A stretch of DNA of 48,400 bases. Origin: Burkholderiales bacterium (GTDB taxonomy: Bacteria; Pseudomonadota; Gammaproteobacteria; Burkholderiales; SG8-41). The notes below the pieces were generated by a model, which ran no database searches, had not been told where the DNA came from, and was given only the letters and a program-made list of their open reading frames with translations. The translations under genes and the position numbers were made by a program. Where the stretch lies: the NCBI GenBank assembly GCA_022843705.1, contig JALHND010000009.1:1-48400 (forward strand), read 5' to 3'. Of the stretch, positions 1 through 48,400 are shown in pieces; the first letter of the stretch is position 1, and every line of letters begins with the position of its first letter.

Positions 1-993
1 TCGCTGTTCTGGGTGGGTTTTCCGTACGCGCTGATGAGCATCACCAACAGCATGTGGATGCTGGTGGTTTGCCTGATGCTGGTCGGCATCGGCAACAACC
101 TCTGGCACCCGGCGGCGATCCCGACGCTGGCCCACCAGTACCCGCAGCGCAAGGGTCTGGTGCTGTCCTTCCACGGCATGGGCGGCAACATTGGCGAAGC
201 GCTGGCGCCGCTGGCCGCAGGCACACTGCTCGCCTGGTTCAGCTGGCGCGAAGTGGTAGTGATCAACATCGTGCCGGGACTGGTGATGGCGGTGCTGATC
301 CTGGTGATGGTCGGCGCGTTGACCACCGTCCGCGACGGACGCAAGGCCGGCAAGGACGACGTCAACGCCGGCAGCAGCAGCGGCAGCTGGAATGTGCGCC
401 AGTACCTGCAGGATCTCGGCAGCCTGCTGCGCAACCGCGCGCTGATGCTGATCTGTGTCAGCGGCGGCTTCCGCACCCTGACCCAGGTCGGATTGATGGT
501 GTTCCTGCCGGTATACCTCGCGTATGAACAGGGTTATTCGCCAATCGCGGTCGGCGTGTGCATGACCGTGCTGCAGGTCGCGGGTCTGATTGCCGGCCCG
601 ATCGCAGGACATGTCTCCGACAAGTTCGGCCGGCGCCATGTCGTGCTGTCGAGCATGGTGCTCACCGGCCTGACCATCATCGGCATGGTGTTCGCGGGAC
701 AATCTTTCCTGTTCATCGTATTCGTCGCGCTGGTCGGCTTCTTCCTCTACGCGATGCGCCCGGTGATGCAGGCCTGGGCAGTCGAGAACACGCCCAAGCG
801 GCTGGCCGGCACGGGCGTCGGCCTGCAGTTCACCATCCTCGCCATCGGCGGCAGCATCGCGCCGGCGACCTTCGGCGTGATAGCAGACACCTGGGGTGTC
901 TATACCGCGTTCTACTTCCTCGCCGGCACCATCATCGCCGCCAACCTGCTGGTCGTGTTCGTGCCCAAGGACAGCGAGCGCGCGGTCGCATGA
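1..993 (+). CDS. MFS transporter, 5'-truncated by window edge
   Basis: Frame 1 is open from base 1 to the stop at 993; multiple hydrophobic segments and an MFS-like GHVSDKFGRR loop. Confidence 0.85.
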   Translation, partial: SLFWVGFPYALMSITNSMWMLVVCLMLVGIGNNLWHPAAIPTLAHQYPQRKGLVLSFHGMGGNIGEALAPLAAGTLLAWFSWREVVVINIVPGLVMAVLILVMVGALTTVRDGRKAGKDDVNAGSSSGSWNVRQYLQDLGSLLRNRALMLICVSGGFRTLTQVGLMVFLPVYLAYEQGYSPIAVGVCMTVLQVAGLIAGPIAGHVSDKFGRRHVVLSSMVLTGLTIIGMVFAGQSFLFIVFVALVGFFLYAMRPVMQAWAVENTPKRLAGTGVGLQFTILAIGGSIAPATFGVIADTWGVYTAFYFLAGTIIAANLLVVFVPKDSERAVA

Positions 994-1904
994 CCGCCGG
1001 CTGGCGCCCGCAGCGGGCCATCGAACTGCTGGCCGGCACTCCCGCGGGCGGCGGCCAGGACCGTCCGGCGCGCGCGCTGCTGCAGGCGCTCGAAACCGGA
1101 GGCCTGATCGGAGTACCGGCGCAGCTCGTCAACATCCCCGGCCGCGGTGGCGGCAATGCCTGGGATCAGCTCGCGCGGCATGCCGGCGACGCCCATGTCG
1201 TCGCGATCAATTCGCCGACCCTGATCACCAACCGCCAGCTCGGTGTAAGCACTTTCGACGACACCGCGCTGACACCGCTGGCCACGCTTTACACCGAATA
1301 CATCGCCTTCCTGGTGCGCGCGGATTCAGCCATCGCCGATGCCGCGGGGTTGCTGGCGCATCTGCGCGATCCGGCGGCCATCACCATCGCGATGGCCACC
1401 GCGCGCGGCAACACCAACCACATGGCGCTGGCGCAACTCGCGCGCCATGCCGGCGCCGATCCGCGCGCGCTGCGACTGCATGTCTTCGATTCGGCGCGGC
1501 ATGCAGTGGCCGACCTGCTCGACGGCAAGGCCGAAGTGGCGGCGATCACCGCGGTCAGCGCGGCGCCGGAACTGGCTGCCGGCCGCCTGCGCGCGCTGGC
1601 CGTCTCCGCGCCGCAACGCCTCGGTGATCTCTACGCCGGCACACCGGCGTGGAGCGAACTCGGCGTCGATTGCGTGATCGGCACCTGGCGTGGCGTCATT
1701 GGTGCTGCCGGCCTCGATGCCTCGCAGATCGGCTGGTGGGAAAACGCGCTCGGTCAGGTGGCGGCGAGTACGGCCTGGCGCGAGGAACTGCGCCGTCAGT
1801 ACTGGGTCGATACCTGGGCCGGCCCTGCGGCAAGCCGCGACCTGCTCGAGCGCGAGCGCGGGATGCTGGCCCATCTGCTTGTCGACCTCGGCCTCTGCGC
1901 CTGA
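990..1904 (+). CDS. TctC/Bug-like tripartite tricarboxylate transporter substrate-binding family protein, apparently without a signal peptide
   Basis: ATG at 990 overlaps the MFS stop (ATGA); RAIELLAGTPAGGGQDRPARALLQAL and IPGRGGGNAWD resemble the Bug fold (compare FVVPYAPGGSTDTLAR in the second copy at 10727-11692). Confidence 0.7.
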   Translation: MTAGWRPQRAIELLAGTPAGGGQDRPARALLQALETGGLIGVPAQLVNIPGRGGGNAWDQLARHAGDAHVVAINSPTLITNRQLGVSTFDDTALTPLATLYTEYIAFLVRADSAIADAAGLLAHLRDPAAITIAMATARGNTNHMALAQLARHAGADPRALRLHVFDSARHAVADLLDGKAEVAAITAVSAAPELAAGRLRALAVSAPQRLGDLYAGTPAWSELGVDCVIGTWRGVIGAAGLDASQIGWWENALGQVAASTAWREELRRQYWVDTWAGPAASRDLLERERGMLAHLLVDLGLCA

Positions 1905-2029
1905 GCTATTGATGAGTAATGTAAGTATTTGTTTTAATTGAATAAATTGTAATTCTCCGCTGTGGTATCCTTGACGCCCCGCGCCGCGGCAGGCGGCGCC
2001 CCGCAGTCACCCCATCGGAGTCGGCAACA

Positions 2030-2590
2030 ATGAAGACCGAAGTACATGTCCACGGCAGCGTTTTCCTGTGCAAAGGCGTGCGCCTGGCGCAGGTTGAACT
2101 CGCGCTGCGCCCCTGGCTCGATTACGTGGACGCCGACCACCTCGCCGATGCCAAGAGCCTGGAACGCGATGAACCGGGCATCGTCTATGACGCCGGCGAA
2201 CGCGTGGTCAGCATCTGCTGGACCGGTGACGTCGGCCGCAGCTTCCACAACAAACTGACCGAGGCCTGCAACAACCTCGGACCGCTGACCGAGTACGCCT
2301 CGGAAGTGGAAATCACCTATTACCAGGACAGCGGCGAGGACGAATTCCACCAGTTCTTCGTCGGCCCGACGCCGGAAGCGATCCACGAGTTCCGCCGCCA
2401 GTGCGTGGTCGAAGACCTCAACCACATGCTGTCGCGCCACCTCGGCAAGCAGGAAGTCGAGGAAGTCACGGCATTGGTGACGAAGATGTTCGATGCCCAC
2501 ACGCCGCAGAAGTCACCGGGCAGCGGCTCCGCGACAACCGGCAGTTCGACCGTCATCCCGCTGCACCCGCGCAACCGTCATCTGCACTGA
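2030..2590 (+). CDS. hypothetical protein (186 aa)
   Basis: Full ORF with GGAGTCGGCAAC upstream; no family recognised with certainty. Confidence 0.65.
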   Translation: MKTEVHVHGSVFLCKGVRLAQVELALRPWLDYVDADHLADAKSLERDEPGIVYDAGERVVSICWTGDVGRSFHNKLTEACNNLGPLTEYASEVEITYYQDSGEDEFHQFFVGPTPEAIHEFRRQCVVEDLNHMLSRHLGKQEVEEVTALVTKMFDAHTPQKSPGSGSATTGSSTVIPLHPRNRHLH

Positions 2591-2647
2591 GTGCGGTGAG
2601 GTGTCAGGAGTGAGGGGCGAGGAGCACAGGCTCCGACCCTCGCGCGC

Positions 2648-3292
2648 CTAGTCCCGTTTTTCCGAATCGCCCAGTTTCAGCGCGGGCACCCGCAGGTCCA
2701 TGAAGATCGCGGCAAAACGGATCAGCACGATCGCCGCCATGCCGGCGTAGGCCGCGGTTGCGCGCTCGAAACCGCCGTCCTGCAGCAGCAGGTACAGCAC
2801 GATGCCGGCAATCGCCGCAGTCGCGTAGATCTCGCGGTTGCGCAGCAGCAACGGGATCTCGGCCAGCAGGATGTCGCGGAACACGCCGCCGGCAACGCCG
2901 GTCATCGTGCCGAGGATCACCGCGATGATGCCGCCGGAACCGGCGGCCTCGGCGATGCGCGCACCGCTGATCGCGAACAGCGCCAGTCCCAGTGCGTCTG
3001 CTGCCAGCAGCGCACGCAGCGGAATCTCGCGAAAACGCACCAGCAGCAATGTCAGCAGCGTCGCCGCGAGTATGGTCCACAGGTAGCCGGTGTCGGCCAT
3101 CCAGAACACCGGATTGCGGTCCATCAGCAGGTCGCGCAGCGTGCCGCCGCCGATGGCGGTCACCGTGGCAATCACCAGCACGCCGAACCAGTCGAGGTGT
3201 TTGCGCCCTGCGGCAAGCACGCCGCTGACGGCGAACACGGCAACGCCGAGGTAATCCATCAGCTGCAGCGCTGTGATCGGGATATCCATCAA
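2648..3292 (-). CDS. trimeric intracellular cation (TRIC)-type channel family / UPF0126 membrane protein
   Basis: Two similar halves with GGGTLRDLLMDRNPVFW and GGVFRDILLAEIPLLLR motifs typical of the YadS/YicG family. Confidence 0.88.
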   Translation of the reverse strand: MMDIPITALQLMDYLGVAVFAVSGVLAAGRKHLDWFGVLVIATVTAIGGGTLRDLLMDRNPVFWMADTGYLWTILAATLLTLLLVRFREIPLRALLAADALGLALFAISGARIAEAAGSGGIIAVILGTMTGVAGGVFRDILLAEIPLLLRNREIYATAAIAGIVLYLLLQDGGFERATAAYAGMAAIVLIRFAAIFMDLRVPALKLGDSEKRD

Positions 3293-3335
3293 GCCTAGCG
3301 TATCAGTTTGCCGGGCGCAGGATCAGCACGGCCGT

Positions 3336-5033
3336 TCAGGATCCGGGCTGGCGTTTTTTGAGCGCGTCCTTGCGGAAGCTGATCGTCGCCTCGGGGTCGA
3401 CCTTGACGTGGATGATCGCCGGCTTGCCCGCCTTCAGCGCATCGCGCAGCGCATCCGCAGTTTCGCCGGGCGCGGTCGGGTGGTAACCGTTGCCGCCGGT
3501 CAGTTTCATCACCTCGTCGAAACGCGGGCTGTGAACATGGGCGCCGATGTAACGCTCGTTGTAGAAATCGCGCTGGTAGGCGATTTCCGAACCCCAGGTG
3601 CCGTTGTCCATCACGATGCCGACGGCCGGAATGTTGCTCGCCACAGCGGTGGTCATCTCGCCCATGGTCATGCCGAAGCCGCCGTCACCCATCAGCGAAA
3701 TCGCGCGCCGATGCGGCGCCGCGACCTGGGCGCCAAGCGCCGCCGAGTACGAAAAGCCGACCATGCCGCAATCCAGCGGCGTCAGCAGCGCCGGTGCCTC
3801 GTAGCAGGGCAGCTGGTCGGTGGCCTGGAAGCCGGTGGTGCCGGCGTCGAGAGTGAAAATCGCGTTGCGCGGTGCCGCCTTGCGCACCTCGGCATAGATC
3901 ACGTCCGGATGCATCGGCGTGCCGTCGCGCGAGCCCGAGGCTTCGCGCTCGGCCCACAGTGCCGTGCGCGCCTTGAAATACTGCTCGTTGCGCGCCTGCC
4001 AGGGCGCCGCGCCGGCCGCGACCGGCGCCATCAGGGCGAGCAGGCCATCGATCACCGCACCGGCATCGGCCGCCACCGCCAGCGCCACCGGGAAATAACG
4101 CCCCAGCGCCACGGGGTCGATGTCGACCTGGATGATTTTCGCGGTCGGCGAAATGTCGGTGTACTTGTAGAAGGTGGTGTTGAAGCCGAGGCGCGTGCCG
4201 AGCGCGATGATCAGGTCGGCCTCTCGCGTCAGCTGGCTGGCCACCGGGTTGCCGCGCGGTCCGACGCCGGCGGCATGGAACCTGAAGTCCATCGGCAGGA
4301 TGTCGGCATGGCCCGCCGAACTGGTCACCGGAATCTGCAGCTTCTCCGCCAGCGCGGCAAGCTTCGTACTCGCGCGCGACCACTTGATGCCGGCGCCGGC
4401 GTGGATCACCGGCTTTTTCGCGGCAAGGATCAGCTTCTGGATTTCAGCCAGCACCGCGGCATCGGCCGCCGGGGGCCGGATCTCCGGCAGGCCCTGCGGC
4501 AGGTCGACCTCGATGTCGTGGTTGAAAATGTCGCGCGGAATGTTGACCACCACCGGCCCGCGGCGGCCGGCGTTGGCGATGCGGAAGGCCTCGAGGATGA
4601 ACTCGGGAATGCGGTCGGGCCGCGGCACCGTCATCACGCGTTTGGTCACCGGCAGGAACAGCGTGTTTTGATCAATCTCCTGGAACGCGTCGCGGCCGAG
4701 GTGTTCGGTCGCGGCGAGCCCGGTGATCGCCACCACCGGCGAATAGGCGAACTTCGCCTGCGCCAGCCCCAGCACCATGTTTGCCGAGCCGGGGCCGGCC
4801 TGGCCGCAGATGAACACGCCCGGCGTCTGGGTCACGCGGCCGTAGGCATCGGCCATGTGCGTGCCGCAGTTCTCGTGGCGCACGCCGATGTATTCGATCT
4901 CGTCCTTCAAGTCATACAGCGCGTCGTACATTTCCAGGGTGCTCGAACCCATCAGGCCGAACACCTTCTTCACACCGGCAACCCGCAGTGCCTCCACCGC
5001 GGCGACGCCGCAGCGCATTTTTTTCATGGCCAT
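3336..5033 (-). CDS. thiamine pyrophosphate-dependent enzyme (acetolactate synthase / sulfoacetaldehyde acetyltransferase-like)
   Basis: RHENCGTHMADAYGR with catalytic Glu; GDGGFGMTMGEMTTAVASNIPAVGIVMDN ThDP-binding motif. Confidence 0.85.
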   Translation of the reverse strand: MAMKKMRCGVAAVEALRVAGVKKVFGLMGSSTLEMYDALYDLKDEIEYIGVRHENCGTHMADAYGRVTQTPGVFICGQAGPGSANMVLGLAQAKFAYSPVVAITGLAATEHLGRDAFQEIDQNTLFLPVTKRVMTVPRPDRIPEFILEAFRIANAGRRGPVVVNIPRDIFNHDIEVDLPQGLPEIRPPAADAAVLAEIQKLILAAKKPVIHAGAGIKWSRASTKLAALAEKLQIPVTSSAGHADILPMDFRFHAAGVGPRGNPVASQLTREADLIIALGTRLGFNTTFYKYTDISPTAKIIQVDIDPVALGRYFPVALAVAADAGAVIDGLLALMAPVAAGAAPWQARNEQYFKARTALWAEREASGSRDGTPMHPDVIYAEVRKAAPRNAIFTLDAGTTGFQATDQLPCYEAPALLTPLDCGMVGFSYSAALGAQVAAPHRRAISLMGDGGFGMTMGEMTTAVASNIPAVGIVMDNGTWGSEIAYQRDFYNERYIGAHVHSPRFDEVMKLTGGNGYHPTAPGETADALRDALKAGKPAIIHVKVDPEATISFRKDALKKRQPGS

Positions 5034-5055
5034 GCCTCGTTCTCCTCCTGTTGCG

Positions 5056-6027
5056 TTATTTCTTCAGCACTTCCGGATTGGCGACATTGATCGGCTGTCC
5101 CGCGACATAAGCCAGGATCTGATCGACCGCAGCGCCGTAATAGGCCTCGTAGGTGCGTTCCTCGACATATCCGAGATGCGGCGTGCACACCACGTTGTCC
5201 ATGCCGATCAGCGGATGGGCGGCGTTCATCACCGGCTCGTCCTCGTAGACGTCGATCGCGGCGCGGCCGGGGCGGCCCGCCTTCAGCGCATTGACCAGCG
5301 CATCCTTCGCGATGATCGGCGCGCGACTGGTGTTGACGATCAGCGCCGTGGTTTTCATGCGCGCGAGATCCTCCGCGGTGACGATGCCGCGGGTGCCGTC
5401 GTTCAGCGGCAAATGCAGCGATATCACGTCGGATTCGGCAAAAAACGCCTCGCGCGACGGCGCGACTTCGTAGCCGGCCGCCTTCGCCTTGGCCGTCGAG
5501 CCGTCACGCCCCCAGCACCAGACGCGCATGCCGAAGGCCTTGCCGACCTGCGCGACGAGGCTGCCGATGCGGCCGTAGGCATAGATGCCCAGAGTCCTGC
5601 CGGACAGGCCGCTGCCCACCGAGCCCTGCCACTGTCCGTCCTTCAGGCGCTGCACCTCCTGCGGGATGCGGCGCAGTGCAGCGAGGATCAGTCCCCAGGC
5701 CAGCTCCGCCGTCGGATTGGGATTGCCGGCGCCACCGGCCGAAACCACGATGCCCTTTTCGGTGCAGGCGGCCAGGTCGATATGGTAGGCATTGCGCCCG
5801 GTCTGGCTGATCAGTTTCAGCTTCGGCAGTTTCTCGAGCACCGCGCGCGGCATTTTCGAACGCTGCTGGGTCAGCACGACAGCGTCTGCGTCCTGCAGGC
5901 GCGCGGCGAGTTTCGCCGGATCCTTCTCGGTATCGGTGAACGCGACCAGTTCGTGGCCGGCAAGTTTCTTCGCGCAGTCGAGCCTGCGGAAAGCGTCCTG
6001 GTAGTCGTCGATGATGACGATTTTCAT
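5056..6027 (-). CDS. D-2-hydroxyacid dehydrogenase family protein
   Basis: MKIVIIDDYQ start preceded by a GGAGGTAACACC RBS; SGRTLGIYAYGRIGSLVA Rossmann motif; the longer ORF to 7074 is read-through of an antisense frame. Confidence 0.9.
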   Translation of the reverse strand: MKIVIIDDYQDAFRRLDCAKKLAGHELVAFTDTEKDPAKLAARLQDADAVVLTQQRSKMPRAVLEKLPKLKLISQTGRNAYHIDLAACTEKGIVVSAGGAGNPNPTAELAWGLILAALRRIPQEVQRLKDGQWQGSVGSGLSGRTLGIYAYGRIGSLVAQVGKAFGMRVWCWGRDGSTAKAKAAGYEVAPSREAFFAESDVISLHLPLNDGTRGIVTAEDLARMKTTALIVNTSRAPIIAKDALVNALKAGRPGRAAIDVYEDEPVMNAAHPLIGMDNVVCTPHLGYVEERTYEAYYGAAVDQILAYVAGQPINVANPEVLKK

Positions 6028-6080
6028 GGTGTTACCTCCGGAGAAAATGATTGATGATGAGCGGTTGATGATCAAAAATT

Positions 6081-7214
6081 TCAGCGCCGCCGGCTGAGCA
6101 CGCCGCCGGCGCCCAGCATCGCGGCGTTGGCGAGGAACACCGGCGTCACGCCGAATGCGGTGCCGATGGCGCCGAAAAACAGCGGCACGACGATATGGGT
6201 CAGGTTGTTGATGCTCATGCGCAGGCCCAGCGCCTCTCCGGTACGTCCTTCGGGCGCGCGCGCATAGATCATCATCAGGGTCAGCGGCTGGCCGCAGCCG
6301 GTGCCGAGTCCGAGCAGGAAGGCGATCGCCGCGAGCAGCAGGCCGCTCTCGACCAGCGGGAACAGCAGGTAGGTGCCGGCGGCGATGAATATGGAGCCCA
6401 CCAGCACCTGCTCCTCGCCGAAGCGGGAAACGATCTGCGGCAGGATGATGCGCACCAGGAATGCCGCCGCGGCAAACATCGCCAGCACCATGCCGATCGC
6501 CGAAGCCGAGAGTCCGATCGCATGGCCGTAGATCGGCATGTAGAACTGGAACAGGTCGATCGCGGTCAGGATGATGCCGCTGGTGATCAGCGTGCGCCGC
6601 AGGGGGGCATTGCCCAGCAGCCCCACCGCGTAACCGCCGGCCTCCTCGTTTTTCGATTTGCCGCCGCTCAGCGCCGCCAGCCGGCGGCCCGCGCCGAAGA
6701 GAATGAAGGCCGCAAGCACCGGGAACACCGCGATGCACAGGTAACCGGCGGCATGACCGAAGCTGTCGATCGCGAATCCGGCGATCAGCGGGCCGACAAA
6801 CCCGCCGGAAGCGATCATCAGGCTCAGGTTGCTGAAGTTGCGCGTGCGCCCCTCCACGCTGCTCAGCCGGCCGACCAGGCTCTGCATCGACACGTTGTAG
6901 AACACGAAGGAAAAACCGATCAGCAGCGCCGACAGGTACAGCATGTTCAGCGAGGGTATCAGGCCGGGCAGCAGCAGCGACAGCGTGATGCCGAGGGTGC
7001 CCAGCGCCAGCGGCCAGCGCACGCCGAACCGGTCCGACAGCTTGCCGGCATACAGCGCGAGCAGCATCGGGCACAGCGAATACAGCGCGACGATCACGCC
7101 GAGCATGATCTGCGGCGCACCGAGCTCCAGCGCAAACAGCGACACCAGCACCTTGCTGCCGCGGAAGGCGCTCATGTTGATCAGCACCACAAAAAGGACC
7201 AGGGCAATCGGCAC
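6081..7214 (-). CDS. MFS transporter
   Basis: 12-TM-like hydrophobic pattern, AGKLSDRFGVRWPLALG motif A. Confidence 0.85.
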   Translation of the reverse strand: MPIALVLFVVLINMSAFRGSKVLVSLFALELGAPQIMLGVIVALYSLCPMLLALYAGKLSDRFGVRWPLALGTLGITLSLLLPGLIPSLNMLYLSALLIGFSFVFYNVSMQSLVGRLSSVEGRTRNFSNLSLMIASGGFVGPLIAGFAIDSFGHAAGYLCIAVFPVLAAFILFGAGRRLAALSGGKSKNEEAGGYAVGLLGNAPLRRTLITSGIILTAIDLFQFYMPIYGHAIGLSASAIGMVLAMFAAAAFLVRIILPQIVSRFGEEQVLVGSIFIAAGTYLLFPLVESGLLLAAIAFLLGLGTGCGQPLTLMMIYARAPEGRTGEALGLRMSINNLTHIVVPLFFGAIGTAFGVTPVFLANAAMLGAGGVLSRRR

Positions 7215-7228
7215 GCGGCGCCTCCCCC

Positions 7229-8398
7229 TCAGCCCGGCCGCTTGCGGGCGTACCAGTTGCCCGCGGCGATCACGCCGGCACTGACCCAGAACACCGGCGC
7301 CAGGCCGAAGGCCGAACCCACGGCGCCGAACAGCGCCGGCACCGCCACATGCATCGAATTGTTGATCGCAATGCGCAGCCCCAGCGACTCGCCGGAGCGC
7401 CCCTTGGGCGAATACTGGTAACAGAGCATCACCGTCAGCGGCTGGCCGAGTCCCATGCCGAGGCCGAGCACGAAGCAGATCAGGCCCAGCACGAGGCCGC
7501 TGCTGAACAGGGGGATCAGGATGAACATCGCCGCGGTCAGGAACAGCGAATACAGCAGGGTTGTCTCCTGACCATAGTGCGCAGCCAGCGTCGGCAGCAG
7601 CGCGCGCGACACGAAAGTCGCCGCCGCCGCCGCGCCGAGCACCATGCCGATCGCCGAGGCCGAAAGGCCGACCTCGTGGCCGTAGAGGGGCATGTAGAGC
7701 TGGAACAGGTCGATGCCGGTCATCACCACCGCGCTGGCGATCAGCACCCGGCGCATGTCGGCATCGCGGAACAGGTCGAGCATGCTCTGCCCGGCAGGCG
7801 TAGGCGCCGGCCGGCGGCGCAGCGGAATGCGCCGGGCCAGCACCAGTATCATGACCACGGAAGTGACGCCGAAGGCGCCCATCACCAGGTAGGCGGGCAC
7901 GTGGCCGAGGTGGTCAATGGAAAACCCGGCGACCACCGGACCGACAAAATCGGCCATCGCCACGATCAGCGCGTAATTGTTGAAATTGCGGGTGCGCGCC
8001 TCGCCCTCGCCCAGCGATCCGACCAGCGACTGCAGCGCCACCTGGCCGAGGATGAAACCGAAACCGGTGACCAGCGCGGCGGCAAACAGCAGGGGCAGGC
8101 TGGGCGCGAACCAGGGCAGCACCGCGCCCATCGTGCACACCACCATGCCGAAAATCACCGGGATGCGTGATCCGTAACGGTCGGCGATGCGCCCGGCGCT
8201 CACCGCCATCAGCAGCGGAAACACGCCATAGGCGGCGAGCAGCAGGCCGATATGCAGCGGTGTTGCGCCGAGTTCCAGCGCGTACAGCGTATTGAGCACG
8301 CGCGCGCCCTTGTAGGCGCTGTTCCACAGCACCACCACCGCCATGATCTGGTAGATGGTGATGAGGCGGTTGTGGAGCGCGGCAGGCGGGGCGGACAT
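7229..8398 (-). CDS. MFS transporter, paralogue of the adjacent 6081-7214 gene
   Basis: AGRIADRYGSRIPVIFG motif; extensive collinear similarity to the neighbouring gene (DLFQFYMPIYGHAIGLSASAIGMVL / DLFQLYMPLYGHEVGLSASAIGMVL). Confidence 0.87.
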   Translation of the reverse strand: MSAPPAALHNRLITIYQIMAVVVLWNSAYKGARVLNTLYALELGATPLHIGLLLAAYGVFPLLMAVSAGRIADRYGSRIPVIFGMVVCTMGAVLPWFAPSLPLLFAAALVTGFGFILGQVALQSLVGSLGEGEARTRNFNNYALIVAMADFVGPVVAGFSIDHLGHVPAYLVMGAFGVTSVVMILVLARRIPLRRRPAPTPAGQSMLDLFRDADMRRVLIASAVVMTGIDLFQLYMPLYGHEVGLSASAIGMVLGAAAAATFVSRALLPTLAAHYGQETTLLYSLFLTAAMFILIPLFSSGLVLGLICFVLGLGMGLGQPLTVMLCYQYSPKGRSGESLGLRIAINNSMHVAVPALFGAVGSAFGLAPVFWVSAGVIAAGNWYARKRPG

Positions 8399-8481
8399 GG
8401 GATGCAGGCATTTTACCGCAGCAGGACGCTGAGCCCTGCGCCAAGTCCATGAAGTAGAATGCCTTCCTTTGTCCGCAAGCC

Positions 8482-9738
8482 ATGCCCCTGCCCGCCCTGC
8501 GCGCTCTGCAGCACCGCAACTTCCGGCTGTTCCTCACCGGCCAGATCTTTGCGCTGGTCGGCTACTGGATCCAGATGGTGGCCCAGAGCTGGCTGCTCTA
8601 CCGGCTCACCGAATCGGCCACGCTGCTCGGTGTGCTCGCCTTCGCCAGCAGCCTGCCGATCCTGCTGCTGTCGCCGGTCGCCGGCTGGTGGGCCGACCGC
8701 TGCAACCTGCATCGCACGATGTTCGCGACGCAGGTCCTCGAACTGCTGCAGGCGGCGACACTCGCCGGCCTCGCGCTGGCCGGCATCCTCGCGCCCTGGC
8801 ACATCATCACGCTGGCGATGCTGCTGGGCATCCTGGTCGCGATCGAACTGCCGATCCGCCACGCCTACCTGCTGGAACTGGTCGAGGGCAAGGAAGACCT
8901 GCCCAACGCCATCGCGCTCACTTCGCTGATGGCCAACAGCGGCCGCATGGTCGGACCGGCGCTGGCCGGCGTGCTGATCGGCGTGTTCAGCGAAGCCCAC
9001 TGCTTCCTGATCAATGCGCTGACCTATATCGCCGTCGTCGTGTCCTTCCTGATGATCCGCGTGCGTCCGCAGCCGCGCGAGCCGTCGAAGCAGCGGCTGC
9101 TGGCCGGACTGCGCGAAGGTTTCGCCTATTCCTGGAACCTGCTGCCGATCCGCGCGCTGCTGCTGACGCTGATGGTGGTGGCACTGCTCGCCACGCCCTA
9201 TGTGCCGCTGATGCCGGTGATGGTGCGCGAGGTGTTCAGCGGCGATGCAGAGCAGATGGGTTTCCTGATGAGCGCTTCCGGCGGCGGCGCCATCTGCGGC
9301 ACGCTGTACCTGGCGTCGCGCCGAAACGCCCGCGGGATGATCCGCCTGATCATAGCCGCGGTGCTGGCTGCGGGCACGGCCCTGGCACTGTTCGCCAACG
9401 CTCCCTCGGTCTGGCTCGCGCTGCCGCTGCTGTCCGTGGTCGGCTTCGGCATCCTGGTCACGTCAGTGTCGGTCAACGTGATCCTGCAGACCATCGTCGA
9501 TGACGACAAACGCGGCCGGGTGATGAGCCTCTACACCGCAGCATTCCTCGGCATGACGCCCTTCGGCGCGCTCGCCGCCGGCGCGCTGGCCGACGTGGCC
9601 GGGCCGCGGCTGACGTTGACGCTGGGCGGATTGTGCTGCGTGACGGCCGCACTGGTGCTGGCCCGGCAACGCCACGCCATTCGCGCCGGAGTAAGACCGA
9701 TTTACGAGAGGTTGGGCATTGCCCGAACTCCTGGATAG
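8482..9738 (+). CDS. MFS transporter (EntS/DHA3-like)
   Basis: ALQHRNFRLFLTGQIFALVGYWIQMVAQSWLLYRLT N-terminus typical of this subfamily. Confidence 0.87.
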   Translation: MPLPALRALQHRNFRLFLTGQIFALVGYWIQMVAQSWLLYRLTESATLLGVLAFASSLPILLLSPVAGWWADRCNLHRTMFATQVLELLQAATLAGLALAGILAPWHIITLAMLLGILVAIELPIRHAYLLELVEGKEDLPNAIALTSLMANSGRMVGPALAGVLIGVFSEAHCFLINALTYIAVVVSFLMIRVRPQPREPSKQRLLAGLREGFAYSWNLLPIRALLLTLMVVALLATPYVPLMPVMVREVFSGDAEQMGFLMSASGGGAICGTLYLASRRNARGMIRLIIAAVLAAGTALALFANAPSVWLALPLLSVVGFGILVTSVSVNVILQTIVDDDKRGRVMSLYTAAFLGMTPFGALAAGALADVAGPRLTLTLGGLCCVTAALVLARQRHAIRAGVRPIYERLGIARTPG

Positions 9739-9828
9739 GCTGCGCGGCACGATTGCCGTCTCGCACAACCCCCTCGCTGACAGGGCGCTGTCAGATCGCC
9801 CCGTCAATCCGGCAAAAAGTTCATTGGG

Positions 9829-10134
9829 TCATTGGGACAAGGGCTGAGCCACCAACCGGACACCCAGGGCCGCGCAAACCCGGTTGACCGTTTCAAAGCG
9901 CGGCTGCGCGTTCGGTCGCAGGGCTTTGTAAAGCGCCTCCCGGGTAAGTCCGGAGGCCCTGGCTATCTCGCTCATGCCGCGTGCACGGGCAATATCGCCC
10001 AGTGCCGCCGCCAGCATGGCTGGATCACCGCCCTCGATCATCGCCGTCAGATATTCGGCGATGGCCTCCTCGCTGTCCAGATACTCGGCAGCATCAAATT
10101 CAGGCAGATCAGCAACACGGATTTTTTTGGCCAT
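9829..10134 (-). CDS. HigA-like antitoxin (addiction module antidote protein)
   Basis: LGDIARARGMSEIARASGLTREALYKAL helix-turn-helix; immediately downstream of the RelE/HigB-like ORF. Confidence 0.85.
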   Translation of the reverse strand: MAKKIRVADLPEFDAAEYLDSEEAIAEYLTAMIEGGDPAMLAAALGDIARARGMSEIARASGLTREALYKALRPNAQPRFETVNRVCAALGVRLVAQPLSQ

Positions 10135-10137
10135 CGC

Positions 10138-10434
10138 TTACTCCTCTATTCGGGCCGCGAGTTTCACGGCCCGGGAAATATCTGCAATCTGCGTGGACTT
10201 GTCACCGCCACCCAGCATCACAATCAGCACGGTGCCGCGTTTGAGGTAATACAACCGCCAGCCCGGTCCGAAATTCTCGCGCATTTCATGAACACCCTTA
10301 CCGACCGGTTTTACGTCGCCGAGATTGCCCAACTGCGCCTTGCGCAAGCGCGCCACCAAACGCCGGCGCGTCACACCATCCCGAATCCCGGAAAACCATT
10401 CATCGAATTCGGCTGTACGCTTGATGATGAACAT
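10138..10434 (-). CDS. RelE/HigB-family toxin (type II TA, Gp49-like)
   Basis: KPVGKGVHEMRENFGPGWRLYYLKRGTVLIVMLGGGDKSTQ motif; 3-bp gap to antitoxin. Confidence 0.87.
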   Translation of the reverse strand: MFIIKRTAEFDEWFSGIRDGVTRRRLVARLRKAQLGNLGDVKPVGKGVHEMRENFGPGWRLYYLKRGTVLIVMLGGGDKSTQIADISRAVKLAARIEE

Positions 10435-10440
10435 TCGAAC

Positions 10441-10462
10441 AATGTAATCGAACGATTACATT
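10441..10462. promoter_or_regulatory. perfect inverted repeat, candidate TA operator
   Basis: AATGTAATCG-AA-CGATTACATT just upstream of the toxin start. Confidence 0.6.
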
Positions 10463-10618
10463 ATGTCAAGATTGAGGAAACGCGACTCTATCGGCTGTAC
10501 GGGGAGTGAATCACCTTTACTCTCCCGCTGGGAACTTGTCCCGGATTTGGTGTAAAAAACCATCGTCAGAAAAATGATATCCAGCCCGAAGACACAATCA
10601 GTACACGGGCAACCCTGG

Positions 10619-10638
10619 ATTCCGGCTTTCGCCGGAAT
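10619..10638. repeat. REP-like hairpin ATTCCGGC-TTTC-GCCGGAAT
   Basis: Perfect 8-bp arms in the string ctggattccggctttcgccggaatgacg, which gives the spurious peptide FRRKPESR. Confidence 0.7.
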
Positions 10639-10680
10639 GACGTACGGTAATTCGCTCGCTTGGATTTGTTGCGCACAAAA

Positions 10681-10708
10681 ACAAAACCCCGCCGAAGCGG
10701 GGTTTTGT
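10681..10708 (-). terminator. Rho-independent terminator of the TctC-type gene
   Basis: ACAAAACCCCGC-cgaa-GCGGGGTTTTGT with a T-rich tail on the minus strand. Confidence 0.8.
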
Positions 10709-10726
10709 TCTGAAACAGGGTAAACG

Positions 10727-11692
10727 TTACTCCGGCTTCGCCCCCGAAGCCTTCACCACCTTCGCCCACTTCTTGATTTCGGACTTGATGTAGTTGGTGA
10801 ACTGCTCAGGCGTGCCGTAGGTGATCTCGAAGCCGACCCCGGCGAGGCGCTTGGCCACCGCCGGATCCTGCAGCGACTTGTGGATGTCGGCGTTGAGCCG
10901 CGTGACGATCGGCTTCGGCGTGCCCGCCGGTGCCAGCACGCCGAACCAGGAGCTCGACTCGAAACCGGGATAGGTTTCGGAGATGGTCGGGATATCCTGG
11001 GTGGCCGGTGTGCGCTTGAGGCCGGTGGTGACGATGCCGTTCAGCTTGCCCGAACGCACATGCGGCAGGGTCGAGGCCATGCCGCTGATCATCACCTTGA
11101 TGTGGCCGCCGACGAGATCGGTGATGGCCTGGCCACTGCCCTTGTACGGGATGTGCTGCATGTCGATGCCGGCCATGTCATTGAGCAGTTCGCCGGTCAG
11201 GTGGCCGACGCTGGCGACGCCAGCCGAGGCGAAGTTGACCTTTTTCGGATTGGCCTTGGTGTAGGCGATGAACTCCTTGAAGTTCTTCGCCGGCAGCGAG
11301 GGATGGGTCACGAAAATATTGGAGGCGCCGGCGACCTGGGTGATCGAGGCAAAGTCCTTCAACGGGTCGTAGGGCATTTTTTCGTAAAGGCTGGGGCCGA
11401 TCGCCAGGTTGGCGATGTAGCCGAGCACGATGCTGTAGCCGTCGGCCGGCGCCCTGGCGACGATGGTCATGCCGATGTCGCCGTTGGCGCCGGGACGGTT
11501 GTCGACCACCACCTGCTGGCCCAGCAGTTCCGACAGCTTGCTGCCCATGGAACGCGCCAGCGTGTCGGTGCTGCCGCCGGGGGCATAGGGCACCACAAAA
11601 CGGACCGGGCGCTGCGGATAGTTCTGCGCGGCGGCCACGGTGGTTGCGGCCAGCAGTGCCGTGCCGAGGATCAGGTTGCGGGTCATTTTCAT
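10727..11692 (-). CDS. tripartite tricarboxylate transporter substrate-binding protein (Bug/TctC family)
   Basis: Signal peptide followed by YPQRPVRFVVPYAPGGSTDTLARSMGSKL. Confidence 0.93.
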   Translation of the reverse strand: MKMTRNLILGTALLAATTVAAAQNYPQRPVRFVVPYAPGGSTDTLARSMGSKLSELLGQQVVVDNRPGANGDIGMTIVARAPADGYSIVLGYIANLAIGPSLYEKMPYDPLKDFASITQVAGASNIFVTHPSLPAKNFKEFIAYTKANPKKVNFASAGVASVGHLTGELLNDMAGIDMQHIPYKGSGQAITDLVGGHIKVMISGMASTLPHVRSGKLNGIVTTGLKRTPATQDIPTISETYPGFESSSWFGVLAPAGTPKPIVTRLNADIHKSLQDPAVAKRLAGVGFEITYGTPEQFTNYIKSEIKKWAKVVKASGAKPE

Positions 11693-11892
11693 TTCAGGGC
11701 CTCCGGGTCATTGCGCCAGCGCTCCCATGCGCGGCGCTGGTCTTCACGTATCGTGTCTTCTTCGAGCAGGCGGCGGATCAGCGCCGTCGTATCGGATTCG
11801 TATATGCCGTCGCGTTTGCGGAAATCCCACTGCTTCTGCTGCGGAAACACCGGGGAAGGCAGTGGTGACTGCAGGTCTTTGTGATTGCTCAT
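11689..11892 (-). CDS. small hypothetical protein (67 aa), possibly DUF3460-like
   Basis: ATGA overlap with the downstream TctC gene; IYESDTTALIRRLLEED resembles DUF3460 from memory. Confidence 0.6.
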   Translation of the reverse strand: MSNHKDLQSPLPSPVFPQQKQWDFRKRDGIYESDTTALIRRLLEEDTIREDQRRAWERWRNDPEALK

Positions 11893-11932
11893 GGAAACGC
11901 CAGGTCAGGTTGAGTGTAGGAACAGCCGGAGC

Positions 11933-12325
11933 TCAGTGTGAGACTTCCGCCGGCGCAGGTTCGGGACGCCAGCCGTAACACGAACAGGTTTGCGAGATCG
12001 GCTCTTCGGGCAGTCGCCCGGCCTGCGGCGCTGCGGAAGAACGGAACCAGCCGCCGATTTCGTCGACCGCGCCCGCAATCAGCACACCGAGCACCAGCAC
12101 CGCCGAGGCGCCGCGCGAGAAGCTGATCTGTCCGCCTGCGGCGTTCGCCGGCGGCGGCGCGCCGAAGGCGCCGCCAATACGCGCGTTGCCGATGCGGGTG
12201 CCACCCTGCACGCTGCTGCCCATCGTGCTGGCCGACTGGCCGCCGCCCGTCGTCTGCTGCCCGTGCAGCGTCACCGCACAACCGTGCAGCAGGAGCAGCA
12301 GGACAATCAGGGCAAGGCGGAACAT
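11933..12325 (-). CDS. putative lipoprotein
   Basis: MFRLALIVLLLLLHGC signal peptide with lipobox; alternative to the longer ORF beginning at 12586. Confidence 0.6.
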   Translation of the reverse strand: MFRLALIVLLLLLHGCAVTLHGQQTTGGGQSASTMGSSVQGGTRIGNARIGGAFGAPPPANAAGGQISFSRGASAVLVLGVLIAGAVDEIGGWFRSSAAPQAGRLPEEPISQTCSCYGWRPEPAPAEVSH

Positions 12326-12458
12326 GTGTGCAGTATATAATGCCCGCCTTTTTGAAAAAATATCAATATAATCAAATACTTGAGTAGCATCGCTCGGGAA
12401 AGCCGGTCCGCGGCGTGGCGGCCGCGTCGCGAACCGCCAGCCCGCGCTGTTCCAGAAA

Positions 12459-13568
12459 TTAACGGGCGAGCTGTTCGCGGCCAGCAAGCAGGGGCGCCAG
12501 CTGTTTCGCCGGCACCACATAGGCCCACTGCGAACGGGCCTGTTCCAGCATGACCCGGGCTTCGAGGCGCTGGCGGTTCTCGGCAAATTCCTTGTCGAGC
12601 TTCGCCGCGTCTTCGGGTTTTTCCTTCGGTTCCGGCTTGCGCGTTTTCGGCGGCTCGCCGGTCACCTTGAAACGCAGCACGAAATTGCCGTCGGCCTGCG
12701 GCGCGAGGCCGATGGTGTAGCTCAGGTTGTCGAAGGTTTCGGCGGTGACGGTCAGCGCCGGTTTAGCGCCGGTCTGGTCATCAACAACGACATCGCTGAA
12801 CGACAGGTTCGACAGCGCGTTGTTGGCGCTCACCGCGGCACTGGGGTCGAGCTGCCCGCCGCCCGCGGCAAACTTCCACTGCCCCCATTCCTCGTCACGC
12901 GCGATTGCCCAGCTGCCGCGCTCGCCCGCCACCTGCAGCCTGCGGATGCGGTCGACCTTGAAGAAATCACGCGCCACCCAGGCGCCGGGACGGGCCACCG
13001 CTTTTTCCAGCGGATCGGAAACGACGACCACGTTGTCACCCTTGCCCGCGACCAGGATGTGCCGGCCGGCGGGAACACCGTCGCGCGCGTTCGGCAGCGG
13101 GTTCAGCGGATCCTTCTTCAGCGATACCTTGCCGAGCACCATGCTGGCCAGCGTCTTGCCCGAGGCATCGCCGAGTTCGAGCAGCGTGCCCGAACCTTCC
13201 TTGACGTCCTTGCCCGGCGCCAGCAGGTCGAGCCGGCCATGCAGGCTCTTGCCGACGGCTTCGGACTGCAGCACCTTGACATCCAGCAGCTTGAGGATCA
13301 GGCCGCTGATCTCGGAGAAATCCGCCGGGTAACCGCCGCGCTGCTCGACGCGCCAGATCTTGTCCTTCAGTTCCAGCGTCACCTCGCCCTTTGCATCCTG
13401 CAGGCGCAGCTTCGCGACATCGCTGACCTTGAGCCCCGGCAGCAGCTGTGCGCCGATGCTGGCGCCGCTGTCGCGGTATGCCGTGAGATCCTTCCAGAAC
13501 AGCGCGAGGCCGGCGCCGCCGAGCAGCAGCACCACGAGCATCAGCCAGAGAAATTGTTTGCGGTTCAT
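12459..13568 (-). CDS. DUF4340 domain-containing protein
   Basis: N-terminal TM anchor (MNRKQFLWLMLVVLLLGGAGLALF) and position after a GldG-like gene. Confidence 0.75.
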   Translation of the reverse strand: MNRKQFLWLMLVVLLLGGAGLALFWKDLTAYRDSGASIGAQLLPGLKVSDVAKLRLQDAKGEVTLELKDKIWRVEQRGGYPADFSEISGLILKLLDVKVLQSEAVGKSLHGRLDLLAPGKDVKEGSGTLLELGDASGKTLASMVLGKVSLKKDPLNPLPNARDGVPAGRHILVAGKGDNVVVVSDPLEKAVARPGAWVARDFFKVDRIRRLQVAGERGSWAIARDEEWGQWKFAAGGGQLDPSAAVSANNALSNLSFSDVVVDDQTGAKPALTVTAETFDNLSYTIGLAPQADGNFVLRFKVTGEPPKTRKPEPKEKPEDAAKLDKEFAENRQRLEARVMLEQARSQWAYVVPAKQLAPLLAGREQLAR

Positions 13569-15472
13569 GACGCGCGCACTCTTGCATTGGCCCTGCGGCG
13601 CTTGATGATCGCCAGCGTGACGCCGAGCACCATCACCAGCAGCGGCACCAGGCCGATGTTGATGATCTTGGTCCACAGCTGCAGGGTCTCCGTTTCCTCG
13701 CGCAGGGTCCTGCGCACATCCTTCAGCTCGCGCCGCGTTTCGATTGTTTTCTTGCGGAAGTTCTCCATCTCCGCCTGCTGCTCGGGCGTCAGGATCGCGC
13801 CGCCGGTCGCCGAGCCGGACTTGCCGCCGCGCTGCAGCGCCTGCAGCTTTTCGGTGGTCTGGTTGAGCTCGTCCTCCAGCGCCTTGATCTTGCCAAGGTA
13901 GGCTTCCTGGGCCCGCGCCTCCATCTGCTTGATCACCGTCAGCGGGCGGCTGAAGGCCGCGCGGCTGCGCAGGTTGATCAGCGCGCTGTCGCCGGCCATC
14001 TGCTCGACCAGGCCCTGGGCAAAAGCCAGGTTGCCGTTGCGCGGCACCGCCACGCGCTGGCCGAAGATTTCCTGGATTTCGACCGCGGCGCCGTCGGTCA
14101 GCATGTCGACGTCGCCGACGATGACCACGGTGTTCTCCTCCGCCGCCTCGCGCAGGTGCGCCTTGCGGTCGGCCTCGAACTGCGCCGGGTCCACCGGTTT
14201 GCCGCGCGCGAAGGGATCAGCCGGTTTGCCGTTGGGAAAAGCGGTCCTGAATTTCCCCGTCAGGCGGAACGCCAGCGGCTCCTCCTGGCCCGAAGGCTGG
14301 AAACCGCGGGTCGAGGGCTCCCCCGAAAGCGTCGCGACGATGAGGTCGGTCAGCATCGAGTTTTTCGAGGTGTGCACCAGCGGGGTGTGCTTCAGGTGCT
14401 CCGGCAGTTTCAGCGTGAAGCTGCCGCCGAAGGGAATCAGCAGCGTGCCGACCTGGCTGGTCACCACGTCATCCATGTTCAGCGCCTCGGTGTTCAGCGA
14501 CAGCAGTGTCGGCAGCAGGCGCGGGCCTTCGCCGCTGGCGAAGGTCAGGTCGGCGACGACCTTGCCGGTGCTGGGCTCAACCCCCCAGCCCTTGAACAGG
14601 TTGAACAGCGTCGACTGTCCCGCGGCATTGCCGCCGAGCGGATTCTGCAGGTCGGGCTGCTGGTCGAAATAGGCGTAGGTGTCGACGAAGGCAATCAGTT
14701 TGCCGCCGCGCAGCACGAACTGGTCAAGCGCGTATTCCGTGGGCTCGAGGATGTCGCGCGGGTGGATCACCAGCAGCACCTTGACGTCATCGTCGATTTT
14801 GGTCGCCGTCAGCGGAATCTCGCGCACGTCGAAAATTCGCTTCAGCTCGGAGGCCAGCACCCAGGGTTCCAGCGGCTGCTGCTTCTTCGAGGGATCCAGC
14901 GGGCGCCCAAGCACCGGCAGGCCGCTCATGATGCCGACCACCGGTTTCTTCGCCTGCGCCACCTGCGAAATCGAACGCGTGATGTCGTACTCGAGCAGGC
15001 GCTCGCGGTCGGGGGTCAGCACCGGGATCGAGGATTTCTGGTCGAGGAAGGACACCGCGAGGCCGAGGTAGAACTTCTCGCCGGTGTTGGTCATCTGGCC
15101 CTCGACGTTGTCGAGCGCAGCCGATTCCTCGGCATCCGAATCCGGCTCCGGGTTGAACTTCTCGATGACAACCTTGCCGTTGGAGGCGGCCTTGTATTCG
15201 TTGAGCAGGTCCTCGACGCGGCTGGCGAAGGTTTTCAGCCCCGGCGGCACCGCGGTGCTGCCCTGGGTGTAGTAGAGGCGGATTTTCACCGGCGCCTCGA
15301 GTTTCGACAGGATCGACCGCGTGCCGTCGGACAGCGTGTAGACGCGGCCGTCGGTGAGGTCGATGCGGGCGTTCAGCGCGCTGAAAATGAAGTTCGCCGC
15401 GATCAGTATCAGCGCCAGCGCAACAATGCCGCCGGCGGAATACATCAGGGTTTCAAGGTTCTTGTTTTTCAT
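13565..15472 (-). CDS. Gldg family protein (ABC-type gliding-motility-like auxiliary component)
   Basis: ARIDLTDGRVYTLSDGTRSILSKLEAPVKIRLYYTQG; C-terminal TM; overlaps the DUF4340 gene. Confidence 0.87.
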   Translation of the reverse strand: MKNKNLETLMYSAGGIVALALILIAANFIFSALNARIDLTDGRVYTLSDGTRSILSKLEAPVKIRLYYTQGSTAVPPGLKTFASRVEDLLNEYKAASNGKVVIEKFNPEPDSDAEESAALDNVEGQMTNTGEKFYLGLAVSFLDQKSSIPVLTPDRERLLEYDITRSISQVAQAKKPVVGIMSGLPVLGRPLDPSKKQQPLEPWVLASELKRIFDVREIPLTATKIDDDVKVLLVIHPRDILEPTEYALDQFVLRGGKLIAFVDTYAYFDQQPDLQNPLGGNAAGQSTLFNLFKGWGVEPSTGKVVADLTFASGEGPRLLPTLLSLNTEALNMDDVVTSQVGTLLIPFGGSFTLKLPEHLKHTPLVHTSKNSMLTDLIVATLSGEPSTRGFQPSGQEEPLAFRLTGKFRTAFPNGKPADPFARGKPVDPAQFEADRKAHLREAAEENTVVIVGDVDMLTDGAAVEIQEIFGQRVAVPRNGNLAFAQGLVEQMAGDSALINLRSRAAFSRPLTVIKQMEARAQEAYLGKIKALEDELNQTTEKLQALQRGGKSGSATGGAILTPEQQAEMENFRKKTIETRRELKDVRRTLREETETLQLWTKIINIGLVPLLVMVLGVTLAIIKRRRANARVRAS

Positions 15473-15476
15473 CGTC

Positions 15477-16325
15477 TTATCCCGCGCGCTGGTTGCGGAT
15501 GATCACGCCGGTGACGAACAGCATGAAACCGATCACCGAGGCGAAGAACGCCACGTCGCGCGTGTCGAGCACGCCGCGCTGGAAGCCTTCGAAATGGGTC
15601 ATCACCGAGAACGCGGCAACGACATCGACCACCACCGGGCTGGCGAAACGCGACAGCAGGTCGGTGACCGGCGTGTAACCGGCAAGGATCAGGAACAGGC
15701 AGATCATCACCGACAGGATGAAGCTGATGACCTGGTTGCGGGTCATCGCCGAGGTCATGCAGCTCACCGCGAGGTAGGAACCCGCCAGCATCAGGCTGCC
15801 GACGTAGCCGGCGAAAATCACGCCGTTGTCGGGATCGCCGAAATAGTTGACGGTGATCGCCACCGGGAAGGTCAGCGCCAGCGCCAGCGCGAGAAACAGC
15901 CAGGAGGCGAGGAACTTGCCGACGATCGCCTGCCAGTTGGTCACCGGCATGGTCAGCAGCAGTTCCATCGTGCCCAGCCGCCGCTCCTCCGACCACAGCC
16001 GCATGCCGGCCGCGGGCACCAGGAACAGGTACAGCCAGGGGTGCCAGGTGAAGAAGGACACCAGCGAGGCCTCGCCGCGCTCGAAGAAGTTGCCGATGGT
16101 GAAGGTGAAGAAACCGGTCAGCAGCAGGAAAATCACCAGGAACACATAGGCGATCGGGGAGGTGAAATAACCCGCCAGTTCGCGCTTCATGATGGTGCGG
16201 ATATTGACCAGCGCCGTCCCCGAACGCCCCGCCGCCGCACTAGGCGAGACGGCGGGCTGTTGCCTCCCTTCTCCCTCCGGGAGAAGGGCCGGGGATGAGG
16301 GTAGCGGGTGATTGTTTTCGCTCAT
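15477..16325 (-). CDS. ABC transporter permease (GldF-like)
   Basis: MKRELAGYFTSPIAYVFLVIFLLLTGFFTF; start at 16325 overlaps the ATPase stop (ATGA). Confidence 0.87.
   Translation of the reverse strand: MSENNHPLPSSPALLPEGEGRQQPAVSPSAAAGRSGTALVNIRTIMKRELAGYFTSPIAYVFLVIFLLLTGFFTFTIGNFFERGEASLVSFFTWHPWLYLFLVPAAGMRLWSEERRLGTMELLLTMPVTNWQAIVGKFLASWLFLALALALTFPVAITVNYFGDPDNGVIFAGYVGSLMLAGSYLAVSCMTSAMTRNQVISFILSVMICLFLILAGYTPVTDLLSRFASPVVVDVVAAFSVMTHFEGFQRGVLDTRDVAFFASVIGFMLFVTGVIIRNQRAG
16266..16288. repeat. palindromic repeat CCCTTCTCCC-TCC-GGGAGAAGGG within the 5' part of the permease ORF
   Basis: 10-bp perfect arms; in frame encodes LLPEGEGR. Confidence 0.75.
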
Positions 16326-17062
16326 GCGTGCACCTCATGCTTGACGGTGTCCGGCAGCGTGATCGCGCGGAACACCTCGTCGAGTTTGCCTTCCGGCGAG
16401 CGCGCCTTCAGCTCGGCCGGTGTGCCGCTGGCGACGATGCGGCCGCGGTCGATGATGATCACGCGTGAACAGGCGGCTTCGACTTCCTCGAGGATGTGGG
16501 TCGAGAAAATCACCACCTTGTTTTCGCCGAGGCGCTTGATCAGTCCGCGCACCTCGTGTTTCTGGTTGGGATCCAGGCCGTCGGTCGGTTCGTCGAGGAT
16601 CAGCACATCGGGGTCATGGATCAGCGACTGCGCGAGGCAGGTGCGGTGCTTGTAGCCTTTCGACAGCGTGTCGATCGACTGGTAGAGCACGCCCTCGAGG
16701 AAACACAGCTCCACGGCGCGGTGCACCGCGCGTTTGCGCGCGTCGCCCTGCAGGCCGCGCAGCTCGGCGCAGAAATTGAGAAAACCGTTGACCGTCATGT
16801 CGGCATAACCGGGGGCGTTTTCCGGCAGGTAACCGATCAGCCGTTTGGCCGCGATCGGATCCTCGACCATGTCATGGCCGCCGACGGTGATCCGGCCCGA
16901 GGTGGGCGGGTAATAGCCGGTAATCATGCGCATCGTGGTGGATTTGCCGGCGCCATTGGGGCCCAGGAACCCCAGCACTTCGCCGCGTTCGACGCTGAAT
17001 GACACATCATTCACCGCCAGCTTCGGGCCGAAGGCCTTCACCAGGTGTTCGACGTTAATCAA
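16322..17062 (-). CDS. ABC transporter ATP-binding protein (GldA-like)
   Basis: GPNGAGKSTTMRMITGY Walker A, LSKGYKHRTCLAQ signature, LILDEPTDGLDP Walker B. Confidence 0.92.
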   Translation of the reverse strand: MINVEHLVKAFGPKLAVNDVSFSVERGEVLGFLGPNGAGKSTTMRMITGYYPPTSGRITVGGHDMVEDPIAAKRLIGYLPENAPGYADMTVNGFLNFCAELRGLQGDARKRAVHRAVELCFLEGVLYQSIDTLSKGYKHRTCLAQSLIHDPDVLILDEPTDGLDPNQKHEVRGLIKRLGENKVVIFSTHILEEVEAACSRVIIIDRGRIVASGTPAELKARSPEGKLDEVFRAITLPDTVKHEVHA

Positions 17063-17270
17063 TGCCTCTCTCCATTCCGGTGCGCGTCCGTCCCGCGGCC
17101 GCGCGTTTTTGTGGCCTGTTAGATGGTGCGGGCACGAAAAAATTCAAGCGCCCTCGCGCCGCAATACTTCACCACTCACCCGTCACCGGGTGATTATTCA
17201 TAACCCATTGATTATATTGGATTATTTTACCTTGCCGCCGATTACTGCAGTGCTTGCGCGCCGGTGGCGG

Positions 17271-17346
17271 TGGTGCCGACAGTCTGAATCGAACAGACGA
17301 CCTACCGCTTACAAGGCGGTTGCTCTACCAACTGAGCTATGCCGGC
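17271..17346 (-). tRNA. tRNA-Thr (anticodon TGT), CCA encoded
   Basis: Reverse complement GCCGGCATAGCTCAGTTGGTAGAGCAACCGCCTTGTAAGCGGTAGGTCGTCTGTTCGATTCAGACTGTCGGCACCA folds as a cloverleaf; loop CTTGTAA. Confidence 0.97.
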
Positions 17347-17426
17347 GCGAGCCCGGATTATAGCGCCTCGATGCCGGGCCGGCCTCCTATAATTGCCCCA
17401 CATTTCAATCTTCGGAATCCCTGCGC

Positions 17427-18320
17427 ATGACCCCATTTCCCGTCGGAATCATCGGCTGCGGCCTGATGGGCAGCGCCTGCGCGGTGCGCCTCAAGGCCGC
17501 CGGCATCGCCGTCACCGGATACGACATCGATCCCGCAAAAGCCGCGGCGCTGGGCGGCACACCCGCGGCATCGATTGCCGATATTGCCCGCCGCAGCCGC
17601 ACTGTCGTGCTGGCCGTGTTCAACACCGAACAGGTGGAGAACGCGGTGGACGCCCTGCTCGCCGCGCTGCCCGCGCGCCCCGAAGGAAGTCCCCTTGGGG
17701 GGGAGGCGCCGCCGCTGACGGCCATCTGCGTCAGCACCTGCGATCCGGACCGGATTGCAGCACTGGCCGCACGCATCCCGGCCGCCCGCCTGCGCTTTGT
17801 CGAAATGCCGGTGTCCGGCACCAGTGACCAGACCGCGCGCGGCGACGCGCTGGGCCTGGTCGGCGGTGATCCGGCCGCGGCCGATGCGGTGAAGGATGTG
17901 CTCGACGCGATCTGCCCCCGCCGCCATCACCTCGGCGCCGCCGGCAACGGCGGCCGCGCCAAACTGGCAATCAACCTGATCCTCGGCATCAACCGCGCCG
18001 CGCTGGCCGAAGGCCTGGTGTTCGCCGAACGCATGGGTCTGCCGCTGACACCCTTCCTCGCGGTGGCACGCGACTCGGCCGCCTACTCGCAGATCATGGA
18101 TGTCAAGGGCGACAAGATGATCGCCGGCGATTTCACGCCGCACGGCAAGATCGCGCAGACGCTGAAGGATTTTTCGCTGATGCTGGAAGTGGCCGGCAAA
18201 CTCGGACAGCAACTGCCGCTCGCCTCGACCTACACCGGCATCGTCGAAGGCTGCATGCAGGCTGGCGAGGCCGAGCTCGACAATGCCGCGGTGATCCGCG
18301 AGATCCGCCGGCGTCAATAA
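17427..18320 (+). CDS. NAD(P)-dependent oxidoreductase, 3-hydroxyisobutyrate dehydrogenase family
   Basis: VGIIGCGLMGSACAVRLKAAGIAVTGYD N-terminus; GGRAKLAINLILGINRAALAEGL. Confidence 0.9.
   Translation: MTPFPVGIIGCGLMGSACAVRLKAAGIAVTGYDIDPAKAAALGGTPAASIADIARRSRTVVLAVFNTEQVENAVDALLAALPARPEGSPLGGEAPPLTAICVSTCDPDRIAALAARIPAARLRFVEMPVSGTSDQTARGDALGLVGGDPAAADAVKDVLDAICPRRHHLGAAGNGGRAKLAINLILGINRAALAEGLVFAERMGLPLTPFLAVARDSAAYSQIMDVKGDKMIAGDFTPHGKIAQTLKDFSLMLEVAGKLGQQLPLASTYTGIVEGCMQAGEAELDNAAVIREIRRRQ
17677..17707 (+). repeat. dispersed repeat CCCGAAGGAAGTCCCCTTGGGGGGGAGGCG inside a CDS
   Basis: Close match to the reverse complement of 33771-33800; encodes the atypical PEGSPLGGEA stretch. Confidence 0.6.
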
Positions 18321-18348
18321 AAAACGGCGCGGTTTCCCGCGCCGTTTT
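18321..18348. terminator. bidirectional Rho-independent terminator between convergent genes
   Basis: AAAACGGCGCGG-TTTC-CCGCGCCGTTTT. Confidence 0.9.
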
Positions 18349-18363
18349 AATGCACTGAGAAAC

Positions 18364-19872
18364 TCAGGCTTTTTTTGCGACAAACCCGTAGGCCATGTTG
18401 GTGCGCCCCGGCCCTTCCTGCTCGTAGGTTTCCTTGATCTGCGCCACGCGGTCGACGACGATCTCCGCCTGCTGCTTTGGCGTCACGTTGTAGAGCCGCG
18501 CATTGTTGCTGCCGAAGATTGCGGTCTTGACCGGACCGTCGGCCGTGCCCAGCGGCTGGTAGCCGTACTTCTTCTGCATGTCTTCCGGGATCTCGAGCCG
18601 GCGCAGGGCCTCGATCTGCCACTGCGGCGCGCCGGTCCACACCGCATCGGTGCCCCAGACCACGTTGCTGCTGCCGAGGCCCTTGATCAGCGTGCCCATG
18701 ACGGCAGCCCCCAGGCGCGGGTTGGCGGTGGTGGTCCAGGCGAAGAGCTGCCCGAGATCGCCGTAGACGTTCCTGACACCGTACTTCGCCGGGATGTCGG
18801 CAAGATCGGTGACCCACTCGATGCGCCCGGTCTTCTCGAAATGCTCCCAGGCGGACTTCGGCGCATTGGGCCCGGTCCAGCGCCAGCCCGAGTGGTAGAT
18901 CACGAAGTTGAGCTGCGGCCAGTCCTTCGCCGCCTTGCCGACGTCACGCACGTCGGAATACTCGAGCAGGTGCGGAAATTTCTTCTCGATCTCCGGCGGG
19001 AAGAGCCCCTTGTGGATGCAGACGTTTTTCAGGCTCGGGTTGTCCCTGCTCCACTTCACCAGCTTCTCGTAGAAGGGATACATCACCTTCTCGTCATCGA
19101 GGCGGAACGGCCATTTCGACAGGTGCTTGTTGGTGTTGTCGCCGATGGTGTAGCCCTTCCAGGAATCGGGCTTCAGCCGTGCCTGCTCCTCCTCGACCTT
19201 GTCCAGCCAGCCGGGGTGGCCGGGCGTGAATATGGCGTGGGAATAGCTGCGCCGGGTGCCGGCCTCCTTGTTGATCTTCTCGCGGGCGGCGTACTTCATA
19301 TCATTGGTGAGGAAGGAGTACGCCGGATCAACCGAGTACGAGCCGCTGATGCAGCCGACCTTGGTGTCGCTGTCGAGGTAGATTTCCTTGAAGTAGTTGG
19401 GGAACTTCAGGTCATCTATCGTCTGCTCCTTCTCGTTGAGCGACAGGTTCCAGCCCAGCTTGCCCACCGTGGCGCGCTGCGCGACGAAGGTCTTGATCGG
19501 CGTGTCGTCACGCAGGAAATGGGTGTGCATGTCCATGATGAACTGGTTCTTCAGCGCCTTTGCCCGCTCGTTCGCCATCTCCGGCGTGGCGGCCTCGGCG
19601 CGGCTCACCATGTAGAGCGGACCGTAGGTCTCGTTCATCGCGACAAAGGCCGCCGCCATGCCCGCCGCCGACTGGAAAAAGCGGCGGCGGCTGACGCCCT
19701 GTTTGCGCGCGAGTTCGGCGCCGTATTCCTTGACCCGCGCCTCGAACTCGCGCTGCTTGGCGGTCTGCGGCGGCGGCATGTACTCGTCGCTGGACACGCA
19801 CTGCACGGGAATCGGCGACGGAAATATGGATTCTGCGGGGGCGACCTGTTCAAGCTCTTCCGGGCTAAGCAT
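18364..19872 (-). CDS. amidohydrolase family protein with internal-position Tat signal
   Basis: SRRRFFQSAAGMAAAFVA twin-arginine motif; MDMHTHF metal-binding motif; NVYGDLGQ and WGTDAVW late motifs. Confidence 0.82.
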   Translation of the reverse strand: MLSPEELEQVAPAESIFPSPIPVQCVSSDEYMPPPQTAKQREFEARVKEYGAELARKQGVSRRRFFQSAAGMAAAFVAMNETYGPLYMVSRAEAATPEMANERAKALKNQFIMDMHTHFLRDDTPIKTFVAQRATVGKLGWNLSLNEKEQTIDDLKFPNYFKEIYLDSDTKVGCISGSYSVDPAYSFLTNDMKYAAREKINKEAGTRRSYSHAIFTPGHPGWLDKVEEEQARLKPDSWKGYTIGDNTNKHLSKWPFRLDDEKVMYPFYEKLVKWSRDNPSLKNVCIHKGLFPPEIEKKFPHLLEYSDVRDVGKAAKDWPQLNFVIYHSGWRWTGPNAPKSAWEHFEKTGRIEWVTDLADIPAKYGVRNVYGDLGQLFAWTTTANPRLGAAVMGTLIKGLGSSNVVWGTDAVWTGAPQWQIEALRRLEIPEDMQKKYGYQPLGTADGPVKTAIFGSNNARLYNVTPKQQAEIVVDRVAQIKETYEQEGPGRTNMAYGFVAKKA

Positions 19873-20008
19873 GGAACTCCTCCTGGACCAGTGGATGGCT
19901 GAGCATGCGCCGCGCGCGGCCGTTCGGAGACGGATTTTTTCTGGGGAAGCAGCGTCGCAGGAGTGTGCGACGCGGGCCGGGCGGTGTCAAACCGCGCCGG
20001 CAGCGGGT

Positions 20009-20437
20009 CTATTTGACGACCTGAAGGCGGGGCCGGCCGCCGGGTGCGGGCGAATCCGGCTTCGGATCATCCGGTTTTTCGGGAGAAGAAGATTGCATTC
20101 CCGGCGGCACGGTCGACTGGACCTGCGACTCCTCGGGGAAAAACAGGCCCTGCCCGTTCTCGCGCGCGAATATGCCCTGCACCGCGGCAACGGGTATCGA
20201 ACACTCGCGCGAGACGCCGCCGAACCTGGCGGAAAACTGGATCAGGTCCTGGCCAATGGTCAGCTTGTGGGTCGCGTCGTAGCTGAGGTTGAGCACGATC
20301 TCGCCGTTCCTGACGTGTTCCGCCGGAACCCGGGTGTTTTCATCGACCTTGACCGACAGGTACGGCGTGAGCCCGCTGTCGCAGGCCCATTCGTGGACCG
20401 CGCGGATCAGGTAGGGCTTGGTGGAACGTTCCGCCAT
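20009..20437 (-). CDS. sspB: ClpXP protease specificity-enhancing factor SspB
   Basis: STKPYLIRAVHEWACDSGLTPYLSV...NGEIVLNLSYDATHKL...FSARFGGVSREC; adjacent to sspA. Confidence 0.95.
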   Translation of the reverse strand: MAERSTKPYLIRAVHEWACDSGLTPYLSVKVDENTRVPAEHVRNGEIVLNLSYDATHKLTIGQDLIQFSARFGGVSRECSIPVAAVQGIFARENGQGLFFPEESQVQSTVPPGMQSSSPEKPDDPKPDSPAPGGRPRLQVVK

Positions 20438-20448
20438 CGGAGCAGCGC

Positions 20449-21048
20449 CTATTTGCGCATGACCTTTTCGGAGGCGGTCAGCGCGTCGATGTAGGCCGGC
20501 CGGCTGAACAGCCGCTCGGCGTATTTCATCAGCGGCGCGGCCTGCTTGCCGAGCTGGATGCCGTAGTGGTCAAGGCGCCACAGCAGCGGCGCAATCGCCA
20601 CATCGAGCATCGAGAACTCCTCGCCCAGCATGTATTTCTGCTTGGCGAACACCGGCGAGATCTGGGTCAGCGCGTCGCGGATGGTCTGGCGGCCCTTGTC
20701 GGCCTGCTTCTGCGTGCCCTTCTCGATGGCGATGACATGCGAAAACATTTCCTGCTCGAAGCGGAACAGGAACAGCCGGGCGCGGGCGCGCATCACCGGA
20801 TCGGCCGGCATCAGCTGCGGATGCGGGAAACGGTCGTCGATGTACTCGTTGATGATGTTCGACTCGTAGAGGATCAGGTCGCGCTCGACCAGCACCGGCA
20901 CCTGGTTGTACGGATTCATCACCGCAAGGTCTTCCGGCTTGTTGAACAGGTCAACGTCGATGATCTGGAAATCCATGCCCTTTTCGTAGAGCACGAAGCG
21001 GCAGCGCTGGCTGAAGGGGCAGGTGGTGCCCGAGTAGAGTGTCATCAT
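20449..21048 (-). CDS. sspA: stringent starvation protein A / GST-fold protein
   Basis: MMTLYSGTTCPFSQRCRFVLYEKGMDFQIIDVDL; adjacency to sspB. Confidence 0.93.
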   Translation of the reverse strand: MMTLYSGTTCPFSQRCRFVLYEKGMDFQIIDVDLFNKPEDLAVMNPYNQVPVLVERDLILYESNIINEYIDDRFPHPQLMPADPVMRARARLFLFRFEQEMFSHVIAIEKGTQKQADKGRQTIRDALTQISPVFAKQKYMLGEEFSMLDVAIAPLLWRLDHYGIQLGKQAAPLMKYAERLFSRPAYIDALTASEKVMRK

Positions 21049-21165
21049 GATGGTTTATCCGTAACGGAACAGCGATCGGTCATTCTGTGGTTCAACGGGG
21101 ACTGCAGAGGAACAAAGGGGCCGTGACGCGACCGGCGCGCACGGCCCCCGCGGGAAACCCGCGAC

Positions 21166-21933
21166 TCAGTGCACGTCCTTCCAGTATTCCTTCTTCAGCG
21201 CATAGGCAAAGATGAACAGCAGGCCCAGGGCCAGCAGCACGAACATGCCGATGGTCTTGCGGTCATTGCGCACCGGCTCGCCCATGAACACCATGTAATT
21301 CACCAGGTCGGCGACCATCTGGTCATATTCGACGGCGCTCAGCTTGCCGGGCTTGTCGAGTTTCAGCGCCATCTCGGTCTTCTCGTATCCCGCCGCCTGC
21401 ACCTTGCGCTCGGCCAGCACCTGCTCACCCTGCAGTTCCCACAACACATGCGGCATGCCGACGTTGGGATAGACGGTGTTGTTCCAGCCGGTGGGGCGCT
21501 CGGCGTCCCGGTAGAATCCGCGCAGGTAGCTGTAGAGCCAGTCGGCGCCGCTGCCTGCAGAGGATGCCCGCGAACGCGCGGTCACGCTGAGGTCGGGCGG
21601 CGTCGCGCCGAACCATTCCTTGGCGTCCTTCGGATCCATGGCCACCCGCATCAGGTCGCCCACCTTGACGCCGGTGAACACCAGATTGTCGAGAATCTGC
21701 TGGTCATTGAGCCCGATGTCCTGCAGGCGGTTGTAGCGCATGTAGCCCGCACTGTGGCAGTTCAGGCAGTAATTGACGAAGTGCCTCGCGCCGCGCTGCA
21801 GCGATGCCTGGTCGGTTTCATCGATCGGCGCGCGGTCCAGCTTGACGTCGGCACCGGCAGCCAGCGCGATGGCCGGTGCGAACAGCAATGCGGCAATGAA
21901 GGTCTTGAGTTTTTTCATGTTGTCGGCCATCAC
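21166..21933 (-). CDS. petC: cytochrome c1 of ubiquinol-cytochrome c reductase
   Basis: CLNCHSAGYMRYNRL heme motif; C-terminal TM; GTGA overlap with petB stop. Confidence 0.95.
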   Translation of the reverse strand: MMADNMKKLKTFIAALLFAPAIALAAGADVKLDRAPIDETDQASLQRGARHFVNYCLNCHSAGYMRYNRLQDIGLNDQQILDNLVFTGVKVGDLMRVAMDPKDAKEWFGATPPDLSVTARSRASSAGSGADWLYSYLRGFYRDAERPTGWNNTVYPNVGMPHVLWELQGEQVLAERKVQAAGYEKTEMALKLDKPGKLSAVEYDQMVADLVNYMVFMGEPVRNDRKTIGMFVLLALGLLFIFAYALKKEYWKDVH

Positions 21934-23351
21934 ATGGTCACCCGGTCCGGTTCCGGCTTGGTCTTGTCCATCACCGAATACCAGGGCATCAGCAGGAAAA
22001 ACGCGAAATAAAGCAGCGTGCCGATCTGCGAGATCACGGTGCCGACAGGCGTCACCGTCTGCACCCCGTAGTAACCGAGGATGATGAAGTTGATCACGAA
22101 GATGGTCAGCGCGGTGCGGAACAGGGGGCCCTTGTAACGAATCGACTTCACCGGGCTGCGGTCGAGCCAGGGCAGCACGAAGAAAATCAGGGTTGACACA
22201 CCCATCATCACCACACCCCAGACTTTGGCGTCGAGCGCCAGCGGGCCGCCCTTCATCAGCACCACCACAACCAGGCCGATTGCCGCCGCCGCGAGTTTCA
22301 CGCGGGAGTCGCGCGCGGTGAGCCAGATCAGCACGACGTAGGCCGCGACACCGATCGCGAGCACCAGCATGAACTCCTCGGTGATCGCGCGCAGGATCGA
22401 GTAGTACGGCGTGAAGTACCAGACCGGCGCGATGTGCGGCGGGGTTTTCAGCGGATCAGCGGGGATGAAATTGTTGTATTCCAGGAAATATCCGCCCATC
22501 TCCGGCATGAAAAACACCACCGTGAAGAACAGGAACAGGAAGACCACGACGCCGACGATGTCCTTCACCGTGTAGTACGGGTGGAAGGGGATGCCGTCGA
22601 GCGGGCGGCCTTTTTCGTCCTTGTGCTTCTTGATCTCGACGCCGTCGGGGTTGTTCGAGCCGACTTCGTGCAGCGCCATGATGTGCGCGGCGACGAGGCC
22701 CAGCAGCACCAGCGGCAGCGCGATCACGTGGAAGGCAAAGAAGCGGTTCAGCGTCGCGTCCGACACCACGAAGTCGCCGCGGATCCAGGTCGACAGGTCG
22801 GGACCGATCACCGGCAGCGCGTCGAACAGATTGACGATCACCTGTGCACCCCAGAACGACATCTGGCCCCAGGGCAGCAGGTAGCCGAAGAAGGCCTCGG
22901 CCATCAGGCACAGGTAGATCAGCATGCCGAAGATCCAGATCAGCTCGCGCGGCTGGCGGTAGGAGCCGTACATCAGGCCGCGGAACATGTGCAGGTAGAC
23001 CACGACAAAGAAGGCCGAGGCGCCGGTCGAGTGCATGTAGCGGATGAACCAGCCGCCGGGCACGTCGCGCATGATGTATTCGACGGACGCAAAGGCTTCA
23101 GCCGCCGAAGGCTTGTAGTGCATCACCAGGAAAATGCCGGTGACGATCTGGATCACCAGCACCAGCATCGCCAGCGAGCCGAAGAAGTACCAGAAATTGA
23201 AGTTCTTCGGCGCGTAGTACTGCGACAGGTGGTCGCGCCACAGCGACATCAGCGGGAATCGCTGATCGACCCAGGTCAGCACACCGCTGATCGGGGCGTT
23301 GAGCGGGCCGGCGCCGCGGAACTGGACGGGTTCTTTAGGTGTGGATGCCAT
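21930..23351 (-). CDS. petB: cytochrome b of ubiquinol-cytochrome c reductase
   Basis: WFIRYMHSTGASAFFVVVYLHMFRGLMYGSY; SFWGAQVIVNLFDALPVIG. Confidence 0.97.
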   Translation of the reverse strand: MASTPKEPVQFRGAGPLNAPISGVLTWVDQRFPLMSLWRDHLSQYYAPKNFNFWYFFGSLAMLVLVIQIVTGIFLVMHYKPSAAEAFASVEYIMRDVPGGWFIRYMHSTGASAFFVVVYLHMFRGLMYGSYRQPRELIWIFGMLIYLCLMAEAFFGYLLPWGQMSFWGAQVIVNLFDALPVIGPDLSTWIRGDFVVSDATLNRFFAFHVIALPLVLLGLVAAHIMALHEVGSNNPDGVEIKKHKDEKGRPLDGIPFHPYYTVKDIVGVVVFLFLFFTVVFFMPEMGGYFLEYNNFIPADPLKTPPHIAPVWYFTPYYSILRAITEEFMLVLAIGVAAYVVLIWLTARDSRVKLAAAAIGLVVVVLMKGGPLALDAKVWGVVMMGVSTLIFFVLPWLDRSPVKSIRYKGPLFRTALTIFVINFIILGYYGVQTVTPVGTVISQIGTLLYFAFFLLMPWYSVMDKTKPEPDRVTM

Positions 23352-23358
23352 GTTGTGT

Positions 23359-23952
23359 TCAGGCTCCCTTTGAGTCTTCGCCGATCAGGATGCGCGTATC
23401 CGACAGGTATTTGTGCGGCGGCACCACCAGGTTGTCGGGCGCGGGACGGTTCTTGTAGACACGGCCGGCAAGGTCGAACAGCGAACCGTGGCAGGGGCAG
23501 TAGAAGCCGCCCTGCCAGCTGGGATCAAAGGCTTCCGCCTGCTTGGCGAACTTGTCGACCGGCGAGCAGCCGAGGTGGGTGCAGATGCCGACGACGACCA
23601 GGAATTCGTCCTTGATCGCGCGGGTGGCATTGGCGGCGTAGGCCGGCTGCATCGGTTTCTTCGATTCCGGATCAGCCACGTTGACGTCATTGCTGCGGAT
23701 GGTGTCGAGCATTTCCTTGGTGCGGCGGACAACCCACACCGGCTTGCCGCGCCACTCGACGGTGATGCGCTCGCCGGGTGCCAGCGTGCCTACGTCGACC
23801 TCCACCGGCGCGCCGGCCGCTTTTGCGCGTTCCGACGGCATCATGCTGGCCACGAACGGCACCGCTGCAGCACCGGCCGCCACACCGCCGGCCACTGTCG
23901 TGGCAGCGACCAGAAACTGCCGTTTACCCTGATCGGTATCTTTCTCGGACAT
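23359..23952 (-). CDS. petA: Rieske iron-sulfur subunit
   Basis: CTHLGCSP and CPCHGSLFD cluster ligands; N-terminal Tat-like KRQFLVAATTVAGG. Confidence 0.97.
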   Translation of the reverse strand: MSEKDTDQGKRQFLVAATTVAGGVAAGAAAVPFVASMMPSERAKAAGAPVEVDVGTLAPGERITVEWRGKPVWVVRRTKEMLDTIRSNDVNVADPESKKPMQPAYAANATRAIKDEFLVVVGICTHLGCSPVDKFAKQAEAFDPSWQGGFYCPCHGSLFDLAGRVYKNRPAPDNLVVPPHKYLSDTRILIGEDSKGA

Positions 23953-24129
23953 GCCCTTGGTCCCCTTTGACTCTTGCGTCTGCGAAAAAGCGCATATTCT
24001 ACACGCGGAGACCCTGGAAAGTTAAGCAAAAACTGAAAATATTCAATTAATTCATGTGGTTATAAGTATCCACAATACTGCTGGTGACTTGCGGTCAGCC
24101 CACGCTGCGACGCCCGGCCCGTGCCGGCC

Positions 24130-25494
24130 TCAGGCCACGCGGGGAAACTCCAGGCTCACGATGGTGCCGCGTCCCCGCGCGGGTGACTGGATGTCGACCT
24201 TGCCGCCGTGCAGGTGGGCAATTTCGCGGACGATGGCGAGTCCCAGTCCGCAACCCTCGCCAGCCGTGCCGTCGGCGCGATAGAAACGCTCGAAAACCAG
24301 CAGCCGCTGGCTTTCCGGTATGCCGATGCCGTCATCCTCCACCCGCAGCATCGCGATGCCGCCTTCGCTTGCGGTCGATACCGTGATGCGCCCGCCGGAC
24401 GGGGTATAGGCAATGGCGTTGTCGATCAGGTTGGACAGCAGTTCCTTCAGCAGGAAAAAATCGCCGCGCAGCGGTGCCGCATGCAGTTCAAGTCCGAGGT
24501 CGATCCTTTTGCGTATCGCGGCCGGCATCAGGCTCTCCGCAGCCTCCCCGGCGACATTGCGCAGGTCAATGATCCGCATCGAATCCGCCTGCGCGAACCC
24601 CGCTTCGGCCCGCGCCAGTGTCAGCAACTGGTTGGCCAGTCGCACCGCGCGCTCCGTCGACAGCCCGAGCTCCCTCAGCACCCGCAGATGCTCCGCGGGA
24701 TCGCTCTGGCTGAGCCCATACTCGACCTGCATGCGCAGGCCGGCCAGCGGCGTGCGCAGCTGGTGCGCGGCATTGGCCACAAACTGCTGCTGTGACTGGA
24801 GGGTCCGGTCGAGCCGGGCCAGCAGTTCGTTCAGCGCAATCAACAGCGGACGCACCTCCACCGGCGCATGTTCGGGCGGGATCGGCCGCAGGTCGCGATG
24901 CGAACGGGCCTCAATCTCCTCGCGCAGGTGCTCCAGCGGCTCCAGACCCTTGCCGACGCCGAACATCACCAGCACAACCACCGACACGATCAGCATCACT
25001 TCGATGGTGATCATGCCGGTCAGTATCTGCCGGGTCAGCTCGCTGCGCTTGTTCCCGGTTTCCGCGACCTGGACAATGGCGTCGACACCGCGCAGGTTGA
25101 CACGCATGGCGGCCACCCGGACATTTTCGCCGTCGAGCCGGGCATCGTAGAGCAGTTCTCCGGCTTCAAGGAATGTGCCGCCCGGCGGCCGCAACTGCGC
25201 GTCTCCGGCGATCAGCCGGCCGCTCCGGTCGTGGACCGAGTAATAAATGCGATCGAACTGGTCGGTGCGCAGCAGCATGTCCGCGGAGTTCGACAGCGCC
25301 TCCGGATTGACGTCGGGGCGCGAATTGATCAGCCGCGTCAGCGACTGCGCGGTATCGAGGAGCACCCAGTCGTAGGCGGCGGTCACCGGGCGCAGTGCCA
25401 GCGCATGACCGAACAGCGTGGCCACCACCAGTGCCAGCAGCAGCAGCACGGCCAGCCAGCGGAACAGCAGCCGGCGGATGCTAAGCTGCGTCAT
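24130..25494 (-). CDS. sensor histidine kinase (QseC/TctE-like)
   Basis: NAAHQLRTPLAGLRMQVEYG H-box, DNAIAYTPSGG N-box, two TM segments. Confidence 0.93.
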   Translation of the reverse strand: MTQLSIRRLLFRWLAVLLLLALVVATLFGHALALRPVTAAYDWVLLDTAQSLTRLINSRPDVNPEALSNSADMLLRTDQFDRIYYSVHDRSGRLIAGDAQLRPPGGTFLEAGELLYDARLDGENVRVAAMRVNLRGVDAIVQVAETGNKRSELTRQILTGMITIEVMLIVSVVVLVMFGVGKGLEPLEHLREEIEARSHRDLRPIPPEHAPVEVRPLLIALNELLARLDRTLQSQQQFVANAAHQLRTPLAGLRMQVEYGLSQSDPAEHLRVLRELGLSTERAVRLANQLLTLARAEAGFAQADSMRIIDLRNVAGEAAESLMPAAIRKRIDLGLELHAAPLRGDFFLLKELLSNLIDNAIAYTPSGGRITVSTASEGGIAMLRVEDDGIGIPESQRLLVFERFYRADGTAGEGCGLGLAIVREIAHLHGGKVDIQSPARGRGTIVSLEFPRVA

Positions 25495-26161
25495 CGGGGG
25501 TCTTGTCGAGGTAATAACCGAAGCCGCGGATGGAATGGATCTTCACCCCCGCCGGCCCCAGCTTGTTGCGCAGCCGGGAGATGTAGACCTCGACCACGTT
25601 GAGATTCAGTTCTTCGTCGGTGCCGCTGATCGCCGACACGATCTGCTCCTTGCTGACGATCTTGCCGGCGCGCAGCACCAGGAACTCGAGCACGCCCCAC
25701 TCCCTTGCGGTCAGCCGGACCGGGTTGCCTGCAACCCAGACACGTTTCGCGGCGATATCGACACTGAGCTGTCCGCAGACAATCTGCGTTTCCGCCGTCT
25801 GCTGGCCGCGCCGGATCACGGCGCGCATCCGCGCCTCCAGCTCTATCAGTGAAAACGGCTTGATCAGGTAATCATCGGCGCCGAGGTCAAGGCCGTGCAC
25901 GCGGTCGGCCACGGAGTCACGCGCGGTCAGCACCAGCGCCGGCACATAACGTTCCCTCTGCCTTGCCCGGCGCAGCACTTCAAAACCGTCGAGGCCCGGC
26001 AGGCCGATGTCGAGAATGACCAGGTCGTATTCCTCGTGCGCCAGCAGCAGGTCCGCCTCGCGCCCGCCGGTCGCCAGTTCGACGCGATAACCGGCCTGCT
26101 GCAGGTAACGGACCAGCCCGTCACCCAGGGCCTTGTCATCCTCCACGATCAGCACGTGCAT
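25481..26161 (-). CDS. OmpR-family response regulator
   Basis: MHVLIVEDDKALGDGLVRYLQQAGYRVE receiver plus C-terminal winged helix; overlaps the kinase gene. Confidence 0.94.
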   Translation of the reverse strand: MHVLIVEDDKALGDGLVRYLQQAGYRVELATGGREADLLLAHEEYDLVILDIGLPGLDGFEVLRRARQRERYVPALVLTARDSVADRVHGLDLGADDYLIKPFSLIELEARMRAVIRRGQQTAETQIVCGQLSVDIAAKRVWVAGNPVRLTAREWGVLEFLVLRAGKIVSKEQIVSAISGTDEELNLNVVEVYISRLRNKLGPAGVKIHSIRGFGYYLDKTPDDAA

Positions 26162-26399
26162 TCCGGAATCACTCCTGCTTGCGTTCGGCGGACGGTCATG
26201 CGCCGCCTGCAGCATCAGCGCGATGCCGTCATGGACGCACTCTAATTCATCGCCTTGTATTGCCGCAAAAGCAGCTGCCGCCAGGTGCCGCTACGGCGCA
26301 ACACCGCGTTCAGCTTCGCGCAAGCTTCGTCCGGAAAGAATGCAGGAAAGCCGCTGCGGAGCCGGTCAAGGGCGCCGGGGAAGCGCCGGGGCAGACCGC

Positions 26400-26798
26400 C
26401 TATTGCGGCGGCGGATGCGGCATCACGCGCTGCCAGGCGGAAGCGCAGGTCTGCACATAGGGATAATAGGATTGCGAATCCGGGCAGTAATGCCAGGTCG
26501 GCGCCGCACCGGCCTGCGGTGCCCCCTGGGTCCGGGCCGGCGGCACCGGGTTGCCGCGCTCATCGTAGAACACCAGCGGCTCGCGTACGACCACCCGCTC
26601 GCGCAACACCACCGGGGGTGCCGGATGGTAGTACGGATACGGATAGGCATGCGCGGACCACCAGGGCGCGAACACCACCGGCGCACCGATCATCACGCCC
26701 ACCCGCAGCTTCGAATGGCCGCGGCCGCCATGGGCGTCGGCCGGCAGGCTCGCCGCCAGCGTAATCGCGGCCAGGCTCAGCATCAGGGTCTTGCACAT
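26400..26798 (-). CDS. hypothetical secreted protein rich in Pro/Tyr
   Basis: Signal peptide MCKTLMLSLAAITLAASLPADA; YYPYVQTCASAW C-terminal motif. Confidence 0.75.
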   Translation of the reverse strand: MCKTLMLSLAAITLAASLPADAHGGRGHSKLRVGVMIGAPVVFAPWWSAHAYPYPYYHPAPPVVLRERVVVREPLVFYDERGNPVPPARTQGAPQAGAAPTWHYCPDSQSYYPYVQTCASAWQRVMPHPPPQ

Positions 26799-26916
26799 GG
26801 ACAGTTCCTCCGGCATCCGGAATGCCGCCATGATAGCCCCGCGGATGCCCGCGGGCGGCCGTCAAATTGTTTCAGAATGTAACCGCCGGCGCTGCAGGCC
26901 GGGCGCCGGACAGGGG

Positions 26917-27663
26917 TCAGACCGGATTGTCGATGTCGATGAAGCGGTGACTCAATCCGAAACGCTGTGCGAGATGGTCGCCGAGCGCCTGCACCCCGTA
27001 GCGCTCGGTGGCATGATGGCCGGCGGCGATGTAGGCCACGCCGGACTCGCGCGCGGCATGCACGGTCTGTTCGGAAATCTCGCCGCTGATATAGGCATCG
27101 ACGCCGAGCGCGATGGCCTGCTCGAACAGCCCCTGCGCCCCGCCGGTGCACCACGCGATGCGGCGCAGCGGGCGCCCGGGATCGCCGATCAGCAGCGGCC
27201 GGCGCGCAGTTTCCCGCTCGATCCGTTCGCCAAAGCCGGCCAGCGTGATTTCATCCTGCAGGCTGCCATGCACGCCGATGTCCTGCTCCCCGAAGCGCCC
27301 GGAGGGCGTCATTCCGAAACGCAGCGCCAGCTGGGCGTTGTTGCCCACTTCCGGATGGACATCCAGCGGCAGGTGATAGGCAAAGAGATTGAGGTCATGC
27401 GCGAGCAGCGCGGCAATGCGGCGGCGGCGCATGCCGGTGATGCGTCCGTCCTCGCCCCGCCAGAAATAGCCATGATGGACCAGCAGCGCATCGGCGCCTG
27501 CGGCCACGGCCGCTTCGATCAGCGCCGAGGACGCGGTGACGCCGCTGACAATGCGGCGCACATCGGCGCGCCCTTCCACCTGCAGGCCGTTTGGGCAATA
27601 ATCCCGTAAATCAGGGACTTGCAGATAATCCGCAAGATAAGCTTCCAGCGCAGCACGTTCCAT
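26917..27663 (-). CDS. Nif3-like dinuclear metal center hexameric protein
   Basis: [35 protein letters not shown] motifs. Confidence 0.95.
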
Positions 27664-27722
27664 GGGTTTCCATCAGTTCACCAGGCAGCGAACATTGTAA
27701 CCGCGCCCCCGCGGCATCCTTC

Positions 27723-28892
27723 ATGCGAAAACTCTGGTTGATCTTCTGTCAGACGGCCACCATCTGCCTCGCCGCGCTGTTTGTCGTCAGCACCCTGCGG
27801 CCGGACCTGCTCAATGGCAACTCTCCCGAGGGCGCCGTGATCACCACCGTCAGGCAGATGGCCGGGGACGGCGGCGTGCCGCGTGCCGCCTCGTACAGCG
27901 ATGCCGCCAGGAAGGCGATGCCGGCGGTGGTCAACATCTACACCTCGCAGGCCGTGAAGCAGCGCCAGCACCCCTTGCGCGATGACCCGCTGTTCCGCTT
28001 CTTCTTCGGCGACCAGCCGGACGCCCAGGTCCAGCCCAGCACCAATCTCGGTTCCGGTGTCATCGTCAGCGAATCCGGCTACATCCTCACCAACAGCCAT
28101 GTCGTCGACGCCGCCGACGGCATCGAGATCGCACTGGCCGACACGCGGCGGGTCAACGCCAAGGTGGTCGGCACCGATCCCGAATCGGACCTCGCCGTGC
28201 TGAAAATCGACCTGCCGAAACTGCCGGCGATCACCTTCAGCCAGCCCGACAGCGCGCGCGTCGGCGACGTCGTGCTCGCCATCGGCAACCCCTTCGGGGT
28301 CGGCCAGACGGTGACGCTGGGCATCGTCAGTGCGCTGGGGCGCAGCCACCTCGGCATCAATACTTTCGAGAACTTCATCCAGACCGATGCCGCGATCAAC
28401 CCCGGCAACTCCGGGGGCGCGCTGGTCGATGTCAACGGCCACCTGATCGGCATCAACACCGCGATCTACTCGAAAACCCCCGGCGGCGCCTCGCTCGGCA
28501 TCGGCTTTGCGATCCCGGTCAGCACCGCGAAAACCGTGATGGAACAGATCATCCAGAACGGTTCGGTGCAGCGCGGCTGGATCGGCGTCGGCGTGCAGGA
28601 CCTGAACAAGGAAATCGCCGAATCATTCCGGATTCCGGAAGCACGCGGCGCGCTGATCACCGAGGTGTTCCGCGGCACGCCGGCGGACCGCGGCGGCGTC
28701 AGGGTCGGCGACGTCCTGGTCGCCGTCGATGGCAAGCCGGTGACCGATTCGGCGACCATGCTCAACCTGATCGCCGCGCTGGTGCCCGGCAGCCAGGCGA
28801 CCCTGCGCGTGTTGCGCGAAGCCAGGGCGCTGGAACTCAAGGTCACCGTCGGCAAACGGCCGAAACAGCCGCGGCGCGATATCACCGAATAA
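27723..28892 (+). CDS. DegS/DegQ-like trypsin-like serine protease with single PDZ domain
   Basis: SHVVD, ESDLAVLK, GNSGGALVD triad regions; N-terminal membrane anchor. Confidence 0.93.
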   Translation: MRKLWLIFCQTATICLAALFVVSTLRPDLLNGNSPEGAVITTVRQMAGDGGVPRAASYSDAARKAMPAVVNIYTSQAVKQRQHPLRDDPLFRFFFGDQPDAQVQPSTNLGSGVIVSESGYILTNSHVVDAADGIEIALADTRRVNAKVVGTDPESDLAVLKIDLPKLPAITFSQPDSARVGDVVLAIGNPFGVGQTVTLGIVSALGRSHLGINTFENFIQTDAAINPGNSGGALVDVNGHLIGINTAIYSKTPGGASLGIGFAIPVSTAKTVMEQIIQNGSVQRGWIGVGVQDLNKEIAESFRIPEARGALITEVFRGTPADRGGVRVGDVLVAVDGKPVTDSATMLNLIAALVPGSQATLRVLREARALELKVTVGKRPKQPRRDITE

Positions 28893-28916
28893 GGCCCGCG
28901 GGCCGTGCCGCCGGCG

Positions 28917-29735
28917 TCACCGGCGGCTGCGTTCCTCCGCTTCGATGCGGTCCAGCTCGGAGTCCTGCGCCGCATCATCCGCCGTCCGGTAAGCGTCGCT
29001 GTCGCCTTCGCCGTCGGGCGCGCGCGGCCTGCCGCCGACAAAACGCGCGGCGAACAGTCCCACCTCGAACAGCAGGCACATCGGAATCGCCAGCAGCAGC
29101 TGCGACACCACGTCCGGCGGTGTCACGATCGCAGCGATCACGAAGGCGATGACGATGAAATAGGGCCGGATCTCGCGCAGCTGCTGCAGCGTGACGATGC
29201 CCATGCGCGTCAGCATCACCACGACGATCGGCGTCTCGAAGGTCAGGCCGAAGGCGAGGAACATGGTGAGCACGAAATTGAGGTAATTCTCGATATCCGG
29301 CGCCACCGAAATGCTTTTCGGCGCTATCTGGTTGATGAAGTGGAACACCGTGTTGAACACGAAGAAATAGCAGAAGGCGATGCCGATCACGAACAGCAGC
29401 GTGCTCGCCACCACCAGCGGCAGCACCAGCCGCTTTTCGTGGCTGTAAAGCCCGGGGGCCACGAACGACCAGGCCTGGAACAGCGTGTACGGCAGCGTCA
29501 GCACGAAGGCGACCATCATCGCCACCTTCACCGGCACCAGGAAAGGCGTCACCACGCCGGTGGCAATCATCTTCGAGCCCTCGGGCAATGCCTGCATCAT
29601 CGGCGTCGCCAGCAGGTCATAAAGCCCGGAAGCAAAGGGAATCAGCGCAAGCAGCACCACGCCAAAGGCGATCAGCGCGCGCATCAGGCGGTCGCGCAGC
29701 TCGACCAGGTGGGAGATGAAAGTGTCTTCGCTCAC
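28917..29735 (-). CDS. tatC: Sec-independent protein translocase TatC
   Basis: FISHLVELRDRLMRALIAFG; six hydrophobic segments; tat gene order. Confidence 0.97.
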   Translation of the reverse strand: MSEDTFISHLVELRDRLMRALIAFGVVLLALIPFASGLYDLLATPMMQALPEGSKMIATGVVTPFLVPVKVAMMVAFVLTLPYTLFQAWSFVAPGLYSHEKRLVLPLVVASTLLFVIGIAFCYFFVFNTVFHFINQIAPKSISVAPDIENYLNFVLTMFLAFGLTFETPIVVVMLTRMGIVTLQQLREIRPYFIVIAFVIAAIVTPPDVVSQLLLAIPMCLLFEVGLFAARFVGGRPRAPDGEGDSDAYRTADDAAQDSELDRIEAEERSRR

Positions 29736-29744
29736 TGTGCGCGG

Positions 29745-30128
29745 TCAGGCCGGTTTCGCGGGATCCGTCGCGGCGGGGGATTCTGCGGCAGCGGGGGTCT
29801 CGGTGACGGCGGGTGTGACGGCATTGCCCCCTTCAGCCGGTGGCGCATCCCCGGCGATCCGGTTCATCTCGGTTTCCGCCGAACGCACGGTGTCGTTGAC
29901 CGACTGCTCCAGCGACTGCGCGGTTTCCTGCATGCTGGCCTGCAGCTTGCGCAGGTCGTCCAGCGCCATCTCGCGGTTGATGTCGGCTTTCACGTCGTTG
30001 ACGTAACGCTGCATGCGGCCGAACAGGTGGCCGACGGTGCGCGCAACCTTGGGCAGTTTTTCCGGGCCGATGACGATCAATGCCACCACGGCAATGACCA
30101 TCAGTTCGGAGAAGCCGATGTCAAACAT
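29745..30128 (-). CDS. tatB: Sec-independent protein translocase TatB
   Basis: MFDIGFSELMVIAVVALIVIGPEKLPKVART. Confidence 0.97.
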   Translation of the reverse strand: MFDIGFSELMVIAVVALIVIGPEKLPKVARTVGHLFGRMQRYVNDVKADINREMALDDLRKLQASMQETAQSLEQSVNDTVRSAETEMNRIAGDAPPAEGGNAVTPAVTETPAAAESPAATDPAKPA

Positions 30129-30140
30129 GGGTTGCGGACG

Positions 30141-30207
30141 CGAGGGGTGAGGAGTAAGGAGTGAGGAGACCGGTGTTACTCCTGACGCTTCACGCCTGAC
30201 ACCTTAC
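30141..30207. repeat. dispersed GTGAGGAGT-type inverted repeat between tatA and tatB
   Basis: gaggggtgaggagtaaggagtgagga ... actcctgacgcttcacgcctgacacctta; related to 2591-2624, 32061-32150 and 40993-41070. Confidence 0.65.
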
Positions 30208-30434
30208 GACTTCGTCGACTCCTTGCGCGCCTCGCCATCGATGGTCTGGCCGGTGGAGGGCGGAATTTCCGTCTTGGCCTGCTCGGATTTGCCGTCCTCG
30301 GGTTTCATGCCTTCCTTGAAACCTTTCACCGCGCCGCCGAGGTCGGAGCCGATGTTGCGCAGTTTCTTGGTGCCGAACACCAGCACCACCACCAGCAACA
30401 CGATCAACCAATGCCAGATGCTGAACGAACCCAT
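30204..30434 (-). CDS. tatA: Sec-independent protein translocase TatA
   Basis: [39 protein letters not shown]. Confidence 0.97.
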
Positions 30435-30491
30435 AACATGCTCCTCATGATCCGTGCGCGGGCACGGGAAAAAAATCCGCCGCTGCGGCGT

Positions 30492-30824
30492 TTAGCTGCC
30501 GCGCGACGCTTTTTCGGCAATGCCGGAAGTGCCTTCGCGCCGCTGCAGTTCCGCCAGCACGTCTTCGGGGCCGGCGCCATGCCAGGCCAGCAGCACCAGC
30601 GTGTGGAACCACAGGTCCGCCGTCTCGCGGACCACATGCAGTTTATCACCCTCCTTCGAGGCCAGCAGGGTCTCCGCCGCTTCCTCCAGCACCTTGCGCA
30701 GGATGGCGTCCTCGCCCTTCGCCAGCAGCCCGGCCACGTACGAACCGCCGGCCTCCGCCGCCTTGCGCGCCGCGATGGTCTCGCCCAGCCTCAGCAATAT
30801 GTCCTTGTCCGCCATGGTGCTCAC
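30492..30824 (-). CDS. hisE: phosphoribosyl-ATP diphosphatase (alternative ATG start at 30815)
   Basis: [49 protein letters not shown] overlaps hisI stop. Confidence 0.95.
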
Positions 30825-31213
30825 TTTTTGTAGATTGACTGCGGATCCTTCAGCACCGGGTCGGTTTCCACCCAGCGGCCATCCCGCAATTCAAGGAAAA
30901 AACAGCTGTGCCGCCCGGTGTGGCAGGCAATCCCGCCGACCTGCTCGACCTCGAACAGCACCGCGTCCTGGTCGCAGTCGGTGCGGATCGCGTGCAGTTT
31001 CTGCACATGCCCGGATTCCTCGCCCTTGCGCCAGAGTTTCCCGCGCGAACGCGACCAGTAATGGGCCTCGCCGGTCTGCTCGCTGCGCGCCAGCGCCTCG
31101 CGGTTGGCCCAGGCCACCGTCAGCACGCGTCCGCTGCCCGTTTCCTGTGTCACCACGGGAACCAGGCCGTCTTCGTTCCAGCGTATGCGATCCAGCCAGT
31201 CGGCAAGCATCAT
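30821..31213 (-). CDS. hisI: phosphoribosyl-AMP cyclohydrolase
   Basis: [49 protein letters not shown]. Confidence 0.97.
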
Positions 31214-31280
31214 GTCACTGCGCCGCAACCTGCGACGCGCATATTTATAAGTTATTGATTTTAATTGATATTTTTTTCAT

Positions 31281-32051
<771 letters not shown>

Positions 32052-32060
32052 GTTGAACTG

Positions 32061-32150
32061 CAAGGAGTGAGGGGTGAGGAGTCAGGCGCGTGGTGCGTGA
32101 TGCCGAATGGTGATCGTGCCCTCGCCTTACACCTCACCCCTCACGCCTTA
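32061..32150. repeat. dispersed GTGAGGGGTGAGGAGTCAGG inverted repeat between hisA and hisF
   Basis: ggagtgaggggtgaggagtcaggcg ... cgccttacacctcacccctcacgcctta. Confidence 0.7.
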
Positions 32151-32891
32151 CTTCGCACCCAGTTTGTCGGCGAGTTTTTGCGCCGCGGCGAAATCGAGCG
32201 TGCCCTGGTACACCGCACGGCCGGTGATGGCGCCGGTGATGCCCTCGGATTCGACAGCGCAGAGCTTCTCGACGTCCTTGAGGTCGGTGATACCGCCGCT
32301 GGCGATCACCGGCACCGTCAGCTGGCGCGCCAGCGCGACCGTGGCCTCGATGTTGACGCCGGTGAGCATGCCATCACGGCCGATGTCGGTGTAAATCACC
32401 GCCTCGACGCCGTAATCCTGGAATTTTTTCGCGAGATCCGCGACATCGTGGCCGGTCATCTTCGACCAGCCGTCGACGGCCACCTTGCCGTCCTTGGCAT
32501 CGAGGGCGACGATGATGTGCCCCTGGAACGCGGTGCAGGCCTCCTGCAGGAATCCCGGGGTCTTCACCGCAGCGGTGCCGATGATGATGTAGCTGATGCC
32601 GGCATCGATGTAGGCCTCGATGGTGTCGAGGTCACGGATGCCGCCGCCAAGCTGGATCGGCAGATCGCTGCCCACCGACTTGACGATGGCCCTGATCGCC
32701 GCCTCGTTCTTCGGTTTGCCGGCGGCCGCGCCGTTGAGGTCGACCACGTGCAGGCGGCGTGCGCCCTGGTCCAGCCACTGCCGTGCCATGGCACCCGGGT
32801 CTTCGGAGAATATCGTGGCATCGTTCATGTCGCCCTGTTTCAGGCGCACGCACTTGCCGTCCTTCAAATCGATGGCAGGAATGATCAGCAT
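32148..32891 (-). CDS. hisA: HisA phosphoribosyl isomerase
   Basis: [40 protein letters not shown]. Confidence 0.97.
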
Positions 32892-33028
32892 GGGAATAAG
32901 CGGATTGCGGAGCGGATTGTGAAACGGTTTGGTCGAAAGGGGCGACGGGTAAACCGGATCAGGCAGTCATGGGCGGAAACGTTGACGTAGGCCGATGATA
33001 CACCAGCCGCAGCGTGTTCAGGCCGCTT

Positions 33029-33673
33029 TCAGGCTGCCGGCTGCCAGGCCACGAAATTCGCCAGCAGCCGCAGCCCGGCGACATGGCTTTTTTCGGGGTG
33101 GAACTGCACCGCGAACACGTTGGCACGCGCCGCTGCGCAGGCAAAACGGAAAGGGTAGGCACTCCAGCCGGCAACCAGCCCCGCATCGGCGGGCTCCGGA
33201 TAATAACTGTGCACAAAGTAGAAGCGGCTGCGATCGGGAATGCCCGCCCACAGTGCATGCGGCACCTGCTCGACCTCGTTCCAGCCCATGTGCGGCACCT
33301 TCAGCTTCTCGCCGCCGGAAGTTTTCATGCGCTCCGCGGGGAAACGCCGCACCCGGCCCGGCAGCAGCCCGAGGCCCGGCGTGTCGCCCTCCTCGCTGTG
33401 TTCGAACAGCATCTGCAGGCCGATGCAGATGCCGAGGAAGGGTTTGTCGCGCGCGGCATCAAGCAGCGCCTGCCGCAGCCCCCGCGCTTCCATCTCGCGC
33501 ATGCAGTCGGGCATCGCGCCCTGCCCCGGAAACACCACGCGCCGCGCAGACGCAACCTGCACGGGATCGCCGGTGACGACAACGCTGCAGCCGGGAGCGA
33601 CATGTTCGATGGCCTTGGATACCGAACGCAGGTTGCCCATGCCGTAGTCGATCACTGCGATGTCGATGCTCAT
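33029..33673 (-). CDS. hisH: imidazole glycerol phosphate synthase glutaminase subunit HisH
   Basis: IDYGMGNLRSVSKAIEHV; PFLGICIGLQMLFE; QFHPEKS. Confidence 0.97.
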   Translation of the reverse strand: MSIDIAVIDYGMGNLRSVSKAIEHVAPGCSVVVTGDPVQVASARRVVFPGQGAMPDCMREMEARGLRQALLDAARDKPFLGICIGLQMLFEHSEEGDTPGLGLLPGRVRRFPAERMKTSGGEKLKVPHMGWNEVEQVPHALWAGIPDRSRFYFVHSYYPEPADAGLVAGWSAYPFRFACAAARANVFAVQFHPEKSHVAGLRLLANFVAWQPAA

Positions 33674-33746
33674 GATCCGAATTTATGTTGCCGATTGAAC
33701 AACAGTTGGCAGAATGAAAAAACGAGCTGCAGGATGAGCGTAGCGA

Positions 33747-33871
33747 GCGGCCCGGTGACAAGGAGCACAGCGCCCCCCCAAGAGGACTTGCTTCGCGGCG
33801 CGCAGGAACCGAGACATATCGCAAAAGATAGGCGAGGTTACGGGCACTGCGCGACGCCGTCACCGGGCCGC
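33747..33871. repeat. structured intergenic element in the his operon bounded by 13-bp perfect inverted repeats
   Basis: GCGGCCCGGTGAC (33747-33759) and GTCACCGGGCCGC (33859-33871). Confidence 0.7.
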
Positions 33872-33890
33872 GCAGTAGCTCAGCCGGGAC

Positions 33891-34478
33891 TCACAACTTT
33901 CCCTTGGTCGAGGGCACACCCTTGACGCGCGGATCAAGTTCGACCGCCATGCGCAGCGCGCGGCCGAAGGCCTTGAACAGCGTCTCCACCTGGTGATGGG
34001 CATTGACGCCCTTCAGGTTGTCGAGGTGCAGCGTGACCGAGGCGTGGTTGACGAAGCCCTGGAAAAACTCGCGCACCAGGTCGACATCGAAATCGCCGAC
34101 GCGCGCGCGCGTGAACTTGCCGCTCATCTCCAGTCCGGGACGGCCCGAAAGATCGACCACCACGCGCGACAGTGCTTCGTCGAGCGGCACATAGGCATGG
34201 CCGTAACGGCGCACGCCCTTCTTGTCGCCGACGGCCTTCGCGAAGGCCTGACCCAGCGTGATGCCGATGTCTTCCACGGTGTGGTGGGCATCGATGTGCA
34301 GATCGCCCTTCGCCTTCACCTCGAGGTCGACCAGGCCATGGCGGGCAATCTGGTCGAGCATGTGGTCGAGGAAGGGCACGCCGCTGGCCAGTTTTGCCTG
34401 GCCGCTGCCGTCGAGATCGAGCTTGACGCTGATCTGCGTTTCCTGGGTGTTGCGGGTGACCTGCGCCTTGCGCGCCAT
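33891..34478 (-). CDS. hisB: imidazoleglycerol-phosphate dehydratase
   Basis: [41 protein letters not shown]. Confidence 0.97.
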
Positions 34479-34536
34479 GGCGATTCCGGATCAGTAAGTT
34501 GTTGATTGCAGAGTATAAACCAATTCAGCACCGGCC

Positions 34537-35604
34537 TCAGCCGGGTTTGACGATGGCGCCCAGTGCCTCAATCAGCCCCGCGCACTGCTCGTCGGTGCCG
34601 ACCGTGATGCGCATGAACCCGGCAATGCGCGCCGGCTGGCGGAAATGGCGGACGATGATGCTGCGCTCGCGCAGTTTCGCCGCGATGTCGCCGCCATCGC
34701 GGCCCGGCACGCGCGCGAACACGAAGTTGGCCACCGAAGGCAGCACTTCCAGGCCGAGGCCCTGCAGGTCGCTGACCAGTTTTTCCCGGGTCGCGACGAC
34801 CTTCAGGCACATCGCCCGGAAATAGTCTTCGTCTTCCATGGCCGCGGTGGCGCCGGCCTGGGCGAAACGGTCCAGCGGATAGGAATTGAAACTGTCCTTG
34901 ACCCGGGTCAGCGCCTCGATCAGCTCAGGCTGCCCGATGGCGTAACCGACACGCAAGCCGGCCAGCGCCCGTGACTTTGACAGCGTGTGCGTGACCAGCA
35001 GTTGCGGATATCGGGCGACCAGCGGCACCGCAGACTCGCCGCCGAAGTCGACATAGGCTTCGTCGATGACCACCACCGAATCGCGGTTGGCCTGCAGCAG
35101 GCGTTCGATGTCCGCCAGCGGCACGAAGCAGCCGGTGGGCGCATTCGGATTCGGGAAAATGATGCCGCCGTTCGGCTTCAGGTAATCGTCGATCGCGATC
35201 CCGAAACGCGCATTCAGCGGCAGCTGTTCATAACCGATGCCGTAGAGTCCGCAGTACACCGGGTAAAAACTGTAGGTGATGTCCGGGAACAGCACCGGCC
35301 GCTCGTGTTTGAGCAGGCCGAGGAACACATGGGCCAGCACCTCGTCGGAACCGTTGCCGACAAACACCTGCGCCGGTGTCACGCCGTGACGGGCGGCGAT
35401 CGCCGCGCGCAGGCGGTCGCTGGCGGGATCCGGATACAGGCGCAGCGAATCGCCGATTTCCGCGCGCAGCGCCTCCAGCACGCGCCGGCTCGGGCCGTAA
35501 GGGCTTTCGTTGGTGTTGAGCTTGACCAGGTTGGGCAATTTCGGCTGCTCGCCCGGCACATAGGGCGTCAGTCCGCGCACCACCTCGCTCCAGTAGCGGC
35601 TCAT
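34537..35604 (-). CDS. hisC: histidinol-phosphate aminotransferase
   Basis: [32 protein letters not shown]-lysine motif. Confidence 0.97.
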
Positions 35605-36905
35605 CTTCCGTTCTTGCCGCCCAGGCGCAGTTCCGCCGAACGCGCGTGCGCCGGCAGGCCCTCGCCGGTCGCCAGCTCGACGGCAATGCGGCCCAGCTTC
35701 TCGGCGCCGGCCGCGGAAACGCGGATCACGCTGGAACGTTTCTGGAAGTCGTAGACCCCCAGCGGCGACGAGAAGCGCGCGGTGCGCGAGGTCGGCAGCA
35801 CGTGGTTGGGTCCGGCACAGTAGTCGCCCAGTGCCTCCGAGGTGTAGCGGCCGAGGAAAATCGCGCCGGCATGGCGGATCTTCGGCAGCAGGGCCTGGGC
35901 GTTCTCAACAGACAGCTCGAGATGTTCCGGTGCGATGCGGTTGACCAGCGCACAGGCCTCGTCGAGGCTGCGCACGAGAATCAGTGCACCGCGCCCCCTG
36001 AGTGCAGCCTCGATCACCGCGCGCCGCGGCATCTCCGGCAGCAGTTTCGTGATGCTCGCCTGCACCGCATCGAGATACTTCGCATCCGGCGCGAGCAGGA
36101 TCGACTGCGCCAGCTCGTCGTGTTCGGCCTGCGAAAAAAGGTCCATCGCCACCCAGTCGGGATCGGTGGATCCGTCGCAGACAACAAGGATTTCGGAAGG
36201 GCCGGCCACCATGTCGATGCCGACCACGCCGAACACGCGGCGCTTCGCCGCAGCGACATAGGCATTGCCGGGACCGGTGATCTTGTCGACCTGGGGAATC
36301 GTCGCCGTGCCGTAGGCCAGCGCCGCCACCGCCTGCGCGCCGCCGACGGTGAACACGCGGTCGACGCCGCAGATCGCCGCGGCAGCCAGCACCAGGTCGT
36401 TCTTTTCGCCGCGCGGCGTCGGCACCGTCATGATCACTTCGCCCACGCCGGCCACTTTCGCCGGCACCGCGTTCATGATCACCGATGACGGATAGGCCGC
36501 CTTGCCGCCGGGCACGTAAAGCCCGGCACGATCGATTGCAGTCACCTGCTGGCCCAGTTCATTGCCGTCGGCGTCGGTGTAACCCCAGGACTGCGCGCGC
36601 TGGTGTTCGTGATATTCGCGCACCCGGAACGCAGCAGCCTCCAGCGCATCCCTGCGCGCGGCGGGTATGCGCGCGAGCGCGGCCCGCAGTTCAGCCGCCG
36701 GAATTTCGAGTTCGCCCAGGGATTTCGCATTGACGCCGTCGAAACGCGCGGTGTATTCCAGAACCGCGGCATCACCGCGCGCCTTGACGTCGGCCAGTAT
36801 CGCGGCAACAACGGCATCCACCTGCGGATCCTGCGCGGACTCGAAGGCCAGCAGTTCGGCTAGCCGCGCGTCGAAATCAGCCTCGGTGGTGGACAGCCGG
36901 CGCAT
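35601..36905 (-). CDS. hisD: histidinol dehydrogenase
   Basis: [55 protein letters not shown]. Confidence 0.97.
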
Positions 36906-36907
36906 GA

Positions 36908-37555
36908 TCAGCCTGCCGGAGCGGAAACGGCGCGGGCGAAGGAATCGATCAGCGGCTGGATCATCGCGCGCTTGACCTTCAGCGCCGCCTGGTTGACCAC
37001 CAGGCGCGAACTGACCGGCGCAATTTCCTCCACCGCAACCAGGTTGTTGGCCTTCAGCGTGCCGCCGGTGCTGACCAGATCGACGATGGCATCGGCGAGG
37101 CCGACCAGCGGCGCCAGCTCCATCGAGCCGTAGAGCTTGATCAGGTCGACGTGCATGCCTTTCGCCGCGAAGTGTTCACGCGCGGTCTGCACATACTTGG
37201 TGGCGACTTTCAGCCGCGCACCCTGGCGCACCGCACCGGCGTAATCGAAATCCCTGCGCACGGCGACCATCATCCGGCAGCGGGCAATGTTCAGGTCCAG
37301 CGGCTGGTAGAGCCCGGCGCTGCCATGCTCATCGAGTACGTCCTTGCCGGCCACACCGAGGTCGGCGCCGCCGTACTGGACATAGGTCGGCACGTCGCTG
37401 GCGCGGACGATGATCAGGCGCACTTCGCGGCGGTTGGTGGCAAGGATCAGCTTGCGCGAGGACTCGGGATTTTCGCGCGAGACGATGCCCGCCGCCTTCA
37501 GCAGCGGCACGGTTTCGTCGAAAATGCGGCCCTTGGACAGGGCAATGGTGATCAT
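36908..37555 (-). CDS. hisG: ATP phosphoribosyltransferase (short HisG)
   Basis: [40 protein letters not shown]. Confidence 0.96.
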
Positions 37556-37740
37556 GGCGGAAAGGACGGCAAATATGCGTGGTTCTTGCGTTGGATCCCG
37601 CGCCGGAAACACCGTCGCGCAGGCGCGCGGAAAGCGATGAATTGTAACGCATTTGCCCCGCGGCCCGGCCTGCCCGCGGTTTCCCGGAGCGGCCGCAGCG
37701 GTTACACTGCGGACTGCGCCGAACCCCCGTTTTCCCCGCC

Positions 37741-38544
37741 ATGACCACCGACAACATCGTAGACATCCGCGACCTCGCGTTCTCCTACGGCAGCCACGAG
37801 ATCTTCAAGTCCGTCAGCCTGACCATCCCGCGCGGCAAGGTCATCGGCATCATGGGCGCCAGCGGCTGCGGCAAGTCGACACTGCTGCGGCTGATTGGCG
37901 CCCAGTTGCGGCCGGCCCGCGGCACGGTCACGGTGCTCGGACAGGACATCCACAGTCTCGACCGCGATGCGCTCTACCGGCTGCGCCGGAAGATGGGCAT
38001 GCAGTTCCAGCAGGGCGGCCTGTTCACCGATCTTTCGGTGTTCGAAAACATCGCCTTCCAGATGCGCGAGAAGAGCAGGCTGCCGGAAGACATGATCAAC
38101 GACCTGGTGCTGATGAAACTCAACGCCGTCGGCCTGCGTGGCGCGGCGAAGCTGATGCCTTCGGAATGTTCCGGCGGCATGGTGCGCCGGGTGGGCCTCG
38201 CGCGCGCGATCGCGCTCGATCCCGACCTGATCATGTACGACGAACCCTTCGCCGGCCTCGACCCGATTTCCTGCAACGTCGTCGGCAAGCTGATCCGGCG
38301 CCTGAACGACGCGCTGGGCGTGACCTCGATCGTGGTGTCCTACGACGCGCAGGAATCGCTGCGCTGCATCGACTATGTCTATTTTCTCGCCGACGGCAAG
38401 GTGGTTGCCCAGGGCACGACCGAAGAAGTGAAAAACTCCGCCGATCCCTTCGTCAAACAGTTCATCAAGGGTCTGCCCGACGGCCCGGTGCCCTTCCATT
38501 ACCGGCAGCAGGCTTATGCCGCAGACCTCGATCTGCCGGCATAA
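37741..38544 (+). CDS. ABC transporter ATP-binding protein, orphan MlaF-like paralogue
   Basis: [17 protein letters not shown] Walker A, CSGGMVRR signature, [13 protein letters not shown] Walker B; MlaF-like C-terminal [24 protein letters not shown] where MlaF in this window has THDVQEA. Confidence 0.93.
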
Positions 38545-38574
38545 ATATTCAATAAAATCAAGTACTTATAAAGA

Positions 38575-39963
<1,389 letters not shown>

Positions 39964-39973
39964 TTAAGGGGTT

Positions 39974-40213
39974 TCAGGTTTTTTCCGCCCACTGCTCCGG
40001 CGTCAGCGTCTTCATCGACAGCGCGTGGATTTCCTCGCGCATGCGGTCTCCCAGCGCCCGGTACACCAGCTGGTGCTGCTGGACCTTGTTCTTGCCCTGG
40101 AAGGCGGTACTGACGATCACCGCCTCCCAGTGGTGGCCGTCTCCGGCGACCTCGACATGCGCGCAGTCAAGTCCCGCCGCGATGGATTGTTTGATGCTTT
40201 CCGCAGTAACCAT
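39974..40213 (-). CDS. BolA family protein
   Basis: VEVAGDGHHWEAVIVSTAFQGKNKVQQHQLVYRALGDRMREEIHALSMKTLTPEQW. Confidence 0.95.
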   Translation of the reverse strand: MVTAESIKQSIAAGLDCAHVEVAGDGHHWEAVIVSTAFQGKNKVQQHQLVYRALGDRMREEIHALSMKTLTPEQWAEKT

Positions 40214-40228
40214 TGGTATGCCTCGTTT

Positions 40229-40984
40229 TCAGTGACGCAGCTTGTAGCCCGATTTGAGCAGCCCCAGGGTCAGCCATGATAAGGCGATGAAACTGCCGCC
40301 GACAATCGCCAGGCTCAGCCAGGGTGAAGTATCCGATGCGCCGAAGAAGCCGTAACGGAAGCCGTCGATCATGTAGAACACGGGATTCAGGTGCGAAGCC
40401 GCCTGCCAGAATGGGGGCAGCGACTGGATCGAATAAAACACCCCGGACAGGAAAGTCAGCGGCAGGATGATGAAGTTGGTGAAGGCCGCCAGCTGGTCGA
40501 TCTTGTCGGAATGGATGCCGGCGACGATGCCCAGCGCGCCCATCACCGCGCTGCCGCAGACACCGAACAGCAGCGCCCATCCCGGATGGGCGACATTCAG
40601 GTCGGTGAACCACAGCGTCGCGAACAACACGCCGGCGCCGACCACCACGCCGCGCGCCATCGCCGCCAGCAGGTAGGCCAGGAAAAACTCGCGGTGCGAC
40701 AGCGGCGGCAGCAGCACGAACACGATGTTGCCGGTCATCTTCGACTGCATCAGGCTCGACGAGGCATTGGCAAAGGCATTCTGCAGCACCGACATCATCG
40801 CCAGGCCCGGCACCAGGAAGGCGATGTAATCCACCCCCGGGAAAACCTCCACCCGGCCGCGCAGCGCGTGGCCGAACACCAGCAGGTAGAGCAGCGCGGT
40901 CAGCACCGGCGCGAGCACGGTCTGCACGCTGACCTTCCAGAAGCGCAGCCATTCCTTGTAGAACAATGTGTAGAAACCGGTCAT
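40229..40984 (-). CDS. ABC-2 type transporter permease (YadH-like)
   Basis: MTGFYTLFYKEWLRFWKVSVQTVLAPVLTALLYLLVFG; position next to the YadG-like gene. Confidence 0.94.
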   Translation of the reverse strand: MTGFYTLFYKEWLRFWKVSVQTVLAPVLTALLYLLVFGHALRGRVEVFPGVDYIAFLVPGLAMMSVLQNAFANASSSLMQSKMTGNIVFVLLPPLSHREFFLAYLLAAMARGVVVGAGVLFATLWFTDLNVAHPGWALLFGVCGSAVMGALGIVAGIHSDKIDQLAAFTNFIILPLTFLSGVFYSIQSLPPFWQAASHLNPVFYMIDGFRYGFFGASDTSPWLSLAIVGGSFIALSWLTLGLLKSGYKLRH

Positions 40985-40992
40985 TTTTTTGT

Positions 40993-41070
40993 CGTCAGGG
41001 GTCAGGCGTGAAGAGTCAGGAGTGGGGATGGTTTGGATCTCACGCCTGACTCCTCGCTCGTCCCTCACGC
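40993..41070. repeat. dispersed GTCAGGCGTGA-type inverted repeat between ABC genes
   Basis: gtcaggggtcaggcgtgaagagtcaggagt ... ctcacgcctgactcctcgctcgtccctcacgcc. Confidence 0.65.
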
Positions 41071-41970
41071 CTTCCTCATGATCTGCACAAACACTTCCTC
41101 CAGATCCGGCTGCATGATCTCCATTTCCTGCACCGTGACGCCGTCCTCGCGCAATGCCGCCATCACCCGCTCCACCTCCGCGTAATCGGGCAGCGCGAGG
41201 CGGATGGCGCCGTCTTCCTCGCGCTGGGCGACCAGCGGCTCCAGGCGCACCGGCAGCGCACCGCCGAGGCGCAGTTCGACATAACAGCCGGAATGCAGCC
41301 GCAGCAGGTTCTCGGTCTTGTCGAGCGTGACGATGCGTCCCTGCTTGAGCATGGCCACCCGCCCGCACAATGCCTCGGCCTCCTCAAGGTAATGCGTGGT
41401 CAGCACGATGGTGTGGCCGTCGCGGTTCAGCCGCCGGATGAAACGCCACAGCGCCTGGCGCAGCTCGACATCGACGCCTGCGGTCGGTTCGTCGAGCACG
41501 ATCACCGGCGGCTTGTGCACCAGCGCCTGCGCCACCAGCACGCGGCGCTTCATGCCGCCGGACAGCGCACGCATGTTGGTGTCGGCCTTCGCCGTGAGGT
41601 CGAGATTTTCCAGCACCTCGTCGATCCACGCGCGGTTGTCGCGCAGGCCGAAATAACCCGACTGTATCGTCAGCGTCTCGCGCACGGTGAAAAACGGATC
41701 GAACACCAGTTCCTGCGGCACCACGCCCAGCGCGCGCCGCGCCGCGCGGTAATCGCCGCCGACGTCATGCCCCATGATCCGCAGGCTGCCGCCGTCCGGA
41801 CGCACCAGCCCGGCCAGGATGCTGATCAGCGTGGTCTTGCCGGCACCGTTGGGACCGAGCAGGCCGAAAAACTCCCCGGGCTCGACACGGAGGCTGACGC
41901 CAGCCAGCGCCTGCAGGCTGCCGTAACGCTTGGTGACATCGATGACTTCGATCGCGTGGGTCATTTGCAT
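41065..41970 (-). CDS. ABC transporter ATP-binding protein (YadG-like)
   Basis: GPNGAGKTTLISILAGL, LSGGMKRRVLVAQALVHKPPVIVLDEPTAGVDVE. Confidence 0.94.
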   Translation of the reverse strand: MQMTHAIEVIDVTKRYGSLQALAGVSLRVEPGEFFGLLGPNGAGKTTLISILAGLVRPDGGSLRIMGHDVGGDYRAARRALGVVPQELVFDPFFTVRETLTIQSGYFGLRDNRAWIDEVLENLDLTAKADTNMRALSGGMKRRVLVAQALVHKPPVIVLDEPTAGVDVELRQALWRFIRRLNRDGHTIVLTTHYLEEAEALCGRVAMLKQGRIVTLDKTENLLRLHSGCYVELRLGGALPVRLEPLVAQREEDGAIRLALPDYAEVERVMAALREDGVTVQEMEIMQPDLEEVFVQIMRKA

Positions 41971-42005
41971 CCGACAGGTGCGCCGCCGCGGCGGCGCGGT
42001 GCGGA

Positions 42006-42287
42006 CTATTCCTCGCCGACCAGTTCCGTGACGCCGTAGAGCTGCGCCAGGCTTTTCAGGTTGTCGGGCAGGCCGACATAACGGATGCTGCGGCCGCCGG
42101 CGAGCGCCGCGCGGCGCCACTCGAACAGCAGGCTGACCGCGGCCGAATCGACCTCGGTCACACCGGAAAGATCCAGCGTCACCTCCGGCGCCGTGAACTG
42201 CCGCAGGCCGTCCTCGCGCAATGCAAGGGCGGTTTCAAGATTGACGGCGCCTTTCAGCGTGCAGCGCCCGTCGTTACATTCGATCAT
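42006..42287 (-). CDS. mlaB: STAS-domain protein MlaB
   Basis: VTLDLSGVTEVDSAAVSLLFEWRRAA; position in mla operon. Confidence 0.9.
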   Translation of the reverse strand: MIECNDGRCTLKGAVNLETALALREDGLRQFTAPEVTLDLSGVTEVDSAAVSLLFEWRRAALAGGRSIRYVGLPDNLKSLAQLYGVTELVGEE

Positions 42288-42901
42288 TTCGCCTGCGCCA
42301 CCAGCGCGCGGTTCTTGTCACGCAGCGACGCGATCAGGCCGTCGATGCCGCCCTTGCGGATCTCGGTATTGAAGGTGCTGCGGTAGTTCTCCACCAGGCT
42401 GATGCCGCCGATCTTGACGTTGTAGACCTTCCAGCCGCCGTCGGTTTTTTCCATGCCGTAATCGACCTGCACCGGTTCGCCGCCGCCGGACTGGCGCACC
42501 AGCGAACGCACGGTGACATCGTTGTCATCGGCGGCCAGCTTCAGCGGGCGGTATTCGATCTTCTGGTCCTTGAACAGCACCAGCGAGGCGGTGTAGGTCT
42601 GCACCAGCAGCGCGCGGAATTCCGTGGTCAGCGCCTTGCGCTGCTCGGCATTCGCGGAGCTCCAGTTCTTGCCCAGCGCAAGCTGGGTCATGCCGGTGAA
42701 ATTGAAATGCGGCGCGATTTTGGTTTCGATCAGATCGCGCGCCTTCTTCTGGTTGCCGGACTGGATGTCCTTGTCGGCGCGCAGCACCGCGATCACCTCG
42801 TCGGTAACCGTGCGCGCGAGCACATCGGGTGGCGTCGCGGCAATTGCCGGAGCCATACCCAGGAATTGCAAAAACATTAATAAAATCAAATACTTACGCA
42901 T
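42284..42901 (-). CDS. mlaC: phospholipid-binding protein MlaC
   Basis: HFNFTGMTQLALGKNWSSANAEQRKALTTEFRALLVQTYTASL. Confidence 0.95.
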   Translation of the reverse strand: MRKYLILLMFLQFLGMAPAIAATPPDVLARTVTDEVIAVLRADKDIQSGNQKKARDLIETKIAPHFNFTGMTQLALGKNWSSANAEQRKALTTEFRALLVQTYTASLVLFKDQKIEYRPLKLAADDNDVTVRSLVRQSGGGEPVQVDYGMEKTDGGWKVYNVKIGGISLVENYRSTFNTEIRKGGIDGLIASLRDKNRALVAQAK

Positions 42902-42951
42902 AACACACCATCGCTCCCTGACGTCGAGTCGCCCTCATTGTCCTACTGCCG

Positions 42952-43425
42952 TTATTTGTTCGCCGGTCCGCCTTCGGCCGCCTTGTCGAAAAGGAACTGG
43001 CTGATCAGCTTTTCCAAGACCACCGCCGACTGCGTCAGCCGGATGTTGTCGCCGGCCTTCAGCATCTGGTCATCACCGCCGCCCTCGAGTCCGACGTACT
43101 GTTCGCCGAGCAGACCCGAAGTCAGGATCGAGGCCGTGGTGTCCTTCGGAAACTGGTAATTCTTTTCGATCGCCATCGTCACCTTGGCGGTGAAACGGTC
43201 ATTGTTGAAGCTGATCGAGGTCACGCGCCCGACCACGACACCGGCGCTCTTGATCGCCGCCCGCGGCTTCAGCCCGCCGATGTTGTCGAAGTTGGCGGTG
43301 ATCGAGTAGGTCTCACCGCTGCCGATGGTCGACATGTTGCCGACCTTGAACGCCAGGACCACCAGCGCGGCAATGCCCGCGACAACAAACAGCCCCACCC
43401 ACAAATCCAGCATTGATCTTTCCAT
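42952..43425 (-). CDS. mlaD: MCE-domain protein MlaD
   Basis: DLWVGLFVVAGIAALVVLAFKVGN; GGLKPRAAIKSAGVVVGRVTSI; SGLLGEQYVGLEGG. Confidence 0.96.
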   Translation of the reverse strand: MERSMLDLWVGLFVVAGIAALVVLAFKVGNMSTIGSGETYSITANFDNIGGLKPRAAIKSAGVVVGRVTSISFNNDRFTAKVTMAIEKNYQFPKDTTASILTSGLLGEQYVGLEGGGDDQMLKAGDNIRLTQSAVVLEKLISQFLFDKAAEGGPANK

Positions 43426-43443
43426 TAGGCACCTTTGTGCATC

Positions 43444-44238
43444 TTAGACAGCACTGAACATGAAAGAGGTCAGGATGAAATCCAGACCGAGTATCGCCAG
43501 CGATGACGTTACCACGGTGCGCGTGGTCGCGCCCGAAACGCCCTCGGCCGTCGGCGGCGCGTCGTAACCCTCGAACAGCGCGATCCAGGTCACCGCGACG
43601 CCGAACACGAAGCTCTTGATCACGCCGTTCAGGACATCCTCGCGGACATCGACCGCGCTCTGCATCTGCGACCAGAAGGAACCTTCGTCGACGCCGATCA
43701 GCACCACGCCGACAACGTAGCCGCCGAACACGCCCATCGCACTGAACATCGCCGCCAGCAGCGGCATCGAGATGACACCCGCCCAGAACCGCGGCGCCAC
43801 CACGCGGGCGATCGGATCGACCGCCATCATTTCCATCGCCGACAGCTGTTCGGTCGCCTTCATCAGGCCGATCTCGGCGGTCATCGCCGAACCGGCGCGG
43901 CTGGCGAACAGCAGCGCCGACACCACCGGCCCCAGCTCCCGCACCAGCGACAGCGCGACCAGCACGCCGAGCGCCGATTCCGAGCCGTAGGTGGTCAGCG
44001 TCTGGTATCCCTGCAGGCCCAGCACCATGCCGACAAACAGTCCCGACACCAGGATGATGATCAGCGACAGCACGCCGGTGTAGTACAGCTCGCGCACGAC
44101 CAGACGCGGCCGCGCGAGGCAGGTGCCGGAATGGGCGATGGTCAGCCCGATGAAACGCGCGGCATAACCGAGGCGCAGCACGTTGTCGATCGCCCGGGCA
44201 CCGATGCCGCGCACCGTCGGCAGTGATCTATGCGGCAC
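43444..44238 (-). CDS. mlaE: lipid asymmetry maintenance ABC permease MlaE
   Basis: [58 protein letters not shown]. Confidence 0.97.
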
Positions 44239-45043
44239 GGCGCCCCCCCATCCTCAGTTCCGCCGCGTAATCGCCGCTCGGATACTGGTAGGCCACCGGC
44301 CCTTCCGCCTCGCCATGCACGAACTGGTGCACCAGCGGATCGGTGTTCGCGCGCAGCTCTTCCGGCGTGCCGTGGGCCTTCATCTTGCCGTCGGACAGGT
44401 AATACACGTAATCCACCACATCAAGCGCCTCCTGCACGTCATGGGTCACCACCAGCGAAGTCGTGCCCAGCGTGTCGTTCAGTTCGCGGACCAGGTTGGC
44501 GATCACGCCCAGCGAGATCGGATCCAGCCCGGTGAAGGGTTCGTCATACATCATGATCATCGGGTCGAGCGCAATTGCCCGCGCCAGCGCCACCCGCCGC
44601 GCCATGCCGCCCGAGAGTTCCGCCGGCATCAGTTTCGCCGCGCCGCGCAGGCCCACCGCATGCAGCTTCATCATCACCAGGTCGCGGATCATGCTCTCCG
44701 GCAGCCCGGTGTGCTCGCGCATCTGGAAGGCGACGTTGTCGTAGACGGACAGGTCGGTGAACAGCGCGCCGAACTGGAACAGCATGCCCATGCGCCGGCG
44801 CATGTTGTAGATGCCCTGCTGATCGAGCGCGCTGGTGCACTGGCCGTTGACCCAGACCTCGCCCGAGGTCGGCTTCATGACCCCGCCGATCAGCCGCAGC
44901 AGCGTGGTCTTGCCCGAACCGCTGATGCCCATCAGCGCGACGACCTTGCCGCGCGGAATGGTCATGTTGATGCCGCTCAGGATCGGACGCCGCCCGTAGG
45001 CGAAGTTCACGTCCTTGATTTCGATCAGGGTTTCGGGTGCCAC
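44228..45043 (-). CDS. mlaF: lipid asymmetry maintenance ABC ATPase MlaF (GTG start)
   Basis: [64 protein letters not shown]. Confidence 0.96.
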
Positions 45044-45173
45044 GGACAGGCCGTCGTCGCTGCAGTAAAGTGCGGATTCTAAACGAGAACGGCAGTACGG
45101 CCCAAGGCGCCGCGGATTTGGCCGGCAGCGCCCGCGGCTGGCATCATGCGCCATCACGCCCGCGATCATCCCC

Positions 45174-46238
45174 ATGCGTTTTGACCTGTTTTACGAACTG
45201 GCCCTGCCCGCGCACAGCGCGCGCAGCGAAACCACGCTCTACGCCGACACCCTTGCCGAAATCGCGCTTGCCGACGAACTCGGTTACGGCTGTGCATGGC
45301 TGGTCGAGCACCATTTCATGCGCGCCTATTCGCATGCCTCGAAGCCTGAAATCCTGCTCGGCGCCGCCGCCGCGCGCAGCACGCGCATCCGCCTCGGCCA
45401 CGCCATCATCCCCTTGCCTCTGCACCACCCGGTGCACGTCGCCGAAAGGGTGGCAACGCTCGACGTGCTGTCGGGCGGACGGCTGGAAGTCGGCATCGGC
45501 CGTGGTTTTTCCCCGCGTGAATACGCCGTTTTCGGCGGCGACATGGCGGACAGCCGGGCTCTGGTCGAGGAAAACCTCGCGGTGCTGCGTGCATCCTTCC
45601 GGCCGGGCGCGCTGAACCACCGGGGCCGCCGTTACGCCTTCGACGACCTCGACATCGTCCCGCGCGTCGTGCAGCAGCCGCATCCGCCGCTGTGGACCGC
45701 CGCAGTCAGCCCCGAAACCTGGGACTGGGCAGCCGCGCAGCAGTTGGGCGCGCTGGCCGGCCCGTTCAAGCCCTGGTTCATGGTCGAGCAGGACCTGCGG
45801 CGCTACCGCAGCGCCTGGACCCACGCCGAAGCGCCGCGCGCCGGCATGACCCTGGGCGTGTTGTGCCTCGCCGACGGCGCGCGCGCAAAGGCACTGGCGC
45901 AGGAGGCCTTCCGCTGGTTCTACGGCGAACTTTACCGGACCACGCTGCCGGTGCTGGAAAAACTCTATCCGGGGTACGAACACCTGCATGAGCTGGGCCG
46001 TTTCCGCAGCCTGATGAAACTCGGCGTCAACCTCGGCCTCACCGACTTCGCCGGCCTCACCGTGGTCGGCACGCCGCAGGAATGCATCGCCCGGCTGCGC
46101 AAGTACCAGGCCGCCGGCATCACCCATATCCTCTGCGCCTTCGGCGCCGGCGCCCTCGACACCGCAACCACGCGCGAATCGATGACCCTGTTCGCGCGCG
46201 AAGTGATGCCGGCATTCGCGGCGGGCGCCCGCGCTTGA
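45174..46238 (+). CDS. LLM class flavin-dependent oxidoreductase (luciferase-like)
   Basis: MRFDLFYEL; WLVEHHFM; LGHAIIPLPLHHPVHVAERVATLDVLSGGRLEVGIGRGFSPREY. Confidence 0.93.
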   Translation: MRFDLFYELALPAHSARSETTLYADTLAEIALADELGYGCAWLVEHHFMRAYSHASKPEILLGAAAARSTRIRLGHAIIPLPLHHPVHVAERVATLDVLSGGRLEVGIGRGFSPREYAVFGGDMADSRALVEENLAVLRASFRPGALNHRGRRYAFDDLDIVPRVVQQPHPPLWTAAVSPETWDWAAAQQLGALAGPFKPWFMVEQDLRRYRSAWTHAEAPRAGMTLGVLCLADGARAKALAQEAFRWFYGELYRTTLPVLEKLYPGYEHLHELGRFRSLMKLGVNLGLTDFAGLTVVGTPQECIARLRKYQAAGITHILCAFGAGALDTATTRESMTLFAREVMPAFAAGARA

Positions 46239-47146
46239 AAGTTCTGGTCACCGGCTCCAGCGCGAGCCTCGCCCATGCGCTGCTGCCGCGGCTGTGCGCC
46301 GACCCGGCCGTAACGCAGGTCACCGGCATCGACCTCCGCGCACCGCATTTCACGCACCCGAAGTTCCGCGCGCTGCAGGCGGATTTCCGCGACAGCCGGA
46401 CCGGCGCGCTGCTGCCCGGACACAACGCCCTGGTGCACATGGCCTATGTCGTGCTGCGCGGACACCTGCGCGCGGAAACCATGCACGACATCAATGTCGG
46501 CGCCAGCCTCAGGCTGCTGCAGGCCGCGCAGGCGGCGGGACTGAAGCGGATCATCCATCTGTCGAGCGCCGCGGTGTACGGCAGCGGCCGCGATCTCGAC
46601 GAAAACGCCGCGCTGTCGCCGCTGCGCGGTTTCCTCTACGGCATGCACAAGGCCGAACTGGAGCGGCAGATCGAAAACTCGGTGCCGGAATGCCTGCGCC
46701 TGCGGCCCCACGTCATCCTCGGCCCGCATGCCCAGCCGGTGCTGCGGCAGATCCTCGGCCTGCCGCTGTACCTGCGGCTCGACGATCCCCAGCCGGAACT
46801 GCAATGCGTGCACGAGGACGACGTGGCCGATGCCATCGTCTGCGGCCTGCGGCGCGAAGTCCGCGGCCCCTGCAACCTTGCCGCCGGCGGGCGCTGGACG
46901 CTGCGCGAAGTGATGCGCGAACGGCACACGCGTTGCCTGCCGCTGCCGCCGGGCCTCGCACGCGCCGGACTCGCACTGGCGCACGGCCTCAGCGGCTGGG
47001 GCGGTGAACCGGGATGGCTGGAGGGATTGCGCCACACGCTGACCCTCGATTGCCGGCGGGCGGAACGTGAACTCGGCTGGCACCCGTTGCACAGTGCCGC
47101 GCAGGCGCTGGCGGCAACAGGCGGAAAAACCGCTACTGCAGCCTGA
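46235..47146 (+). CDS. NAD-dependent epimerase/dehydratase (extended SDR), probable TTG start
   Basis: TTG start overlaps LLM stop (TTGA); KVLVTGSSASLAHALLPRL; YxxxK as YGMHK. Confidence 0.85.
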   Translation: MKVLVTGSSASLAHALLPRLCADPAVTQVTGIDLRAPHFTHPKFRALQADFRDSRTGALLPGHNALVHMAYVVLRGHLRAETMHDINVGASLRLLQAAQAAGLKRIIHLSSAAVYGSGRDLDENAALSPLRGFLYGMHKAELERQIENSVPECLRLRPHVILGPHAQPVLRQILGLPLYLRLDDPQPELQCVHEDDVADAIVCGLRREVRGPCNLAAGGRWTLREVMRERHTRCLPLPPGLARAGLALAHGLSGWGGEPGWLEGLRHTLTLDCRRAERELGWHPLHSAAQALAATGGKTATAA

Positions 47147-47984
47147 AGCCGTAGCCCTCGAGCAGGTGCAGCGTCGGCGCGAGACGCTCGCGGACAAAGG
47201 CCTGGCGCGCCGGATTGTGCCGGGCCATCCGCCGCCAGCGGTCGCCGTGGGTCAGTCCCGCCAGTTCGTAGAACTGCGCCGGGGGCAGGTAAAACACCTG
47301 CGCATACTGGCGCACCAGCAGCCGGACCAGCGGATTGAGCAGCGCCAGCAGCGGACGCGGCAGCGCCGGCAGGGTCGCCTCGAGCTGCGCCCGCGCCGCC
47401 GCGATATGGCGCGCCTCGTCAATGCAGTGCACGGTGCAGATGTCGCGGACCGCCGGATTGATGCCTTCGGTCGCGCGCAGGTGGCGGTTGAACTTGTCCG
47501 GCACGTCCTCGGCGACCACCGTCGCCGCCCAGAACAGCACGCCGCCGGCCGGCGCCCGGCGCGCCAGCCAGTCGGCAAGGGGCGGCGGCCGCCAGGCCTG
47601 CGGCGGAGCCGCCAGCCCGGCGGACTCCATTGCGCGCAGGAACATCAGGCTGTGCCCGGCCTCCTCGCGCATCTCGTGCAGGAAATACTGGTATTCGGCG
47701 CGCGGCAGCCGCGCCGACAGGCGCCGCGACAGGCGCTGCATGAATACGCGCTCCAGCCACAGGCCGGCGTGCATCACGTTGATGAATTCATACTGCGACA
47801 GCCGCCGCCGCACATCGAGCGCCAGATCCTCATAGGCGGCCAGCCCGTGGAGGGACAGCGCGGATTCCGGCAGCCAGAACGAATCCGCATCCAGCCGCGT
47901 CCAGTCGACAGCGCCCAGCGGGTCGCGGTAACGCTGGCTGTTTTCGGACAGCTGGCGCAGCAGCGCATGATCGGCGTTTTGCAT
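47133..47984 (-). CDS. AurF-like diiron oxygenase family protein
   Basis: EMREEAGHSLMF and CIDEARHI carboxylate/His diiron motifs in a helical protein. Confidence 0.8.
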   Translation of the reverse strand: MQNADHALLRQLSENSQRYRDPLGAVDWTRLDADSFWLPESALSLHGLAAYEDLALDVRRRLSQYEFINVMHAGLWLERVFMQRLSRRLSARLPRAEYQYFLHEMREEAGHSLMFLRAMESAGLAAPPQAWRPPPLADWLARRAPAGGVLFWAATVVAEDVPDKFNRHLRATEGINPAVRDICTVHCIDEARHIAAARAQLEATLPALPRPLLALLNPLVRLLVRQYAQVFYLPPAQFYELAGLTHGDRWRRMARHNPARQAFVRERLAPTLHLLEGYGFRLQ

Positions 47985-48071
47985 GGAAAGATTATAAGAC
48001 CGGCGCCGGGGTCGCGGTATGCGCGGCCGGCGCTGTTTACCCCCGGGGGAGTTTCGGCTAAGTTACGCCGC

Positions 48072-48400
48072 ATGTCAGCGCCCGCATTGCACATCAGCCG
48101 CCTGTGCAAATCCTATGGCAAGTCCGTCGCGCTCGACGACGTTTCCCTCGACATCATGGGCGGTGAATTTTTCGGACTGGTCGGCGCCAACGGCGCGGGC
48201 AAGACCACGCTGGTCAAATGCGCCCTCGATTTCTGCGACATCCAGTCCGGTGACATCAGGATCTTCGGCACCCCGCACCGCGAAACCGCGGCGCGCAGCC
48301 GGATCGCCTTCCTGCCCGAACGTTTCACACCGCCGCATTACCTGAGCGGCCGCGATTTCCTGCGTTATCTCGCCGGGCTGCACCGGGGGACCTACGATGA
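48072..48400 (+). CDS. ABC transporter ATP-binding protein, truncated by window edge
   Basis: LHISRLCKSYGKSVALDDVSLDIMGGEFFGLVGANGAGKTTLVKCALDF Walker A; open to base 48400. Confidence 0.9.
   Translation, partial: MSAPALHISRLCKSYGKSVALDDVSLDIMGGEFFGLVGANGAGKTTLVKCALDFCDIQSGDIRIFGTPHRETAARSRIAFLPERFTPPHYLSGRDFLRYLAGLHRGTYD

Follow-up and report, generated by a model that had tools for sequence, protein, structure and literature searches.

A conserved subfamily of the Mla ATPase MlaF with tyrosine at the switch-histidine position in Burkholderiales

Introduction

A 48,400-nucleotide stretch of a Burkholderiales genome (GCA_022843705.1, contig JALHND010000009.1; the whole stretch is referred to as the window) encodes, besides the ATPase MlaF of the Mla phospholipid transporter, a paralogue of MlaF in which the H-loop (switch) histidine is replaced by tyrosine. 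This protein, here called MlaF-Y, represents a real and conserved MlaF subfamily with a one-time replacement of the switch histidine. The subfamily is apparently undescribed, as no description of the paralogue was found in the literature searched. The H-loop histidine of ABC ATPases is normally essential. We tentatively propose, as the best explanation at hand, that MlaF-Y is a dedicated second nucleotide-binding domain (NBD) of the Mla transporter that acts in trans with MlaE and MlaB, likely as one half of an asymmetric MlaF/MlaF-Y pair, giving a slowed or biased pump.

The gene and its product

The reading frame of mlaF-Y is uninterrupted and encodes an intact MlaF-like ABC ATPase (Table 1), which is 58% identical over the domain to the true MlaF of the window. 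The two proteins also match along the C-terminal tail, and the first-pass annotation was right to describe an orphan MlaF paralogue without mlaE alongside. The best NCBIfam match of MlaF-Y is MlaF (PRK11831, 354 bits), with the curated cut-off of 441 bits not reached; the true MlaF of the window, with 372 bits, likewise stays below it. By sequence and fold the protein is an ABC ATPase nearest to MlaF, the closest solved structures being MlaF of Pseudomonas aeruginosa and Escherichia coli and the nearest fold neighbours the E. coli MlaF entries 6xgz and 6xgy. The structure model has a mean pLDDT of 70, with the Q-loop and the tail as its weakest parts; it confirms the fold alone, and no side-chain arguments were drawn from it. 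Scans of the gene for a promoter and a terminator found neither.

Table 1. Features of the window, numbered from its first nucleotide
Feature	Position	Strand	Remarks and basis
MlaF-Y (MlaF paralogue with H-loop Tyr)	37741..38544	+	267 aa; translation, family match, same-genus homologues, fold
Walker A of MlaF-Y	37855..37881	+	residues 39-47, Lys45 invariant; translation, alignment
Q-loop of MlaF-Y, QFQQGGLF	38002..38025	+	residues 88-95, Gln90 retained, flanks swapped, diagnostic of the Tyr clade; alignment
Signature motif of MlaF-Y, CSGGM	38167..38181	+	residues 143-147; alignment
Walker B end of MlaF-Y, MYDEP	38233..38247	+	residues 165-169, catalytic Glu168 invariant; translation, alignment
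Codon TAC of Tyr201	38341..38343	+	H-loop His position; translation, alignment
C-terminal 'handshake' extension of MlaF-Y	38470..38541	+	residues 244-267; Tyr259 and Leu263 correspond to Tyr261 and Leu265 of E. coli
MlaB (STAS)	42006..42287	-	proposed partner in trans
MlaC	42284..42901	-	Mla operon
MlaD	42952..43425	-	Mla operon
MlaE permease	43444..44238	-	proposed membrane partner in trans
MlaF (His-type)	44228..45043	-	proposed partner or counterpart; reading frame 44228-45175, likely start about 45043

Catalytic motifs

In ABC transporters, each ATP site draws both Walker motifs, the Q-loop and the H-loop from one subunit and the signature motif from the other (PMC7756269). In MlaF-Y the H-loop position is occupied by Tyr201, as the first-pass annotation had read it, where the true MlaF has VVTHDVQEA. 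The same annotation had called Walker A, the Q-loop and the Walker B glutamate intact, which is correct for the residues themselves, the Q-loop glutamine included, but it overlooked that the neighbours of this glutamine are replaced (QFQQGG in MlaF-Y versus LFQFGA in the true MlaF). It had further pointed to the signature CSGGM, which is indeed present but is limited to the genus of the window, LSGGM being found in all Tyr-type proteins seen outside it; with its methionine, the signature of MlaF-Y is still of the LSGGM type that marks MlaF.

Position 201 was compared among 180 distinct MlaF-type sequences, assembled from whole-protein searches of the family and the order, a scan of named genomes and a Q-loop pattern search, and is tyrosine in 95 and histidine in 85, with no other residue. 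None of the 95 Tyr-type sequences varies at the Walker A Lys, the Q-loop Gln, the signature Ser and Gly, the Walker B Glu or the D-loop Asp. All 95 also carry a Q-loop of the form [QM]FQx[GSN]G, whereas among the 85 His types the form is [LM][FY]QxGA in all except a protein from outside the order, which has LFQQGG. Q-loop motifs served to find members in the named-genome and pattern scans, the other searches used the whole protein, and the association of tyrosine with the altered Q-loop holds in both kinds of search alike. Of roughly 35 ABC domains aligned from the window's genome, MlaF-Y alone has an H-loop tyrosine; the only other residue replacing histidine there is a glutamine in a LivF-like protein.

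As in degenerate sites, one of two NBDs lacks a catalytic residue, the genomes with an H-loop Tyr also encoding a His-type paralogue; the Walker B glutamate, the replacement of which is usual in exporters, is invariant.

Distribution, age and constraint

The first-pass annotation had proposed checking whether the change from histidine to tyrosine is conserved, and it is: an orthologue with tyrosine (71-97% identity) occurs in 20/20 same-genus genomes searched, and the 95 Tyr-type sequences span 13 families. In a tree calculated without the Q-loop and H-loop columns, a single His/Tyr change is needed (SH-aLRT 86); an earlier tree from all columns supported the Tyr clade with 99/97. When the order was sampled evenly, the diagnostic Q-loop was found in 75 of 399 genomes, belonging to 13 of 51 families; this is a lower bound, with at least one true member (G359) missed by the Q-loop pattern. 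Tyrosine was present in all 20 of the pattern-positive genomes that were newly fetched and read. Named carriers include metagenome-assembled genomes (MAGs) of Thiobacillus, Sulfuricella, Sulfuritalea, Sterolibacterium and Rhodocyclaceae. No true member was found in some 180 genomes of the class from outside the order; of two candidates, G528 has a look-alike Q-loop yet is His-type, and G473 gave no MlaF-like match. Presence is patchy inside several families, and hence loss or transfer has occurred.

Five loci in this material (L064-L068) come from public MAGs of the window's betaproteobacterial family that are titled Bordetella parapertussis, which we infer to be a naming error for environmental MAGs. 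A contig with a Burkholderiales-like MlaF that is titled Klebsiella pneumoniae (L094) looks like another mislabelled environmental MAG.

The Tyr-type gene is under purifying selection comparable to that on mlaF (dN/dS 0.07-0.17 versus 0.065-0.14), the genes of relatives contain no stops, and the tyrosine is encoded by both TAC and TAT. A Tyr unique to one strain, a sequencing error or a loss of coding constraint in relatives would have spoken against the first-pass reading, and none of these applies, since conservation of the residue across 13 families makes it neither an error nor a strain accident. The probability that MlaF-Y is a decaying duplicate, a pseudogene or an artefact, in favour of which nothing speaks other than the altered catalytic residue, is therefore negligible.

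Locus and neighbouring genes

MlaF-Y lies between murA and hisG, as first annotated; both flanking genes are on the minus strand, so that it is convergent with murA, from which it is separated by 30 bases, and divergent from hisG. The mla operon of the window, on the far side of murA, runs mlaF-E-D-C-B followed by an ABC-2 ATPase/permease pair on the minus strand. The gene is an orphan at every locus examined, with no mlaE directly adjoining it in any of them and no mlaD encoded with it, and it comes close to an mla operon solely at murA-hisG, where it lies 6.5 kb from mlaF. In the family of the window the Tyr-type gene is either found at murA-hisG, where both orientations occur, or followed directly on the same strand by a lytic transglycosylase (SLT_2) gene, as at eight loci (L053, L054, L055, L057, L058, L059, L065 and L067). 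Outside this family the neighbours vary, and no functional neighbour or permease conserved beside the gene across families was found.

The order F-E-D-C-B at 42006-45043 leaves no space for mlaA (vacJ) between mlaD and mlaC and differs from the mlaFEDvacJ arrangement of Burkholderia cenocepacia. The ABC-2-type ATPase and permease genes (40229-42120), located between mlaB and murA in an order that is kept across many Burkholderiales mla loci, may be the two accessory genes beside mla in B. cenocepacia whose role is unclear (PMC10412643). Just upstream of murA, at 39835-39970, short repeats of the CTCTGTG type form two inverted stretches (CCACAGAGAACACAGAG ... CTCTGTGTCCTCTGTGACCTCTGTGG); the repeats have 13 near-matches in the window's genome, several of them in facing pairs, a reversed-pattern control gave none, and the pair is possibly a dispersed palindromic element.

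Docking surfaces and available partners

In E. coli, MlaB is bound by the helical subdomain of MlaF together with the C-terminal tail of the partner subunit, and this tail is required for MlaFEDB assembly (PMC7367683). MlaF-Y retains the handshake extension, and a DGPV-type tail is found in the clade, although the handshake tyrosine is absent from some of its families (f43, f23). Tyr and His types share 74% identity in the helical subdomain, compared with 78% within each type, whereas Q-loop identity between the types falls to 57%; the tail is conserved to the same degree within the Tyr type (62%) and within the His type (58%). The ATPases encoded at other MCE loci show 30-46% identity in the helical subdomain and lack the tail. 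Because MlaF-Y keeps both regions, in which other MCE ATPases differ, sequence comparison points indirectly to ordinary MlaE and MlaB as its probable partners.

MlaE is present in 15/15 Tyr-type genomes tested, and each of the MlaE loci fetched from these 15 carriers has its own adjacent His-type ATPase, except for two divergent MlaE-like genes. For these two, L197 (G097:C15:404340) and L198 (G200:C8:2979), no MlaF-type ATPase was recognised within 1.5 kb. A search for other mlaE genes, also suggested by the first-pass annotation, yielded no spare cognate copy: profile searches of G105 and G222 (96% and 99% complete) found a single MlaE each, located beside a His-type MlaF, with an MlaB-like match about 1.2 kb past it, which rules out a dedicated spare MlaE for MlaF-Y in these two genomes. 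The second MlaE of the window's own genome was rejected as a candidate partner as it has its own His-type ATPase.

Comparison with known systems

MlaF-Y shares the fold, Walker A and B, the SGGM-type signature, the helical subdomain and the handshake tail with MlaF of solved structures (PDB 6XGY, 6XBD and 7CH8) and differs in its H-loop tyrosine, rewritten Q-loop and orphan locus. The ATPase of the second MCE/MlaE locus (G000:C73) is likewise the NBD of an MCE system and has an LSGGM signature, but it is only 44% identical, has an H-loop histidine and its own linked MlaE, and lacks the handshake tail. A precedent for unequal H-loops in the window's genome is a pair of NBDs, which we take to be LivF and LivG of a branched-chain amino acid importer, with one His and one Gln H-loop and the Walker B glutamate kept; however, the replacement is Gln rather than Tyr, and the Liv genes are adjacent in one operon. 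The same His-to-Tyr replacement occurs naturally in the degenerate NBD1 of the fungal PDR transporters Pdr5 and Cdr1 (PMC7756269, PMC8124828). In these, Walker A, Walker B and the Q-loop glutamine are replaced as well and both NBDs are part of one chain, whereas in MlaF-Y, a separate bacterial subunit, the H-loop is the sole changed catalytic position. For MsmX-type shared ATPases we know of no H-loop variant family. These NBDs act on permeases in trans, as proposed for MlaF-Y, but they serve sugar importers and several permeases (PMC7658222).

A possible role in the Mla transporter and alternatives

All solved MlaFEDB complexes, to our knowledge, contain two identical MlaF subunits. We hypothesize that mlaF was duplicated early in Burkholderiales (in the GTDB sense) and that MlaF-Y was then fixed as a subunit that would act in trans, docking on MlaB and on the coupling helix of ordinary MlaE. 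Through the C-terminal handshake it would most likely pair with ordinary MlaF, forming an asymmetric NBD dimer. The composite ATP site with the histidine of MlaF would then hydrolyse normally, while at the site with Tyr201 and the altered Q-loop ATP would be bound and hydrolysis slow, or its coupling altered, so that expression of MlaF-Y would give a slower or biased transport cycle. Retention of the Walker B glutamate suggests that the Tyr site is slow or retuned rather than dead. This assembly with MlaE, MlaB and MlaF, the slowed hydrolysis and the physiological role are what we infer from the conserved features described above. Two of these features could also count against the proposed asymmetric pair: the Q-loop residues that differ are part of the loop touching the transmembrane partner, which could consequently differ from MlaE, and, since classical degenerate sites lack the Walker B glutamate retained here, hydrolysis may be near normal. 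The loss of the handshake tyrosine in some families of the clade and the patchy presence of the gene inside several families also weigh against the pair.

If, on the other hand, MlaF-Y replaces MlaF on MlaE at times and forms an alternative homodimeric motor, Tyr201 and the Q-loop would constitute a working, perhaps retuned, site. The invariance of the remaining catalytic residues, the retained tail and helical subdomain and the constant pairing of the Q-loop change with Tyr, as expected of a compensated active site, agree with such a motor, as does the tolerance of H-loop replacements at some sites, such as Asn or Gln in NBS2 of MRP1. We nevertheless consider it rather unlikely, as the histidine is otherwise invariant in the family (85/85) and a simple replacement motor needs no tyrosine fixed over 13 families. 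A different, unlinked membrane partner, be it a non-MlaE permease or several permeases sharing one motor as with MsmX (PMC7658222), would account for the replaced neighbours of the Q-loop glutamine, since these lie in the loop meeting the coupling helix, and for the lack of a conserved locus. This, too, is unlikely to be the answer, with an MlaF-specific tail and a near-identical helical subdomain retained and no neighbouring permease conserved across families.

The first-pass annotation regarded MlaF-Y as hydrolysis-impaired and perhaps a brake or dominant modulator. Both readings remain conjectural: the catalytic glutamate never varies, and in other systems replacing the H-loop residue can have effects from complete inactivity to none that matters. 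A non-transporting regulator, acting as a pure brake by titrating MlaB or by capping MlaF as its dead counterpart, would be compatible with the H-loop replacement and the conserved MlaB-binding and handshake regions, but mere titration would need neither the Walker A Lys and Walker B Glu nor the signature Ser/Gly and D-loop Asp, all of which are invariant. Such a role is distinctly improbable; the data fit better with an asymmetric NBD pair in which one partner is degenerate.

Implications

In its most far-reaching form, the proposed pairing of MlaF-Y with MlaF would make MlaF-Y a widespread switch subunit that turns the symmetric MlaF2 pump into an asymmetric one with one degenerate ATP site, altering how fast or in which direction phospholipids move. 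This extension is doubtful; should it be true, we know of no earlier example of an Mla transporter with a heteromeric motor. The direction and regulation of Mla transport are unsettled. As MlaF-Y is found together with a single MlaE in two genomes, the question of its partner is directly testable. An H-loop tyrosine that has become fixed with the other catalytic residues kept also constitutes a natural evolutionary experiment on the role of the switch histidine.
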